A program made the position numbers and the translations under genes. Positions 1 to 64,000 of a stretch of 64,000 nucleotides of DNA are shown here, in pieces; the stretch's first letter is position 1, and the number at the start of each line of letters is the position of its first letter. The notes below the pieces were generated by a model. That model saw only the letters and a list, made by a program, of their open reading frames with translations. It was not told where the DNA came from and made no database searches. Location of the stretch: contig CAJVZR010000016.1 of NCBI GenBank assembly GCA_913019965.1, positions 1 through 64,000 of the forward strand. Reading direction: 5' to 3'. Origin of the DNA: an uncultured Oleispira sp. (lineage in GTDB: Bacteria > Pseudomonadota > Gammaproteobacteria > Pseudomonadales > Oceanobacteraceae).

Positions 1-933
1 CAAATCTTCAACCAAGCTTTCTAATTTTGCACGAGTCACTTTAACGTTTAAGTGCTTAGGACCAGACGCATCAGCAGTGATGTAAGGAAGGTTAACGTCA
101 GTCTGCTGTGCAGAAGACAATTCAACTTTCGCTTTTTCGCCCGCTTCTTTCAAACGCTGCATCGCTAGTGGGTCACCCTTAAGGTCCATACCACTTTCTT
201 TCTTAAATTCGTCCGCAAGATAATCGATCATGCGCATATCGAAATCTTCACCACCTAGGAAAGTATCACCGTTAGTCGCTAATACTTCGAACTGGGTTTC
301 GCCATCAACATCAGCGATTTCGATGATAGAGATATCGAAAGTACCACCACCTAAGTCATATACAGCGATCGTTTTGTCGCCAGTCGTATGGTCAAGACCA
401 TAAGCCAATGCCGCAGCGGTTGGCTCGTTGATGATTCGCTTAACTTCTAGACCGGCAATTTTACCCGCATCTTTAGTTGCTTGACGCTGTTGATCATTAA
501 AGTAAGCAGGTACTGTAATTACAGCTTCTGTTACTGCTTCACCTAAATATTCTTCTGCAGTCTTCTTCATCTTCTTCAAGACTTCAGCAGAAACCTGTGG
601 TGGAGCCATCTTCTGGCCATTCGCTTCAACCCAAGCATCACCGTTATCGGCACCAACGATCTTGTAAGGAACCATAGAGATGTCTTTCTGAACAACATCA
701 TCTTTAAACTTACGACCAATTAAACGCTTAACAGCAAAAAGAGTATTATCTGGGTTAGTCACGGCTTGACGCTTAGCTGGCTGGCCAACCAATACTTCTT
801 CACCGGTATAAGCGATGATAGAAGGAGTTGTGCGATCGCCTTCAGCGTTCTCGATTACTTTTGGCTTGTCACCATCTAATACTGATAAACAAGAGTTAGT
901 TGTACCTAAATCGATACCAATGATCTTACCCAT
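1..933 (-). CDS. dnaK: Chaperone DnaK (Hsp70), N-terminal ATPase part, cut by window edge
   Basis: DnaK is the ATP-driven Hsp70 chaperone of the cytoplasm, working with DnaJ and the exchange factor GrpE. The visible 311 codons begin [15 protein letters not shown], the phosphate-1 motif of the actin-like ATPase domain, and continue through [15 protein letters not shown] and the phosphate-2 motif [10 protein letters not shown]. The frame stays open to base 1, so the rest of the ATPase domain, the substrate-binding domain and the lid lie outside the window. The start at 933 follows a GGAGAT ribosome-binding site. It lies 181 bases downstream of grpE on the same strand, in the usual grpE-dnaK order. 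I see no strong separate promoter in the gap, so it is probably co-transcribed from the sigma-32 promoter in front of grpE. Identity is certain from sequence. Confidence 0.97.
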
Positions 934-1114
934 AATTTGGATCTCCAATCTGTCTGGCTTGGCCAGTTCTTAAATTCAATAAACGATTAATAAATCGTTA
1001 AAAATGTTTTATCTTTTGATGAAACTTATATAAGTCTCAGCTTTCATATTTCAAGGCTAAATGCGCAATATTTGCTGACTTTTTAGCCTTTAGTTATTCT
1101 TTAGGCACTCAAGC

Positions 1115-1708
1115 CTACGCGTTCTCATCAATAGAAGGAGCGCCTTTCGATACCATTACCATAGCAGGGCGTAATAAACGGCCGTGTAGGCTATAGCCTT
1201 TCTGCATCACTGCCATCACGGTATTCGGTGGGAAGTCCGCATTTTCTTGCATCGCCATGGCTTGATGAAACTCAGGATTAAAGGTTTCGCCCTGCGGATC
1301 AATCGCTTCAACATTGAACTTAGTCAATGTTGAGATGAAGCCCTGCAATGTCATTTCGACACCTTCGCGCAATGCTTTAGTTGCTTCATCTTCTGGAGAC
1401 GCCGCAAGTGCACGGTCTAGGTTATCTAATACTGACAATAATTCGCGAGAGAACTTCTCTTGGCCAAACTTATGCGCTTTCTCTACATCTGCTTCGGCAC
1501 GACGACGTACGTTCTGGGCATCCGCTTGAACACGTAACATCTGATCTTTAGTTTCTGCAACTTCTGCATTAGCCGCTTCCAGCTCAGCTCTCAATGCTTC
1601 TTCAACAGATACTTCTTCAGCAGCTTGAGCTTGCTCTTCTACTGTTTCTACCTGCTCTTCCACATCAACAGTAGTGGTTTCTACATTTTCGTCATTCTGC
1701 TGTGACAT
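1115..1708 (-). CDS. grpE: Nucleotide exchange factor GrpE
   Basis: GrpE is a homodimeric cytoplasmic cochaperone that releases ADP from DnaK. The 197-residue protein has the usual plan: an acidic low-complexity N-terminus (about residues 1-45, rich in Glu and Val), a long helix, then the C-terminal beta domain with the family signature around [19 protein letters not shown]. The start at 1708 is supported by an AGAGGAAA ribosome-binding site a few bases upstream. It heads the grpE-dnaK unit and is divergent from recN across a 246-base intergenic region that holds a sigma-32 promoter for this gene and a LexA-controlled promoter for recN. Length and motifs are normal for the family. Confidence 0.97.
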
Positions 1709-1798
1709 GAATATTTCCTCTAAAAATTGCTCTTAACCCGATGCTATATCCGACTCTCAATTGGAGAAGGTTATAAGGGCTGCTTATTGTGAAATTCT

Positions 1799-1826
1799 AT
1801 ATGGGGCTAGCCCTTGTCCTTTCAAG
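1799..1826 (-). promoter_or_regulatory. Sigma-32 (heat-shock) promoter of grpE-dnaK
   Basis: Read on the minus strand, CTTGAAA (1820-1826) is followed after exactly 13 bases by CCCCATAT (1799-1806). This matches the sigma-32 consensus (CTTGAAA, 13-15 bases, CCCCATnT) nearly perfectly. It lies about 90 bases in front of the grpE start, as expected for heat-shock control of the chaperone unit. Confidence 0.85.
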
Positions 1827-1853
1827 GGTAAAAGCACAACAAATTAAGGGCAA

Positions 1854-1882
1854 TTGATTAATACTTGCTCAGTCAGTATTTT
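1854..1882 (+). promoter_or_regulatory. Predicted sigma-70 promoter of recN
   Basis: TTGATT (1854-1859), a 17-base spacer and TATTTT (1877-1882) form a plausible -35/-10 pair immediately upstream of the LexA boxes. The boxes would cover the transcription start, which is the usual arrangement for an SOS promoter. Confidence 0.5.
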
Positions 1883-1884
1883 TA

Positions 1885-1915
1885 CTGTACAAATAAACAC
1901 TGTACAGACATACAG
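1885..1915 (+). promoter_or_regulatory. Tandem LexA boxes (SOS operator) of recN
   Basis: A perfect CTGT-N8-ACAG box is at 1900-1915. A second box with one mismatch (CTGT-N8-ACAC) lies just upstream at 1885-1900. LexA binds CTGT-N8-ACAG in gammaproteobacteria, and E. coli recN also carries more than one box. The position, 40 to 70 bases before the recN start, fits SOS repression. Confidence 0.85.
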
Positions 1916-1954
1916 ACAAAAGATTCAAATCAAACGCCTTAGCAGGAGCCCAAT

Positions 1955-3655
1955 ATGCTTGTTCATTTATCGATTTCACAATTTTCACTCGTTGAGCACC
2001 TTGAACTTGAACTCAAAGCAGGGATGACCACGATTACTGGGGAAACGGGTGCCGGTAAATCCATTCTTTTAGGGGCTCTAGGCCTAGCCTTAGGCAATCG
2101 CATTGATGGCAATGTTGTGCGCAATGGCGCAGAAAAAGCAGATATAAGTGCCACCTTCATCATCAATGAAAAAGTGACCAAATGGCTCGATAGCCATGAC
2201 TACCCGATTGAGGACGATACTTGCATATTACGCAGGGTAATTACCCAAGAAGGCCGCAGTCGTGGTTATATTAATGGCCGTAATGCCTCTGCTACTGAGC
2301 TAAAGGCACTAGCCAATCAGTTAATCGACATTCACGGCCAGCATGCTCATCAATCGTTAATGCAAAAAGATGCGCCGCGAAAATTACTTGATAACTATGC
2401 CGGTACTCGCAGCTTATGCCAAAAAACCAAACAAGCTTTCCAAGCCTGGCAATTGAAACTGAAGCAAAAAAATAATCTACAAGAAGATAGCGCCGAGCAG
2501 CAGGCACAACGACAACTGCTCACCTATCAGGTGCAGGAGCTGGATAATCTTCAACTCGTCGCCAATGAAGTCCCCGAATTAGAAGCCGAACTCAAACGCT
2601 TAAGTAACGCTGATGCCATTATGCTTTCAGGTCAGCAAGCACTTACTCTTTGCGCCGAGGGCGATACTGATGACTCCTCAAGCTCAGCATCCGGATCACA
2701 AGGCAGCGCTTTAAAACAGGTACAACAAGCCATTCAACAATTGGATCAAATTGATGATGATAATGCCGCACTAAAAGAAAGCCGCGAATTTCTAAACCAA
2801 GCCCAAATTCAGCTAGAAGAAGCCAACGATGCATTGCATAACTACATCAACAAAGTAGAAATCAATCCGCAGCGCTTACAGCAGATAGACCAGCGCCTAG
2901 GCGCCATTTATGATTTGGCCAGAAAACATCAAGTACGCGCTGATGCACTGCACGACAAATGGCAGGACTTAAGCGATCAACTAAGCGCGTTGAACTTTAG
3001 CGATGACGATATGGAAGCGTTAATTCAGCAGGTTAGCGATTTAGAGCAGGGCTATTTAAAGCATGCCCAGCAATTAAGTAAAAAACGTCATAAAGCGGCC
3101 AGCAAGCTTGATAAAGAAGTGAATACTCACTTTGAAGCTCTAGCATTGAGCAATGCTCGCCTACAAACTGAGATCAACAGTAATGAACAAGAAGCTAATA
3201 GCCACGGCATTGATGATATTGATTTATTAGTTCAAACCAACCCAGGCATGCCAATGGGTGCACTAAGCAAGGTAGCTTCAGGAGGGGAACTCTCTCGTAT
3301 TAGCTTAGCCATTCAAGTGATCACAGCTCAAACCAGTAATATTCCTAGCCTTATTTTCGATGAAGTCGATGTAGGCATTGGTGGTGGTACTGCTGAGCGA
3401 GTTGGACGTTTATTGAATCAACTGGGCCAACATAGCCAAGTACTTTGTGTAACTCACCAACCGCAAGTTGCCGCTCAAGCACAAAATCATCTACAAGTGA
3501 GCAAGATCGCAGGAGATGAGCAAACCTTTACCAATATTCGAGCTCTGGACAATAAACAGCGAACTGAAGAGATTGCTCGTATGCTAGGTGGTGTAGAAAT
3601 TACACAAAATACCCTGGATCACGCTCAAGAGATGCTCGCCATGGGAAATGGCTAG
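1955..3655 (+). CDS. recN: DNA repair protein RecN
   Basis: RecN is a cytoplasmic SMC-like ATPase recruited to double-strand breaks, where it helps RecA-dependent repair. The 566-residue protein has a Walker A motif GETGAGKS at residues 29-36, a long central coiled-coil region, the ABC signature SGGELS near residue 442 and a Walker B segment LIFDEVD near residue 469, followed by THQPQVAA. This split-ATPase layout and the length are those of RecN. The ATG at 1955 follows an AGGAG ribosome-binding site. Two LexA boxes and a promoter lie directly upstream, so it should be induced by DNA damage. A strong bidirectional terminator separates it from fur. Confidence 0.97.
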   Translation: MLVHLSISQFSLVEHLELELKAGMTTITGETGAGKSILLGALGLALGNRIDGNVVRNGAEKADISATFIINEKVTKWLDSHDYPIEDDTCILRRVITQEGRSRGYINGRNASATELKALANQLIDIHGQHAHQSLMQKDAPRKLLDNYAGTRSLCQKTKQAFQAWQLKLKQKNNLQEDSAEQQAQRQLLTYQVQELDNLQLVANEVPELEAELKRLSNADAIMLSGQQALTLCAEGDTDDSSSSASGSQGSALKQVQQAIQQLDQIDDDNAALKESREFLNQAQIQLEEANDALHNYINKVEINPQRLQQIDQRLGAIYDLARKHQVRADALHDKWQDLSDQLSALNFSDDDMEALIQQVSDLEQGYLKHAQQLSKKRHKAASKLDKEVNTHFEALALSNARLQTEINSNEQEANSHGIDDIDLLVQTNPGMPMGALSKVASGGELSRISLAIQVITAQTSNIPSLIFDEVDVGIGGGTAERVGRLLNQLGQHSQVLCVTHQPQVAAQAQNHLQVSKIAGDEQTFTNIRALDNKQRTEEIARMLGGVEITQNTLDHAQEMLAMGNG

Positions 3656-3667
3656 CTAATGATGGCC

Positions 3668-3708
3668 AAAAAAAAGCCCTTAATTAGACACTAATTAAGG
3701 GCTTTTTT
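3668..3708. terminator. Bidirectional intrinsic terminator between recN and fur
   Basis: A perfect 14-bp stem (AAGCCCTTAATTAG at 3674-3687 with its complement at 3691-3704), a 3-base loop, and A and T runs on either side. It can end recN on the plus strand and fur on the minus strand. Confidence 0.9.
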
Positions 3709-3735
3709 ATCGACTGGCTATACAACTAGAAGAAA

Positions 3736-4143
3736 TTACTTCTTCGGGCGTACATACAGTACCAAGCTATGATCAACTAGATCAAAGCCGTGCTCTTCAG
3801 CAATTTCATGCTGTAGACGCTCAATCTGATCGTTAGTAAATTCAATCACATCACCATTTTCCATATTCACCATATGGTCGTGATGATCACCGCGAGCTAA
3901 TTCAAATACAGAATGCCCGCTATCGAAGTTATGGCGCGTTACCAGCTCTGCCGTTTCAAATTGAGTCAATACACGGTATACCGTGGCAAGACCCACATCT
4001 TCACCCGCTTCGATTAATGCCTTATATACATCTTCAGCGCTCATATGACGCGCAGTAGAGTTTTCTAAAATTTGTAGAATCTTCACGCGGGGTAGCGTTA
4101 CTTTTAAACCAACTTTACGTAGTTCAGCATTTTGATCTGACAT
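3736..4143 (-). CDS. fur: Ferric uptake regulator Fur
   Basis: Fur is the Fe(II)-sensing repressor of iron acquisition genes. The 135-residue protein (ATG at 4143; a GTG one codon upstream is possible but GAGGAAG fits the ATG) has the winged-helix domain with DVGLATVYRVL, the metal-site cluster HHDH followed by GDVIEF, and the C-terminal dimerisation domain. It closely resembles pseudomonad Fur. The protein has no cysteine, so the CxxC structural zinc site of E. coli Fur is absent; pseudomonad Fur is likewise known to do without it. It is divergent from bamE, a neighbour pair conserved in Pseudomonas and relatives. A Fur-box-like site elsewhere in this window precedes bfd. Confidence 0.96.
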   Translation of the reverse strand: MSDQNAELRKVGLKVTLPRVKILQILENSTARHMSAEDVYKALIEAGEDVGLATVYRVLTQFETAELVTRHNFDSGHSVFELARGDHHDHMVNMENGDVIEFTNDQIERLQHEIAEEHGFDLVDHSLVLYVRPKK

Positions 4144-4233
4144 CACTTCCTCGAATATTTCGCAACGGCTTACAGCAATTTACTTTATCAGGTATTATCA
4201 AGACTTCTCAAGACAAAGCAATTAGCAATTACC

Positions 4234-4626
4234 ATGCAATTTAGAATTCTTACTATTTTACTCAGTTTTATATTTATTTCAGCCTGTAGTATCCCAAAAG
4301 TGTACAAACTTACGGTACAACAAGGAAATATTGTTACTCAAGACATGCTTGATGAGTTAAAAGTCGGTATGACCAAACGTCAGGTCGCCTATGTTATGGG
4401 GACACCACTTATTCGCTCACCTTATCAACAAGAGCGCTGGGATTACTTATATACCCTAGAGCGCCGCGATAAAGTAGTTAAAGATTATCAAGTAACGGTA
4501 TTCTTTAAAGATGAAATTTACACACACTTTGAAGGCGAAGTTCCACAAGAAGAGAAGCCTGAGAAACAACAAGAAGTCTTGGAAGAAAAGAAAGACAACA
4601 ACCTACTTAACATTCCAAGCGAATAG
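4234..4626 (+). CDS. bamE: Outer membrane assembly lipoprotein BamE (SmpA/OmlA)
   Basis: BamE is a small lipoprotein of the BAM complex that inserts beta-barrel proteins into the outer membrane. The 130-residue protein has a lipoprotein signal with the lipobox ISAC, giving acylated Cys18, then the SmpA/OmlA domain: the VGMTKRQVAYVMGTP motif and the RWDYLYTL segment. The C-terminal tail after about residue 105 is Glu/Lys-rich and looks disordered. The ribosome-binding site is weak. It is divergent from fur and convergent with rnfH, matching the order in Pseudomonas. Confidence 0.95.
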   Translation: MQFRILTILLSFIFISACSIPKVYKLTVQQGNIVTQDMLDELKVGMTKRQVAYVMGTPLIRSPYQQERWDYLYTLERRDKVVKDYQVTVFFKDEIYTHFEGEVPQEEKPEKQQEVLEEKKDNNLLNIPSE

Positions 4627-4688
4627 CGTTAAACCAGCTCAATTCGCTATGAACGTTAAGTAGAACCACTAGTAATCTAGCGGGCGGC

Positions 4689-4982
4689 TTATTTAGCCGC
4701 CTTAGCAGCACGATTTGCTCGCGCTGCTTTGGGGTCGATCAAGAGTGGGCGGTAAATTTCAATACGATCCCCTTCTTTTAGCAGCTCAGTATCTGGGCTA
4801 CGAACCGCTTTACCAAAAATCCCCAACTTAGACTCAGCAATATCCAGCTCAGAAAACTCTTTATCTAGCCCGGATAACTCTGCACCTTGGCGAACGGTAG
4901 TACCTTGATCAACTTTCAGACTGACCAACTTCTGTTTATGCGCTAAGCCATAAACCACTTCAATCTCTATTTGTTCATTCAT
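4689..4982 (-). CDS. rnfH: RnfH family ubiquitin-like protein
   Basis: RnfH is a small ubiquitin-fold protein (UPF0125) of unclear biochemical role, encoded next to ratA in many proteobacteria. I place the start at the ATG at 4982: from there MNEQIEIEVVYG aligns with the N-terminus of E. coli RnfH. A GTG 15 bases upstream would add five residues and has no visible ribosome-binding site. The IEIYRPLLIDPK motif near the C-terminus is typical, and the Ala/Lys/Arg-rich tail is normal. It starts about 30 bases after ratA and is probably co-transcribed with it. The 97-residue length fits the family. Confidence 0.9.
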   Translation of the reverse strand: MNEQIEIEVVYGLAHKQKLVSLKVDQGTTVRQGAELSGLDKEFSELDIAESKLGIFGKAVRSPDTELLKEGDRIEIYRPLLIDPKAARANRAAKAAK

Positions 4983-5011
4983 AATCACTACTTTCACTAT
5001 ATTCGATAGGC

Positions 5012-5443
5012 TTAGCTATAAACTTGCTTTGCACGCTGGACGAAAGAATCGACCATGGTAGTTGCCATTTGTTTGAAAACAGCCCCCAAAGCAATACCTG
5101 CTAACTTATTATTCACTTCAAAATCCATATCAAATGAAACCTTGCAGGCTTCATCCGATAGACGATGAAAGTGCCATACTCCAACAAATCGGCTGAATGG
5201 CCCATCCACCAAAGATAATTCCATCCGTTCTGGAAATTGCAATAAATTGCGCGTCGTAAAGGTCTGATTCACCCCTACCTTGCTAATGGTTAAACTAGCC
5301 ACCAGCTCTTCTTCTGTTTTTGAAATTAGCTCTGTGGCTGCACAGCCCGGTAAAAATTGCGGATAACTTTCCACATCATTTACCAAGGCATACATCTGTT
5401 CAGCGCTGTGCATAACAAGTGCACTGCGAGTAATCGACGTCAT
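5012..5443 (-). CDS. ratA: RatA/Coq10 family START-domain protein
   Basis: This 143-residue protein is a single START/Bet v1-like domain (Coq10/RatA family). E. coli RatA was described as blocking association of 70S ribosome subunits, and its eukaryotic relatives (Coq10) bind ubiquinone and support respiration; both roles are known for the family and neither is shown here. The N-terminal segment with LVNDVESYPQFLPGC is diagnostic. Its position with rnfH near smpB is conserved in gammaproteobacteria. Here a symporter gene is inserted between ratA and smpB. Length and start are normal. Confidence 0.9.
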   Translation of the reverse strand: MTSITRSALVMHSAEQMYALVNDVESYPQFLPGCAATELISKTEEELVASLTISKVGVNQTFTTRNLLQFPERMELSLVDGPFSRFVGVWHFHRLSDEACKVSFDMDFEVNNKLAGIALGAVFKQMATTMVDSFVQRAKQVYS

Positions 5444-5474
5444 TCTCTCTCGCTCCCCCTAAAAACAAATAGCC

Positions 5475-6836
5475 TTAATTGAAAAGACCTAAACCATGAA
5501 GGAAGATCACACAAACCGCTGCTGGCGAAATGTAACGCACAACAAAACGCCAAGCATTAAATACCGCTTCATTTTCAATATTGGCCTCTTTTTTAACCAG
5601 CTCACTGGAGGCAAACCAACCAACGAATACCGCAATTAATAGCCCACCTAATGGCAGCATGATATTGGCGGTTAAGAAATCTAAAGTATCAAAGAAGGTT
5701 TTACCAAACAGTTTATATTCTGCCCAATCATTGAAAGACAGCACAGTCCCCAGACCTAATAACCAAGCGAAACCACATACCGCGGCCGTAGCACCGATGC
5801 GACTAAAACCCTTCTCAACGGCCCAAGCAACCGCAGGCTCAGCAATAGAAATGGCAGAGCTCCACGCCGCAATGGCAACCAATATAAAGAAAACGGTTCC
5901 AAAGAATTCGCCACCCGCCATACTACCAAACGCTAACGGCAAAGTTTGGAACATCAAACCAGGCCCTGCAGAAGGCTCTAAGCCATTACTGAATACGATG
6001 GCAAAAATAACCATGCCCGCAACTAAAGCAACCAGAGTATCTAATACACCGACCCACAGAATTGTCTTCCCTAAAGACTGCTCTTGCGGCATATAAGCGC
6101 CATAAGCCATGATCGCTCCCATACCTAAGCTCAAGGTAAAGAAGGCATGACCCAATGCAACAACAAAGCTTTCTCCGGTTAACTTAGAGAAATCAAAATC
6201 AAATAAGAAGTGTAATCCTTGACCAAAACCCGAAAGCGTTAAGCTGTAGCCAAACAGAATAAGCAATAATACGAACAATACTGGCATCAATATTTTCAAT
6301 GCGGCTTCCAAGCCTTTATTAACACCACGCGCAATCACAACCCCTGTCAGCAACATAAATACAGAATGCCAAATTGTTAAACCCACAGGATCGGAAACCA
6401 GGTTACCAAAGGTTTCACCGGCAAATGCCGCATCAGAACCGGTAAAATCGCCACCAGCCAACTTCAGAATATAGGCCAGAGACCAGCCTGCAATCACACT
6501 GTAGAAAGACAAAATAAAGAAGCCAGATATTGCCCCCATCCAGCCGATACCATGAAAGAACTTCGGCGCCCCCGTATCTTCCGTCATTTTAGCCATGGCA
6601 TTAATTGGGCTCATACGTGTTTTACGTCCCAATAAAACTTCCGCCAACATCACCGGAATACCGGCAGCAAAAATACAGGCTAGATAGACCAATACAAACG
6701 CACCACCACCGTTTTCACCGGTGATATAAGGAAATTTCCACAGATTACCAAGACCTACCGCTGAACCGGTTGCCGCTAAAATAAAGGTCCAGCGTCCCGA
6801 CCATATACCGTGCATACCGCGTTTTTGATCTGACAT
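5475..6836 (-). CDS. Sodium-dependent transporter, neurotransmitter:sodium symporter (SNF/NSS) family
   Basis: This is a 453-residue inner membrane transporter with about 11-12 hydrophobic segments. The first helix carries the family signature GSAVGLGNLWKFPY (residues 24-37), which forms the unwound Na+ and substrate site in LeuT-type symporters. Such bacterial proteins take up amino acids or related small amines with Na+; the substrate cannot be read from sequence. It ends 31 bases upstream of ratA on the same strand and is divergent from smpB. The position between ratA and smpB is unusual compared with the ordinary smpB-ratA neighbourhood. Confidence 0.9.
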   Translation of the reverse strand: MSDQKRGMHGIWSGRWTFILAATGSAVGLGNLWKFPYITGENGGGAFVLVYLACIFAAGIPVMLAEVLLGRKTRMSPINAMAKMTEDTGAPKFFHGIGWMGAISGFFILSFYSVIAGWSLAYILKLAGGDFTGSDAAFAGETFGNLVSDPVGLTIWHSVFMLLTGVVIARGVNKGLEAALKILMPVLFVLLLILFGYSLTLSGFGQGLHFLFDFDFSKLTGESFVVALGHAFFTLSLGMGAIMAYGAYMPQEQSLGKTILWVGVLDTLVALVAGMVIFAIVFSNGLEPSAGPGLMFQTLPLAFGSMAGGEFFGTVFFILVAIAAWSSAISIAEPAVAWAVEKGFSRIGATAAVCGFAWLLGLGTVLSFNDWAEYKLFGKTFFDTLDFLTANIMLPLGGLLIAVFVGWFASSELVKKEANIENEAVFNAWRFVVRYISPAAVCVIFLHGLGLFN

Positions 6837-6935
6837 ATTCTGATCTCATGCAAAAGTGGTTATCAATTTTAACCCCTATTGTCTAAAATTTCGGACAAAG
6901 CCACAAGGGCCGTGCTTTTTATAGTTTCATTCCGC

Positions 6936-6941
6936 TATAAT
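6936..6941 (+). promoter_or_regulatory. Consensus -10 element six bases before the smpB ATG
   Basis: A perfect TATAAT ends at 6941 and the smpB ATG starts at 6948. The expected transcription start would fall on or beside the A of the ATG. No ribosome-binding site is visible, which suggests a leaderless or near-leaderless smpB transcript. A convincing -35 hexamer is not obvious. Confidence 0.5.
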
Positions 6942-6947
6942 GCCGCC

Positions 6948-7430
6948 ATGGCTAAAAAGAAAAAATCTGGAAACAGTGGCAATACAATTGCTCAAAACAA
7001 AAAAGCTCGTCACGACTTTCATCTCAGCAATAATACCGAGTGTGGTGTTGTGCTTACGGGCTGGGAAGTAAAGGCACTGCGTGCAGGTCGATGCCAACTG
7101 GTTGACTCCTACGTATTTATACGCGATGGCGAAGCTTGGTTATATGGTTGCTTAATAACCGCCCTACCAACCGCCACGGCTTATATCATTACCGAGCCGA
7201 AGCGCGAACGTAAATTACTTCTGCATAAGCGTGAAATTGAAAAGCTAGAACAGCAGATCAATGCCAAAGGCTATACCTGTGTATGTACTGCGCTTTATTG
7301 GAAAGGACATATCGTGAAAGTCGATATTGCTTTGGCTAAAGGCAAGCAAGATCACGACAAGCGTAATGCCGATAAAGATAAAGACTGGGCTAAGCAGAAA
7401 GAACGTACGATGAAGCACTCTGTTCGCTAA
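6948..7430 (+). CDS. smpB: SsrA-binding protein SmpB
   Basis: SmpB binds tmRNA and places it in the A site of stalled ribosomes for trans-translation. The 160-residue protein starts at ATG 6948 (MAKKKKSGN), which aligns with E. coli SmpB; the frame extends upstream without good start signals. Family signatures are IAQNKKARHDF, GWEVKALRAGR and DSYVFIRDGEAWL, with the basic C-terminal tail ending KQKERTMKHSVR that enters the ribosomal decoding centre. Its partner RNA ssrA follows 180 bases downstream on the same strand. Confidence 0.96.
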   Translation: MAKKKKSGNSGNTIAQNKKARHDFHLSNNTECGVVLTGWEVKALRAGRCQLVDSYVFIRDGEAWLYGCLITALPTATAYIITEPKRERKLLLHKREIEKLEQQINAKGYTCVCTALYWKGHIVKVDIALAKGKQDHDKRNADKDKDWAKQKERTMKHSVR

Positions 7431-7610
7431 AACAGCTGAGCATTATTCATCCAGTTTATAAGATTGGCATTCTTTATTATTTAAACGCACGTTGAAATAG
7501 TAAATAATGCCCACATCTAGTAAACTAGAGTTACCTAGTTAATGATATTTCGATATTCAGCGCCTAACAGCCTAAATAAAGAGTAAGAGTATCAGTGACA
7601 ACAAGAATTC

Positions 7611-7965
7611 GGGGGCGCTCTGGATTCGACGTTGGTTACAAAGCTAAAGGTGCATGTCGAGAGTGTATGATAATCTCGTAAATACATATCATACAAAATT
7701 ATAGTCGCAAACGACGAAAACTACGCACTAGCAGCTTAGGCTGCTTACCTTTGAAGATGGTTGCCTATTACCATCGGATAAGGGCACGCAAAATAGGATC
7801 GACTGGCGGCTTCGCTCGTAGCTTAAGGTCTAAAACTAATCGAGCTCGCCCCGAACTCCCTGCCTCTTGGGCCGTGACGGGTTAACTTAATAAAGTGGCT
7901 AAGCATGTGAAGATCAGTTAGTGGCGGATTGACGGACGTGGGTTCAATTCCCACCGCCTCCACCA
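7611..7965 (+). ncRNA. ssrA: Transfer-messenger RNA (tmRNA)
   Basis: This is a one-piece tmRNA of 355 bases. The 5' end GGGGGCG pairs over seven bases with the 3' acceptor strand CGCCTCC (7955-7961), with a G-U at the third pair as in alanine tRNA; A and an encoded CCA follow (7962-7965). The conserved CTCTGGATTCGACG follows the 5' end and the T-arm GGGTTCAATTCCC is near the 3' end. The tag reading frame is at 7707-7739: GCA AAC GAC GAA AAC TAC GCA CTA GCA GCT then TAG, giving the peptide ANDENYALAA, the same as in E. coli. The 3' end also serves as the integration site of the following island. Confidence 0.97.
7938..7965 (+). other. Probable attL: ssrA 3' end used as integration site
   Basis: The integrase gene begins about 60 bases after the CCA end of ssrA, in the same direction. 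The tmRNA 3' end (T-arm plus acceptor) is a well-known target for tyrosine integrases, which restore the RNA end on insertion. I did not find a second copy of the T-arm/acceptor sequence between 8000 and 17000 by eye, so attR is not located and the exact core is unknown. Confidence 0.55.
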
Positions 7966-8010
7966 TATTAGGAAAAGCTCTTTGTTTTCAACGAGTTAGA
8001 CCTTAAAAGT

Positions 8011-8061
8011 CCCATTGTGACCTCTTGTGCATTACAAGGTGAGTTACAATGGGATTTTTTT
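8011..8061 (+). terminator. Hairpin and T-run after ssrA, overlapping the integrase start
   Basis: CCCATTGTGAC (8011-8021) pairs with the GTTACAATGGG side (to 8053) in an 11-bp stem with one G-T pair. After a small internal loop a further 6-bp stem (TCTTGT with ACAAGG) closes on a GCATT loop. ATTTTTTT follows directly. This has the form of the intrinsic terminator of ssrA. The integrase frame runs through it. Confidence 0.7.
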
Positions 8062-9556
8062 GCCCTCTTATATTACAACCAATCGACTTGGCATCTACCT
8101 ATTCCAAGCTCGCATCCCAAAACATATCCATACTCATAAGACGTTCTTTAGAAAGTCGTTACGTACCCGCAACCAAGAAGAAGCTATTCGTCTATCTAGA
8201 GGCATTAAGTGGGGATTCGATGAATTACTCCACCAATACCCTAATGATCCTGAGCGCTTTGCTGGTGGATTGGACGCTTTAAGAGCCCTTAAGCTAGCAC
8301 CATCAAGCCTCCCTAATATTCAACAATACTTAAGGGATCTGAGTGAATTAAAGAAACAAGACTCTGCTTTTCTGCAACAGGTCACATACCAGCCATCAAC
8401 CTCACCACAACCAGATAATACTCAGATGCAGCTAATGAATGACAAAATTAGCCTCATCACTAAAAACCTTAAGCATCTAGACTCGGCACCATTATCACAG
8501 CTGATAGAGGCCTACTTAGAAGAAAGGCAAAACAAGTGGAGTATTAAGAATCGTGATAAAAACCTACGAGACATTAAACCTAAGCTAACTTTACTAACTG
8601 ATATTATTGGCGATATCAAAAGTGATGAGCTTCAACACGCACACATCGTTAGCTATAAAAAAGCGCTATTGCGAATACCAAGCAATCGAAAGAAGGGAAT
8701 TTACAAGAGCCTAACCATCGATCAAATATTGCAGATGGATATTCCAGAACAGAAAAGGCTATCGACCGAAACCCTGAAAAATAACGTAGGTAAGATATCT
8801 TCGTTTCTTCAATGGCTAGCAGCAAACAATTATTCTCAGAGTAGCCTAGGCGATCCACTACAGGGAGCGACACCACCCAGTAAGCCAGCCAATGAACAGC
8901 GATCAATATTCACATCAGAGCAACTCGTTCGTTTATTTCATTCTGAGCAATATGGGCAAGGCTCTCATAAGCAGCCTTCCCATTACTGGGTGCCGCTATT
9001 AGCCTTATTCACAGGAGCACGGCAAACAGAGCTCTGCCAGCTTTATAGAGCGGACATCTATCAATTCGAGGATTCGGGAATTTGGGTAATCGATATCAAC
9101 GAGAAGCATGATGATCAATCTTTGAAACGATCTCACCATGCTCGTATCGTACCTATTCACCAACAACTTATAGCCATGGGATTTATTGATTATATTTATG
9201 GCCTAAAACATCAAAGGCTCTTTTCAGATCTCCAACTTAAGCGGGAAGGCTACGGCCAGTCATTCTCACGCTGGTTTTGCCGCACGTATTTGAACAAGAA
9301 GAACTGTGATATCAAGAGCAGGGGCCAATCCCCTGTGTTTCATTCTTTTAGACATACATTCATTACACGCTTAGATCACATGGACATTCAGCCTCACCAC
9401 ATAGCTCATATCGTAGGGCATACACCCAGCGGGAGTGAAACGGTTAACAGATACGCAAAACCTAAAGATATTGAGATGCGCCACCAGATAATAAACAAGC
9501 TTGATTATTCGGAAATAAATTTTGATAAAGCCCACAAGTGGATAAATATAGTATGA
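8027..9556 (+). CDS. Tyrosine integrase of the ssrA island
   Basis: This 509-residue site-specific recombinase is presumed to insert and excise the island at ssrA. The C-terminal catalytic domain shows all expected residues: R332 in GARQTELCQL, the H439-S-F-R442-H box, G464-H465 and the nucleophile Y476 in NRYAKP. The N-terminal segment with YLFQARIPKHI and RTRNQEEA resembles the arm-binding domain of many island integrases. The start is uncertain: the listed GTG (8027) and a second GTG (8039) lie inside the ssrA terminator hairpin, and TTG 8060 is at its T-run; none has a good ribosome-binding site. The active site is intact, so the island may still be mobile. Confidence 0.9.
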   Translation: MHYKVSYNGIFLPSYITTNRLGIYLFQARIPKHIHTHKTFFRKSLRTRNQEEAIRLSRGIKWGFDELLHQYPNDPERFAGGLDALRALKLAPSSLPNIQQYLRDLSELKKQDSAFLQQVTYQPSTSPQPDNTQMQLMNDKISLITKNLKHLDSAPLSQLIEAYLEERQNKWSIKNRDKNLRDIKPKLTLLTDIIGDIKSDELQHAHIVSYKKALLRIPSNRKKGIYKSLTIDQILQMDIPEQKRLSTETLKNNVGKISSFLQWLAANNYSQSSLGDPLQGATPPSKPANEQRSIFTSEQLVRLFHSEQYGQGSHKQPSHYWVPLLALFTGARQTELCQLYRADIYQFEDSGIWVIDINEKHDDQSLKRSHHARIVPIHQQLIAMGFIDYIYGLKHQRLFSDLQLKREGYGQSFSRWFCRTYLNKKNCDIKSRGQSPVFHSFRHTFITRLDHMDIQPHHIAHIVGHTPSGSETVNRYAKPKDIEMRHQIINKLDYSEINFDKAHKWINIV

Positions 9557-9615
9557 TTATTACGACCCATGCTTAAATAAATTCCCTACAACCAGCCAAT
9601 AAATATTTTCTTCAG

Positions 9616-10719
9616 TTATTTTGAAAAGTTTCTCTCTTTTTGCTCTTCACAAATACCATCGATGCTAGGAAACATTGATCCTGCGGTAATGCCCATGAAC
9701 TTTAAATCATCCATAGCTTGATTTCTTTCAGAGGCTGGTATGTCTATTGCGCGTAAATAAGTGCAGCTGTCTGATTTTTCGCGCTCAAGAATATACCCTT
9801 CAATATCATCAATATTAGAAACCGTAGTAATTCCCTGCTGGGGTATTACTCTAGGATTGTCAATAGAGATAAATTCCATTACCGATAAATGACGATACGG
9901 AGGATCAATATTTTGTATCTGAGGATAACGATCTTGCCAAGATTGGTTATCAAAAATATAAATTCGAACTTTTTCATCACCTGAGTAACTCTTTTGTACG
10001 TCCCTAAATGCAAAGAATGCTGAGACATATGGAGAATATGACCAATCAAGCAGTGGAGTAGGGTAACCATGATGCTGTAACAGATTAAAAAATGCACCAT
10101 TCTGATCAGGTGTACTTAAATCAAAAAAATGTGATGTTATGGCACTTAATTTCCTATGTAATTCTTTGACATCTTTATGTATAAATTCACTTATTCTATA
10201 CCGTTCATTCCTATGAAATGACGTTACTAGTCTCCAGTCTTTTTTTTGGCCTCTAAATAAGAACCTCGAAGTGGATAGACCAGCTAGATGTTGTTTAAAT
10301 TCAGTCCATGACATATTTTCAGGAACTATTACCGACTTTCCATTATGAGATGGCTTTTCTAGACTCGAAGACAACTCTAAACCTATATCAGTAGCCGCAT
10401 CAATTTCTAAATTTCCATTTTGAATACTAATAGAAACATTCGCTTCTTTAGAATGAACTATATTGTCCGCATATTTGCTTTTTATATCCTCCCATTTGCA
10501 TTGATATCCTGTTGATGGATCAATTGCATTGATGAATGCTACCACATCATGTTCAACGTCCTTATCTTCTGTCGAGAAGTATGCAACTGAAGGTGGTAAA
10601 TTTTTTGTATTAGGATAAATATAGATTACGCCTTCATAATGATCGTCTAACTCATCAATATTAACCAACATTTTACCATTTACATCACTACTATAATCTC
10701 CGTACCACTGGCCTTTCAT
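9616..10719 (-). CDS. FRG-domain protein
   Basis: This 367-residue cytoplasmic protein has a C-terminal FRG domain (named after its F-R-G motif): FRGQ at residues 155-158 with the following WRLVTSFHR, and HHGYPTPLLDWS at 216-227 followed by SAFFAF. FRG domains are of poorly known function and are often met in mobile elements and defence islands. The first 150 residues are not recognised; they start MKGQWYGDYS and look like a small beta-rich domain. The ATG at 10719 is preceded by AAGAG. Base composition is clearly richer in A+T than the core genes, consistent with transfer. It lies 139 bases downstream of the next gene on the same strand and may share its transcript. Function unknown; a defence or toxin role is only inferred from context. 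Confidence 0.8.
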   Translation of the reverse strand: MKGQWYGDYSSDVNGKMLVNIDELDDHYEGVIYIYPNTKNLPPSVAYFSTEDKDVEHDVVAFINAIDPSTGYQCKWEDIKSKYADNIVHSKEANVSISIQNGNLEIDAATDIGLELSSSLEKPSHNGKSVIVPENMSWTEFKQHLAGLSTSRFLFRGQKKDWRLVTSFHRNERYRISEFIHKDVKELHRKLSAITSHFFDLSTPDQNGAFFNLLQHHGYPTPLLDWSYSPYVSAFFAFRDVQKSYSGDEKVRIYIFDNQSWQDRYPQIQNIDPPYRHLSVMEFISIDNPRVIPQQGITTVSNIDDIEGYILEREKSDSCTYLRAIDIPASERNQAMDDLKFMGITAGSMFPSIDGICEEQKERNFSK

Positions 10720-10858
10720 ATTCTACTCTTAACTTAATTACTTCATATTTTATTAAAAACTAGATCGCTATAGTGATAATGCACATCTAAACCATTACTA
10801 GGATTACTGATTCAAGATCATCTATAGCTGCCTTAGCCGTTACCACTTCTAATTTTTA

Positions 10859-12901
10859 CTAAATAATGACACCTACTTTTTCTAAAATACTATCAATATC
10901 ATCTACAACATTTAGTTTAAAATTTGTCTTTTTCTTCAACTTATCAGACATAGATACATTCAAAGGAATAAACCTTCTATAAAATAGATGGGGTGAGCTC
11001 TCAGTGATACTAGGGATGAAAGAGTCTTTGTATTGGAAATCAGTAGAGGATTCGCTCAACTGAGGGGGAGATATAAGATACTTTCCTATATTTTCTTGAA
11101 GTTCATTAAAGTTTTCATACAAAGAATACCAAGCAATATGCTTTGCTCCGTCACTATGCTCGTCAGATACACTCATTAAGGGAACAATATTATCAGTAAA
11201 GTACTTCACTAATATTTCGTTGTCACACACTGGTATGCCTTCAACATTAACTCCTACATATACTTGACTACTATTAATGATACAGCCTTCAATTTTATAA
11301 TTTGCATCCTCATCAAACGTCCAATTTAGCCTATTAAATATTTCATGTATATTTTCTTCAACAAACTTTTTCTTTCTACTAACTTGCTCTGCTGCTTTTT
11401 TAAGAGTACCAATTGTCCTATATTGTGAGATAGGCGAATCCGTTGTTACTATTGACTTTGCTTCTCCCAACACAATCACATTACCGATTCGAATTAATAG
11501 ATCTATTTCTTCTTCTCCGGTTTCTAATTTAAGACGTTTAGAAACACCGTTATCATAATCAGTAATTAGTTCATTTTTTGAGACAGCACGATTAATACTA
11601 TCCAAAACACGATCTTCATATGTCTTTCCCTTACTCTGAAGATCAATTTTCAATTCAACCAGCCAGTGCTCAACAACTCTTATTAACACAGGCGTTATTA
11701 ATGAACTTGTCATAAGTGCATACTCCCCACCTATTGAAACAATAGGGTAACACCATAAATCTTTGCTCTTAGAACCGTCAAATTCTAGAAACTTTAATAT
11801 TGCAACTACTTTTCCATAGCTATACCCTGTAGCTTTAGCCAAGCCAGTAGTTATCTGAACTTTATTAAATTTAGGACAGAACTCAGCCAATTTATTTAGA
11901 TTTTTAAAGTCATCCTTAATTGGATACATATCCATACAGGAAGATGATAAAATATTCAAACACCTAAAAACATCTAAAGCCTCCTTAATATTGAAGCCAG
12001 CATCACAATTATCATGGATAAATTCCTCTGGAAAGTGCTTATAAAGATTGAGCGTTTTCAGGCGGAAATCAAAATTAATAAATTTAACTTTATCATTTGA
12101 ATCAGATACTTTCTTAGAAAGAAACTGTTTACTTCTTCCAGATTTCTTTATATATAAACAACGATCATTTTCAAATATCGCTTTATAACCTTCTGATTCT
12201 TTAGTGTGAAATGTTTGAGCTGACTGCCTCAACTTTCTATTCTGGCTTATCATATAGCCAAATTCCAAATCAGTATCTCTTTGAGTGATAGAATACAACC
12301 TAAGATCCTTATCAACTTCATTAAACCTGTATTCATTCCATATTATTGCTTGCCAATAGCCTTCGCAAAAATCGTAAATCTGAGATAAAGCAGACTCTTT
12401 CATGACAAAATCTATTAATCGAACTCCATCATTTGATCCTTTTTCATTTGATCCTTTTTTGTCCGAGTTCAGCCTTTTCTTACAATTCGCAATAGCCTTT
12501 TGTATGCCATCTACACATCCATTAGCTAACTCATCTAAACTAACTTCATTTCCTGACATAGTTAAAGACGTCGTTGCACTCAATACATGATGTATTTCTT
12601 CTCTATCTATTAATACTGAGTCACTCATAATTGCTCTATCACGATTTGAAAGCGCAATATACATGACCAATAATCGTTCATCACTAATCTCTGGCCTCTT
12701 TGAATACAGTTCACCTAATTCCTTTCTAACACCTTGGAGTATTTCATGAATAATCTCTCCTGCTCGGTATACTTCTTCACACCTATTACTAGAAGTAGCA
12801 GAGGAATGCCACTCACTTCTCCACTTATCAATTTTAAACCCCATAGAAACTGGAGTTTTAATTTTGTTCTTTTTTATTTTTTCAATAAATACATCTGTCA
12901 T
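10859..12901 (-). CDS. Large hypothetical protein with PD-(D/E)xK nuclease-like core
   Basis: This 680-residue protein has no overall family that I recognise. In the C-terminal third it shows a nuclease-like pattern: E429 in KTYEDRVLDSI, then D467 in EEEIDLLIRIG, a strand, and E480-A-K482 in VIVLGEAKS. Glu, then Asp, then ExK after about 12 residues is the layout of PD-(D/E)xK restriction-type nucleases. The N-terminal 400 residues are mostly predicted helical with no evident motif. A short direct DNA repeat near 12425-12460 encodes KGSNEKGSND. The coding sequence is very rich in A+T with many ATA and AGA codons, unlike the flanking chromosome. It lies between the FRG protein and a membrane protein in the ssrA island. 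A role in phage defence is possible; the fold assignment is inferred from motif spacing only. Confidence 0.7.
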   Translation of the reverse strand: MTDVFIEKIKKNKIKTPVSMGFKIDKWRSEWHSSATSSNRCEEVYRAGEIIHEILQGVRKELGELYSKRPEISDERLLVMYIALSNRDRAIMSDSVLIDREEIHHVLSATTSLTMSGNEVSLDELANGCVDGIQKAIANCKKRLNSDKKGSNEKGSNDGVRLIDFVMKESALSQIYDFCEGYWQAIIWNEYRFNEVDKDLRLYSITQRDTDLEFGYMISQNRKLRQSAQTFHTKESEGYKAIFENDRCLYIKKSGRSKQFLSKKVSDSNDKVKFINFDFRLKTLNLYKHFPEEFIHDNCDAGFNIKEALDVFRCLNILSSSCMDMYPIKDDFKNLNKLAEFCPKFNKVQITTGLAKATGYSYGKVVAILKFLEFDGSKSKDLWCYPIVSIGGEYALMTSSLITPVLIRVVEHWLVELKIDLQSKGKTYEDRVLDSINRAVSKNELITDYDNGVSKRLKLETGEEEIDLLIRIGNVIVLGEAKSIVTTDSPISQYRTIGTLKKAAEQVSRKKKFVEENIHEIFNRLNWTFDEDANYKIEGCIINSSQVYVGVNVEGIPVCDNEILVKYFTDNIVPLMSVSDEHSDGAKHIAWYSLYENFNELQENIGKYLISPPQLSESSTDFQYKDSFIPSITESSPHLFYRRFIPLNVSMSDKLKKKTNFKLNVVDDIDSILEKVGVII

Positions 12902-13094
12902 TAGTTTTCACTTAGTCTTTTAAATTAATAATATTCAGCAATGTCGATTTTAATCGCACTGCAATTTCAATAATTCTTATATATTCAACCTATATTATTA
13001 ATAAATATATCAACAACTAATAACATTGGATTTATTGGCACACCAGTGAATGGCAATAGAGTCTAAGCTTTTTGATAATGATCTACCAAAAACT

Positions 13095-13132
13095 AAAAAA
13101 CACCCCATTGATAGCCAATACAAGTGTTTTTT
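13095..13132 (-). terminator. Possible weak terminator downstream of the membrane coiled-coil gene
   Basis: AAAAAACAC (13095-13103) is complementary to GTGTTTTTT (13124-13132), with a small inner hairpin between ATTG and CAAT. The A/T-rich ends would give a U-tract on the minus strand. It lies 35 bases after the stop of the gene at 13167. The long internal loop makes it weak. Confidence 0.4.
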
Positions 13133-13166
13133 AATACTGTCACTAGGCCATAGGCTAATGCCCCCT

Positions 13167-14195
13167 TTAATAATCCTTCACCATCTCATTCAAATTGTTC
13201 AAAGTGTAATTTAGCCCATATTCTCGATAGTCTTGCATAAATTTAAGTCCAAATTTTGTATGAGTAATCCGAACAGTGTGCCCTTTGTTTTCTAACACAA
13301 CCTGCACATCAATTATTTTCAAGAGCTGTAATAGAGTGCATAAAGCCCCCATTAAATAATCAAGTTCAACCAGCTCAATCGAAGTATTACCACCCAAATC
13401 GACTCCAAGCATTTTCTGCCAAGATCTTTGACCATCAACAACATCAACTAACGCTTCAAACTGCTTATTTGTTTCTTCAGAAGAACGTATATCAGATAAA
13501 TCGATATTAAAGATTTCATCCATATACTTAGTCACTAATGTAAATTGTGCATCTGATTGCCCAGATAGAAACCCTAAAATCACCAATTTTTCTAGCTCTT
13601 TAGTTCTTTCCTCTTTTAAATTAGAAAGCTCCTTAGTCAGGATTAAATTATCAGCCTCAAGATCATTATTCTTATTCAGATAGTTAGACGTTTGATCTCT
13701 AAGTGTTTTTATAGTCTCATCTTGCTCAACCCAGACACTTGGACTCCAACTTTGACGATCCTTAATACTGTCGTAAAGCGTCTCATAATCCTTAATTTGA
13801 ACGCGTAGCTTGTTAGATATATCGTTGTACAGCTCCCGTTTAATGTAGCCATTTGAATCTATAAGTTTAGCTATGCTTGAGTTAGCCCAATTAGAGGAAC
13901 CCCAGACAAACGCCGCGCCTGCTTGAGCTAGTCCGTATAAAACCATCAATCCGATTGAATAACTAATAACCCTGAGAGAGAATAAAAGCCACTCGATCCA
14001 ATCTCTATTTGCTAATGATTTCAAAGCTACCGATTTAATTTCCCATTTATTACTAAGAAAAATCGAGCCTAGGATATCCGCATTGAAGTAAAGAGCGAAA
14101 AAGATGCAGAATAAGGTAAATGGGGTATAAATTTTTGAAGCATTAGTCGCTTCAACAGAATCAAGTTGCTTCCTGATTGTGTCTAATAATTTCAT
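13167..14195 (-). CDS. Hypothetical membrane protein with coiled coil
   Basis: This 342-residue protein is not recognised. It has two hydrophobic stretches, about residues 23-45 and 70-105, that look like inner membrane segments. A polar Lys/Glu-rich region with heptad character (about 155-205, including LEADNLILTKELSNLKEE) is likely a coiled coil, and a soluble C-terminal domain of about 130 residues follows. No enzymatic motif is visible. The gene is AT-rich like its island neighbours and lies 265 bases upstream of the nuclease-like gene on the same strand. A two-segment membrane anchor with a cytoplasmic domain is common among effector or sensor proteins of defence systems, but nothing in the sequence proves such a role. 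Confidence 0.65.
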   Translation of the reverse strand: MKLLDTIRKQLDSVEATNASKIYTPFTLFCIFFALYFNADILGSIFLSNKWEIKSVALKSLANRDWIEWLLFSLRVISYSIGLMVLYGLAQAGAAFVWGSSNWANSSIAKLIDSNGYIKRELYNDISNKLRVQIKDYETLYDSIKDRQSWSPSVWVEQDETIKTLRDQTSNYLNKNNDLEADNLILTKELSNLKEERTKELEKLVILGFLSGQSDAQFTLVTKYMDEIFNIDLSDIRSSEETNKQFEALVDVVDGQRSWQKMLGVDLGGNTSIELVELDYLMGALCTLLQLLKIIDVQVVLENKGHTVRITHTKFGLKFMQDYREYGLNYTLNNLNEMVKDY

Positions 14196-14286
14196 CGTCG
14201 TCCCTGAGTGTAAGTGTAATCTGAGTCTAAATCATCAATATATCAGCTAAACACGTTCAATAATACTGAGCATGTCGCTGAGATAG

Positions 14287-14826
14287 TCAAAGCCTACAAG
14301 CCCGATGAACGCTTGATATACTGATACCTAGCTGTATGGATATATCGACCTTCTTGACCCCTTCTGCCAATAAAGACTTCACCTCTTCAGACTTAGCCAT
14401 AGCCGTTGGTTTACGCCCTAAGTATTTCCCTTTACGCTTTGCAGCTGCAATGCCCTCAGCTTGTCGCTCTAATAATAATTTTCGCTCGAAGGCCGCAACT
14501 GCACCAATCATCGTTAGCATTAGTCGGCCTGTAGACGTTGAGGTATCAATCCCAAGATTCAGTACTTTAAGTGCAACTTGCTTTTGGTCAAGAAGCTCGA
14601 CAATCTCAAGTAGATGACGCGTATTACGAGCCAAACGGCAGAGTTTCGTTACCATAACAGTATCGCCATCTCGCACGAATTCCAGCATGAGCGCTAACTG
14701 CTCCCTCGTTGCTTTTGCTCCTGACTCTTTTTCTTGAAAAACTTTACTACAAGACGACAACTCCGAAAGCTGTACATCCAAACTTTGGCCTGCGGTACTT
14801 ACTCTCGCATATCCAATAATCGCCAT
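14287..14826 (-). CDS. Serine recombinase (resolvase/invertase family)
   Basis: This 179-residue protein belongs to the small serine recombinases (Tn3 resolvase, Hin/Gin invertase). The catalytic serine is S10 in GYARVSTAGQSLDVQ. Other family signatures are GDTVMVTKLCRLARNTRHL and GRLMLTMIGAVAAFER, with a C-terminal helix-turn-helix (VDISIQLGISISSVHRA). Length is complete. It presumably resolves or inverts part of the mobile element. No clear res or inverted-repeat crossover site was seen in the flanking bases. It supports the mobile nature of the region between ssrA and ectC. Confidence 0.92.
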   Translation of the reverse strand: MAIIGYARVSTAGQSLDVQLSELSSCSKVFQEKESGAKATREQLALMLEFVRDGDTVMVTKLCRLARNTRHLLEIVELLDQKQVALKVLNLGIDTSTSTGRLMLTMIGAVAAFERKLLLERQAEGIAAAKRKGKYLGRKPTAMAKSEEVKSLLAEGVKKVDISIQLGISISSVHRACRL

Positions 14827-14998
14827 AATTTACGTCCTATTTTGCTAATGCTCTAGATTGAAGTGTTCATGCATTGCTGTGAAAATCACCACCAAGAGAA
14901 CGGCTTGAATTAATGTTCTTGCTGAACAAACAACGAAGACAACTCATTCATGCCGCTTCTATAGTGGCTGGGTGGTTTAAGTATGATTAACGGGTTCT

Positions 14999-15103
14999 TT
15001 AGGTATCCCCATCCTTACTCGGTTGGTGCTCTTGCTCTGCAATAAATCCAAGAACAATAACGACAATTACTAATCCAAGCTTAATTACTAGGTTCATATT
15101 CAT
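14999..15103 (-). CDS. Small single-pass membrane peptide downstream of the RadC-like gene
   Basis: A 34-codon frame starts MNMNLVIKLG at 15103 and ends with EHQPSKDGDT before TAA. Residues 5-21 (LVIKLGLVIVVIVLGFI) form one strongly hydrophobic segment, followed by a charged tail. The ribosome-binding site GAGGA overlaps the stop codon of the RadC-like gene, with the ATG nine bases beyond it, which suggests translational coupling. Small hydrophobic peptides occur as toxins or membrane modulators, but no function can be given. The good ribosome-binding site and coupling are the main reasons to call it. Confidence 0.4.
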   Translation of the reverse strand: MNMNLVIKLGLVIVVIVLGFIAEQEHQPSKDGDT

Positions 15104-15112
15104 AGTTTTTCC

Positions 15113-15556
15113 TCAAAGGTATCCGCGATCTGCGAATGAGATGGTTGATTGATTACCTATCACTAGATGATCAAGCACACGAATATCCACCAGCTTTAAC
15201 GCTTCGATTAATCGATCTGTAATCTTGCGGTCAGCTAGGGATGGTTCGGGTATGCCTGATGGGTGGTTATGACCAAATACAACGGCTGCGGCATTCAACC
15301 TGAGCGCTTCTTTAACGACTTCTCGCGGATAAACTGCTGCACCATCAATAGTGCCAGTGAACATTTCTTTGAACTCGATAAGGCGGTGCTGACTGTCTAA
15401 AAACAGTACACAGAACACCTCTTGCTCACGATGAGAAAGTTTATCCAGAAAGAAATTTTCACTAAGTTTTGGGGATGTGAATTTTTGACCACGCTGGTAG
15501 CGCTCTGCCAGGATTTCAGCAGCTCGTGCCAGTAGTTTATAGCCACTTATTGGCAC
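15113..15556 (-). CDS. RadC-like JAMM/MPN domain protein (mobile-element type)
   Basis: This 147-residue protein is the JAMM metalloprotease-like domain of the RadC family, in the short form found on integrative elements and plasmids. The zinc motif is complete: [20 protein letters not shown] contains H-x-H followed by Ser and Asp at the expected spacing. [14 protein letters not shown] and [13 protein letters not shown] are family signatures. The start is a GTG at 15556. The protein lacks the helix-hairpin-helix of chromosomal RadC, as mobile copies do. Biochemical function is unsettled for the family. It is probably co-transcribed with the 34-residue peptide that follows. Confidence 0.88.
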
Positions 15557-15740
15557 GCTTTCTATTTACTAAATACCAAATTCTCTTCATTTTTATGCAG
15601 CCTTCTCCCTGAAATGAAAAGCTAAGTAAGGAACTATGCCATCCTTTTTTATTAAGTTAATGAGCTAACATAAGCTCAGCTTTGATTTTAGACCTTACTT
15701 TGGTTCTAATTACACAGGAAGGCATGCAAATCAAAAGGAA

Positions 15741-16493
15741 TTGATGATGGCTGTTAGAATTATTTATTACGGCGGAACCCGCGAAAAAAACAAAGATGGC
15801 TCTTCACGAAGAGTCGGTATTAATGACAATAGTGCTTTTAAATTTGCGGCGCTTAATATCAAAGCAAACTACCAGAAATTTAACGACTCTATCATATTAA
15901 AAAAGATCACTACTGCCAGAGAGATTGTTACTTTCCTTCACTCGCAATCTAATTCAAGCATTGCTTCTCTCGATATTTTATCCCATGGAAGCCCTCTTTC
16001 ATTGAATTTTTCACTGAAATCTTATGAGGCGTGTGGCTTTTATTCCAGCTGGATAGGTAAAAAAGCAATTGAATCATACTATAGCGATGATGACGGAGAT
16101 TTTACTTTCACTCATCAAGCGCAATCAGTCTCAGATATCCCCTGGAGCCGCTTTAAAGATAATGCTCGAATACAGCTTCACGGCTGCCTGACCGCCAGCG
16201 ATTGGTTCAGATCGCCAAATGGCAAGAAACTGTTCCCTACACTTGTTGATAATATCGTTCAACAAATGTCGGACGAACTCGACTCCGCAGGTAAGAAAAG
16301 TGCTATTGTTATTGGACACACCACTAGAGGCAACCCTCTTATTAATGGATCCGCAACAACCTTGTTACAGCAAGATTACAGACATGGAGAAAGGAAAATA
16401 TATAATAATGGCGACCTTGTATTAACAACCAAGGAAAAAGGCTATTTACCAAATGAGCTATTAAAACAAAAAATTAAAGGCTGGGCACCGTGA
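15741..16493 (+). CDS. Putative caspase-like (His/Cys) protein
   Basis: This 250-residue protein has no signal peptide or membrane segment. It contains LDILSHGSPLSLNF with H82-G83 and, 65 residues later, ARIQLHGCLTAS with H147-G148-C149. A His-Gly at the end of one strand and a Cys at the end of the next parallel strand is the catalytic layout of caspase-like (clan CD) peptidases, and the phrases resemble DUF4347-type domains. The assignment is by motif, not by overall similarity. The stop codon overlaps the start of the next gene by four bases (GTGA), so the two are translationally coupled. It lies at the right end of the ssrA island. It could be an effector protease with a membrane partner, but that is inference. 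Confidence 0.65.
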   Translation: MMMAVRIIYYGGTREKNKDGSSRRVGINDNSAFKFAALNIKANYQKFNDSIILKKITTAREIVTFLHSQSNSSIASLDILSHGSPLSLNFSLKSYEACGFYSSWIGKKAIESYYSDDDGDFTFTHQAQSVSDIPWSRFKDNARIQLHGCLTASDWFRSPNGKKLFPTLVDNIVQQMSDELDSAGKKSAIVIGHTTRGNPLINGSATTLLQQDYRHGERKIYNNGDLVLTTKEKGYLPNELLKQKIKGWAP

Positions 16494-16909
16494 GCAAAAG
16501 AATCTGGCTATTACTTATAACATTGATTAGCATCTTGATTCTGCTCATTAGCGCATTTTATCTTGGGCCTTATTTAAGAACTCTTACTGATCAAGAATCA
16601 ATCTCCCTTAATGGCACTGCTGTAACTTATGATTGCGCAAGTGGCAATTGCATTGGCTTTAAAGTATCCCCCTCTTCGACCAATGTTTATGTATCAGAAT
16701 ATTTAGATCGCCTTATCATCCCTTACAGTGAAGATCATGATCGTGACAGCTTAGAGAATAACTGGGCACACCTGCTGAATACACCCGATAGGATTCTTTG
16801 CCTCAAAGGATATATGCATCAATATTCAGTCGATACATTTAGAATTATTCAAGCTGGTTATGGAGGGTTCCGATTTAAATTATTAGAGCACTCTGAAGGC
16901 CCCTGCTAG
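16490..16909 (+). CDS. Small membrane-anchored or exported protein coupled to the caspase-like gene
   Basis: This 139-residue protein starts at GTG 16490, overlapping the previous stop by four bases. Residues 5-28 are strongly hydrophobic (WLLLITLISILILL), a signal peptide or N-terminal anchor. The rest is polar with four or five cysteines (DCASGNC, ILCLKGY, final GPC), as in a disulfide-bonded periplasmic domain. No family is recognised. The overlap with the caspase-like gene suggests a functional pair, for example an effector and a partner or immunity protein. It ends just before a strong bidirectional terminator shared with ectC. Confidence 0.65.
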   Translation: MSKRIWLLLITLISILILLISAFYLGPYLRTLTDQESISLNGTAVTYDCASGNCIGFKVSPSSTNVYVSEYLDRLIIPYSEDHDRDSLENNWAHLLNTPDRILCLKGYMHQYSVDTFRIIQAGYGGFRFKLLEHSEGPC

Positions 16910-16950
16910 ACCTGAGTAATTTAATGGTATTAATTAATAAGTGTCATATA

Positions 16951-16988
16951 AAAAAGCCCGATGCAGTCTTTACCGCATCGGGCTTTTT
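16951..16988. terminator. Bidirectional terminator between the island and ectC
   Basis: GCCCGATGC (16956-16964) pairs with GCATCGGGC (16975-16983) around a 10-base loop, flanked by AAAAA and TTTTTT. It can end the coupled pair on the plus strand and ectABC on the minus strand. Confidence 0.9.
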
Positions 16989-17030
16989 TATGTCTAGCAT
17001 CCTTGCTAAGCATACAGTCCTTTTGAAATA

Positions 17031-17432
17031 CTAAGCTTCCGCCTCATCAAGCAATTCATAAGCACCTTCGGCATTATGAACTTCTTTACCCGTTACCGGT
17101 GGATTGAAAACACAGGCCATGCTCATTTCTTCAAATGCACGCAATACATGCTTGTCGTGCTTATCCAAAATATAAACCGTACCCGGCTCAATAGGATATT
17201 TTTTGCCATCAGCCAGCGTTTCTACTTCGCCTCTGCCCGACATACAATAAACAGATTCTAGATGATTTTGATAATGCATCTGAAAATCTGCTCCTTTGTA
17301 GATTGTCGTGATATGAAAAGAAAAACCCATCTGATCATCTTTTAACAACAGACGCGTACTTTCCCAATTACCGTCTGGAGAAACAACTCTACGATTAGAC
17401 TGATTCGCTTCAGCTAATGTTCTTACAATCAT
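17031..17432 (-). CDS. ectC: L-ectoine synthase EctC
   Basis: EctC closes the ring of N-gamma-acetyl-diaminobutyrate to form ectoine, the last step of compatible-solute synthesis. The 133-residue cupin-fold protein starts MIVRTLAEA and contains the signatures [18 protein letters not shown], in which the conserved glutamate and tyrosine of the metal site sit, and [17 protein letters not shown], followed by [12 protein letters not shown]. Length is normal. It is the last gene of the ectA-ectB-ectC operon, 27 bases after ectB. No ectD hydroxylase gene and no aspartokinase gene accompany the operon in this window. Confidence 0.97.
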
Positions 17433-17459
17433 AATGCGGCCTTTAACATGTTCTTTATA

Positions 17460-18755
17460 TTATTCAGTTTCGAAGTATATCTTTTCTTCAGGAATTTCGT
17501 CTTCTTTTGCACACACTTCACGTACAGCTTCTTCGACGATATCAATACCTTTTTTCAGGCTGTCATCCGTAATCACTAGCGGACAGAAGAACTTAACGAT
17601 CTGATCGTCGGCACCACTGGTTTCAATGATAAGACCCTTTTTAAAAGCTGCACGGGTAATTTTCCCCGCGATATCACCATTAACACAGTTAATACCTTGG
17701 AACATACCACGGCCCTTGGTATTGAAATTGCCATCACCGTATTTAGCCACAATGCTTTCAAGACGCTCGGATGTATATTGGCCCTTGCGCTTAATTTCAT
17801 CACTGAACTTGTTATCAGACCAGTACGTTTCGATAGCTGCTTTAGCCGTTACGAACGCTAAGTTATTACCGCGGAACGTACCGTTATGCTCGCCCGGCTT
17901 CCATTGATCTAGCTCAGGTTTCATTAGACAAAGAGCGAAAGGTAAACCATAACCGCCCAATGACTTTGACAGTGTAATAATGTCTGGCTCAATACCCGCT
18001 TCTTCAAAGCTGAAGTAATCGCCAGTACGGCCACAACCTGCCTGAATATCATCAATAATCAAAAGAATCTTATGCTTGCGGCAAACCGCTTGCAGATTCT
18101 GCAACCATTCAATACTTGCGACGTTAATACCACCCTCGCCCTGAACCGTCTCAACAATGACAGCCGCAGGTGAGTTGATACCACTACTCGAATCAGACAA
18201 TACTTTGTCTAGGTATTCCGTGGTATCGATGTTATCCCCAAGGTAACCATCGTAAGGCATACGGTGTGTACCCGTTAAGCTCACACCCGCCGCATCACGG
18301 TGATGAGAGTTACCAGTCGCTGCCAAAGCGCCCAGACTTACGCCGTGGAAACCATTGGTAAAAGTTACAATGTTTTGCTGGCCTGTTACGTTACGCGCAA
18401 CTTTCATCGCGGCTTCTACCGCGTTAGTGCCCGTTGGCCCTGTAAACTGAACCATATATTCCATGTTACGAGGCTTTAAGATCTTCTCATTAAAGACCTC
18501 TAAAAACTCACCCTTGGCTTTAGTATGTAGATCTAAGCCGTGGGTGATGCCATCGTTTTGGATGTAATCTAATAATATGTCTTTGAAGATTGGGTTATTG
18601 TGGCCGTAGTTTAATGTACCTGCACCTGCTAGAAAGTCTAAGTACTGGTTGCCATCTTCATCCCACATGAATTCGCCTTTAGAGCGATTAAAGATACGAG
18701 GGAATGCTCGAGCATAACTTTGTACTTCAGATTCTATTTCATCAAAAATTTTCAT
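17460..18755 (-). CDS. ectB: Diaminobutyrate-2-oxoglutarate aminotransferase EctB
   Basis: EctB converts aspartate-semialdehyde to L-2,4-diaminobutyrate with glutamate as amino donor, the first committed ectoine step. The 431-residue class III PLP aminotransferase shows TGPTGTNAVEAAMK, the dimer-loop region NGFHGVSLGALAATG, VQGEGGINVAS, IDDIQAGCGRTG and the Schiff-base lysine K264 in TLSKSLGGYG. Length and motifs match EctB rather than general ornithine or GABA aminotransferases. It starts 15 bases after ectA. Confidence 0.97.
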   Translation of the reverse strand: MKIFDEIESEVQSYARAFPRIFNRSKGEFMWDEDGNQYLDFLAGAGTLNYGHNNPIFKDILLDYIQNDGITHGLDLHTKAKGEFLEVFNEKILKPRNMEYMVQFTGPTGTNAVEAAMKVARNVTGQQNIVTFTNGFHGVSLGALAATGNSHHRDAAGVSLTGTHRMPYDGYLGDNIDTTEYLDKVLSDSSSGINSPAAVIVETVQGEGGINVASIEWLQNLQAVCRKHKILLIIDDIQAGCGRTGDYFSFEEAGIEPDIITLSKSLGGYGLPFALCLMKPELDQWKPGEHNGTFRGNNLAFVTAKAAIETYWSDNKFSDEIKRKGQYTSERLESIVAKYGDGNFNTKGRGMFQGINCVNGDIAGKITRAAFKKGLIIETSGADDQIVKFFCPLVITDDSLKKGIDIVEEAVREVCAKEDEIPEEKIYFETE

Positions 18756-18770
18756 TGTATTGTTTTGCTC

Positions 18771-19331
18771 TTATTTAGTTATGCGGGAAAAGGGACCGAT
18801 ACGCACAAGCGTTTCAGAGTCATGCAAACCAGAGAAATGGGTTTCTTTATCCATCCAGTCTGACCTTTGAAGATCAACAGAGAGCTTTTTCGCTAAGCCC
18901 TCAAATAAAGCCCAGGATGCTTTATTGTCCTGTGTAATAGTGGTTTCTAAATATTCGACAGCCGCACATTCTGGGCGGGATAAAATTTCAGTCAACATAC
19001 GCGAAGCCAAGCCTACGCCGCGGGCAATTTCAGCAACCGCTACTTGCCAGACAAACAATGTATTTGGGCGATCAGGAATAATGTAACCAGAGATAAAGCC
19101 GACGATATTTTCTTCGAGTTCAGCAGCAACCGATGTCGCTGAAAAGTGACTGCTTTGCAACAGGTTGCAATAGCTGGAGTTGGTATCTAGTGGCGGGCAA
19201 CTCTCTACCAATCGGTATACACCCATACCATCTTCTAATGTGGGGCGTCTTAGCACGATGTTTTCTAAACTAGACAAAATTTCTCCTTGGTCAGAATATT
19301 TTATTCGTACACTAAGTAATTGAACGCTCAT
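18771..19331 (-). CDS. ectA: L-2,4-diaminobutyrate N-acetyltransferase EctA
   Basis: EctA acetylates diaminobutyrate at the gamma amino group with acetyl-CoA. The GNAT-fold protein contains the EctA signatures SCPPLDTNSSYCNLLQ and FVWQVAVAEIARGVGLASRML, which includes the acetyl-CoA loop, and ETTITQDNKASW. The given ATG (19331) has no clear ribosome-binding site. A TTG at 19277 is preceded by a strong AAGGAG at five bases and would give a 168-residue protein that still covers the whole core domain, so the true start may be there. It is the first gene of ectABC and is divergent from a MarR regulator, as in methylotrophs where EctR represses this operon. Confidence 0.95.
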   Translation of the reverse strand: MSVQLLSVRIKYSDQGEILSSLENIVLRRPTLEDGMGVYRLVESCPPLDTNSSYCNLLQSSHFSATSVAAELEENIVGFISGYIIPDRPNTLFVWQVAVAEIARGVGLASRMLTEILSRPECAAVEYLETTITQDNKASWALFEGLAKKLSVDLQRSDWMDKETHFSGLHDSETLVRIGPFSRITK

Positions 19332-19348
19332 TCAATCCGTTGAATATC

Positions 19349-19362
19349 ACTAGTTTCCTAGT
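19349..19362. promoter_or_regulatory. Candidate operator in front of ectA
   Basis: ACTAG-TTTC-CTAGT, a perfect 5-4-5 inverted repeat, lies just upstream of the ATG of ectA. It is a reasonable candidate for the divergent MarR regulator, but the arms are short. Confidence 0.3.
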
Positions 19363-19593
19363 AAATATCATGAAACTGGTTAAATAATGGCTAAAATTCA
19401 GCTGTATTTATTTAGTGGACGAAACATTGTACTCTAAATAATATTTACTCAACAGCCCAATTTATAATCAATCGGACGCAAGCTATCTGACATTAATGCC
19501 TCGTAAGGTATGAATTAGGGCTAAATTCAACATTCAGAGTCTGTTTGAATTCTTTTAGCCCACTAAACAATTCTATATACTCGGCTTATTAAT

Positions 19594-20139
19594 TTGCCAA
19601 CCAGAGAACAAGCCTTGAACAGTATCGATGAAGTATTAGTTGCATTGCGACGGGTGATTAGAGCAACCGATCTTCACTCTAAACATTTAGCTAAAACAAC
19701 GGGATTAACAGCCCCTCAAATCCTGCTACTACAAACGATTCGAGATAAAGGTGACGCAACGATTGGCGGCTTAGCAAATGAGATAAGCTTGAGTCAGGCT
19801 ACTGTGACCAGTATTTTGGACCGATTAGAAAAAAAAGAATTGGTATACCGAGAACGCTCAAAAGAAGATAAGCGTAAGGTGCACGCTTTTCTGACCGAAG
19901 AAGGTACAGAAACCCTAAAAGAAGCGCCGACTCCGCTACAAGATCAATTCACTCGTCAGTTTGGTGACCTACAAGAGTGGGAGCAAACCATGATTATTTC
20001 ATCACTTCAGCGCATTGCACAAATGATGGACGCACAACATATTGATGCCTCACCAGTATTGGATGTTGGAGTATTAGATCGTCAGAATACGGCTATTGAG
20101 AAATCAGATGCATTTTCAGAAGTAGGTAAAGAGAAATAA
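19594..20139 (+). CDS. MarR family regulator, EctR-like
   Basis: This 181-residue winged-helix regulator of the MarR family has the recognition region GLANEISLSQATVTSILDRLEKKELVYRE in its DNA-binding domain, the wing with SKEDKRKVHAFLT, and a C-terminal helix for dimerisation. It is divergent from ectABC, as is EctR1, the repressor of ectoine genes in halotolerant methylotrophs; the assignment follows from this position and family. The start is uncertain: TTG 19594 lacks a ribosome-binding site, and TTG 19615 is an alternative. modA follows 26 bases downstream on the same strand, so the regulator may be co-transcribed with the molybdate genes. Confidence 0.85.
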   Translation: MPTREQALNSIDEVLVALRRVIRATDLHSKHLAKTTGLTAPQILLLQTIRDKGDATIGGLANEISLSQATVTSILDRLEKKELVYRERSKEDKRKVHAFLTEEGTETLKEAPTPLQDQFTRQFGDLQEWEQTMIISSLQRIAQMMDAQHIDASPVLDVGVLDRQNTAIEKSDAFSEVGKEK

Positions 20140-20165
20140 TTAAGACTCGGCATAAGGAGCGAGGT

Positions 20166-20936
20166 ATGAAGTTAATATTGCGATCACTGCTATTTGTAGC
20201 CAGTATTAATACACTTTCTGTGCATGCTGATATCGTTCATATCGCCGTAGCCTCTAATTTCACCCACACAATGAAAGAACTGATTACTGCATTCGAACAG
20301 TCTTCATCACATAAAGTAAAAGCCTCTTATGGCTCTTCTGGCAAGATATTCGCTCAAATAAAACATGGCGCACCGTTCCAGATCTTTTTCTCCGCTGATC
20401 AGGCTAAACCGTTAGCGCTCTATGATGAAAGTTTAACCAGTAGCCCTCCTTTTACTTATGCGCTAGGTGCTCTCGCGCTATGGTCAAGTAATGCCGAATT
20501 TAAACAGCAGGAATTGAAATACCTACAAGCAGGTAAGTTCAACAAGCTATCCTTTGCCAATCCAAAGCTCGCTCCTTATGGTAATGCGGCGATGGAGGTA
20601 TTAGAAAAGCTAAACTTAGTAGAAGCAACACGAAAGAAATGGATTAAAGGAGAGAACATTGCACAAGCTTATCAGTTTGTCGGCACAGGTAATGCCGACC
20701 TTGGGTTTGTCGCCCTGTCTCAAGTCATTAATAAATCAACATACTGGCCAGTACCGAACTCACTTTATCAATCCATAAAGCAAGATGCGGTCATGTTAAA
20801 ATCAAATAGAAATAAAAATGCAGCAAAAGCGTTTATCCGCTTTATTCGTAATCAGCAGGGCCAAGCTATAATTAATGCTTACGGTTATGGTATCAATGAA
20901 GCGTCTAGTGCAGATAGGACGGGCCTCAAAAAATGA
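20166..20936 (+). CDS. modA: Molybdate ABC transporter, periplasmic binding protein ModA
   Basis: ModA captures molybdate or tungstate in the periplasm for ModBC. The 256-residue precursor has a signal peptide ending near HADIVHIAVASNF. The mature N-terminus carries the oxyanion-binding serines of the family (VASNFTHTMKEL and SYGSSGKIFAQI), and later AYQFVGTGNADLGFVALSQ. A GGAGCGAGGT ribosome-binding site precedes the ATG. The stop overlaps the modB start by four bases. Molybdenum is needed for molybdenum-cofactor enzymes such as nitrate reductases and formate dehydrogenases. Confidence 0.95.
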   Translation: MKLILRSLLFVASINTLSVHADIVHIAVASNFTHTMKELITAFEQSSSHKVKASYGSSGKIFAQIKHGAPFQIFFSADQAKPLALYDESLTSSPPFTYALGALALWSSNAEFKQQELKYLQAGKFNKLSFANPKLAPYGNAAMEVLEKLNLVEATRKKWIKGENIAQAYQFVGTGNADLGFVALSQVINKSTYWPVPNSLYQSIKQDAVMLKSNRNKNAAKAFIRFIRNQQGQAIINAYGYGINEASSADRTGLKK

Positions 20937-21628
20937 TGCTATCCGAAGCAGACATCAGTGCAATCTGGTTAACGTTAAAGTTAGCATCCACCGTTACTAT
21001 CTTGCTTTTGATCATAGGAACCCCTATCGCCTGGTGGTTAGCCAGAACGCGGTCTTGGTTAAAAGGCCCTATCGCCGCCATCGTTGCTTTGCCTTTGGTT
21101 TTGCCGCCTACCGTACTCGGGTTTTATTTATTAATCGCCATGGGACCTAATGGCGCCATCGGAGAATTTACTCAAAGTATTGGCCTAGGAACTCTGCCTT
21201 TTACTTTTTGGGGGCTGGTTGTTGCATCAATTATTTATTCAATGCCCTTTGTGATTCAACCTTTGCAAAATGCCATGGAAGCCATAGGCCAGCGTCCTCT
21301 TGAAGTCGCTGCGACGTTAAGAGCTGGGCCAATCGATCGTTTTTTTACTATTGTATTACCCCTAGCCAAACCCGGTTTCATTACCGCCAGTATTTTAGGC
21401 TTCGCCCATACTGTGGGAGAGTTTGGCGTAATCTTAATGATTGGGGGTAATATTCCCGATGAAACCCGTGTCGTTTCGGTGCAGGTTTATGACCATGTTG
21501 AATCGCTAGAATACGCCCAAGCTCATAGTTTATCCGCTCTGCTGGTTATTTTTTCGTTTATTGTTTTATTAGCGCTTTATTGGTCACAGCGTAAAAACTC
21601 CAGCGCCAGTATCGGGGTAATGAAATAA
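20933..21628 (+). CDS. modB: Molybdate ABC transporter permease ModB
   Basis: ModB forms the inner membrane channel of the molybdate importer. The 231-residue protein has about five membrane helices and the EAA-type coupling loop AMEAIGQRPLEVAATLRAGPIDRFFTIV, here given only as its position (about residues 119-146), where it contacts ModC. GEFGVILMIGGNIPDETR is a ModB signature. It overlaps modA by four bases and modC by one base, which shows tight translational coupling. Confidence 0.95.
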   Translation: MMLSEADISAIWLTLKLASTVTILLLIIGTPIAWWLARTRSWLKGPIAAIVALPLVLPPTVLGFYLLIAMGPNGAIGEFTQSIGLGTLPFTFWGLVVASIIYSMPFVIQPLQNAMEAIGQRPLEVAATLRAGPIDRFFTIVLPLAKPGFITASILGFAHTVGEFGVILMIGGNIPDETRVVSVQVYDHVESLEYAQAHSLSALLVIFSFIVLLALYWSQRKNSSASIGVMK

Positions 21629-22722
21629 TGCCTTCTGCTACTGATAACAACATACACATAAACTTTAAACTTATTGATAAAAACAAACGTGCTTATCTTG
21701 ATGTAGATAGCTCGATTCCTGCCACAGGTATTACTGCTATTTTTGGCCACTCAGGCTCTGGTAAAACCAGTTTATTACGCTGCATCGCGGGCTTAGAAAA
21801 AGCGGATCAAGGCAAGTTATTCATCAATGGTGAGTGCTGGCAAGATGACAGTCTTTTTTTAGCGACTCATAAACGCCCGATTGGTTATGTATTTCAAGAG
21901 GCGAGCTTATTTCCTCACTTAAGTGCGCAGAAGAATTTAGCGTATGCAACTAAACGGGCCGATAACTTTGTAAGCCCTGAGTTTTATAATCGCGTCATTG
22001 AAGTCATGGGGGTTGAAGATATTTTAACTCGCTACCCTAATCAGTTATCCGGCGGTGAACGACAGCGTATCGCCATTGCTCGCGCATTATTAATTCAGCC
22101 GCGGTTATTATTAATGGATGAGCCGTTGGCTGCGCTAGATCATGAGCGCAAACAAGAAATACTGCCTTACTTAGAACGTTTACACGAAAGCTTTGATATT
22201 CCAATCCTCTATGTCAGCCATTCAATGGATGAGGTCGCGCGTTTAGCGGATCATATTTTAGTCCTCGACCAAGGTAAGATCATTGCCGAAGGCGAGCTCA
22301 CTGAAGTTTTTTCTCGCATTGACTTACCCCAAAGGCTAGAGCAAGAAAGCGGCGTTATTTTACACGGCAAGGTAAAAGAGAAAGATGAGCAATGGCAGCT
22401 GATGCGTATTGCTTTTGCCCAAGGAGAAATCTGGCTACCCGATAGTGGAGAGATCTTAGAACAAGAAGTCCGTATTCGAATTCTAGCTAAAGACGTCAGC
22501 TTAGCGCTCAACAACCATGACGATATGAGCATTGTTAACCGCATCGAAGTGAAGGTCGCTGAGATTAAAAGCGATGCTGATAACGCCATGGCATTAATCC
22601 GCTTAACCATGGGCAAAGATTATCTGGTCGCTAAGCTTACAAAAAAATCGACACACCATTTGCAACTCAAAGTTGGCATGTCGATTTGGGCACAGATAAA
22701 ATCTGTAGCGATTGTACGTTAA
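21628..22722 (+). CDS. modC: Molybdate ABC transporter ATP-binding protein ModC
   Basis: ModC hydrolyses ATP to drive molybdate import. The 364-residue protein has Walker A GHSGSGKTS (residues 40-48), the signature LSGGERQRIAIARA, Walker B LLLMDEPLAALD and a switch histidine in YVSHSMDEVARLA. After about residue 290 there is a C-terminal TOBE/Mop-type domain (VKVAEIKSDADNAMALIRL), which binds oxyanions in this family. It is the last gene of modABC and is convergent with the NTF2-like gene. Confidence 0.95.
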   Translation: MPSATDNNIHINFKLIDKNKRAYLDVDSSIPATGITAIFGHSGSGKTSLLRCIAGLEKADQGKLFINGECWQDDSLFLATHKRPIGYVFQEASLFPHLSAQKNLAYATKRADNFVSPEFYNRVIEVMGVEDILTRYPNQLSGGERQRIAIARALLIQPRLLLMDEPLAALDHERKQEILPYLERLHESFDIPILYVSHSMDEVARLADHILVLDQGKIIAEGELTEVFSRIDLPQRLEQESGVILHGKVKEKDEQWQLMRIAFAQGEIWLPDSGEILEQEVRIRILAKDVSLALNNHDDMSIVNRIEVKVAEIKSDADNAMALIRLTMGKDYLVAKLTKKSTHHLQLKVGMSIWAQIKSVAIVR

Positions 22723-22741
22723 CGATTGCTTGGCAGATTAA

Positions 22742-23233
22742 TTACAATCCTAGCTCAGTTAAACCTGGATGATCATCTGGACGTCGCCCCAAAGGCCAAT
22801 AAAATTTACGTTCATTTTCATCAATCGCTACATCATTAATACTGGCATGACGCTCGGTCATTAGTCCCTTTTGATTAAACTGCCAGTTTTCATTACCGTG
22901 GGCGCGAAACCATTGTCCATCGTCATTCTGATATTCGTAAACATAACGTACCGCAATACGATTTTCGTCATAGGCCCACAGTTCCTTAATTAACCGGTAC
23001 TGCTTTTCTTTGCCCCACTTTGCGGTTAAGAAGTCGACTATTTCTTCACGACCGTTAATAAAACTATCACGGTTGCGCCAAATACTATCAAGACTATAAG
23101 CCGTGGCGATTTTTTCAGGGGCTTGGTTATTCCAAGCATCCTCCGCTAAGCGTATTTTTTCTATCGCCGTTTCTTTAGTGAAATTTGGCAGGGGTTTGCG
23201 GCTATCTTCTATTTTAATATTAAAATCCAACAT
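22742..23233 (-). CDS. NTF2-like protein, DUF1348 family
   Basis: This 163-residue protein belongs to the nuclear transport factor 2-like superfamily, DUF1348 group, recognised by [39 protein letters not shown] and the C-terminal [13 protein letters not shown]. Such proteins have a cone-shaped alpha+beta fold and no settled function. It is the third gene of a minus-strand set with an AhpD-like protein and a ferredoxin-reductase fusion, opposite a LysR regulator. The set may serve detoxification of a small organic or oxidant compound, which is inferred from neighbours only. Confidence 0.85.
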
Positions 23234-23261
23234 AATACTTCCTAAGGGTTAATTTTAGTTG

Positions 23262-24914
23262 TTAAACATCCAATACAAGACTGTCACCTATGCTGCGCGA
23301 TACGCAGGGGCACATTAATTTTTTATCAATCCGTTCATGAGGGCTCAAGCTATGATCCAAGTGCTGAGCTTCTCCCTCTAATACGGTAATCGCACAACTT
23401 TTGCAGTCTCCACTTTTACAACTGAAGGGGATATTTATTCCTTCCTGCAAGGCCGCGTCTAAAATCGTCCGATCTTTTGCTACTTGAACCACCTTATTCG
23501 ATTTAGCAAAATTCACCTCAATCGGTTTTGCTATTTCACTGATCGTATGAGTAAAACGTTCATAACGAATTCGCTCTGAGGGAATATTCAATGCTTGCCC
23601 TGCTGCGATCACCGCATCGATTAAGCCGCTGGGCCCACAAACATAAAATACAGTATCTTGCTGCGCTTCACTCATTATGCTTTCAATATTTAAGCGCTGG
23701 TTTAATTCCGCCGAATAAAACCAAATATTCTCTTTAAAGGCATACTGTAATCGATCTTGAAATGCCATCTCAGTATAACTACGACCCGCATAATGCAGGC
23801 TCAATCGATTGCCTCTACACTGCAGGCTTTGTGCCATCGCCTTAATGGGGGTAATACCGATACCACCGGCAATTAATACCGCGGGGCGATCATCGTTATG
23901 CAATGAAAAATGGTTCACGGGTAGTGCACAATGAATTTCTTGACCCAATTGCAGGCACTGATGAATGGCTAAGGATCCCCCTTGCCCCTGTTCTTCTATC
24001 AGCACCGCGATTTCATAAATATCCCGCCGCTTAGGGTTGGAACAAATAGAATAGTGGCGCTCACTATCAGCCATTAATTCCGGCAATGGAATTTTAAGGT
24101 GCGCACCCGCTTTGACTTCGGGAAGCTCAATACCATCGCGGTGACGAAACTCATACGCGCGGATTCTAGGAGTAAGCTGTCTTATTCCCGTAACCACTAG
24201 AGGTAATTCACCCTCCCCCCAGGCAGCTTGAGGACTGCTGACTAATTCGTTTTTGGTCTCTTTTTCTACCGTCGTTTCGGGCATAGTTTCTGCCGTATTT
24301 TTTACGGCATTCGCTAATTGCTGCGTTAATTTTTTATTCTCTGCAACCAAGGGCGATATTGCAGCTTCAACTTCATCCTCGCTAAAGCGTGGAGTAATGT
24401 GCTGTGGGCAATTCCAATCAAAGGCTTCGATATGAATAATAAAAGCGCGCTCGACTGCGCCTTGATAATTTCCTTCCGCAACGGCCTGTTCTAACTTAGC
24501 CATGAGCTCCCAGTTAGCATCATCAACCAGCTCTATGCGCCCCATCATTTTTAAACGCCGGCGATTAGGGTAGTCCATAAAAAATAACGAGATACGGTTA
24601 TTAGTACGAAAATTTCCCGTACTCACATATTGTCTATTACCGCTAAAGTCGGCGAACCCTAAGGTCGATTCGTCCAGCACATGCATAAAGCCTTTTGGCC
24701 CACCTCTGTGCTGAACATAAGGCCAGCCGGTTTCACCGACACTGGCCATATAAAAACTGTCGCGATCTTGAATAAAATCCGCTTCATTTTGGCTTAATAA
24801 ATAATTGTAATCCTCACCTTGATCCATACTGGCATAGCCATGTCGGCTATTACGTTCCTGCTGGACTTGGCGCACGGTTTCGGTAAAAGCTAACTGAGCG
24901 TATTGATGGGCCAT
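23262..24914 (-). CDS. PNPOx-like domain fused to ferredoxin reductase with [2Fe-2S] domain
   Basis: This 550-residue three-part oxidoreductase starts with a pyridoxamine-phosphate-oxidase-like flavin domain (residues about 30-190; SVGETGWPYVQHRGG, TNNRISLFFMDYPNRRRL). After a charged linker comes a ferredoxin:NAD(P) reductase module (about 215-450) with the FAD motif RHYSICSNP, the nucleotide site VLIAGGIGITPIKAM and the VFYVCGPSGLIDA motif. A plant-type [2Fe-2S] domain ends the protein, with SCKSGDCKSC and a further Cys in KLMCPC. It can pass electrons from NAD(P)H through FAD and the cluster, probably to the flavin domain or a partner; the substrate is unknown. It starts 45 bases after the AhpD-like gene and ends 28 bases before the NTF2-like gene. 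Confidence 0.88.
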   Translation of the reverse strand: MAHQYAQLAFTETVRQVQQERNSRHGYASMDQGEDYNYLLSQNEADFIQDRDSFYMASVGETGWPYVQHRGGPKGFMHVLDESTLGFADFSGNRQYVSTGNFRTNNRISLFFMDYPNRRRLKMMGRIELVDDANWELMAKLEQAVAEGNYQGAVERAFIIHIEAFDWNCPQHITPRFSEDEVEAAISPLVAENKKLTQQLANAVKNTAETMPETTVEKETKNELVSSPQAAWGEGELPLVVTGIRQLTPRIRAYEFRHRDGIELPEVKAGAHLKIPLPELMADSERHYSICSNPKRRDIYEIAVLIEEQGQGGSLAIHQCLQLGQEIHCALPVNHFSLHNDDRPAVLIAGGIGITPIKAMAQSLQCRGNRLSLHYAGRSYTEMAFQDRLQYAFKENIWFYSAELNQRLNIESIMSEAQQDTVFYVCGPSGLIDAVIAAGQALNIPSERIRYERFTHTISEIAKPIEVNFAKSNKVVQVAKDRTILDAALQEGINIPFSCKSGDCKSCAITVLEGEAQHLDHSLSPHERIDKKLMCPCVSRSIGDSLVLDV

Positions 24915-24959
24915 GATGAGGACTCCTGTTAATTTTATTTAAAGCCAAGGTAAAAAGGG

Positions 24960-25502
24960 TTAAGCGCTTTGCAGCTCAACTTTAGGGAAGTCAATTTCTA
25001 CTCGACTCGCTTTACCTAAGATATTGGTTAAAACATTCATCCCCACATGAGTAATAATTTCTACGATATCCGCATCGTCATAGCCGGCATTACGCACTTC
25101 GATTAAATCGGCGGTGGTCACTGCGCCATTATGCTCTGCCAATGAACGGGCAAATTTAACTGCGATCGCCGCTTTTGCATCTTGACTGCTACCCGCACGA
25201 TTGGCTTCAATTTCTGCACTCGAAAGCCCGGCTTTACGACCAATGGCGGTATGAGCCGATACGCAATACTCACAGGCATTTTGCTCGGCTAACCCTAGAG
25301 CAATTCGTTCACGAGTTTGCGCATCTAGGCTGCCTTCACCGGCAATACTATGTAAACCTAAAAAAGCACGTAACGCCGCTGGGGAGTTGGCAAATATTTT
25401 TAAGAAGTTTGGCACCATGCCAAGTTGATCGTGAATAGCACCATACAATTCTGTTTGTTCAGCATTGGCAGCAGTTTCGGTTACTAAGTTAATACGGCTC
25501 AT
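24960..25502 (-). CDS. AhpD-like carboxymuconolactone decarboxylase family protein
   Basis: This 180-residue all-helical protein of the CMD/AhpD superfamily has the redox motif CEYCVSAHTAIG (Cys-x-x-Cys with a His four residues on), typical of AhpD-like alkylhydroperoxidase or peroxidase-related proteins. MVPNFLKIFANSPAALRAFLG near the N-terminus is also characteristic. It is the first gene of the set controlled by the divergent LysR and would act with the downstream flavin/ferredoxin reductase. The physiological substrate cannot be named. Confidence 0.88.
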   Translation of the reverse strand: MSRINLVTETAANAEQTELYGAIHDQLGMVPNFLKIFANSPAALRAFLGLHSIAGEGSLDAQTRERIALGLAEQNACEYCVSAHTAIGRKAGLSSAEIEANRAGSSQDAKAAIAVKFARSLAEHNGAVTTADLIEVRNAGYDDADIVEIITHVGMNVLTNILGKASRVEIDFPKVELQSA

Positions 25503-25667
25503 AATTTTTTTCCTATTCGTTCAAGTGTGTCTGTGTTCGATTTGTTCACAGCCATTAATCAATTCGAGCTAAGCACTGCTCTCACCTCGTGATCAGCCAG
25601 TGCTCAACCACTGACGCTAGTGTGACAAACCTCACTTGATTGAAGAATAGTCATAATACATAATTGA

Positions 25668-25688
25668 TTATTCCACTAAGTGGAATAA
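25668..25688. promoter_or_regulatory. Perfect 21-bp palindrome, probable LysR operator
   Basis: Arms TTATTCCACT and AGTGGAATAA flank a single central A. The site lies 40 bases before the LysR start in the 226-base divergent region and contains the T-N11-A pattern of LysR binding sites. It is the best candidate for autoregulation and control of the opposite operon. Confidence 0.7.
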
Positions 25689-25728
25689 ATGAAGTAAGAC
25701 AAGACAATTAACCAAAAGAGCCGAGCCC

Positions 25729-26646
25729 ATGGATCAACTGCATCTGATGACTGTTTATATCGCCGTTGCTGAAGAACAAGGCTTTGCAGCAGCAGCGAGG
25801 CGACTGACTATGTCTCCTCCTGCTGTCACTCGAGCGATAGCCGCCTTAGAAGACAAACTCGCTATCAAGTTGCTCACCCGCACCACACGCCATGTACGGG
25901 TAACGGAAGCGGGAGCGCGCTATCTAGATGACTGCCGCAAGATAGTCAGTGCCGTCGAGCAAGCGAATGAAGCTGCGATTGGTATTAATGCCGAACCTAA
26001 GGGACATCTATCCATTACAGCCCCGGTACTGTTCGGCCAAAAATTTGTCATGCCGGGCATAGTCGATTATTTAAAACGCTATCCAGATACCCAAGTAGAC
26101 GCTATTTTCCTCGACCGCGTAGTTAACCTATTAGAAGAAGGCTTTGACCTCGGCATTCGAATTGGTCAGTTACCCGACTCAAACATGATGGCAAAAACCG
26201 TGGGCCAGGTGCGCTTAATGCTCGTGGCCTCACCGGAATACTTAACGAAGACTGGAATTCCACAAACCCCCAATGATTTAACTAGCCATACCTTGATTGC
26301 TACCAGCACAGGCAGTATGGCCCATGACTGGCAGTTTTCCCCAAGACCTGATATCCCGCATAAGAAAGATAAATTCAGTCTACGCATTAAACCTAGGTTA
26401 ACGGTGACCAGTAACCAAGGGGCAATCAATGCGGCAAAACAAGGTTTGGGAATTGCGCGAGTAATTTCTTATCAAATTGCCGATGAGCTCGCCTCTGGAG
26501 AATTAAAAATTCTATTAGAACAATACGAGCTACCGGCTATGCCCGTGCACATTATTCACCGTGAAGGCCGAATGGCCTCCAGTAAGGTGAGGTGTTTTAT
26601 TGATTTGATGGCGGAAAGATTACGCCAAGATAAGAGCTTAAATTAA
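25729..26646 (+). CDS. LysR family transcriptional regulator
   Basis: This 305-residue LysR regulator has an N-terminal helix-turn-helix (AEEQGFAAAARRLTMSPPAV, residues about 13-32), the linker helix with TRTTRHVRVTEAGARYL, and the effector-binding domain from about residue 90. It belongs to the subgroup with DLGIRIGQLPDSNMMAK. It is divergent from the AhpD-like/reductase/NTF2-like genes, and a perfect palindrome lies between them, so it most likely controls that set. Its stop overlaps the end of cynS on the other strand by four bases. Confidence 0.92.
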   Translation: MDQLHLMTVYIAVAEEQGFAAAARRLTMSPPAVTRAIAALEDKLAIKLLTRTTRHVRVTEAGARYLDDCRKIVSAVEQANEAAIGINAEPKGHLSITAPVLFGQKFVMPGIVDYLKRYPDTQVDAIFLDRVVNLLEEGFDLGIRIGQLPDSNMMAKTVGQVRLMLVASPEYLTKTGIPQTPNDLTSHTLIATSTGSMAHDWQFSPRPDIPHKKDKFSLRIKPRLTVTSNQGAINAAKQGLGIARVISYQIADELASGELKILLEQYELPAMPVHIIHREGRMASSKVRCFIDLMAERLRQDKSLN

Positions 26647-27092
26647 TAGGTTTTATAAGGTAAAAATTTACCGGATAAAACGACGTTAACCCTATCGCCT
26701 TTATCATCTTGCTGGCGCTGAATATCCATCGAGAAATCAATGGCGCTCATAATGCCATCGCCAAACTCTTCGTGAATAAGTTCTTTTATGGTAGAGCCAT
26801 AAACATTAACGATTTCGTACCAGCGATAAATTAAAGGATCCGTCGGCACTGCCGTTGGTAGGGATCCTTTATAAGGAGCTATTTGTAGCCACGCAATCGC
26901 CTCATCAGGTAACGAGAAAATTTCACCAACGATTTCAGCCTGCTTTTTATCGAACGTCATTTGCCCTAAACAAGCCGCAGTGGTCCATTCCTTTGACAAT
27001 TCAATCGCACTGGCGACTTCAGACCATTTAATGCCTTTGGCCACTTTATTGGCCAATATTAACTGAGTGACTTCATCACGATTAGATATCAT
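26643..27092 (-). CDS. cynS: Cyanate hydratase (cyanase)
   Basis: Cyanase converts cyanate and bicarbonate to carbamate, which breaks down to ammonia and CO2; it detoxifies cyanate and can supply nitrogen. The 149-residue protein has an N-terminal helical domain and the C-terminal catalytic domain with R90 and E93 in YRWYEIVNVYG and S116 in GDGIMSAIDF, which match the active-site residues Arg96, Glu99 and Ser122 of E. coli CynS. The C-terminus ends GKFLPYKTY as usual. It is the third gene of a minus-strand unit with an FNT channel and a PP2C/kinase fusion. Confidence 0.95.
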   Translation of the reverse strand: MISNRDEVTQLILANKVAKGIKWSEVASAIELSKEWTTAACLGQMTFDKKQAEIVGEIFSLPDEAIAWLQIAPYKGSLPTAVPTDPLIYRWYEIVNVYGSTIKELIHEEFGDGIMSAIDFSMDIQRQQDDKGDRVNVVLSGKFLPYKTY

Positions 27093-27153
27093 TTTAAGCT
27101 CCTGCTATTAATTGAAATACGACGATTAACTGAAATACTATAATTCACATAAT

Positions 27154-28911
27154 CTAAAACTGAGAATTCGATATTAAATAAATAATTACCCAAGCTAGAA
27201 TAAAAGAAATTCCTTGCCATACCAGAACGGGATTACGCGCCATTAATGGTGCTTTGGTTTTATTTAAATACTTTTGATTGGGTTTTCGTAAATCATGAAT
27301 AAACTCAAATAGCGCTTCATAGCGTCGATTCGGAATCGGCTCAACCGCCTTGCGGATGGCTTCATCAAACCAAACAGGAATAGCGCGCTGTTCATCTAAT
27401 AACGGTTGGTAGCGTAACTTTCTCTGGGCGGCTAAGGTTTTGGTTTTTGCCACCTGAGTGCCATAGGGATATTTTCCTGTCATAAGAAAATAGGTTAATA
27501 CACCTAAGGAATAAACTTCCGAACTAATACTACCTTGCTCGGCCAAGAAGTATTCAGGGGCACTGTATAACGCCGTACCTTTTAAGTAACTTTGAACTTT
27601 CTCGGTTTTTGATTCTTCTAAACCTGCAATGCTCACCGAGCCAAAGTCCAGTAACTTAACCATACCCTGAGTATCAATGATTATGTTTTCTGGGCGAATG
27701 TCTTGATGCAGCATGTCCATTTTATGAAACGCATGCAGCGCTTTAGCAACTTGTTCGATTATATTTCTAACCTGCTCAATGCTCGGTCTAGGGTTATCTA
27801 CAGCCCACTGGGCTAATGTTTGCCCTTCGACATATTCAAATACCGTATAAATAGTATTACGCTCACGATCTGCTAGATCGGCCTTTACTACATGCGCACT
27901 GTTTATTCTACGAGCGACCCACTCTTCCATTAAAAAGCTTTCTAGTAAGCTTTCACCCTGTGATAGCTCAGACCCTGCAGGACTGCCATTCGTTATATCA
28001 ACCCCGGGCAATTTGATAACCACTTTTTTGTCCAGCTTCATATCCAAAGCTAAGTAAACTAGACTACGACTAGAGTGGTGAAGACGGGTTAATATTTTGT
28101 AACCTTCAAATTCCATCCGCGCTTCTAATTGTGGCGGAAAGTTTAATTTTTTTGTCTCTTGTAATTGCGGCTGTATAAGATCAGGCAATGTTTCTATCTT
28201 AACCAGCTGAATACTTAAGTTATCATCACTGCCATTTTCTAACGCTAATGCAGCAATGAGTTCTGCCGCCTTCTCAAGCTGATCTTCATTGACCTTAATA
28301 ATCGTGATTAATGCTTTTGCAGATACAAACTCGTAAATGCCATCGCTGCATAATATAAAATAATCACCCAAGGCGATATCGAGTTTGTGATAGTCAAATT
28401 CACAGTCTTGCCTTACACCTAAAGCACGGCTGAGATAGCTAGCACCTTCGCTCCCCATGACTCTATGATCATGAGTCACCTGTTCGAGACCCGTCGTGGT
28501 TAAATGATAAATACGAGAGTCACCTAGATGAAAAATATGCCCATGATGGTTTTTAATGACTAGGCTGCTAAAGGTACAAACATGGCCCTTGTCTTTATCG
28601 TAGCGCCCAAGGCCAGATTGGGATTGTGAATATAACCAAGAGTTGATGGGTTTTAATACCCGCTCCATTGCGGTCTTTGTACTCCATGCTTCTGAGGTAC
28701 AATAATAATCTTGTAAAAAGTTTTTTACCGCCACTTCACTCGCAATGTGGCTTTCTTGACTTGAACTAATACCATCCGCGATGGCTAATGCAATGCCTTT
28801 TATATTTAATAATGATGCCTGAGGAAGTCGGCGACCAATAAAGTCTTGGTTGCTTTGTTTACGGCCTTTATCCGTATACTGACCGATGGATACCTTCAAC
28901 TCTGACATCAT
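27154..28911 (-). CDS. PP2C phosphatase / Ser-Thr kinase fusion with C-terminal membrane anchor
   Basis: This 585-residue protein joins a PP2C-type phosphatase (residues 1-240: IADGISSSQESHIASE, VIKNHHGHIFHLGDSRIYH, FILCSDGIYEFV) to a Hanks-type kinase (about 270-545). The kinase has a degenerate Gly-rich loop, VVIKLPG, the catalytic loop HQDIRPEN with D404, DFG with D422, and an APEYFLAE segment. HQD replaces the usual HRD. One hydrophobic helix at about 560-582 (ISFILAWVIIYLI) anchors it in the membrane. Pseudomonas has a comparable fusion beside nitrate assimilation genes. Here it lies 22 bases after an FNT channel and 61 bases before cynS, so it may adjust uptake or use of nitrite, formate or cyanate; that role is inferred. 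Confidence 0.93.
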   Translation of the reverse strand: MMSELKVSIGQYTDKGRKQSNQDFIGRRLPQASLLNIKGIALAIADGISSSQESHIASEVAVKNFLQDYYCTSEAWSTKTAMERVLKPINSWLYSQSQSGLGRYDKDKGHVCTFSSLVIKNHHGHIFHLGDSRIYHLTTTGLEQVTHDHRVMGSEGASYLSRALGVRQDCEFDYHKLDIALGDYFILCSDGIYEFVSAKALITIIKVNEDQLEKAAELIAALALENGSDDNLSIQLVKIETLPDLIQPQLQETKKLNFPPQLEARMEFEGYKILTRLHHSSRSLVYLALDMKLDKKVVIKLPGVDITNGSPAGSELSQGESLLESFLMEEWVARRINSAHVVKADLADRERNTIYTVFEYVEGQTLAQWAVDNPRPSIEQVRNIIEQVAKALHAFHKMDMLHQDIRPENIIIDTQGMVKLLDFGSVSIAGLEESKTEKVQSYLKGTALYSAPEYFLAEQGSISSEVYSLGVLTYFLMTGKYPYGTQVAKTKTLAAQRKLRYQPLLDEQRAIPVWFDEAIRKAVEPIPNRRYEALFEFIHDLRKPNQKYLNKTKAPLMARNPVLVWQGISFILAWVIIYLISNSQF

Positions 28912-28933
28912 TATTTCTTTCCTTCTTACTTGC

Positions 28934-29800
28934 TTAACTCGTTAGCGCTTCTGAGCGTTTCTCAATTAAAGCCTGATCTGCAGTACGCTTTTCAGTCGTA
29001 CGGCTAGCACCCGTTTTAACGTGCGTTGTATAAATAGTTAAGCCCGTAAATGCCAAGCCACCAACTAGGTTACCTAGAGCCGTTGGTAGTTCATTCCAAA
29101 CGATGTAGTCCATGAAAGAGAACTCACCACCCATGATTAGGCTGAATGGGAAAAGGAACATGTTAACGACTGAGTGTTCGAAACCCATAAAGAAGAATAA
29201 GAAGATTGGCATCCACATCGCAATAACTTTACCGCTAACCGAAGTAGAAATCATCGCGCCAACAACCCCTAACGATACCATCCAATTACACAACATACCG
29301 CGGATAAAAATTGTTAACCAACCGTCAGTTCCATGAGCGGCATAACCTAAAGTACGTGCTTCACCAATGGTGGCAACTTTTTCGCCGATAGCACCGGGTT
29401 CAACATTAAAACCGTAAGTGAAAATCCACGCCATTAAGAAAGCAACAGTTAAGGCTCCAGCGAAATTTCCTAAAAAGACTAAACCCCAGTTTCTTAATAC
29501 CCCAGAAATAGTTACCCCCGGTCGTTTATCCAGCCAAGCAAGCGGAGCTAAAACAAAGACCCCGGTTAATAAATCAAACCCCATCAGGTATAACATACAA
29601 AAACCAACAGGAAATAATATTGCACCTAATAAAAACATGCCGGTTTTAACGGCGATAGTAATTGCAAAAACGGCGGCTAACGCCAAAATAGCACCTGCCA
29701 TAAAGGCACGAATTAAGGTATCGCGAGTGGACATAAATACTTTGGCTTCACCTGCATCTACCATCTTGGTAGCAAACTCAGCCGGGGCTAGATAGGACAT
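28934..29800 (-). CDS. Formate/nitrite transporter (FNT) family channel
   Basis: This 288-residue inner membrane protein has six membrane segments and FNT signatures: GFCMLYLMGFDLLTGVF in the second helix, the NFAGALTVAFLMA segment and RGMLCNWMVSLGVVGA. Members such as FocA and NirC carry formate or nitrite, and the fold also passes other small monovalent anions. It leads the unit FNT-kinase-cyanase, so nitrite or a substrate of cyanase (cyanate, bicarbonate) is plausible, but the sequence does not decide it. No NirB or NirD gene is next to it in the window. Confidence 0.92.
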   Translation of the reverse strand: MSYLAPAEFATKMVDAGEAKVFMSTRDTLIRAFMAGAILALAAVFAITIAVKTGMFLLGAILFPVGFCMLYLMGFDLLTGVFVLAPLAWLDKRPGVTISGVLRNWGLVFLGNFAGALTVAFLMAWIFTYGFNVEPGAIGEKVATIGEARTLGYAAHGTDGWLTIFIRGMLCNWMVSLGVVGAMISTSVSGKVIAMWMPIFLFFFMGFEHSVVNMFLFPFSLIMGGEFSFMDYIVWNELPTALGNLVGGLAFTGLTIYTTHVKTGASRTTEKRTADQALIEKRSEALTS

Positions 29801-30039
29801 AGTCTTCTCTCTCTTTAGTGGGATTTAAATTAATAAATCTGTTAGAGCAATAGCTATGCCAAAGGAATATATTTTTATCGAGGGTAAGAAACCACTATGA
29901 TTTAGCCGATATCATTCGCAGCTAAAAGACTTTATGACGCAAGCCTTGCACTTTAAAAATGCAACAAATTCAAAGTTTAAATATGAAATGCATATTATTA
30001 GTGCAAGCTTTTTAGATTAATGCATAAAAATAGTGACGA

Positions 30040-31377
30040 TTAACTTTTCCAATAATCTACTGATTTATTCTCTAAATTATTCGGTAACCATTTATTCATA
30101 ATACTGCAGGCCGTTAAATCACCCGTCACATTAATGGTCGTTCTACACATATCTAATATTCTATCAACGCCCAATATCAAACCAATACCGGCCGCTGGTA
30201 CTCCTATTCCAGATAAAATAGTCGCCAATACCACAATCCCCACTCCCGGAGTACTTGGAGCGCCAATTGATGCACCAATTGTCGTCAGCATTAAGAGCAA
30301 TAGACCGCTGGTTCCAATTTCAATACCAAAGGCTTGAATTAAAAATACGGCAGCAATGGTTTGATATAAGGCAGTGCCATCCATGTTAATGGTTGCACCT
30401 AAAGGGATTACAAATTGACTCACCGCTGGCTTAACCTGTAAATCTTCTTCCGCTGTTTTTAACGACAGTGGCATGACGGCCGCTGAGCTTGAAGTTGAAA
30501 ACGCCAACAATTGTACCGAGCGAATCGACGATAGAAAATTTGCTACCGACTTATGCGCCAATAGCTTGATAATAAGTAGATATACACATAATAAAAGTAC
30601 CAAACCTAGTATTACGGTAAAAACATACATAGACATGCCTAAGATTGCATCGATACCGACTCGGATAGTGATATCACACAACAAACCAAATACCGCATAA
30701 GGGGCTAATAACATCGCCCAACTGACAACCTTCATCGCAATCGTTTGAATACTATCCAATACCTGTAAAATTAACTTTGATTTCTTTACCGGCAACGTAA
30801 TTAAGGCAACACCCATAATAATTGCATAAATTACTAGCTGTAACATGCTTTGATCAATGATCGCTTGAGTCATGTTATTTGGTATTAAGTTGGCTATTTT
30901 TTCTGGCACGCTTTGATTAATGACTGCGACGGGTTCGGCCGGTTCTCTAACTTGAGATAGCATGGATTGATCAATATAACTCCCGGGTTCGAGTATGAGA
31001 GCCAGCGTCATGCCAATGGACACGGCAATCAAGGTAGTTGTCAAAAAATAAGGGAAAATTCTTAAGGCTATTCTTTTTAGAAAATCAGGATCCCCTGCCG
31101 TTGCTATCCCCAACATAATTGATGTCATTACTAAAGGAATGACAACCATTTGAATTAAGGATAAAAATATACTGCCCGGTAACTTGACCCATTGCGCAAT
31201 TGTCTGTGCCGTTGTCTCCTCTACTAGAGCCCCACCATGAGGTGACAAAAAGAGGCCAATAGCAATCCCTAAAAATAAGGCAATAATAATTTGAGCCCAC
31301 AGGTGACGAGTAATTAATTCACTGACTTGCAAAATGCCGTTATCAATCGGGTCGTACCAAGGTTTGCTTTTATTCAT
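30040..31377 (-). CDS. Dicarboxylate/amino acid:cation symporter (DAACS family)
   Basis: This 445-residue inner membrane carrier is related to GltP/DctA, which take up glutamate, aspartate or C4-dicarboxylates with H+ or Na+. It has the serine-rich re-entrant loop AFSTSSSAAVMPLSL, the NMDGTALYQ motif of helix 7 and the GAPSTPGVGIVVLATIL loop, followed by DRILDMCRTTINVTGD. Substrate preference is not assigned. The gene stands alone between the FNT operon and the bacterioferritin genes. Confidence 0.93.
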   Translation of the reverse strand: MNKSKPWYDPIDNGILQVSELITRHLWAQIIIALFLGIAIGLFLSPHGGALVEETTAQTIAQWVKLPGSIFLSLIQMVVIPLVMTSIMLGIATAGDPDFLKRIALRIFPYFLTTTLIAVSIGMTLALILEPGSYIDQSMLSQVREPAEPVAVINQSVPEKIANLIPNNMTQAIIDQSMLQLVIYAIIMGVALITLPVKKSKLILQVLDSIQTIAMKVVSWAMLLAPYAVFGLLCDITIRVGIDAILGMSMYVFTVILGLVLLLCVYLLIIKLLAHKSVANFLSSIRSVQLLAFSTSSSAAVMPLSLKTAEEDLQVKPAVSQFVIPLGATINMDGTALYQTIAAVFLIQAFGIEIGTSGLLLLMLTTIGASIGAPSTPGVGIVVLATILSGIGVPAAGIGLILGVDRILDMCRTTINVTGDLTACSIMNKWLPNNLENKSVDYWKS

Positions 31378-31587
31378 GGTTTAATTACTAGTTAATCAAT
31401 AAATTTGTACTGTCCCATAAAGCAGCCTAACTCTCAATGCTTGGTATTAATAATCACTTTTATTTGCATTTAGACTTGCTTAAACCTATCTCATATATAA
31501 CGAAAGTTTATATCCCTAAATAGTCTTTTATATTTATTGGCAATCGCACTTAACTATAGCTATACACTTCAAATAGTAGGCGTCGCA

Positions 31588-32058
31588 ATGAAAGGCAACC
31601 CCAAAGTTCTGAGTACGCTTAACCAAGCCCTCACAACCGAGCTCACTTCGATTAACCAATTCTTTTTGCATGCCCGCATGTTTAAAAACTGGGGATTAGA
31701 AGAGCTGAACGAAAAAGCGTATAAAAAATCAATCAAAGATATGAAGCAAGCGGATGAGTTAATAGAACGCATTCTATTTTTAGAAGGGCTACCCAACCTT
31801 CAACAGCTAGGTAAACTACACATTGGCGAGCATACCGAAGAGATGCTGATGTCTGATCTCAACCTAGAAGTGAATCAAATTGCCGAATTAAGAGATGCGA
31901 TAGAGTTATGCGAGCAAGAAAAAGATTATATTAGTCGTGAACTATTAGAAGGCATTTTAACTTACGAAGAAGATTATCTTGATTGGCTTGAAACTCAAGA
32001 ATTTTTAATTACCGCAACCGGTATTGAAAACTATCAACAATCTATGATGGAGAGCTGA
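31588..32058 (+). CDS. bfr: Bacterioferritin, heme-binding subunit lacking ferroxidase histidines
   Basis: Bacterioferritin subunits assemble into a 24-mer iron store. The start is placed at ATG 31588 (MKGNPKV), matching E. coli Bfr; 17 upstream codons in frame are not conserved. The 156-residue protein has E18, E94 and E127 of the diiron site but Asp51 for Glu, Gln54 for His and Tyr130 for His, so its ferroxidase centre is incomplete. The heme ligand Met52 is present. It lies one base before the second bacterioferritin gene, which has the opposite pattern. Such paired subunits are known from Neisseria, Magnetospirillum and Pseudomonas putida. Confidence 0.93.
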   Translation: MKGNPKVLSTLNQALTTELTSINQFFLHARMFKNWGLEELNEKAYKKSIKDMKQADELIERILFLEGLPNLQQLGKLHIGEHTEEMLMSDLNLEVNQIAELRDAIELCEQEKDYISRELLEGILTYEEDYLDWLETQEFLITATGIENYQQSMMES

Positions 32059-32059
32059 A

Positions 32060-32545
32060 ATGAAAGGTAATAGTAAGGTTATAGACCTACTCAACAAACA
32101 GCTCACTCTTGAGCTAACGTCAATGGATCAGTATCTGGCTCACAGTAAAATTTATGAAGATTGGGGGGTTAATAAGCTACATGAGAAGTTAGCCCATGAA
32201 TACGAAGAAGAGCTGGAGCATGCTAGACGTTTAATTGAGCGCATCCTCTTTCTAGAAGGTAAGCCCGATACCGCTTCTCGCGAGCCCATTATGGTCGGGG
32301 ATAATGTCGAGCAAATGCTAAAAAATGATTTAGCGGCAGAGAATACCGTCGCCGCAAGCTTAAGAAGCATCATAGAAGTCTGCGAGCAAGAGCGTGACTA
32401 TGTCAGTCGAGAAATTCTAGAGTCTCTACTTGATGATACTGAAATGGATCATATCTATTGGCTAGAGCAGCATCTGGGCTTAATTGATAAAGTTGGTATC
32501 GCAAACTACATACAGAGCCAGATGGGCAGTGGGGCACCTGACTAG
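32060..32545 (+). CDS. bfr: Bacterioferritin, ferroxidase-competent subunit lacking heme Met52
   Basis: This 161-residue subunit has the full set of diiron ligands: E18, E51, H54, E94 and the E128-x-x-H131 pair, shifted by one residue because the last loop is one longer. The heme-ligating methionine of E. coli Bfr (Met52) is Leu52. With the upstream subunit, which keeps Met52 but has lost the two histidines, it should form a mixed shell in which one subunit type oxidises Fe(II) and the other type supplies the heme used for iron release. The two genes are almost contiguous. Confidence 0.93.
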   Translation: MKGNSKVIDLLNKQLTLELTSMDQYLAHSKIYEDWGVNKLHEKLAHEYEEELEHARRLIERILFLEGKPDTASREPIMVGDNVEQMLKNDLAAENTVAASLRSIIEVCEQERDYVSREILESLLDDTEMDHIYWLEQHLGLIDKVGIANYIQSQMGSGAPD

Positions 32546-32581
32546 AATGACATTGCTGGGTTACGTAACAAGAATATGATT

Positions 32582-32600
32582 GATAACTATTATCATTAGC
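32582..32600. promoter_or_regulatory. Fur box upstream of bfd
   Basis: The 19 bases starting GATAACTATTATCATTAGC match 15 of 19 positions of the E. coli Fur-box consensus. The site is 44 bases before the bfd start and fits iron repression of bfd, as reported for other proteobacteria. Confidence 0.7.
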
Positions 32601-32643
32601 GATAGTATTAGCCTATCAAATCTATAGTTAATGGTTATTTATC

Positions 32644-32838
32644 ATGTTTGTTTGCATTTGCCATGCAGTTAACGAAAAAGCTATCCAGCAAGCGGTGTCA
32701 GAAGGTGCTAAAAATGTACGCGATGTCCGTCGCAGCCTAAATGTAGGCTCTCAGTGTGGTCAATGCGTACGCCAGGCACACGAAGTCATTGAACAAGCTA
32801 AATCCCTCATCAGCAAGACTGAGTTTTACGCAGCGTAA
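32644..32838 (+). CDS. bfd: Bacterioferritin-associated ferredoxin Bfd
   Basis: Bfd is a small [2Fe-2S] ferredoxin that reduces the heme of bacterioferritin to release stored iron. The 64-residue protein has the expected four cysteines, C4 and C6 in MFVCICHAV and C38 and C41 in SQCGQCVRQA. It is encoded 98 bases after the two bacterioferritin genes and behind a Fur-box-like sequence, so it would be made under iron shortage while the storage shell is already present. Confidence 0.93.
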   Translation: MFVCICHAVNEKAIQQAVSEGAKNVRDVRRSLNVGSQCGQCVRQAHEVIEQAKSLISKTEFYAA

Positions 32839-32982
32839 AACTGAAAAAGAAACGTAAGATAAATAACAATCACAAATATTCCGTTCAGAGAAAATTTATT
32901 ATTTGTTACTGCCATTAGCCCTCCCCTTTTAAAAGTTTTCTCTGCTATAGACGGTTTGACCATTATTCAAGCTCAACCCGAG

Positions 32983-33873
32983 CTATACAATACAGTTGCG
33001 TCCTTTCTGTTTCGCCTGATATAACAGAGCATCAGCTAGTTTAAATAAAGCATTGGGGTCATCTGTTTCTACATTCATAGCACTGCAGCCAATACTCACT
33101 GTCACGTTGTTGATATCAGCCGCTGGATGATTTAGCTGCAAAGCATCAATATTAGCCCGAATTTTCTCTGCTACCTTACGCCCTTCTATGATCTCGGTTG
33201 CCGGTAAGATCACACAAAACTCCTCTCCTCCAAAACGTGCAGCAAGTTCTGTCGAACGCTGTAATGATGCTGCAACCGATTGTGCCACTTGTCGCAAGCA
33301 ATCATCGCCATAGTCATGCCCGGCAAGATCATTAAGTGCTTTAAAATTATCTATATCGATCATTAATAAGCACAGTTCAGAATCAGTCCTTTGTGCCTGA
33401 TAAAAACTGGTGGTTAAGTACTCATCAAGTCGACGTCGATTCGCAATTTTCGTTAAAGGATCCGTCATGTTTAATTGGTGTAGTAAGTCTCGCTGCTGCT
33501 TCAACTCTAAATGATTGGCTACCCTCGCTCTAACAATAGCGGGGCTAAAGGGCTTTGAAATATAATCAACAGCTCCCATCTCTAAACCTTTGGTTTCATC
33601 TTCGACACTGGCCTGTACGGTAATAAAAATAATGGGGATATCCATTGATTCCAAATTCTTTTTCAAGATACGGCATACTTCATAACCATCCATACCCGGC
33701 ATGTTGATGTCTAATAAAATCAAATCAGGTGGCTGGCTTGATAATGCCTTACTAATCGCTTGCTCACCCGTTTTAGCAATTACAATTTCATATTCATCTA
33801 AGGTAGCTACCAGTACCTTTATATTAACCATTTCATCTTCTGCTATAAGAACTCGACCTTTATGCGCTGTCAT
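32983..33873 (-). CDS. Response regulator with GGDEF output (diguanylate cyclase)
   Basis: This 296-residue protein joins a receiver domain (residues 5-125; phosphoacceptor D55 in LILLDINMPGMDG, K107 in YISKPF) to a GGDEF domain (about 130-296; FKALNDLAGHDYGDD and catalytic G215-GEEF). The inhibitory site is RSTE instead of RxxD. It should make cyclic di-GMP when phosphorylated. Its start overlaps the stop of the hybrid histidine kinase by four bases, so that kinase is the probable phosphodonor through its Hpt domain. Confidence 0.94.
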   Translation of the reverse strand: MTAHKGRVLIAEDEMVNIKVLVATLDEYEIVIAKTGEQAISKALSSQPPDLILLDINMPGMDGYEVCRILKKNLESMDIPIIFITVQASVEDETKGLEMGAVDYISKPFSPAIVRARVANHLELKQQRDLLHQLNMTDPLTKIANRRRLDEYLTTSFYQAQRTDSELCLLMIDIDNFKALNDLAGHDYGDDCLRQVAQSVAASLQRSTELAARFGGEEFCVILPATEIIEGRKVAEKIRANIDALQLNHPAADINNVTVSIGCSAMNVETDDPNALFKLADALLYQAKQKGRNCIV

Positions 33874-36800
33874 AAATTCTCCTTAACCTCATTACCCGTC
33901 ATAACAATGTTATGATCATGGCAAAGCTGGTTATATTGCTGTAATGCTTCAGGGAAGTCATAGCCTTCAATTAAGTCCATAATTACAGATAAATCTTTAT
34001 TGGACTGACCTTTTAAGCGTTGGCTTATATTGTTAATCAAATCAACCGCAGCGGTATTATCATCAGCTAAGTAATTAGTTAACTGCTGTTCTTCTTCTTT
34101 TGTTAATAAGGTTATAAATGAAGGATTTAGCTGTTGGTTCTCTTCAACCTTTTCGGGATAGCGATTTGCATCCTGCCAAGTATCAATACTTTCAATTAAT
34201 ACAGAGAGTCGCTGGCACATTGCATTACAAATCAATGGATCCAGAGTTCCTTCTTGCAGCTGACTATCTAAAGTTACAGCGACTTTACTTAAATCAGTCG
34301 CGCCTAAATTACCTGCCGCGCTAGTTAATGTATGTGCAATATCATGTATATAATCTTTATTATTCATACCAATATCGACACTGAGTTGTTCAACAACGTG
34401 CTTATAACGTCGTGAAAAGTCGGCCAATAAATTTAGATAGACATTTTTATTACCTGCAACTAACGATAATCCAAGGTCAAGATCAAGACCGACAATACTG
34501 TCAGGAAAACCTTTATAATCAGAGCTCAACTCTTGAGCCTCATGGTTTTTAATATAGGCTGAACCGATACCTTCTCGAGGTGAAATCCACTTCACTAATG
34601 CACGATCAATATCATCAATAACAATGGGTTTTAATATATGCCCCTTCATTCCTACATTAAGACAATGTTCTTGATCTGATTGCAGTGCATGAGCTGTCAT
34701 AGCAATGATTGGAATATGCTGATATTTAGGATCCTGACTAATAATCTCTGCTGCACTATAGCCATCCATAATTGGCATCTGCAAATCCATAAAAATAATA
34801 TCAAAATCATCCTCTTTAATTTTATCTAACGCCTGAGCCCCATTACGAGCGATTGTAGTATTGACCGAGCGCATCCTTAGCAATTCGGAAGCGACCTGCT
34901 GGTTAATCGGGTTATCCTCAACTAATAACACCCGCGCTCCTGCGATTGAGGCGATATCAACCATTGAGGTTGCTGAATCACTGATTGAAGTAGAGGCAAT
35001 TCCTAGTGCTTTCTTAAGCGTTTTTATCAACAATAGAGGCGTAATGGGCTTAACTAAAAAATAATCCAAGCAATCTAAATCATCTTGATTACCCACATCT
35101 TCTTTTGAGAAACCCGTTACCATGATTAATGCAGGCAAAGATTTTTTATATTTTTCATGAATGACCTTGGCACAATCAAGCCCATTCATCATGGGTAATT
35201 TCCAATCCAGCAATACAAGGTCAAATTCAATATTTTCTTGCATTACATCCATTGCAGCCTCGGCACTATCAACCGTTGTAACCTGCATGCCAAGAGTCAT
35301 TAGTATCTCAGTTATTATTTCTTGAGCGGACTGATTATCTTCTACAATTAAAATCTTTTTATTCTCTAACCCATCACAATCTTCTTTGTACGTATGGTTT
35401 TCTTCTGCGATAGGAAATTTCAGGGTAAACTCAAACTCTGTCCCCTGATGTAAAATACTACGTGCCGTTATTTCGCCCTCCATTAAACCAACTAAACTTT
35501 GACTAATCGACAAACCTAAACCTGTTCCACCAAATCGTCGAGTTATAGATCCGTCAGCTTGTTCAAAAGGTTTAAACAAATTTTTAACGGCACTCATACT
35601 CATACCAATGCCAGTATCCATTACTGAGAACAACAGCTCCACGTTATTATCTTCTGCATGTTTTAAATCAACTTTTATCTTTACAAAACCAGCATCGGTA
35701 AATTTAACTGCATTACTGGCTAAATTAGTCAGAACTTGAGATAGCCTTAAAGAATCACCGATTAACATTAACGGAATATTACTGGGATAATGGATAATTA
35801 ATTCCAACCCCTTCTCATTCGCTTTATCACGAATAAGATCAGTAACGTTCTCCAACAACTCATCAATTCTAAAAGGCTCTGGATCAATCTTTAAGTGTCC
35901 CGATTCAACTTTAGAAAAGTCTAAAATATCATTAATTAGCAACAATAAATTCTTTGCCGAAGTATCTATTTTTAACAAATAATCTTTTTGTCTTTCGTCC
36001 AGCTTTGTTTGCAAGGTTAAATACGTAAGTCCAGTTATTGCATTCATTGGTGTTCGTATTTCATGAGACATGTTGGCTAAAAATTCAGATTTATAACGGT
36101 TCGCCTGCACGGCTTCATTTTTAGCATCTACTAAATCTTTTGTTTGAATTTCAATAAGATACTGGAGATTGTCACGATGTAGAGCTATTTGTTGCGCAGA
36201 CTTCTTTCTCTCAGTAATATCATGGCAATAAGCAATAATTAAATCTTCATTATTAATCGTCACAGTTTTTGCGCTATAGATGCCAAATATTTCCTCACCC
36301 GACTTACTGCGAAACTGCTGCTCCACATTAGATATATGGCCTTTCTCAAAAATTTCTTTTAAATACGCACTGCGATTTTCTTCATCGACTAAATTTAAAC
36401 TGATCGAAGTTTGTCCAATTGCATCCTGCCGTGAATACCCTGTAATTCGTTCAAAGCCTTCATTCACATCGACAAATTCACCCGTTTCTTTACGCGTTAC
36501 TGTAATCGCATCTTGTGATGCACTAAAAATAGTTGAGAATTTTTCTTCCAGCTGCTTTGTAAGTTCTTCTTCTTGATGTTTTTTAGTAATATCTTCTACA
36601 TAAGAAACAATAGAAATCACTTCGTTATTTGCACCATACAGGCTAGCATTTCGCCACTCGACAATAATACTCTTCCCTGACTTTGTTCTATTTCCATTTA
36701 TATTATGTAACCCTCCTTTGCCATTAATAAGATCCTGCCATATCTTAGAAACATCAACTTTCACTTCTTCGGGTAATATGAAGTCACCTACCTTATCTAA

Positions 36801-37814
36801 TACTTCGGCTTTACTCCATCCAAAAATTTTCTCTGCAGCGATGTTCCAGTCTTTAATCGTAAAATCTAAATTCCATTCAATAATGCCTAATGGACTATTA
36901 TCAAACAAACTCACCAAGCGCTTTTCTCTATTAATAAGTTCTATTTGAACCGCATTCAACTCACTGATATCTTGTAAGAAACCTCGTATTAGCTTTACCC
37001 TCCCCGTGGAGTCCTTGATGGGTTTTCCTTCGGTAAGCATCAGTTTATTCGAACCATCAGGTAGACAAGCGGTATACTGAATTCGATAAGGCTCTGCTTT
37101 CTCAATAGCTAAGGCTAGCCCTTTAGATACAGCGGCTCTGTCTTTCTTATCAATATATTCCATCCAGGCTTCATCAATGCTGATACCATTAAAATTACTG
37201 TATTGCTCAAGATTGACGTCGATATAGAGGATATTTTCAACCCCCTTAGACCAGTTTACCTTCCCTGCTTCAATATCTATTTCATAAGATGCGAATTTCG
37301 CAATTCTCTGTGCTTGATTAAGAATATCCTGTTGCTGCTCGAGTCTTAATACTTGCTCTTTTAAATCCTCTTTAATTTCTTCGACTTGAATCATATTTTT
37401 ATATCGAGAAAACTCTGCGGAAATACTCAAAGAGAAAGATTCCATTAAACATTGACGATATTTCGTTTCGTCTATATCGACCTTATATAGCGCAACAAGT
37501 ATTGCAACTACCTCTCCATTTGAATTTTCAATCGGTATACCTAAATATGCCCTGACTCCCATCTTTTTTAATATTTCGTCTTCTGGAAATTTTTCTGCGA
37601 TGTTATGGGGAAAAGTACAGTACTTATTTGATATAACTTCTTCACACGGAGTATCCTTTAATGAATAAGAGAAATTTTCTAAATATTCACCATTCGCATA
37701 AACATACTCAGTTTTAACCGTCGCCTTATCCATTAAGCGACCAAGGATTATATGATCTGCTTTAATTAAACTTGATAAATTAGCAATTAACTTGGGAATT
37801 AACTCATCAGTCAT
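33870..37814 (-). CDS. Hybrid sensor histidine kinase with GAF, PAS, two receivers and Hpt
   Basis: This 1314-residue phosphorelay kinase has no evident membrane segment and seems cytoplasmic. Order: a GAF-like domain (about 1-145), a helix, three PAS domains (about 185-300, 305-420, 425-545, the last with the GYSRQDAIGQ type motif), HisKA with H584 in MSHEIRTPMNA, an HATPase domain (about 690-810, with FGGTGLGLSIS), receiver 1 with D870 in LLDWKLPMMNG, receiver 2 with D1010 in FMDLQMPIMDG, and a C-terminal Hpt domain with H1161 in AHTLTSAAGNLGA. It overlaps both neighbours (8 bases with the DsbA-GGDEF gene, 4 with the REC-GGDEF gene), so three signalling proteins are made together. Confidence 0.94.
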   Translation of the reverse strand: MTDELIPKLIANLSSLIKADHIILGRLMDKATVKTEYVYANGEYLENFSYSLKDTPCEEVISNKYCTFPHNIAEKFPEDEILKKMGVRAYLGIPIENSNGEVVAILVALYKVDIDETKYRQCLMESFSLSISAEFSRYKNMIQVEEIKEDLKEQVLRLEQQQDILNQAQRIAKFASYEIDIEAGKVNWSKGVENILYIDVNLEQYSNFNGISIDEAWMEYIDKKDRAAVSKGLALAIEKAEPYRIQYTACLPDGSNKLMLTEGKPIKDSTGRVKLIRGFLQDISELNAVQIELINREKRLVSLFDNSPLGIIEWNLDFTIKDWNIAAEKIFGWSKAEVLDKVGDFILPEEVKVDVSKIWQDLINGKGGLHNINGNRTKSGKSIIVEWRNASLYGANNEVISIVSYVEDITKKHQEEELTKQLEEKFSTIFSASQDAITVTRKETGEFVDVNEGFERITGYSRQDAIGQTSISLNLVDEENRSAYLKEIFEKGHISNVEQQFRSKSGEEIFGIYSAKTVTINNEDLIIAYCHDITERKKSAQQIALHRDNLQYLIEIQTKDLVDAKNEAVQANRYKSEFLANMSHEIRTPMNAITGLTYLTLQTKLDERQKDYLLKIDTSAKNLLLLINDILDFSKVESGHLKIDPEPFRIDELLENVTDLIRDKANEKGLELIIHYPSNIPLMLIGDSLRLSQVLTNLASNAVKFTDAGFVKIKVDLKHAEDNNVELLFSVMDTGIGMSMSAVKNLFKPFEQADGSITRRFGGTGLGLSISQSLVGLMEGEITARSILHQGTEFEFTLKFPIAEENHTYKEDCDGLENKKILIVEDNQSAQEIITEILMTLGMQVTTVDSAEAAMDVMQENIEFDLVLLDWKLPMMNGLDCAKVIHEKYKKSLPALIMVTGFSKEDVGNQDDLDCLDYFLVKPITPLLLIKTLKKALGIASTSISDSATSMVDIASIAGARVLLVEDNPINQQVASELLRMRSVNTTIARNGAQALDKIKEDDFDIIFMDLQMPIMDGYSAAEIISQDPKYQHIPIIAMTAHALQSDQEHCLNVGMKGHILKPIVIDDIDRALVKWISPREGIGSAYIKNHEAQELSSDYKGFPDSIVGLDLDLGLSLVAGNKNVYLNLLADFSRRYKHVVEQLSVDIGMNNKDYIHDIAHTLTSAAGNLGATDLSKVAVTLDSQLQEGTLDPLICNAMCQRLSVLIESIDTWQDANRYPEKVEENQQLNPSFITLLTKEEEQQLTNYLADDNTAAVDLINNISQRLKGQSNKDLSVIMDLIEGYDFPEALQQYNQLCHDHNIVMTGNEVKENL

Positions 37815-39348
37815 AATTTACGGCATCCATCGTTAAAATAACAAATTGATTCCGCCCATGCTCTTTAGCTTGATATAGTGCAGTATCTGCCAACTCTATA
37901 AATTGCAATGCCGATTGATCTGCATGTGGGCGAGCATAACAGCCTCCAATACTGATAGTTACATGTTCACTAACGTGACTTTCAGGATGTTCAATCCTTT
38001 GATTTTCAACATCATATCGCAGCTGTTGGCATACAAATTCCAAGCCCGAAGAATTAGTTTCTGGAAGAAGAATTACAAATTCTTCACCACCAAAACGCGC
38101 TAAGATATCTTTCGCTCGATAGAGATTTAATCCTAAAGTTTTTGACACATTCCTTAAAATTTCATCACCAGCACAATGGCCAAAGTGATCATTGTAATTT
38201 TTGAAATAATCAATATCGATCATAATAATACTGAGGTCTAATTGATTACGGCAGGCTATACGCCATTCTTTATTAAGATTTCTTTGAAACTCACGTTTAT
38301 TTATTATGCCTGTTAGACCATCTACAGATGCGTGCTGATGTAATACCTGTAGAGACCTTGAGTGAATTAGCTCTTTATTAATACGTGCACAGACTGCAGC
38401 TAATCCCGAATCTAAGCGTATATAATCATTAGCACCTAAGGTAAACGCTTGCACTTCATCGCTGCTTTTATAGATATCGGTAATATAAAGAATGGGGATC
38501 TTTCCATTCAGCTGTACTTTATTTTTTAGACAACGAATATAAGAGAAATTGGATTTCTGATCTGCGCTATAACAAAAAATAATTGCATCGAAATTTTCAA
38601 TGAGATGATCCTCTAATAGTGCATTAACCGATGTATATTGATGACAAATAAATCCAGCCTGCTGATTTTTGATCGCCTCTACAAATGCAACCGAAGTAAT
38701 AAATCCAATATGATACTCACCATGATGTAAACACGTCTGGTCCTGTTCAATATAGAGTATGTCATTATCAAGAATAAACGGCTTAATGCTCTCTTTATGC
38801 TGCAAGCCGAGCATAAGCTGCTGATCGGGTGATTGCATCGCAGGGATACGCCGATCAAAATCACCGTACTGCCATTTTTTTTGCCACTGATTTAATTGCT
38901 GCTGGTCATCCTCTGTAATATCGAAGCTATTTAAATCTAAGGTTAATAACAGCTCATGGATTACTTGCTGATCTGATATATCCAGCCCTTGTTGCCAGTA
39001 AGCACAATAGAGCATTTCCAATAGTTTATTTCCTTTGACCGAATCAAGGGCTTGTACATGAATGTAAGTCAAAATGGCGAGGCGGGTATTGACGCAAAAG
39101 GCAGGCTGTTGAATCGCTATTTCTTGTGCTCGCTTTTGCACAAGTTCAACTTCGAACTTCAATAACGCAGCTTGCTCTTCTGTCATCAGTTCACTATTAA
39201 ATGCAGGAGCATGCTCAATGAGACACCAGCTTACCTCCTCGTGAAGCGCTAATTCAGAGACTCGCTCATGCATGGCAAAACAGAAGGGGCAATTCAAATC
39301 AGAGAAAAGCCGCGTTTTAGCGACTGTATTTTTCGCCTGGTCCAACAT
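37807..39348 (-). CDS. DsbA-like thioredoxin domain / degenerate receiver / GGDEF fusion
   Basis: This 513-residue protein (ATG 39348 preceded by AAGAG; a TTG 21 bases upstream is less likely) has an unusual make-up. Residues 10-190 look like a DsbA/FrnE-type thioredoxin domain with C20-P-F-C23 in FSDLNCPFCFAMHE. There is no signal peptide, so it should act in the cytoplasm. Residues about 195-335 resemble a receiver (IPILYITDIY, AFTLGANDYI) in which Cys259 stands where the phosphoacceptor Asp is expected (DAIIFCYS) and the conserved Lys is lost. Residues 340-513 are a GGDEF domain with GGEEF at 420-424 and an intact RxxD I-site (RAKD) five residues before. It should make cyclic di-GMP, possibly under redox control. 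The redox role is inferred. Confidence 0.85.
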   Translation of the reverse strand: MLDQAKNTVAKTRLFSDLNCPFCFAMHERVSELALHEEVSWCLIEHAPAFNSELMTEEQAALLKFEVELVQKRAQEIAIQQPAFCVNTRLAILTYIHVQALDSVKGNKLLEMLYCAYWQQGLDISDQQVIHELLLTLDLNSFDITEDDQQQLNQWQKKWQYGDFDRRIPAMQSPDQQLMLGLQHKESIKPFILDNDILYIEQDQTCLHHGEYHIGFITSVAFVEAIKNQQAGFICHQYTSVNALLEDHLIENFDAIIFCYSADQKSNFSYIRCLKNKVQLNGKIPILYITDIYKSSDEVQAFTLGANDYIRLDSGLAAVCARINKELIHSRSLQVLHQHASVDGLTGIINKREFQRNLNKEWRIACRNQLDLSIIMIDIDYFKNYNDHFGHCAGDEILRNVSKTLGLNLYRAKDILARFGGEEFVILLPETNSSGLEFVCQQLRYDVENQRIEHPESHVSEHVTISIGGCYARPHADQSALQFIELADTALYQAKEHGRNQFVILTMDAVNYD

Positions 39349-39476
39349 ATCAGCTCTTGCCACATGCAACTCAATAGGAAGAAAGTACCTATTAAATTTA
39401 GTTGCATGTGTAGTCTACTGCCATATCAGGGACACATAATGTCAGTCTTGACAGTGCAACAAGATTTGTCGCCTAA

Positions 39477-40676
39477 CTATTCGTTACGCAGAGCATGAAC
39501 AGGACTCATTTTAGAAGCCAACCAAGCGGGCCTAATCCCCGAGACTAGGCCTATTAAGCCAGAAATGAGTAATGCCGCGATGAGGTAAATAGGGTTAGGA
39601 CTGATTGGAAAACTGGGAGCAAATATAGAGGTTATTAACAATATTGCCATCGCCGCCAACATGCCTAAAAGCCCCCCGATAAATGAGAGCAACATTGCCT
39701 CCCCTAGAAATAAACTGAGCAATTGATTTCTTGAAGTGCCAATCGCTCTTAACAAACCTATTTCTGCACTGCGCTCCCGTATATTGGTGGTCATGATTGT
39801 AAAAATTCCCACACCACCAACTAATAAAGAAATGGAACCTAGTGCACCAATGCCTAAGGTCAAAAGTGAAAGGATACTATCTAAACTGTCAAGCATTTCA
39901 TCCTGGGTGATCAAGGTGAAATCTTCTTGGCCATGGCGTTCAATTAATTTCTCATGAATTCGCTCGGCCATTTTACTCGACGTTGTCTGAGCAGAAAATA
40001 CAACATCAATTTCCATCAACCCTTCTCGGTTAAATAATGTCAGAGCCCTATCTGCAGGAATATAGACCATATCATCTAAATCAAATCCCAACATTGATCC
40101 TTTGCTCTGCATCACCCCAATCACTCGATAACGCTGTCCTGCGATGCGTACAAACTTGCCCAAGGGATTTTGCGCTAAAAATAATTCCTGCTTAACCTTC
40201 TGACCTAATACCGCATGGGCAGAACTCACCTGACCGCGATTAACGGGAAGAAATTGCCCACTGGCTAACGGAAAGTCCCAAGCTTGTTGGAAACTTGAAG
40301 TTGTCCCCAGAATTTCAGTATTACGGCTACGGGCTCCAAACTTAATCGGCCCCGACCCTTGAACATTGGCCACCATATAATCAACATGAGGTAAGCGTTC
40401 TAGACTATAAGCGTCACCTAAGGTTAAAAAACGCACGGAACTAAGCATTCCTCCCATTCCAGAAGTATCGTCTTTGCCAGGCATAACTGCGATAATACGA
40501 GTTCCAAATTGAGAGAAGTTGTCCATTACATAACCACGAACCCCTTCACCTAAAGACGTTAATAGAGTCACTGCGGTAATGCCTATTGCGATACCAAGGG
40601 AAGTTAATAAACTCTTCAAAGGGTTATAGCGAACTGAACTGAATACTAGATGAAACCAATCTTGCCAACGCATCAT
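39477..40676 (-). CDS. MacB-type ABC transporter permease
   Basis: This 399-residue permease of the MacB/FtsX type has an N-terminal membrane helix (LKSLLTSLGIAIGITAVTLL), a large periplasmic domain (about 45-270), and three C-terminal helices with the FtsX motif around RERSAEIGLLRAIGTSRNQL. Such permeases act in mechanotransmission-type export with a separate ATPase and an adaptor. It is the last gene of the unit adaptor-ATPase-permease-permease and is a paralogue of the preceding gene, so the pair may form a heterodimer. The exported substrate is unknown. Confidence 0.9.
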   Translation of the reverse strand: MMRWQDWFHLVFSSVRYNPLKSLLTSLGIAIGITAVTLLTSLGEGVRGYVMDNFSQFGTRIIAVMPGKDDTSGMGGMLSSVRFLTLGDAYSLERLPHVDYMVANVQGSGPIKFGARSRNTEILGTTSSFQQAWDFPLASGQFLPVNRGQVSSAHAVLGQKVKQELFLAQNPLGKFVRIAGQRYRVIGVMQSKGSMLGFDLDDMVYIPADRALTLFNREGLMEIDVVFSAQTTSSKMAERIHEKLIERHGQEDFTLITQDEMLDSLDSILSLLTLGIGALGSISLLVGGVGIFTIMTTNIRERSAEIGLLRAIGTSRNQLLSLFLGEAMLLSFIGGLLGMLAAMAILLITSIFAPSFPISPNPIYLIAALLISGLIGLVSGIRPAWLASKMSPVHALRNE

Positions 40677-40682
40677 AATCTC

Positions 40683-41879
40683 CTAGCGTAACGCTTCGAC
40701 TGGGGGTAAGTTTGCCGCTCGCCTTGCCGGTAACCAAGCAAAAACTAACCCACAAGTTAAAGCAACTATTAACGCTAATGCACTCGCCCACCAGGGAGCA
40801 ATAAATAACAAGTCACTAAATTGCTGGCGGGCAAGCCATAATAAAACTTCAGCGGATAAAATACCTAACACAGCACCGGCTAAACAGAGAATCAAAGCTT
40901 CACTGACAAACAGAATTCTCACCTGCCTACTCGAAGCGCCTAGGGCTTTTAATAAGCCAATTTCAGCGGTTCGCTGTGAAACACTGATCAAAGTCATATT
41001 CATAATCAGTACCCCAGCTACAAATAAACTGATCCCACCAATGGCGGAAATAGCCACAGTCAGCACTGCTAAAATATCATCGAAGGCAGACAATAAAGAG
41101 GCAGGGGTTATGACGGTGACATCCAACTCACCTTCGTGCCGCTCTTGCATAACTCGCTCAACTTCTTTGCTTAGCTTGTTCATGCCGGCTAACGAATGCA
41201 CATCGATCATCACACGGAATAAACCTTGAGTATCAAATAACTGCATACTGCTCGCCACAGGAATGATCAATGCATTATTCATATCAAACCCTAGCCCAGT
41301 ACCACTATTAGCTAGAATACCGACGATACGACAACGAGAGCCTGCCATTTTAAGCCATTTCCCTAACGCAGGTTGCGCGGCAAACAGTTCTTTCTTTAAT
41401 TCAGGCCCAATTACACAGACTGGCCTTGCTTGATCAATCTCAATTTGCAGTAAGCCTTGCCCTTGCTGAATACGTAAATGACGCATAATAAAAAATTCGG
41501 GGTTAGCACCAATGATTAAACTTTCTTTACTACGTCCAGAAAAATTCACTTCCGCCTTACCTACGACTAGGGGGGCAATGCCATCAACATTGCGCAAACG
41601 AGAGAGAGCCTGAGCATCTTGCAAGGTAATATCCCGTGTCCCGCCAGTTAATGGCGGCATGCCGCCACTGGTTTCTTTTCGCCCGGGTAAAATAATTAAG
41701 ATATCTTTGCCTAGAACAGAAAACTCAGCCATCACAAATTGACGCCCTCCCTCTCCTAGCCCTGTGAGTAGCACGACCGAAAATACCCCGATCGCCATAG
41801 CAATCAACTGCATCAGTGTGCGGAAACGCTGACGAGAGAGGGATCTTAAATTAAATAATAACTGATCTTGTAGTCGCAT
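40683..41879 (-). CDS. MacB-type ABC transporter permease (paralogue)
   Basis: This 398-residue protein has the same plan as its downstream neighbour: N-terminal helix, periplasmic MacB-like domain, and three C-terminal helices around SQRTAEIGLLKALGASSRQV. It lies six bases before the second permease and overlaps the ATPase gene by one base. In classical MacB the ATPase and permease are one chain; here they are split and there are two permeases. Confidence 0.9.
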   Translation of the reverse strand: MRLQDQLLFNLRSLSRQRFRTLMQLIAMAIGVFSVVLLTGLGEGGRQFVMAEFSVLGKDILIILPGRKETSGGMPPLTGGTRDITLQDAQALSRLRNVDGIAPLVVGKAEVNFSGRSKESLIIGANPEFFIMRHLRIQQGQGLLQIEIDQARPVCVIGPELKKELFAAQPALGKWLKMAGSRCRIVGILANSGTGLGFDMNNALIIPVASSMQLFDTQGLFRVMIDVHSLAGMNKLSKEVERVMQERHEGELDVTVITPASLLSAFDDILAVLTVAISAIGGISLFVAGVLIMNMTLISVSQRTAEIGLLKALGASSRQVRILFVSEALILCLAGAVLGILSAEVLLWLARQQFSDLLFIAPWWASALALIVALTCGLVFAWLPARRAANLPPVEALR

Positions 41880-42583
41880 TAGCTCGGCTCTTGCTCACGA
41901 CTTTTATCCAGTACAATCTCACCATCAACCATACGAATTTTACGTTTAGCTCGATCGCCTAAGTCCATGTCATGGGTCACAATAATCAAGGTAATACCAT
42001 CGTTATTTAACTCTTCTAACAACTCAATAACTTCCGCCCCTGAATGGGAATCTAAATTTCCCGTTGGCTCATCGGCGAGTAATAATTTCGGTCGCATAAT
42101 AGTAGCTCGGCCAATGGCGACTCGCTGTCTTTGACCACCGGATAGTTGGTTCGGTAAATGCCCCGCTCTCTGCTCAAGTCCCAAGCGTTGTATTATCGGT
42201 TGTAGCCGCTCCTTACGTTCATCCGGAGGGATGCCAGCCAGCACTAAGGGTAATTCGATATTCTCTGCGGCGGTTAAGCGTGGTATCAAATGATAAGACT
42301 GAAAAACAAAACCGATATGGTCTCGGCGATAACGTGCTCTAACTTCCTCATCCATAGGCACAGTATCGAGGGCTAAACCATCACAACCTTGTAACCAGTA
42401 CTCGCCATCATCGGGTATATCCAATAAACCAAGCATATTCAACAAGGTTGATTTTCCCGACCCTGACGGCCCCATAATTGAAAGGTATTCACCTGGGCTT
42501 ATCTTCAACTGAATATTATTCAACGCATGTACAGGCTGATCACCCAACTGAAACGTCTTATTCACCTGATTCACTTGAATCAT
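41879..42583 (-). CDS. ABC transporter ATP-binding protein (MacB/LolD type)
   Basis: This ATPase of the MacB/LolD group has Walker A GPSGSGKST, the Q-loop region VFQSYHLIPRLTAAENIELP, signature LSGGQRQRVAIGRA, Walker B LLLADEPTGNLD and the switch IIVTHDMDLG. I place the start at ATG 42583 (MIQVNQVNKTF), where family members begin. A TTG at 42622 would add 13 residues and overlap the adaptor gene. Neither has a strong ribosome-binding site. It powers the two adjacent permeases. Confidence 0.92.
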   Translation of the reverse strand: MIQVNQVNKTFQLGDQPVHALNNIQLKISPGEYLSIMGPSGSGKSTLLNMLGLLDIPDDGEYWLQGCDGLALDTVPMDEEVRARYRRDHIGFVFQSYHLIPRLTAAENIELPLVLAGIPPDERKERLQPIIQRLGLEQRAGHLPNQLSGGQRQRVAIGRATIMRPKLLLADEPTGNLDSHSGAEVIELLEELNNDGITLIIVTHDMDLGDRAKRKIRMVDGEIVLDKSREQEPS

Positions 42584-42605
42584 GGGATTCGTTGGTAGGG
42601 TAAAT

Positions 42606-43745
42606 TTATTCAAGAGCTTCAACCACTTTCACTGTTGCCCCTTCAATGGCTGCGGGGTTATCCAAAGAAGTCAGTACTTGCTGACCCAGCTCTAAACCTG
42701 AAATAATCTGAGTCCAGTTCCAATTACTTAAGCCTAACGTTAATTCTCGCTTTTCTAACATTGAACCATCTTCAGAAATTATCAGCACTTGATTACCTTC
42801 CATCAGAGCATCCGTTGGAATGGTTAATACCTGTTCTTGCTGCTCAATTATAATTTCCATATCGGCACTATAACCGACCAGTAATTTTATCCCTTCGGCT
42901 AAAGTATTTAGCTCAACATCAACTTCAACTGTACGCGCCTGTTTGGCATTATCTTGTACATAAGGTGCTATCCGCTTTACGGTACCGACAAAATCTTGAT
43001 CGCGAAAAGCATCTAGACTGACTCTCGCGGCCATACCCAGCTGAATTCGAGCAGCATCCACTTCATCAATCGGGGCTGAAATATAGAGGCACTGATCATT
43101 AATTAAATCGATCGCTGGCGGTGTCGCGACACCCGGGGGTGATGGCGTTGCGTATTCCCCAATCTCACCATGCACATCTGCAATGATGCCAGCGAAAGGG
43201 GCCAGTAATTGAGTTTGAGCGAGACGAGCTTGCTGCACATCGACATTCGCTTTGGCTTGTAATACTTGCGCTTTATGTTGTTGGCAGCTTAACCCCATTA
43301 TTTCGGCACTGGTTTGAGCACGATCTAATTGTTCAATGGAGGCCAGTTTCTTTTGTTGCAGTTCATTAATCCGCAATACTTCCCGGTCGTCCGCTTGAGC
43401 TTGGCGACAGGCTGATGCTTGATTGAGCTCTGCCATTTTAACTTGAGCTTGGGATTGGGCTAATGCCGCTTTTAAATCATCGTTCCACAACTCTAATAAT
43501 AAATCACCGCCAAGAACGCTATCTCCTTGCTCCACGTGTAGACGGCTTACTTGTCCACCGAGAGCGAGGGAGAGTTTAGAGCGCTGGCATGCTTTTACGG
43601 TTCCCGAACGGGTATTTGAAACAAGGGATTCGACTTTTTGCAGACTCACTTTAGCCGTGGTGACTTCCACAGCTTTTTCAGGCCAGAACTTAAACATTGT
43701 AACCAGAGCAATGATAATAGTAAGAACAATCAGTAGCTTTTTCAC
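42606..43745 (-). CDS. Efflux periplasmic adaptor (MFP/HlyD family)
   Basis: This 379-residue membrane fusion protein has an N-terminal anchor or signal (LLIVLTIIIALVTMF), two lipoyl/biotinyl-like half motifs (GGQVSRLHVEQGDSV and LAPFAGIIADVHGEIGEY), a coiled-coil hairpin between them (about residues 90-170) and beta-barrel domains. It links the inner membrane transporter to an outer membrane channel. It is the first gene of the MacB-type unit. An outer membrane factor gene is not present nearby, so a TolC-like protein would be shared. Confidence 0.92.
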   Translation of the reverse strand: MKKLLIVLTIIIALVTMFKFWPEKAVEVTTAKVSLQKVESLVSNTRSGTVKACQRSKLSLALGGQVSRLHVEQGDSVLGGDLLLELWNDDLKAALAQSQAQVKMAELNQASACRQAQADDREVLRINELQQKKLASIEQLDRAQTSAEIMGLSCQQHKAQVLQAKANVDVQQARLAQTQLLAPFAGIIADVHGEIGEYATPSPPGVATPPAIDLINDQCLYISAPIDEVDAARIQLGMAARVSLDAFRDQDFVGTVKRIAPYVQDNAKQARTVEVDVELNTLAEGIKLLVGYSADMEIIIEQQEQVLTIPTDALMEGNQVLIISEDGSMLEKRELTLGLSNWNWTQIISGLELGQQVLTSLDNPAAIEGATVKVVEALE

Positions 43746-43875
43746 AGTTCATCCATAAGTGATTCAGTATCATTCTATGGTAATGATTGCGGCAAAATAT
43801 TCCTAGTAAAAATAATCGTTAAACTGATTCATGTCACTAAGCCTTTAGATCCCACTAAGGGCATGGAAATTTACG

Positions 43876-44538
43876 CTAAAAAATCTCGTCTAGATTATAA
43901 AACTCAGTATTTTTCAAAGGTATTTCTTGATGAATGTCGCTCATGGCCACTCGTGCCATTTTGGCCGCTACTTCTACGCCTTGAATAGGCCGATAGCGCT
44001 TAAAATACGGTACATGTGCTAATAACGGCATGACCTTGCCTGCCCAAAACTCTCCTGCTCTTTGCTTCTCTCGCTGACCTAATAATAAAGAAGGTCGGAA
44101 AATAACACAGCGCTCAAAACCTAATCCTAATACGTTATCTTCCAGCTCACCTTTCATTTTTAAATAAGGCGACAAACTACTACTGGATGCCGCACTAGAA
44201 GAGACGAGATAATAACGTTTAATGCCCGTTTGCTTTGCTATTTTCGCGGCTAAATATTGATAATCAAGATCAACAATTCTTTGTTGAGCAATGGTACCTG
44301 CTTGCTTTTTGGTCGTGCCTAAACACGAAAAGAATAAATCCGACGAATTAAAGTAGGCTTTTGCATCTTCTAATTTAGAAAAGTCGATCACATGATTTTC
44401 AAATTTTTCATGCTGAATATTCAACGGTCTACGAGTGAGAGTAACCACGCTAGCAATGTCTTTCTGTCTTACCAGTTCATCGACCAATGCTCTGCCAATT
44501 AACCCTGTCGCACCGATAATTATTGCTGTTTTATTCAT
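43876..44538 (-). CDS. TIP30/HTATIP2-like NAD(P)-binding epimerase-fold protein
   Basis: This 220-residue short-chain dehydrogenase of the extended/atypical NAD(P)-binding type has the Rossmann motif IIGATGLIGRALV at the N-terminus, LFSCLGTTKKQAG, and YYLVSSSAASSSSLSPYLKMKGELE with a Tyr-x-x-x-Lys-like pair (Y and K in SPYLKMKGE). It resembles the eukaryotic TIP30 group and bacterial oxidoreductases of unknown substrate. It stands between the export unit and the TonB receptor gene. Function is not assignable further. Confidence 0.85.
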   Translation of the reverse strand: MNKTAIIIGATGLIGRALVDELVRQKDIASVVTLTRRPLNIQHEKFENHVIDFSKLEDAKAYFNSSDLFFSCLGTTKKQAGTIAQQRIVDLDYQYLAAKIAKQTGIKRYYLVSSSAASSSSLSPYLKMKGELEDNVLGLGFERCVIFRPSLLLGQREKQRAGEFWAGKVMPLLAHVPYFKRYRPIQGVEVAAKMARVAMSDIHQEIPLKNTEFYNLDEIF

Positions 44539-44580
44539 AATCCCTACATTAGCTGGTCTTAATTAAAAAGTAAGAGAAAT

Positions 44581-46626
44581 TCAATTCCCGAACTTGATAT
44601 TAAACCCTAGCCAATAGACGGGTTCAAGACGATCTGTATAAAAGTGCTGACTCTCATTTTGATCGGATAAATTTTTAACCGCTAAATAACCCGACATGGC
44701 TTCATCATGTTGATAATTCAACGTCAGATTTGTATATAAAGCGGATGGAATCTTTTTAGTTCCTTGAGGTTGCTGTAAGACAAAACTATGTTCATGTAAA
44801 TAATTACTCAGCATATTCAGATTAATTTGAGACGTTAGAGCCCAGTTCAGATTAACCCCCGCAATATACTTAGGTGTTGCTTTATTATAATTATCTTCCG
44901 TTGCCGATCCATGCAATAAACTGGTTGCCTGATTATAGACTTCGGTATTTTGCCAAGTAATAAACGTATTTATATTCCAATCTTTTTCTTCATAAAGCCA
45001 ATTTAACGTCAATCCCTGTTGAACTGCATTTTGCGGCAAATTTTCTAGCGAGCGCTCCGTAATCGTGACACCATCAATAACAACGGGCTGCTGTATAGTA
45101 AAACTAGTGAACTGATCCATCTCACTCTGAAACACTTCTAATTCAATGAAGTTATTAAATTCAAGCTGATGCCTAAAACCCAGTTCGTAGGTGGTAATTC
45201 TAGTTAAACGTCCATTCTTATCGCCTTTCACATCAATTCGCTGACTCGGATCATTAGGGAAAGTAAACTCGATATCAATATATTGATTCACCATGAATGC
45301 TGAAGTAGATGAAGACTGAACTGATGCCCTTAGTGACGTGTCAAAAGAAAGCTGATACGTTGTCATGAACTGATAGTTTAACTCGTTATCTTCCGGAGCA
45401 TTAAAGTCGCTATAACTTAATGCTGAAATAAAGCGCCAATGGCGCTTAGGGTTAAATTCCATCCGTAACATGTAATTGGCTTCTAACAAGGTTCTTTGGC
45501 CACCAATAAATGAACCCTCATAAGTCGCTTTATACCAATCAACTCCGGGCTGAATGATCCACTTGGGGTATTTAATTTGATATGCCATGCTAACCTGTGA
45601 TATTTCAGTATCATAAGTGAAGTCAGGAAAACCCATCGTTTCTTGTTTACCAAAGTGATGACTAAAACGTGAACTAAATTCTCCATAATTTAGTTTTAAA
45701 TTAAAACCATCAGTATTCGACAGATTATCTGTCAATGGAATATCACCCGAATTGATATGAACTTTTTGCACATCAGACTCTTGATGAAATAATGTCAGAT
45801 CATAATTAAACAAATTCAGAGGATCATTATTCAGCGTTAACATAAATGAATGTTTATTAACGGCTTGCTCTGAGTCGTTATGCAGATTTGATCCCGATTC
45901 AATTTCCGCTAAATCTGAGTTCTGATATTCACGCTCTGTAAAATTAAAATAACGATTCTGGTAGCGATCTCTCTTTTCATTCAAACCACTAAACCTAATA
46001 TCAACCTCTGAAAAGCGCTTTTCAACAACGAGTTGAGCAACTTGGCTATTTTTAGTCCCTGCCATCATACTCGCTTTTATACTGCTATTATCCTGCGCTC
46101 TTTTAGTGAAGATATGAATCACACCGGTTACTGCATTAGCACCATAAAGAGAACTGACGGCACCTCGCACGACCTCGATACGCTCGACATCGTCGATGCT
46201 AATCGGCAAAGTATCCCAGAAAATGCCACCACTAAAATAATCAAATACAACTCGATTATCGATCATAATTAACGTCTTCCGACTATTCAGATTGCTAAGT
46301 GTCGCTCCATTAATTACGTTTTCAAATCCTCTAATATGAACTTCAAACTGACCATTTGTTTGCTCACGCACAATAACTCCCGGCACCATTTTCATCGCTT
46401 CCGCAATGGTCGTGACTCCTGCCTGTTGAATCTGTTTCGCGGTAATAATACTAATTGATAAAGGAGTAGAAAATAATTCTTCATCACGTTTTGATGAAGT
46501 CGATGATGATGTGCCACCAGCCTCTTCAGAATTGCCATAAAATAGCCCATCCGCTTGAACTGAAGATGTAATCAGTAACTGAAAAAACAGTAGGAATAAG
46601 GAGCACTTAAATAACTTAACGACCAT
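44581..46626 (-). CDS. TonB-dependent outer membrane receptor
   Basis: This outer membrane receptor starts, in my reading, at ATG 46626 (MVVKLFKCSLF), which gives 681 residues with a proper signal peptide ending VQADG; an upstream ATG inside the preceding gene would bury the signal. The plug domain is clear: SISIITAKQIQQAGVTTIAE, MVPGVIVREQ, IRGFENV and VERIEVVRGAVSSLYGANAV. A 22-stranded barrel follows. The substrate is unknown. The start overlaps the end of the solute-binding protein gene by 11 bases, so the two are coupled. Confidence 0.9.
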   Translation of the reverse strand: MVVKLFKCSLFLLFFQLLITSSVQADGLFYGNSEEAGGTSSSTSSKRDEELFSTPLSISIITAKQIQQAGVTTIAEAMKMVPGVIVREQTNGQFEVHIRGFENVINGATLSNLNSRKTLIMIDNRVVFDYFSGGIFWDTLPISIDDVERIEVVRGAVSSLYGANAVTGVIHIFTKRAQDNSSIKASMMAGTKNSQVAQLVVEKRFSEVDIRFSGLNEKRDRYQNRYFNFTEREYQNSDLAEIESGSNLHNDSEQAVNKHSFMLTLNNDPLNLFNYDLTLFHQESDVQKVHINSGDIPLTDNLSNTDGFNLKLNYGEFSSRFSHHFGKQETMGFPDFTYDTEISQVSMAYQIKYPKWIIQPGVDWYKATYEGSFIGGQRTLLEANYMLRMEFNPKRHWRFISALSYSDFNAPEDNELNYQFMTTYQLSFDTSLRASVQSSSTSAFMVNQYIDIEFTFPNDPSQRIDVKGDKNGRLTRITTYELGFRHQLEFNNFIELEVFQSEMDQFTSFTIQQPVVIDGVTITERSLENLPQNAVQQGLTLNWLYEEKDWNINTFITWQNTEVYNQATSLLHGSATEDNYNKATPKYIAGVNLNWALTSQINLNMLSNYLHEHSFVLQQPQGTKKIPSALYTNLTLNYQHDEAMSGYLAVKNLSDQNESQHFYTDRLEPVYWLGFNIKFGN

Positions 46627-47428
46627 TTGATTGCTCCATTTCTTGTGCAGCAACCGCTGAGTGATAATATTGAATAATCGCCTCAATACTACCATCATTT
46701 TTCATTCTGTTGATTTCATCGTTTAATTGTGCGATTTCGTCTTGGCAGTGGCTATTTTTGGAGTAAGCAATATAGAGCCCCTCTTTTGAAACGGCATTCG
46801 GTAAAGCTTCAACAATTGCAGTAAGATTATTTCTTTCTACCTCTATTAATCCAGTAGTCCAATAAAAAACCCCATAATCTAAGCGCCCACTAGCGACCAT
46901 CTGAAATACATTTTTAGGCGAGGGAGCATCATCAATGACCAAGTTATTAAATGCATAATCATCAGCCGCTTGACCTAAACTCATCCCTCTAACTTTGGCA
47001 CCATGCTTTCCTTTTAAATCACTAATATGACTATAATCAAAGCGACGGTCTTTGCGCACAAAAACTCGCAATTCCGCATAATGAACTGGGGTTGAAAAAA
47101 GAAATTGTTTTTCTCTTTGTTGGGTCTTCAAGGCTCCAGCAATAACATCCAAATTGCCATAACGGAGATTAAACAAGATTCGCTTCCAAGGTATGGAAGG
47201 CTTTAGATTAATTTCTAGACCCGAGCGTTCCGCAGCACGAGAGACTATATCCCCCATAATTCCGAGTCTATTTGGGTTCTGACGCGCAAAATAAGGATAC
47301 CAACCATCTGCCCCATTGACAGATAAACTGTCACAGCTTGATGCGAAGCCCGTACTATTAATATTGCATAGAACAATAAACAATATTAATTTGTTATAGC
47401 TACTTCTAAAAGGCATATTAGGAATCAT
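46616..47428 (-). CDS. Periplasmic solute-binding protein (SBP_bac_3 type)
   Basis: This 270-residue secreted protein has a signal peptide (KLILFIVLCNINSTGFASS) and the bilobed fold of family 3 amino-acid-binding proteins, with IMGDIVSRAAERSGLEINL, NLRYGNLDVIAGALKTQQR, LFSTPVHYAELRVFVRK and the hinge region SGRLDYGVF. No ABC permease or ATPase gene accompanies it. It is joined by overlap to a TonB-dependent receptor, so both may serve one outer membrane or periplasmic uptake or sensing path. Ligand unknown. Confidence 0.87.
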   Translation of the reverse strand: MIPNMPFRSSYNKLILFIVLCNINSTGFASSCDSLSVNGADGWYPYFARQNPNRLGIMGDIVSRAAERSGLEINLKPSIPWKRILFNLRYGNLDVIAGALKTQQREKQFLFSTPVHYAELRVFVRKDRRFDYSHISDLKGKHGAKVRGMSLGQAADDYAFNNLVIDDAPSPKNVFQMVASGRLDYGVFYWTTGLIEVERNNLTAIVEALPNAVSKEGLYIAYSKNSHCQDEIAQLNDEINRMKNDGSIEAIIQYYHSAVAAQEMEQSNGR

Positions 47429-47558
47429 TAGCGACCAATTAATCTACATTATAGTGCAGATACCTAGTTGCGCTGGGCTAATGAAGTTAAATAGAGCTGT
47501 CCCTCAGACTATTGACGGAGGGACTTGTAGACAAGCGATAGAGATTTATAAAGAACGA

Positions 47559-48806
47559 TTAAAATTGGTAGTTTAACGAGAATGAGGTCGCAATAGCACT
47601 GCTTTGATAACGACCTTGAGGACTGTCTAATAACTCATCTTCAATCGGCGCTTCAATATTGGCCGATCCTAATTGCGCATATTCAAGACCAAAGGCTAGC
47701 TGAACATCATCGTGAACCTGATACAAAGAACCTAATGTGTAGCGCTTAATATCATCTAGGGGTAAATCTGCGCTGCGATGCTCATCACTGACAACACTCT
47801 CATCGTAAGAAAAACCCGCTTGCAACGTTAGCTTGTCATTGAGTTTATAGTGAGTACCGACCGCATAGCGATTGGCATCCTGCCAGTTTCGATGAACTTC
47901 TAATACTATGGGTGCCTCTCCTAAACCGGTAGCGACAATATCTGTTTGCTCAAACTCACTGTAGAAAGTACGTCCGAGATCCCACATCATAGCCCATTCG
48001 TTATTCATTTCATGATAACCACTGAGGACGATATTAGAAGCATTCTCCCAGTTTAATTCGGCGTCTAATGTATCGTCTAATTGAATTGCACGACCATCGG
48101 TGAAAATGTCAGCGTCACCTTCTAAATCGGTATCTGTGCCAGAACGATATACAAGACCTACCCTGTGCTGGCTATTAAACTCATACAAGCCACCAAGGGT
48201 CCAGCCATAATCAATACCTTCAGCTTCTAATGATAAGTCAGCCTGTTGAGACACAGGACCAATCGCTAATGTCGGAGAAAGGTCCTGATAAACTTGAGTA
48301 TGGTTAACGGTTATGCCGCCACCAAACGATAGCTGATCATTCAAACGATAAGACAGAGAAGGCATTGCTTGCAAAGTGTGCATACCACTTTTAGTCACCA
48401 CATTTTCTCCAGCCCAGTCGGAATCATAGGCGATATCACTGCCATAAGGCACAACTAAAGAAAACCCCATTTTGATGTCATCTGACAGACTATGAACATA
48501 AGAGAAAGACGGTAAAATAACGCGACCTCCCGCATTGCCACCACTGCTTTCTTCTGAATTCGTCGCATCAAACTGAATATCTGTCTCGGCGGTAATCAGT
48601 CCAAAGCCTAAGTGATTGCCTTCTAACAAAGTCATCGACGCAGGGTTCGCCCAAGCAGAACCTGCACCTTCTCCCAAAGCGGCATGACCAGCACCGGCAG
48701 TGCCAAAATTGGGAGAGCCTGGCATCAACTGTAAACCCGCCGCTTGAACAGAGCTCAAGACAGATGTTGATAAAACGATTGCTGTGGATAGCTGTGTTAA
48801 TTTCAT
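47559..48806 (-). CDS. FadL/OmpP1/TodX family outer membrane porin
   Basis: This 415-residue outer membrane protein has a signal peptide ending VQAAG and the FadL family N-terminal hatch sequence (GSPNFGTAGAGHAALGEGAG, ANPASM). The barrel strands end with SFSLNYQF. Family members transport long-chain fatty acids or hydrophobic organic compounds. It is divergent from a CrtI-like FAD oxidoreductase, sharing a 272-base intergenic region with a marked palindromic operator. A role in hydrophobic substrate uptake is plausible for an Oceanospirillales-like organism. Confidence 0.92.
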   Translation of the reverse strand: MKLTQLSTAIVLSTSVLSSVQAAGLQLMPGSPNFGTAGAGHAALGEGAGSAWANPASMTLLEGNHLGFGLITAETDIQFDATNSEESSGGNAGGRVILPSFSYVHSLSDDIKMGFSLVVPYGSDIAYDSDWAGENVVTKSGMHTLQAMPSLSYRLNDQLSFGGGITVNHTQVYQDLSPTLAIGPVSQQADLSLEAEGIDYGWTLGGLYEFNSQHRVGLVYRSGTDTDLEGDADIFTDGRAIQLDDTLDAELNWENASNIVLSGYHEMNNEWAMMWDLGRTFYSEFEQTDIVATGLGEAPIVLEVHRNWQDANRYAVGTHYKLNDKLTLQAGFSYDESVVSDEHRSADLPLDDIKRYTLGSLYQVHDDVQLAFGLEYAQLGSANIEAPIEDELLDSPQGRYQSSAIATSFSLNYQF

Positions 48807-48965
48807 AATTCACCTTGTTTTGTATTTATTTGGAATTTGAAATTAATCTACCGATTGCTTCCCCTGTTGAATAATGACTTCGCAGACTAGCCGCTATTCC
48901 TCCTGAGCACATGAGCACTACCACCACTTCTACCCTCACCTTCACATTCTTCAGCACTTTCGCTA

Positions 48966-49020
48966 TTGACAAGCCTAACTCAGGCAGCGTATCTTTATGA
49001 TGTAAAGTTTACACTGTAAA
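48966..49020 (+). promoter_or_regulatory. Promoter with three-half-site TGTAAA operator before the FAD oxidoreductase gene
   Basis: TTGACA (48966-48971), 18 bases, and TATCTT (48990-48995) form a plausible promoter. Just after it TGTAAA (49001-49006), G, TTTACA (49008-49013), C, TGTAAA (49015-49020) make two overlapping perfect 13-base palindromes that share the middle half-site. The operator would cover the transcription start, as for a TetR-type repressor. The TetR gene at 51885 is the nearest candidate. Confidence 0.65.
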
Positions 49021-49078
49021 GACTAAAGTAATGCCCTACAGTGTGCTAAAAATAATAACAATCAGAGCCGAGGCTTAT

Positions 49079-50635
49079 ATGACTGATTTTGATGCCATTG
49101 TGATTGGCGCAGGGAACGCGGGCTTAACCGCCGCAACGGCCTTGCAAAGAGGAGGTGCACGCACCTTACTACTAGAGCGACATAATATTCCCGGTGGTTG
49201 TGCAACCTCGTTTATTCGCGGAGAATTTGAATTCGAAGTCGCCTTACACCAGCTCAGTGGCATGGGGACCGAAAAGAGCCCCTTTATCATGCGTAAGATA
49301 TTCACCGACCTTGGCATCATGGATCAGCTGAATGTAGTCGAAGAGCGTGAACTGTATCGTGTCGTCTTACCCTCTATTGAAAATAAAGACCATGAAATTG
49401 ATGTCACTCTACCCGCCAATATAAAGGCGCTAAAGAAGACTCTTATCGCTCACTACCCCGACGAAAGTGAGAATATCGAAGCCTATCTGACCTTATGCGA
49501 AAAGCTCTCTCTCGAGTGCTTCATGATGCTGCCCCGCGCACAGAAAACCGGTGACCAAACCGTACTTGAATCGACCTGCCCGCTTTATATTCAATACGGC
49601 CTTACGCCCTCGAAAGATGTTCTCAATGAGTTCTTCACTAATAAAGATTTAAAGGCCGTTATCGCCGCCTATTGGTGTTACATCGGCCTGCCACCAAAAG
49701 ACATTCCTTTTTGTGACCTCGCAGTGATGATTTACGCCTACGCCGCCTTTAAACCGTGTCATGTACAAGGCGGGTCACAGGCTATTTCCAGCGCGTTATT
49801 AGAATCCTTCTTAGCCGCTGGGGGTAAAGTATTATTCAATACCGGCGCGGAAAAAATTCTCAGTGAAGATAACCAAGTTAAAGCGGTACAAACTGAACAT
49901 GGGGATATTTTTAGTTGTGAACACGTTATTTCTAATACCAGCCCACTGCATACATTCAACGAATTATTAGATATCCCAACCCCACAGCAAGCTTCTGACG
50001 ATATGAAGTCTCGTCGCTTAGGCACCTCGGCATTCGTATTGTATTTAGGTTTAGATTGCACCCCAGAAGAACTCGGAGTGACCGCCGCTTCAAACTTCAT
50101 CATCGATGATCGAGATGAAGAAGTCGCTTTTGAAACCATGCAAGGCATTGTCGACCCGACACATACTATGCTGACCTGCTATAACCATGATGATCCAACG
50201 TTTGCCCCGCCAGGAAAATCTTCAATTTCATTACTTTGCCTGCAATATAGCCAAGCGTGGCAAGACCTTCCGGTAGAAGAATACGCTCAAGCGAAATATG
50301 ACTTTGCCGACAAACTGATTGATCATGCAGAACGGGTTTTCCCTAACATTCGTAAAAATATCGAAGAAGTCGAAGTCGCGACGCCATTAACCATGATGCG
50401 CTATTTAAATACCCCAGGGGGTGCCATCTACGGTTTCCAACAAAATACCCAAGACGCTGCGATGTTCCGCGAACGCATTAATGCCATTCAAGGTCTACAC
50501 ATGGCCGGTAGTTGGAATGGTATGGGGGGCTTTCAGCCAACTTACATGATAGGCGAAAGCACAGCCAGAGCCGTTTTGAAGAAATTAAAAAATACCCAGT
50601 CAGAAATAAAACAGCAGGAGTTGTCCCATGCCTAA
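49079..50635 (+). CDS. FAD-dependent oxidoreductase, phytoene desaturase/retinol saturase-like
   Basis: This 518-residue flavoprotein starts at ATG 49079 (preceded by GAGG) with the dinucleotide motif DAIVIGAGNAGLTAATAL and ERHNIPGGCATSF, typical of the CrtI/retinol saturase group. The C-terminal FAD motif is NAIQGLHMAGSWNGMGGFQP. Family members desaturate, saturate or isomerise polyene or long-chain lipids. The stop region overlaps the start of the ferredoxin-reductase-like gene by eight bases, so electrons may be exchanged between the products. The actual substrate is unknown; no other carotenoid genes lie in the window. Confidence 0.85.
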   Translation: MTDFDAIVIGAGNAGLTAATALQRGGARTLLLERHNIPGGCATSFIRGEFEFEVALHQLSGMGTEKSPFIMRKIFTDLGIMDQLNVVEERELYRVVLPSIENKDHEIDVTLPANIKALKKTLIAHYPDESENIEAYLTLCEKLSLECFMMLPRAQKTGDQTVLESTCPLYIQYGLTPSKDVLNEFFTNKDLKAVIAAYWCYIGLPPKDIPFCDLAVMIYAYAAFKPCHVQGGSQAISSALLESFLAAGGKVLFNTGAEKILSEDNQVKAVQTEHGDIFSCEHVISNTSPLHTFNELLDIPTPQQASDDMKSRRLGTSAFVLYLGLDCTPEELGVTAASNFIIDDRDEEVAFETMQGIVDPTHTMLTCYNHDDPTFAPPGKSSISLLCLQYSQAWQDLPVEEYAQAKYDFADKLIDHAERVFPNIRKNIEEVEVATPLTMMRYLNTPGGAIYGFQQNTQDAAMFRERINAIQGLHMAGSWNGMGGFQPTYMIGESTARAVLKKLKNTQSEIKQQELSHA

Positions 50636-51842
50636 TTCCTCAAGCGCAAAAAATAATATCTTACATGCCGTCAAAGGCTATCAAGAAGCCCTAGACCATC
50701 AGCAAGAGTTGATTAAAACCGGGACTGATTTTAACGAGCAAAAGGGGCAGGTCGCCAATACCATCGCTACCCTGCATCCAAAGCGCTTACAACTGGTTGT
50801 GAGTGAAGTAATAGAAGATACAGCCAGTACTAAAACCCTACGTTTTAAGGCTGAGGGCATTGTCTTACCGCCGTTTCAAGCGGGACAGTACATTAATTTA
50901 TTCGTTAATATCGAGGGTACCGAAACCGCACGCCCTTATGCAATTTCCTCTGCGCCGCAGCAAAGGGGTTATTATGATCTAACCATTAAACGCGTCGCCG
51001 ATGGCTATGTGTCTCATTATTTATTAGATGATGTTAAGGCCGGAGATCGCTTTCAAAGCACAGGCCCAATGGGAACTTTTTATCATAATCCATTATTCCA
51101 TGGTGATGATCTTGTTTTCTTAGCCGGGGGCTCCGGCATCGCTCCAGCACGCAGCATGATCATTAATATGATTGAAAATACACTCACTCATAGAAAAGCT
51201 GCGCAAAAACTGCATCTAGTTTATGCCTCCAGTTATGAAGCCGATGTGATCTATGAGAATGAATTAAAACAATTAGAAAAAGAGCACGATTTTTTAACCA
51301 TTACTTGGTTAATTTCAAGACCGACAGAAAAATATACCGGACGCACAGGACATGTGAATGCCGAGTTATTAACCGAGCTATTAGGCAGTGATTTAGAGAA
51401 GCTGCAAAGAAAGATGTTTTATATTTGCGGTCCAACCAGCTTCCATGATTTTTGTGCGCAACAGCTTGAACAATTGAAAGTTAAAGCGAGACGAGTTCGT
51501 ATTGAATGCAATGGTCCACCAAAGCACCCAGAAACCCTTACTGGCTGGCCGCAAGATTTAATCGCCAGCGACAAGGTTTCTGTCACCATTAACAAGGCAG
51601 ATGGAACTCAAGGGCAATTTGAAGCACGCGTCGATGAGCCGCTACTGAACAGCATGGAACGTAATGGCTATAGCGCCGAAAATGCGTGTCGTTCTGGGGA
51701 ATGTAGTTTGTGCCGTGTGAAAGTCGTTAAAGGTTCGGTATTTAATCCACAAGAAGCTAGATTACGCTCCACCGATGAAGCCTATGGCTGGTGCCACTCT
51801 TGTGTCGCCTTCCCGACCAGTGATATTGAAATCATGGTTTAA
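50628..51842 (+). CDS. Ferredoxin-NAD(P) reductase with C-terminal [2Fe-2S] domain
   Basis: This 404-residue electron-transfer protein has an FAD domain (RPYAISSAP, GYYDLTIKRV), an NAD(P) domain with LVFLAGGSGIAPARSM and FYICGPTSFHD, and a plant-type [2Fe-2S] domain at about residues 315-404 with CRSGECSLC and later GWCHSC. The first 55 residues are a helical extension that I do not recognise. The gene overlaps the CrtI-like gene by eight bases and should be its redox partner. It is convergent with the TetR gene. Confidence 0.9.
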   Translation: MPNSSSAKNNILHAVKGYQEALDHQQELIKTGTDFNEQKGQVANTIATLHPKRLQLVVSEVIEDTASTKTLRFKAEGIVLPPFQAGQYINLFVNIEGTETARPYAISSAPQQRGYYDLTIKRVADGYVSHYLLDDVKAGDRFQSTGPMGTFYHNPLFHGDDLVFLAGGSGIAPARSMIINMIENTLTHRKAAQKLHLVYASSYEADVIYENELKQLEKEHDFLTITWLISRPTEKYTGRTGHVNAELLTELLGSDLEKLQRKMFYICGPTSFHDFCAQQLEQLKVKARRVRIECNGPPKHPETLTGWPQDLIASDKVSVTINKADGTQGQFEARVDEPLLNSMERNGYSAENACRSGECSLCRVKVVKGSVFNPQEARLRSTDEAYGWCHSCVAFPTSDIEIMV

Positions 51843-51884
51843 ACTAATCCGTTACGATCGGCCAAGATACTAGCCTTTAAGAGG

Positions 51885-52517
51885 CTAGTCTTGAAGAAAT
51901 TGATCGGAGATTGGCGTGGCCGCAGCTAAGAAGCGTTTAAAACTGGTACCTTCAGGTACTTGAATATGACCTTCAATAATCAGTGCGGCCATTCCGTGAA
52001 CCATAGACCAAGCGCCTAAGGCCTGAGCTTTGACTTTAGCCTTATCATCACCACGTAACGCAAACGCTTCACGCAATAAAATAAATGGCTTCTTACTGCT
52101 CTCTAAAAAGGAGCTGCTAACCGCATCATCAGACACTTCTTTTTTATTCTTACGCCCTGTCGTTTCCACCTGACCTAACATCAAACGATAAAGCTGAGGA
52201 TTAGACGTCGCAAACTCTAAATAGCTTGCGCCATACGCTAATACCAATTCCCCTGGGGTTAAACTTTTCTTGGCTTTTGATTCAATCGCAACCGCTTCCA
52301 TCGTATCAGCCATCAATACGAAACCTGCTTCGGCAATACTTTTAATCAGTTCTTTTTTATTTTTGAAGTGGGCATAAGGGGCCATATGAGAGACCCCAAC
52401 TTCTGCAGCAATCGCTCTAAGGGATAAAGCATCTGCACCATCACGCAGTAATATGGCATTTGCGGCGGCGATCAAAGAGGCCTTTAAATCACCGTGATGG
52501 TATTGTTTTGTGCTCAT
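51885..52517 (-). CDS. TetR/AcrR family regulator
   Basis: This 210-residue TetR repressor has the helix-turn-helix LSLRAIAAEVGVSHMAPYAH followed by FKNKKELI, and a C-terminal ligand domain of the WHG/TetR_C_33 type. It is convergent with the reductase gene. The operator with three TGTAAA half-sites in front of the CrtI-like gene is a likely target, although no such half-site is seen in front of the TetR gene itself. It may respond to a fatty or aromatic ligand; this is inference. Confidence 0.9.
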   Translation of the reverse strand: MSTKQYHHGDLKASLIAAANAILLRDGADALSLRAIAAEVGVSHMAPYAHFKNKKELIKSIAEAGFVLMADTMEAVAIESKAKKSLTPGELVLAYGASYLEFATSNPQLYRLMLGQVETTGRKNKKEVSDDAVSSSFLESSKKPFILLREAFALRGDDKAKVKAQALGAWSMVHGMAALIIEGHIQVPEGTSFKRFLAAATPISDQFLQD

Positions 52518-52576
52518 AAAGCCGTTGAATCCGATTAAATAGGGTCAAAATTGAGCTCAATAGTATAAAGAAATGA

Positions 52577-53314
52577 CTAGCTGTTATCTAGCGCAATCCC
52601 TACGTTGAGAGCTTCGAACCAATCCATGAACTGACCCACTTCTTTGCCGCGAAAGATCCGACCGTGTTGGGGTAGCATCATTTCAATGTCTAATTTACGC
52701 ACCCGATTCAACCAATGGGCTTTCGCTTCGTTACTCGGCATCCAGCGTTGATGGAAGAATCTCATCTTGTCACAATGAGTGTCAAAGTTTTCAATAAATA
52801 ACGAACTGTCTTGGGGCTCTAATGCTGCACCGATATCACCGGAAAATAAAATCTTTGCAACCGGATCATAAACATGAAAATTGGCTGATGAATGCAAATA
52901 ATGGGCAGGGATAAACTGCAATACCGTCTCCCCAATTTTTAACTCACCTCCGCCATCTTCAATGCCACAAAATTCAATATTTTCACAACCAAAGTGGCGA
53001 ATAAAGCCTTCCCACAATCCTGGAGTATAAAGTTTGGCATGAGGAATGACCTGATCCCACATACCCAGTGAAGAAATGATATCGGGGTCTTGATGGGAAG
53101 CAAATAAGTGCGTCACTTGTTCAATCGGTATGAACTTTAATATCGTCGAAAGCATAGAAGAGAATATTTCAATTCCGCCTGGGTCCAATACCAAAGACTC
53201 TTTACCACTCACTACCATATATTGGTTAGTATCAATAATTTTATCGGGCTTATCTGGATCGCGTGCAAACACATACCACTGGTGTTTATCATCAAATAAT
53301 AATTTAGCTTCCAT
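52577..53314 (-). CDS. Metallo-beta-lactamase-fold protein, flavodiiron/ODP-like
   Basis: This 245-residue protein is a stand-alone metallo-beta-lactamase-fold domain of the flavodiiron (ODP) type, without flavodoxin. Diiron ligands fit the pattern H74-x-D76-x-D78, H138, D160 and H217, with Asp76 in the place usually taken by Glu and no histidine directly after D78. ODP domains bind oxygen at a non-heme diiron site and some act as oxygen sensors. It follows a small coiled-coil gene by 28 bases. An oxygen- or redox-sensing role is inferred from the fold. Confidence 0.82.
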   Translation of the reverse strand: MEAKLLFDDKHQWYVFARDPDKPDKIIDTNQYMVVSGKESLVLDPGGIEIFSSMLSTILKFIPIEQVTHLFASHQDPDIISSLGMWDQVIPHAKLYTPGLWEGFIRHFGCENIEFCGIEDGGGELKIGETVLQFIPAHYLHSSANFHVYDPVAKILFSGDIGAALEPQDSSLFIENFDTHCDKMRFFHQRWMPSNEAKAHWLNRVRKLDIEMMLPQHGRIFRGKEVGQFMDWFEALNVGIALDNS

Positions 53315-53342
53315 TTTTCATTCCTTGCTTAAGAGCTTCCTC

Positions 53343-53951
53343 TTAAATATTCGACATTAATAAACGATCAATATGAGATTTTGCATCAAGTACATGCTGT
53401 TTGATTTTTTCTGAAAAAATATCAATATTGTTCGCCATGTCTTCCAATATCCCCTGATACTCATCAGTTTGTGTTGCTTCTAAACGAAAGGATACTGCGA
53501 CGACACGACTGGCCTGCATGTACTGTTGAATTTCTTCTAATTGGCTTTCTAAGCTGCGAATTTCAATATTAAAGCGATTATTAATATCCAGCTGTTTTCG
53601 CTTAGTAACATGAATAATTTGGTCAACCTTCTCATTCTCATTTTTTTCTTGGCTATCAAATAAATGTCCAACGAGGGTATTTTGGCGCCAGCGTTCTACT
53701 GCCATATGAGAGATATCTAATGATATTCGATTGATTTCTTCCGCCAGCTTGATCGTCTTTAATGCTAAATCAGCAAAGTATTCTGAGATAACCTTTAATC
53801 CCGCGACCTTGCTACCCGCTCGATGCACCACCGCTTGAGAATTCTTCGCCGCTAACGATAGTTGCCTTGCAATGCCACTGGCACGATAAAGCTCACCCGC
53901 AACTTGCGAAGAGGTAATAGCGGACTTAACTGGGCTGTATTCTTTGACCAT
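53343..53951 (-). CDS. Hypothetical helical protein, possible chemoreceptor-like partner of the ODP protein
   Basis: This 202-residue protein has no membrane segment and is predicted almost entirely helical, with heptad-like stretches at about residues 10-105 and 115-200. Weak similarity to methyl-accepting or methyl-accepting-like signalling helices is suggested by composition (Ala, Ser, Gln, Glu-rich repeats) but no hallmark hairpin motif was found. The gene precedes the flavodiiron-like gene by 28 bases on the same strand, so the two products probably work together. An ODP-chemoreceptor combination is known as an oxygen sensor in Treponema. Confidence 0.6.
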   Translation of the reverse strand: MVKEYSPVKSAITSSQVAGELYRASGIARQLSLAAKNSQAVVHRAGSKVAGLKVISEYFADLALKTIKLAEEINRISLDISHMAVERWRQNTLVGHLFDSQEKNENEKVDQIIHVTKRKQLDINNRFNIEIRSLESQLEEIQQYMQASRVVAVSFRLEATQTDEYQGILEDMANNIDIFSEKIKQHVLDAKSHIDRLLMSNI

Positions 53952-54101
53952 AGGGATAAAACTTTTTGATAACTATGGTCAAAGCATAGTTGAGCCTATG
54001 AATGAACACCTGATTAATATTAAGGTTATTACCCTATATCGGAAAATAACCTTAATATTCATAATGAAATTGATAATTTTTATTCTAATGGATAAACCCC
54101 A

Positions 54102-55100
54102 TTAATTACGCGCAGTATTTTTCATCTGCTCAAGAGCAATCAAACGTCGCTGTTCATTCTCTGAAAACAAACTCTCTTTTAAATCAATAACCGCGGTATT
54201 CTTATCACTCTGATCCAACCCCTCCACAGATAAAATGCTCTGCTTTTGGGTAAAATAGTCGTCCAGTCTAGCTTGCCATTGTTGGCGAGTTTCATCCAAA
54301 CGCTGCAATCGTTGCGCTGCCTCTTCGCCTAACTCTTGCTGGTAGAAGGTGTATTTTTCTTCCTCGGAAGCGAACGTCTGAGTATCTTGCAGTTGACGAA
54401 ATTCCTGCGGTTGATATTTGCCTTCTTTTAAAAGCCGAACATCTTCCGGTAATTGCTTATCCATTTGGCTGAGTAATTGATTTCTCTCATCAATGGACAG
54501 CGTTTCGTCGGCTCCAATTTTCAAGCGATCTAGTGACCATTGATCATACTCCTCATCAAACTCAAAGAAGGCTTGCACAATATCGGGGTCCATTACTTCT
54601 CTACGTAGGCGAGCTTGCATATCCAGTTGACGCTGAAGCTTTTCAAACTCACCGCCTAATAAATCAGCTTGATCACTGTATGATTCATTCAAAGCAACCA
54701 TATTACTTTTATAGTCTATATATTGCGTTAAAACCGTCTTCGCCTGAGAGAGCGCAGGTTCTTTCAATTGAGAAGATAAATGGGCATTAATTCTAAGCAA
54801 TATTTCATCCAGTTCCTCTTCACCAAGAGTCATCAAGAAATAATCGAAAAGATTTTTTATTTGCCCCGAAATGATTAAATCACCTTCACTATCAACCTCT
54901 AGTTCACCATCGATTTGAGTTAACCTTAATGACTTCGGTAAATCCGTTAACGCAATGGCCTCAGCTGAACTTGAAACGGATAAAAACTGACTAGGGTTAT
55001 CAGCGTCAATACGAATTACATTAACAAAATAATCGCTCTGAAATATAAACAGACCGATTAAGAAAAGTGGAAGAAAATATTTTAACAGTCGATTACGCAC
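54102..55100 (-). CDS. Lipase-specific foldase (lipase chaperone)
   Basis: This 332-residue protein has an N-terminal membrane anchor (LLKYFLPLFLIGLFIFQ) and a long helical periplasmic part, as in lipase foldases (Lif/LipB). The foldase motif RxxFDYxLSAxGE is present in modified form as KNLFDYFLMTLGE, with Lys in place of Arg. It lies 63 bases downstream of the lipase gene in the usual order. The protein should fold the secreted lipase in the periplasm before type II secretion. Confidence 0.9.
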   Translation of the reverse strand: MRNRLLKYFLPLFLIGLFIFQSDYFVNVIRIDADNPSQFLSVSSSAEAIALTDLPKSLRLTQIDGELEVDSEGDLIISGQIKNLFDYFLMTLGEEELDEILLRINAHLSSQLKEPALSQAKTVLTQYIDYKSNMVALNESYSDQADLLGGEFEKLQRQLDMQARLRREVMDPDIVQAFFEFDEEYDQWSLDRLKIGADETLSIDERNQLLSQMDKQLPEDVRLLKEGKYQPQEFRQLQDTQTFASEEEKYTFYQQELGEEAAQRLQRLDETRQQWQARLDDYFTQKQSILSVEGLDQSDKNTAVIDLKESLFSENEQRRLIALEQMKNTARN

Positions 55101-55163
55101 AGGATATCCTTTTTTAAACTTAATGAAAGCCGAGACTCCGTCGTCTCGACTCCCTTCAGTTAT

Positions 55164-56105
55164 TTATAAGCCCTGATTTTTCAAGCGATTAGCGTGAGTA
55201 CGAAATACCGTTAGTGGATCAGTTGACCACAAGTGATGGATACCCAGCATTAAGTTTACTTCATCCAGATGATTCATTTTAAAATCATCACGAATCACCA
55301 TACCAAGGTGCGAACTACAGCGACCAACCAAACCGTCATTATCAACGCCTTTATCAAAGAACTGGCTAGTGACTGCAAACAAAGCTTCAATAGGATCAAA
55401 GATATTTGTAACGGGCTGAATACCTGTCCAAGAATAATAATGAATTCCCTCAACGCTATAAGCTCCCTCACCACACGCCGTGGTGGGTACACCCTGAGGA
55501 TGGCGCTGATTAAACTTCATTGTTTCTTCAGTACTCAACGAACTCATCACCGCCATAACATCTTGGTCGTAATCACCGCTGGAGAAAAGATCGATAACAT
55601 TACCCAATAAATTACCCGCGAATTCAATCAAGCCAGAGAATACGGCGGAACCATTTGAAGCGGCTAACATTTTATCGGCGACAGGAGTTCCTTTATTAAC
55701 ACCAGCAATTGAAGTCACTGACGCAACCATATCTGGACGAACTGAGGCCGCATAACGGATCGTTGGCCCACCATGACTATGGCCAATCAGGTTGAGTTTT
55801 TGTGCCCCTGATACGGCTAGAATATCTTCCATTTGAGCTAACAATTGTTCGCCCCTTACTTCGGTACTGTTCGCTTGAGCGACGGTCACCGTGTAAACCT
55901 CAGCGCCATCTTTACGCAGCTCTGCTGGTACTTTATAAAAGTATTCCATGCCCAAAATATCATCAAAGCCATAGAGGCCATGAACCAATACAATTGGGTG
56001 CTTGGTCTGAGTGTAAGTCGAAGGTTTAGACCACCACCAAGCGCTTGCATTGGTTGATAGAGTCATTACCGCAATAGAAACAACGAAAAATAGAATTTTT
56101 TTCAT
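55164..56105 (-). CDS. Secreted triacylglycerol lipase (family I)
   Basis: This 313-residue alpha/beta hydrolase of the Pseudomonas-type family I lipases has a signal peptide ending TNASA. The oxyanion region VHGLYGFDD and the nucleophile S110 in LIGHSHGGPTI are clear. Two cysteines, in TTACGEGAY and GRCSSH, match the disulfide of the family, and the catalytic Asp (DNDGLV) and His (near MNHLDEV) follow the known order. The chaperone gene downstream supports this type. It suggests use of lipids as carbon source. The upstream region of 334 bases shows no recognisable regulator site. Confidence 0.95.
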   Translation of the reverse strand: MKKILFFVVSIAVMTLSTNASAWWWSKPSTYTQTKHPIVLVHGLYGFDDILGMEYFYKVPAELRKDGAEVYTVTVAQANSTEVRGEQLLAQMEDILAVSGAQKLNLIGHSHGGPTIRYAASVRPDMVASVTSIAGVNKGTPVADKMLAASNGSAVFSGLIEFAGNLLGNVIDLFSSGDYDQDVMAVMSSLSTEETMKFNQRHPQGVPTTACGEGAYSVEGIHYYSWTGIQPVTNIFDPIEALFAVTSQFFDKGVDNDGLVGRCSSHLGMVIRDDFKMNHLDEVNLMLGIHHLWSTDPLTVFRTHANRLKNQGL

Positions 56106-56439
56106 AATTAATCCATATTATTTTTATTTTTTCACAGAGAGAACTCTGTGGAATTTAAGGTCACTACGACTGCAATCAGACCTACTTAAACACTGACTGA
56201 ACAATAGCTTTTGATCAATGACATCTAAGCCGATCGTTATTGCTCTAAAGCCAGTTATTTAAATAATATAAGAAGATAAATAGAAAGAAGTAAAGTTAAT
56301 AAGAGAATTATAAAATTAATCGCTGAAGACAAATAACGACGTACTGAATTAATGACCCATTACGCTCATTAAGTTTAGATATTTTCTATTCAAAGATTAA
56401 CGCCAAAACTATTTCGACGTTAATCTTTTATTCGTAATT
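56106..56439. other. Intergenic region between the lipase and formaldehyde genes
   Basis: The 334 bases are AT-rich and hold no convincing reading frame. The right part contains an 11-bp hairpin (56392-56428). The left part should carry the lipase promoter, but I see no strong consensus or operator. Confidence 0.6.
56392..56428. terminator. Possible terminator downstream of frmB
   Basis: AAAGATTAACG (56392-56402) pairs perfectly with CGTTAATCTTT (56418-56428) around a 15-base loop; short T runs follow on both strands. It would end the frmAB transcript on the minus strand, weakly. Confidence 0.45.
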
Positions 56440-58477
<2,038 letters not shown>

Positions 58478-58635
58478 TTAGGTTGAATGCAAGTGGGATG
58501 AGAATGCCATTAAGAATAGCTGCTCATCTTACTGCTCATTTGTAGATATTGAATTTATTATAATTATTTCTATGACAATGATAATATGGAAATTCTGCAA
58601 GTCACTTTTACTCAGTAGTAACAATTATAAAGGCT

Positions 58636-59535
58636 ATGATTATGAGCAACATGCAATGGCAGGGAATTTGTGAGTTCACTTCGGTGGCCGAAAGTGGCAA
58701 CTTCACCCAAGCGGCAAAAAAGTTACTCATCTCAACGGCCCAGGTTAGCCGCCAAGTCAGCGAATTAGAACAGCGGTTGAATACCAAACTATTTTATCGC
58801 ACGACGCGTAAAGTAACCCTCACCGAAGAGGGGCAACTATTCTACCAACAATGCCGCAGTATTCTTGATGGTTTAGAGGTCGCTGAGCGCTCACTAACGA
58901 ATCGACAGTCGATACCACAGGGGAAAATCAAGATATCGGCCCCGGTGACGTATGGCGAACGTCATATCATTCCCTTAGTTAATCAATTTCTATTACGTTA
59001 TCCCCAAGTAGAGATACAAATCCAGCTGAGTAATCAACGCATTGATCTGATTGAGGAAGGCTATGATCTCGCTATTCGCTTAGGTCAGCTTGATGATTCC
59101 AGTCTCATCGCGAAACGTATCTCTTCTCGCCAACACTTTGTTTGCGCAGCACCTAGCTATCTTAAACATAACGGTAAACCTGAGAGCATCTTCGATCTGA
59201 AACAACATAACTGCTTATTAGGCAGTGCGGATGTCTGGTCTTTTAAAGAGACCGATAGCGGTAAAGGTACAGGAAATAAAAATGTTCGCGTTAGTGGTAG
59301 CTTACGCTGCAACAGTGGATTGGGACTAGTGGATGCCGCACTTAACGGCATAGGAATCGTTCAGCTACCGGAATACTATTTGCAGAAACATATCGAGCAA
59401 GGTGAACTCGAAGTATTGCTGGGTGAATATCAAAGGGAGCAAGAAGGTATTTGGGCGTTATATCCACAGAATAAATTCTTAGCCAGCAAGGTCAGGCTAT
59501 TGATTGATTTTCTGGCAGAAAACCTCAGCAAATAA
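58636..59535 (+). CDS. LysR family regulator divergent from frmA
   Basis: This LysR protein of 299 residues has the helix-turn-helix with ESGNFTQAAKKLLISTAQV and the linker with RTTRKVTLTEEG, and belongs to the same subgroup as the LysR at 25729 (YDLAIRLGQLDDSSLIAKR). The start may be ATG 58636 or ATG 58642, which is better spaced from the AAAGG upstream. Its position suggests that it activates or represses frmAB, as LysR regulators do next to formaldehyde genes in other proteobacteria. Confidence 0.92.
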   Translation: MIMSNMQWQGICEFTSVAESGNFTQAAKKLLISTAQVSRQVSELEQRLNTKLFYRTTRKVTLTEEGQLFYQQCRSILDGLEVAERSLTNRQSIPQGKIKISAPVTYGERHIIPLVNQFLLRYPQVEIQIQLSNQRIDLIEEGYDLAIRLGQLDDSSLIAKRISSRQHFVCAAPSYLKHNGKPESIFDLKQHNCLLGSADVWSFKETDSGKGTGNKNVRVSGSLRCNSGLGLVDAALNGIGIVQLPEYYLQKHIEQGELEVLLGEYQREQEGIWALYPQNKFLASKVRLLIDFLAENLSK

Positions 59536-59601
59536 GAGAAAGTCACAATTGAACTGGAACTGAGAAGAAAAAGTTATTGCACTCAAAATATAACTGGACC
59601 A

Positions 59602-59623
59602 AAATAGACTGATCAGTCGGTTT
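59602..59623. promoter_or_regulatory. TetR operator copy 1, before the tetR gene
   Basis: AAATAGACT-GATC-AGTCGGTTT is an imperfect 9-4-9 palindrome. It ends 22 bases before the tetR start at 59646. A near-identical copy is in front of the next gene at the same distance. Confidence 0.7.
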
Positions 59624-59645
59624 AGTGCGATATTAAGTGAGATAA

Positions 59646-60236
59646 ATGTCCAAACGAGAACAAATATTAAAAGCAGCCTTAAGCCTCTTTATTGAGAATG
59701 GCTTTGATAAGACCCCCACATCAGCGATCTCAAAATCGGCTGAGGTGGCTACAGGCACCCTATTTCATCACTTCAAAACCAAAGAAGATTTGATCAATGC
59801 CCTCTACTTAGAGGTTAAGTTTGCCATGCTGGAACATTTAGCCGCGAAAACAGCGCTAGCAACCAATCTTAGTGGTAATACCGAAAATGGTTTAAAGACT
59901 CAAATTAAAGCGCTCTGGTCTAGCATGATTGACTGGGTTTTAGAGCACCCTGAAGAATTCCGCTTTTTGTCTCAATTTGGCGAGTCGGCTTTGATTGCGA
60001 ATAATACCCATGAAAAAGTAGAAGCCGCTTTTGCTGACTATCAAGCGCTATTTACCCAAGGTATTGAAGAAGGTTTATTTTACGACTTACCACTAGACCT
60101 TATACTCAGCCTAACCACGAGCCATATCTTCGCGAGTTGTAATTATTTCTTACAGCAACCCGAGTTATGGCAAGACAGTGAAATACAAAGAAAACTATTC
60201 ACCTCCTTTTGGAGCGTGCTGGCTAAATTTAAATAA
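59646..60236 (+). CDS. TetR family regulator
   Basis: This 196-residue TetR repressor has the helix-turn-helix SAISKSAEVATGTLFHHF followed by KTKEDLINALY. The ligand domain is unassigned. It has its own palindromic operator, and a second copy of that operator precedes the metallo-hydrolase gene 99 bases downstream, so it very likely controls both itself and that gene. An intrinsic terminator separates the two, which makes the second operator meaningful. Confidence 0.93.
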   Translation: MSKREQILKAALSLFIENGFDKTPTSAISKSAEVATGTLFHHFKTKEDLINALYLEVKFAMLEHLAAKTALATNLSGNTENGLKTQIKALWSSMIDWVLEHPEEFRFLSQFGESALIANNTHEKVEAAFADYQALFTQGIEEGLFYDLPLDLILSLTTSHIFASCNYFLQQPELWQDSEIQRKLFTSFWSVLAKFK

Positions 60237-60256
60237 CCAGTAAGAAAACAAATAAC

Positions 60257-60281
60257 ATAAAAGCCTTTATCGGCTTTTTAT
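60257..60281 (+). terminator. Intrinsic terminator after the tetR gene
   Basis: AAAAGCC (60259-60265) pairs with GGCTTTT (60272-60278) around TTTATC, followed by a short T tract. It closes the tetR transcript before the second operator. Confidence 0.7.
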
Positions 60282-60290
60282 TATGAATAC

Positions 60291-60312
60291 AAACTGACTG
60301 ACTAGTCGGTTT
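60291..60312. promoter_or_regulatory. TetR operator copy 2, before the metallo-hydrolase gene
   Basis: AAACTGACT-GACT-AGTCGGTTT is a 9-4-9 palindrome with eight of nine arm positions paired. It shares the AGTCGGTTT arm and the ACT half with copy 1 and ends 22 bases before the start at 60335, the same spacing as copy 1. Confidence 0.75.
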
Positions 60313-60334
60313 AAATATAGCAAAGGAGACCATT

Positions 60335-61489
60335 ATGATTAAAAAGTTAACAAAACATAAAACACTCACCTTCGGTTTACTTTTATCTGGAGTCTTTATG
60401 ACCAGCTGCGCAACCTACCCCAATAGCTCTGATCAAGAGATTAGTCGTATTCAAACTTCACCACAATTTTCTGAGGGTAAGTTTCGTAATAAACAACAAA
60501 CCCAAGTCTTTGAATGGGGAAAAACATGGGCCATTATGAAAGACTATTTTAATAATAAATCAGACAAGTCTGTCCCTAAAGTCGCTCCTCCCATACAAGA
60601 ATTAACTGTCGACAAATTTAATCTAGAAAATAATACAGCATTAAATTTCGCACGCTTAGGGCACTCGACTTTATTAATTCAAATGTCGGGGAAATACTTT
60701 TTAACCGACCCCGTATTTAGTGAGCGCGTTTCTCCAGTGCAATGGTTAGGACCGAAACGTTTTCACCCAGTCCCCATGGACATTGATAGCATCAAAGAAA
60801 TTGAGGCGGTGATTATTTCTCATAACCATTACGATCACCTCGATGAAGGCAGTATTAAGCAACTTAAAGAAAAGGTGAATCACTTTGTCGTGCCATTAGG
60901 CATTGGTGATAAATTAATGGCTTGGGGGGTGGATGAAAGTAAAATCACTCAATTAGATTGGTGGCAAAATATTAAGCTCAATGATGTTGAATTAATTTCA
61001 ACACCGGCACAGCATTTCTCCGGCCGCGGCATTACCGACACCGATAAAACGCTATGGAGCTCTTGGGTAATTCGCAACCAACAGCATTCGCTCTATTTCA
61101 GTGGTGATACAGGTTACTTCCCAGGCTTTAAAGACATTGGTGAAAAGTACGGTCCTTTCGATTATGCCTTTATGGAGTGTGGTGCTTATAACGAATTATG
61201 GCGTGATATTCACATGATGCCAGAGGATAGCTTGCAAGCGTTTAAAGATGTAAGAGGTAAAGTAATGGTGCCTATTCATAACGGCACTTTTGATTTATCG
61301 ACTCACGCTTGGTTTGATCCAATGGAAAAAATAACGAAACTCGCGCAAGAGAATAATGTCACACTTCTCTTGCCACAAATAGGACAGTTAATTAATACAA
61401 CCGAGGCCGTAGCAACAAGCTCTTGGTGGATACCGAAAAAACAGATCGCACTTCAAACACAAGCTAAACGTATTATTAGCCAAGAGTAA
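60335..61489 (+). CDS. Lipoprotein metallo-beta-lactamase-fold hydrolase (UlaG/NAPE-PLD-like)
   Basis: This 384-residue protein has a lipoprotein-type signal with a Cys in FMTSCATY and the metal motif HNHYDHLD (H-x-H-x-D-H) in VIISHNHYDHLDEGS, then PAQHFSGR, LYFSGDTGYF and VPIHNGTFDL. The arrangement resembles L-ascorbate-6-phosphate lactonase (UlaG) and N-acylphosphatidylethanolamine phospholipase D. It would act on the periplasmic side as a lipoprotein, on a phosphodiester, lactone or similar substrate. Control by the upstream TetR is strongly suggested by the duplicated operator. The natural substrate is unknown. Confidence 0.88.
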   Translation: MIKKLTKHKTLTFGLLLSGVFMTSCATYPNSSDQEISRIQTSPQFSEGKFRNKQQTQVFEWGKTWAIMKDYFNNKSDKSVPKVAPPIQELTVDKFNLENNTALNFARLGHSTLLIQMSGKYFLTDPVFSERVSPVQWLGPKRFHPVPMDIDSIKEIEAVIISHNHYDHLDEGSIKQLKEKVNHFVVPLGIGDKLMAWGVDESKITQLDWWQNIKLNDVELISTPAQHFSGRGITDTDKTLWSSWVIRNQQHSLYFSGDTGYFPGFKDIGEKYGPFDYAFMECGAYNELWRDIHMMPEDSLQAFKDVRGKVMVPIHNGTFDLSTHAWFDPMEKITKLAQENNVTLLLPQIGQLINTTEAVATSSWWIPKKQIALQTQAKRIISQE

Positions 61490-61523
61490 AATACTAGTGG
61501 GATACAGCGCTATTCTGAAGAAT

Positions 61524-61550
61524 AAAGGATCAAGCTTCGCTCGATCCTTT
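61524..61550. terminator. Bidirectional terminator between the metallo-hydrolase and cytochrome genes
   Basis: AAAGGATCAAGC (61524-61535) pairs with GCTCGATCCTTT (61539-61550) around TTC with one mismatch, flanked by A/T-rich runs on both sides. It serves the two convergent genes. Confidence 0.6.
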
Positions 61551-61566
61551 ATTCAAATTTTTATGC

Positions 61567-62190
61567 TTACATCATTTCTTTTACGGTACCAATGGCAGTT
61601 CCAACTTCTACTTTTAATTTCAGCTTAAACAGTTCGTAAGATTCACTCGCACTCAATTCTTCATTATCTTTACAGCGAGGATCCGTTCTCTGAATAAGAT
61701 CGATCACTTGTTTAGTGATCGGAATCGTTTCACAGCCATGAGTATCTTCACAGATCATATCCCACTGAGGCTTAGCCTGGATATGACAGCCAAAACAATT
61801 ACCGCCAAAACGGTTTACCACATCAACAAAGCCACGCTTTCTAATTTCAGACCCTTCTTCAGAAACATCTAGCTCAAAGAACTCCCAACCTTTTGTGGCA
61901 GGGCTATAACCTTCTTCGTGCTTTATCATCACCTCTCCCGGTACTAATTGCACAACAGAACCAGGAGGGTAGATACCTCCAGTTTCTGAATTCGCAACGG
62001 CAAGAGTAGCGTCTAAATCACCCTTTAGGTTATCCACATAAAAACCCCGAACCCTAGTCATATCACGGATACAACTAAAGGTATCGGCCGAAACCTCAAG
62101 CTGACCTTCTTCAGCGGTAACGGTCCCAATACTGGCCAAAGATAACAGCAGCATGGCTGCAACCTTAGTTAATAGTTTCTGGCTATTCAT
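61567..62190 (-). CDS. Cytochrome P460 family protein
   Basis: This 207-residue secreted protein has a signal peptide ending VTAEE and a single heme c site, C132-F-G-C135-H136 in GGNCFGCHIQAKP. The family signature region GDLDATLAVANS, YPPGSVVQLVPGE, GWEFFELD and the CEDTHGCETIPI segment identify the cytochrome P460 group, whose known members oxidise hydroxylamine or reduce NO in other bacteria. In this protein the role is unknown. It is downstream of the metal efflux gene on the same strand, with 191 bases between them. It is convergent with the lipoprotein hydrolase gene. Confidence 0.85.
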   Translation of the reverse strand: MNSQKLLTKVAAMLLLSLASIGTVTAEEGQLEVSADTFSCIRDMTRVRGFYVDNLKGDLDATLAVANSETGGIYPPGSVVQLVPGEVMIKHEEGYSPATKGWEFFELDVSEEGSEIRKRGFVDVVNRFGGNCFGCHIQAKPQWDMICEDTHGCETIPITKQVIDLIQRTDPRCKDNEELSASESYELFKLKLKVEVGTAIGTVKEMM

Positions 62191-62300
62191 CGTTAATTTT
62201 CCACAGGTTAATTAATATTGCTTAAAATTATATTGCGTACAATATAATAATCAAAAGGATTATGTCAACGAGTTTTGTTTTCGAGTTCTTTAGCTTGAGC

Positions 62301-62336
62301 CTTATGCAGGTGCTTATATTTCAGCACCTGCATAAG
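62301..62336. repeat. Perfect 14-bp inverted repeat between the efflux and cytochrome genes
   Basis: CTTATGCAGGTGCT (62301-62314) and its exact complement AGCACCTGCATAAG (62323-62336) flank an 8-base spacer. No T tract follows on either strand, so it is not a standard intrinsic terminator. It may be an operator or an mRNA-end structure. Confidence 0.7.
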
Positions 62337-62381
62337 CAAATACTGAAATATTGATTTCAAGATGAGTTTTTCCAAGGATAC

Positions 62382-64000
62382 TCAGATTTCACGCTTATTT
62401 AAGCTAACCAAAGAAACCGCCTGATAATAGGCCACTGGCAATACCAATAACGTCAGTATCAAGACACTAATCATTCCCCCTAACATAGGGGCAGCAATTC
62501 GGCTCATCACCTCTGAACCAACCCCTGTGCCGTACATTACAGGAACTAAACCCGCGATGGTTGCAATCGCCGTCATCATCACAGGGCGAACACGTCTTAG
62601 TGCACCGTCTAAAATAGCCATTTGCAATTGCTGCTTATTCTCTGGTTTATCGTCATTGATGGCCTGCTTTAAATACTGCAGCATAATCACTCCAGTTTCT
62701 GCCGCGACTCCCGCTAATGCAATAAAGCCGACCCCCACCGCAACGGAAAAATTAAACTGGTAGTACGACATAATTAATATGCCCCCGACTAGACCCATGG
62801 GAAGGGTTAATAAAATCAGAATCACATCACGACTATTACGAAAATTTAAATACAGCAATAAAATAATAATACCTAATGTTAATGGCACGACGTAACTCAG
62901 CTTCTCTTTGGCGCGCTGCATATATTCATATTGGCCCGCCCAGCGAAGAGAATAACCCGCTGGCATCTTCAACTCCCCTAGCTCTATTTTTTCATTGATT
63001 AGCTGCTGAGCATTATTCACATAGCTCCCTATGTCCATTGCATTAGGGCCACTAGTTTCGATGTCGATATACGTCCAACCATTGATGCGCGCATTTTCAC
63101 TTTTAATCATCGGCGGCCCATCTTCAATACGGATACTGGCCACATCGGCTAAGGTAATATTATGGCCCATGCCATCTTTAGACGGAGTCACAATCGGCAA
63201 TCGTTTAAGCTGCTCAGGAGAATCTCGATAATGCTGTGGATAACGTAGATTAATAGGATAGCGTTTATCCCCTTCTACTGATTCGGCAATATTTTTTCCA
63301 CCAATCGCGCTGCTTATAATTTGCTGCACATCTTTAATACTCATGCCATATTGAGCAGCTTGGCGACGCTGAATATCAATTTTAATATAGCGTCCACCGA
63401 CTACCCGTTCTGAATAAACTGAAGCCGTGCCTTTTACTTCGGCTAATACTTGCTCCAATTGCATACCAATATCTTGTATCACGGTAAGGTCCTGTCCTGA
63501 GACCTTTATGCCTACTGGCGTTTTAATACCCGTCGCCAACATGTCGATACGAGTTTTAATCGGCATGACCCAAGCATTGGTTAAGCCTGGAAATTGAATC
63601 AGTTGATCAAATTCATCACGTAATTTTTTAGCCGTTAAGCCTTCGCGCCATTGATCTTTTGGTTTTAATTTTATAAAGGTTTCTATCATGGTTAATGGCG
63701 CGGGGTCGGTCGCGGTATCCGCACGGCCTATCTTACCAAATACATGTTCGACTTCTGGCACAGTAGCAATTAACTTATCCGTTTGCTGTAAAATTTCACG
63801 AGCTTTACCCACCGATAATGCGGCGTAAGTGGTCGGCATATACATAAGATCGCCTTCATCCAAATCGGGCATAAACTCGCTGCCAATTTTGCTGGCGGGA
63901 TAAAGCGTCGCTAGCATAATAGCTAAGGCAGCCATTAGAGTTAACTTAGGAAACTTAAGCACGCTTGTTAATAACGGCTTATAACTGGCGATCAATAAAC
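62382..64000 (-). CDS. CusA/SilA-type heavy-metal RND efflux pump, C-terminal part, cut by window edge
   Basis: This is the C-terminal part (540 codons or so) of a heavy-metal RND pump that exports Cu+/Ag+ or other metals across the envelope. Segments GSEFMPDLDEGDLMYMPT, IGRADTATDPAPLTMIET and KLKPKDQWREG are signatures of the CusA/HME group, and six C-terminal membrane helices are visible from about residue 365 (VPLTLGIIILLLYLNF). The frame is open to base 64000, so the gene start lies beyond the window. A final basic residue tail follows the last helix. The downstream cytochrome P460-like gene is on the same strand. Confidence 0.92.
   Translation of the reverse strand, partial: LLIASYKPLLTSVLKFPKLTLMAALAIMLATLYPASKIGSEFMPDLDEGDLMYMPTTYAALSVGKAREILQQTDKLIATVPEVEHVFGKIGRADTATDPAPLTMIETFIKLKPKDQWREGLTAKKLRDEFDQLIQFPGLTNAWVMPIKTRIDMLATGIKTPVGIKVSGQDLTVIQDIGMQLEQVLAEVKGTASVYSERVVGGRYIKIDIQRRQAAQYGMSIKDVQQIISSAIGGKNIAESVEGDKRYPINLRYPQHYRDSPEQLKRLPIVTPSKDGMGHNITLADVASIRIEDGPPMIKSENARINGWTYIDIETSGPNAMDIGSYVNNAQQLINEKIELGELKMPAGYSLRWAGQYEYMQRAKEKLSYVVPLTLGIIILLLYLNFRNSRDVILILLTLPMGLVGGILIMSYYQFNFSVAVGVGFIALAGVAAETGVIMLQYLKQAINDDKPENKQQLQMAILDGALRRVRPVMMTAIATIAGLVPVMYGTGVGSEVMSRIAAPMLGGMISVLILTLLVLPVAYYQAVSLVSLNKREI

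Follow-up and report, generated by a model that had tools for sequence, protein, structure and literature searches.

According to the available portion of PMC7666581, the Treponema ODP TDE2498 has a genetically coupled partner in TDE2496, a separate MCP homologue that has neither transmembrane nor sensing modules and modulates CheA. The accessible text of PMC7319448 lists ODP genes that share operons with MCP genes, in either of two gene orders, ODPs accompanied by other signalling genes, and ODPs fused to signalling domains; an excerpt of PMC6978683 reports that cognate soluble receptors interact with ODP. A sequence-only reading of the locus studied here had treated fused ODP-chemoreceptor proteins as the known form and a split pair as a variation. 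That novelty argument is inverted, because the characterised Treponema form is already a two-protein system; on the sections available, PMC7666581 and PMC7319448 rule out a fused ODP-MCP protein as the norm.

Chemoreceptors confined to a single chain form a second point of comparison. The literature makes mention of soluble MCP domains that are naturally single-chain, and the available part of PMC4692393 calls the roles of natural single-chain receptor forms unknown and engineers single-chain receptors to probe the role of each subunit in the trimer of dimers.

Here we describe a gene pair in a 64,000-nucleotide stretch of DNA from an uncultured Oleispira sp. (hereafter the window), which sits on a 66.5-kb contig of a 4.3-Mb draft genome. 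Like TDE2498/TDE2496, as the excerpts present them, the pair sets an ODP beside a separate receptor homologue without a transmembrane or sensing module. As far as sequence tells, the true difference is the partner, a short protein, not recognisable as an MCP, whose single chain holds two degenerate MCP-tip hairpins: TDE2496 is described as a CheA-modulating MCP homologue, whereas the partner here has ~200 aa and falls below the MCP cut-off. It shares with natural and engineered single-chain receptors two hairpins in one polypeptide, meant as one dimer. Those forms, in the texts available, are MCP signalling domains or full receptors, whereas the hairpins here are degenerate, with conserved residues divided between them, and a constant ODP gene neighbour sets the partner further apart from them. 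Two oxygen-response systems offer partial parallels. CetA/CetB aerotaxis receptors (PMC12442639) also make one oxygen-response receptor from two separate proteins, but with an FAD-using sensor and another receptor partner. DcrH (PMC13401364) also ties diiron oxygen sensing to chemotaxis, a link that we propose for the window's pair, but does so by fusion of a hemerythrin domain to an MCP that includes transmembrane and HAMP parts. Our searches of open-licence papers turned up no description of a ~200-aa two-hairpin ODP partner.

Results

The pair consists of two genes on the minus strand: that of a 202-aa helical partner (53343-53951), recognised by linkage to ODP, profile comparison and predicted models, and, 28 bp later, that of a 245-aa ODP-family protein (52577-53314), the proposed sensory subunit. 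A lipase chaperone gene upstream and a TetR gene downstream flank the pair, both also on the minus strand. No MCP, CheW or CheA gene is annotated beside it. Promoter and terminator scans gave fewer sites than in shuffles, and the sole Rfam match was tmRNA, whose gene (7611-7965, plus strand) encodes the tag ANDENYALAA. The window also holds, at 49031-51842 on the plus strand, a CrtI-like FAD oxidoreductase gene and a PaaE/MmoC-like reductase gene, the two with an overlap of a few bases. The TetR gene (51885-52517, minus strand) comes after the ODP gene on the same strand, an order also present in the four other pair-bearing genomes of the genus (L003-L006) and, as far as we looked, limited to the genus.

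The second gene encodes a clear member of the ODP family. Its product matches the Pfam ODP model (PF19583) at 255.5 bits against a cut-off of 27.2 (E 4e-76), over profile positions 1-194 of 194, and the closest solved chains by phmmer are 6qrq (E 3.9e-64) and 6qnm (E 1e-50), which we take to be the Treponema denticola and Thermotoga maritima ODP proteins; flavodiiron proteins score far below. A flavodiiron identity was rejected: the 245 residues hold no flavodoxin domain, Pfam gives ODP and Lactamase_B alone, and the NCBIfam flavorubredoxin model reaches 30.9 bits against a cut-off of 635. The protein's own genome yields a single match to it.

The six-ligand set H-x-D-x-D, H, D, H is complete. 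On the minus strand, H74, D76 and D78 are encoded within HQDPD (residues 74-78; 53081..53095), H138 within PAHYLHS alongside a conserved H141 (52892..52903), D160 within SGDIG (52835..52837) and H217 within PQHG (52664..52666). Across an alignment of 97 distinct ODPs these positions are constant bar one replacement of D160 by E, in 1 of 76 partner-linked rows. Both the ligand set and the ODP domain without flavodoxin had been proposed in the sequence-only reading, and both stand, down to the exact residue numbers. The protein could instead be a metallo-hydrolase that uses zinc, or a relic that no longer senses, given that it is a member of the metallo-beta-lactamase superfamily (Lactamase_B, 71.9 bits) and that sequence cannot reveal the identity of a metal. 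The score of the ODP model, the oxygen-binding diiron proteins that are its closest solved chains and the near-constancy of its Asp-rich ligands all speak against this, and we regard it as very improbable.

The 202-aa protein is no chance neighbour of the ODP, because in all 47 named loci surveyed the ODP gene comes directly after it, with order and strand unchanged (at L104 with a shortened ODP frame). The adjacent helical gene of the sequence-only reading is thereby borne out as half of a recurring pair. These loci lie in Oleispira, Bermanella, Thalassolituus, Oceanobacter, Gynuella, Catenovulum, Pleionea, Exilibacterium, Enterovibrio, Grimontia and others; the closest named relatives of the partner are from Oleispira MAGs. 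Within the family to which the window's genome belongs, the partner proper occurs in 33 of 44 genomes (a raw tally of 37 includes full MCPs), with an ODP adjoining in 33/33, 30 of them judged from sequence and three from coordinates. Wider samples agree. Matches to the partner at E 1e-6, full MCPs counted in, were found in 24 of 293 genomes of the order sample, where the clear partners, 22 genes in 21 genomes with our own included, all have an ODP (22/22). The class sample gave matches in 38 of 369 genomes, again with full MCPs counted in, and 21 clear partner genes, own included, 21/21 with ODP. In the phylum sample 22 of 398 genomes matched, adding four new clear partners, all of the same class and all with ODP (4/4). 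Two genomes carry two pairs: G308 (L121 and L133, both of the main partner type) and G551 (L152 and L168, one main and one of the divergent type described below).

Pfam and NCBIfam give no accepted match for the partner. The best hint is a below-threshold match to MCPsignal (PF00015; 13.9 bits, cut-off 34.6), and a relative in genome G573 reaches 20.8 bits. We split the partner profile into halves and compared each with 20 MCPs of the same genome, drawn from 21 places that pass the cut-off on their own; the partner set omitted 13 of the 47 named-locus partners as near-duplicates or for ambiguous letters. Both halves fall over the same tip, the N half aligning with MCP columns 80-146 and the C half with 97-145. 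Their scores of 28.9 and 30.8 exceed every shuffle (maxima 21.1 and 20.9; 150 shuffles each) and the reversed profiles (16.7 and 17.7), and the N half scores 19.6 against the C half (shuffle maximum 17.8, 150 shuffles). Pairwise profile probabilities are modest (35% and 51% for the halves against MCPs, 7% for N against C), and the weight therefore lies in the tip register and its repetition.

The tip match recurs in a divergent partner subfamily, whose profile was built from five sequences and matches the main partner family over its length (E 3e-12). Here the two scores, 37.0 and 24.1, again lie above all shuffles (maxima 19.4 and 19.9; 100 shuffles), with probabilities of 79% and 13%. Moreover, all 13 saved out-of-family matches from the order and class samples are canonical MCPs with the tip motif, and L238-L243 from the phylum sample are MCPs by the same motif. 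Partner-MCP alignments printed through the tip set the N half on the tip motif, and that of L159 shows the C half as well. Chance coiled-coil similarity is disfavoured as the source of the signal: shuffled and reversed profiles score lower, and these out-of-family matches are all MCPs. On these profile comparisons, each half of the partner is homologous to an MCP hairpin tip, in keeping with the helical, signalling-like partner that the sequence-only reading had placed beside an ODP-type protein.

The two hairpins retain different parts of the tip. Positions are given in Tsr numbering, mapped through the tip motif. Both tips are encoded on the minus strand; the N tip (residues 27-63; 53763..53873) keeps the positions of N381, R388, G390 and G395, and the C tip (residues 144-180; 53412..53522) those of E385 and A386. 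Among 35 partner sequences, the N hairpin has A372, L377, A379, N381, R388, G390, G395 and A407 in 35/35 and E385 in 0/35. The C hairpin has E385 and A386 in 35/35, A400 in 32/35 and G390 in 30/35, with R388 in 3/35 and N381 in 1/35. The full conserved tip signature is absent from both hairpins, each taken alone, in these 35 sequences, and neither half is recognisable, copy by copy, as an MCP signalling domain. Much of the signature is instead present once per chain, divided between the two hairpins.

Predicted structures point to a compact helical bundle. The AlphaFold2 model of the window's partner is all-helical (mean pLDDT 89.0, pTM 0.79), and its closest structural match, tied with similar bundles, is 5vjs (Z 16.5, rmsd 2.2, 172/202 residues), of a class of designed single-chain four-helix bundles. 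A model of the Grimontia hollisae partner (pLDDT 84.2) matches 5vju (Z 17.9, rmsd 1.8, 175/205 residues), so that both models match a single-chain four-helix bundle over 85% of their length. This speaks for topology, not kinship, because four-helix bundles are common. Foldseek gave no PDB match at E <=0.001 for the partner model. The best 50 structural matches listed include no MCP signalling-domain structure, which is no evidence against kinship; the PilJ rows among the matches listed are of the periplasmic part (7zjr, by its title).

The fold of the N tip bears on whether one chain suffices for a bundle. DSSP writes residues 7-104 and 6-102 of the two models as one helix, unbroken through the N tip, where confidence is lower (blocks of 83 and 74). 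If that helix is straight, the partner may be an ordinary homodimer or a domain-swapped oligomer and no single-chain pseudo-dimer, and engineered single-chain receptors do swap subunits between molecules, according to the available part of PMC4692393. Both models nevertheless fit single-chain four-helix bundles closely. A straight helix of ~98 residues should not permit such fits, and we therefore read the single DSSP helix as a tight tip turn. The oligomeric alternative, which contests one step of the proposed mechanism and not all of it, seems to us rather unlikely. In the reading that we prefer, the four helices of the predicted fold most likely alternate, down, up, down, up, which puts both tips at one end.

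A tree of the ODPs was built from ~119 rows, of which 4 were dropped by a trimming rule and 18 removed as identical, leaving 97 distinct rows. The 76 partner-linked rows and 4 divergent-partner rows lie within one 81-row branch (support 98/98) whose remaining row, the ODP of genome G646, is labelled 'none'; the other 16 unlinked ODPs are the other branch. Partner labels need 3 changes on the tree against a shuffled mean of 19.8. The tree so read agrees with a constant partnership; it is no proof of a single origin, because it is midpoint-rooted and long branches meet at its deepest split. Directly upstream of the G646 ODP lies a 218-aa protein (L221:2417-3070, plus strand) with no Pfam match, perhaps a third, more diverged partner type. 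Some ODPs without the partner have neighbours of other kinds: those at L172, L174 and L176, in three genomes of one family, sit beside PfkB-like and RlmI-like genes, and the G033 ODP (L059) adjoins thiamine-type genes (all named by eye). The latter, which is outside the tree, was rejected as an ODP that had lost its partner, since its sequence resembles the stand-alone ODP type.

In four of ten regions the pair stands in a chemosensory operon, a rate that means nothing because the regions were picked by coordinate or partner-type hints of such context. In G573 the order is CheY-like, CheA, PAS-MCP, CheW, STAS, CheR, CheD, CheB, some others, partner and ODP. In the other three operons the partner is of the divergent type. 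Their orders are a CheW-domain gene, two MCPs, CheW, CheB, partner, ODP and CheR in G551; MCP, CheW, CheW, partner, ODP, CheR and CheB in G641; and CheA, MCP, CheW, partner, ODP, CheR, CheD, CheB and CheW in G484. Outside these four, G496 has a CheW match (C2:124974-125393) beside a divergent partner and ODP, judged from coordinates alone. Searches with six profiles (E 1e-8) found no chemosensory genes within 6 kb in 46 of 47 named loci and one MCP in the remaining locus, a negative of limited sensitivity because each HMM drew on just two to six sequences, or 20 in the case of MCP. CheW domains occur in 35/35 pair genomes tested against 275/369 class-sample genomes, a comparison that ignores kinship and represents the window's own family by its own genome only. 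MCPs are present in 34/34 pair genomes and in the window's own genome.

ODPs also occur in fusions to GGDEF domains, in two genomes of the same class (L215:2302-4257, plus strand; L216:1413-3176, minus strand), and other outputs therefore exist for ODPs. As we propose for the window's pair, the ODP is the sensory module of a signalling protein, but the connection is covalent and the output a cyclase, whereas the pair consists of separate proteins. These fusions fit the 'fused' ODP group of the literature.

The partner could be an MCP descendant that acts off the arrays, as an ODP subunit, chaperone or regulator, with an output such as c-di-GMP, transcription or redox defence. The scarcity of chemosensory genes within 6 kb, the eroded tip residues, the two GGDEF fusions and the TetR gene that follows the ODP in the genus are all compatible with this. 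Yet four operons set the pair among cheA, cheW, cheR, cheB and MCP genes, CheW is present in every pair genome tested, several tip residues are invariant (35/35), and the TetR neighbour is seen in the genus only. On balance we judge an off-array role unlikely.

Discussion

Combining these observations, we think it probable that a natural mini-receptor, pseudo-dimeric and made of a single chain, lets the ODP act on chemotaxis arrays. The two genes would make one two-protein sensor unit. In this unit the ODP would be the sensory subunit, whose six-ligand site would bind iron and, by family analogy, O2, and the 202-aa protein would be its cognate soluble receptor, cut down to two MCP-tip hairpins. 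One partner molecule is expected to form a four-helix bundle whose two tips share the same end, which would make it a pseudo-dimeric MCP signalling tip, and to join or dock on chemoreceptor/CheW/CheA arrays that are presumably encoded elsewhere in the genome. The ODP would bind the partner, and its O2 or iron state would alter CheA output. O2/iron sensing for chemotaxis is likely, in line with the sequence-only reading.

The division of the tip signature suggests a more specific model, which we offer tentatively as a possibility short of an even chance. The partner would be an asymmetric single-chain tip of ~200 aa, with one hairpin facing the trimer axis and the other CheA/CheW, and would serve as an adaptor that plugs the ODP into arrays. 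Unlike hairpins in one chain could fix which of them faces what in the trimer of dimers. As such an adaptor, the partner would let O2/iron sensing enter existing arrays without an ODP-owned receptor in the usual sense.

The partner is more interesting than the earlier reading saw, although the function proposed for the pair is an inference. If our interpretation is correct, the partner would be a chemoreceptor-like protein of very small size and the counterpart in nature to the engineered single-chain receptors described in the available part of PMC4692393. It would also account for how an ODP could be linked to arrays in many Gammaproteobacteria where no cognate MCP is recognisable, and both non-pathogenic marine bacteria and laboratory E. 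coli would lend themselves to its study. It suggests a miniature route by which oxygen sensing may feed into bacterial steering.
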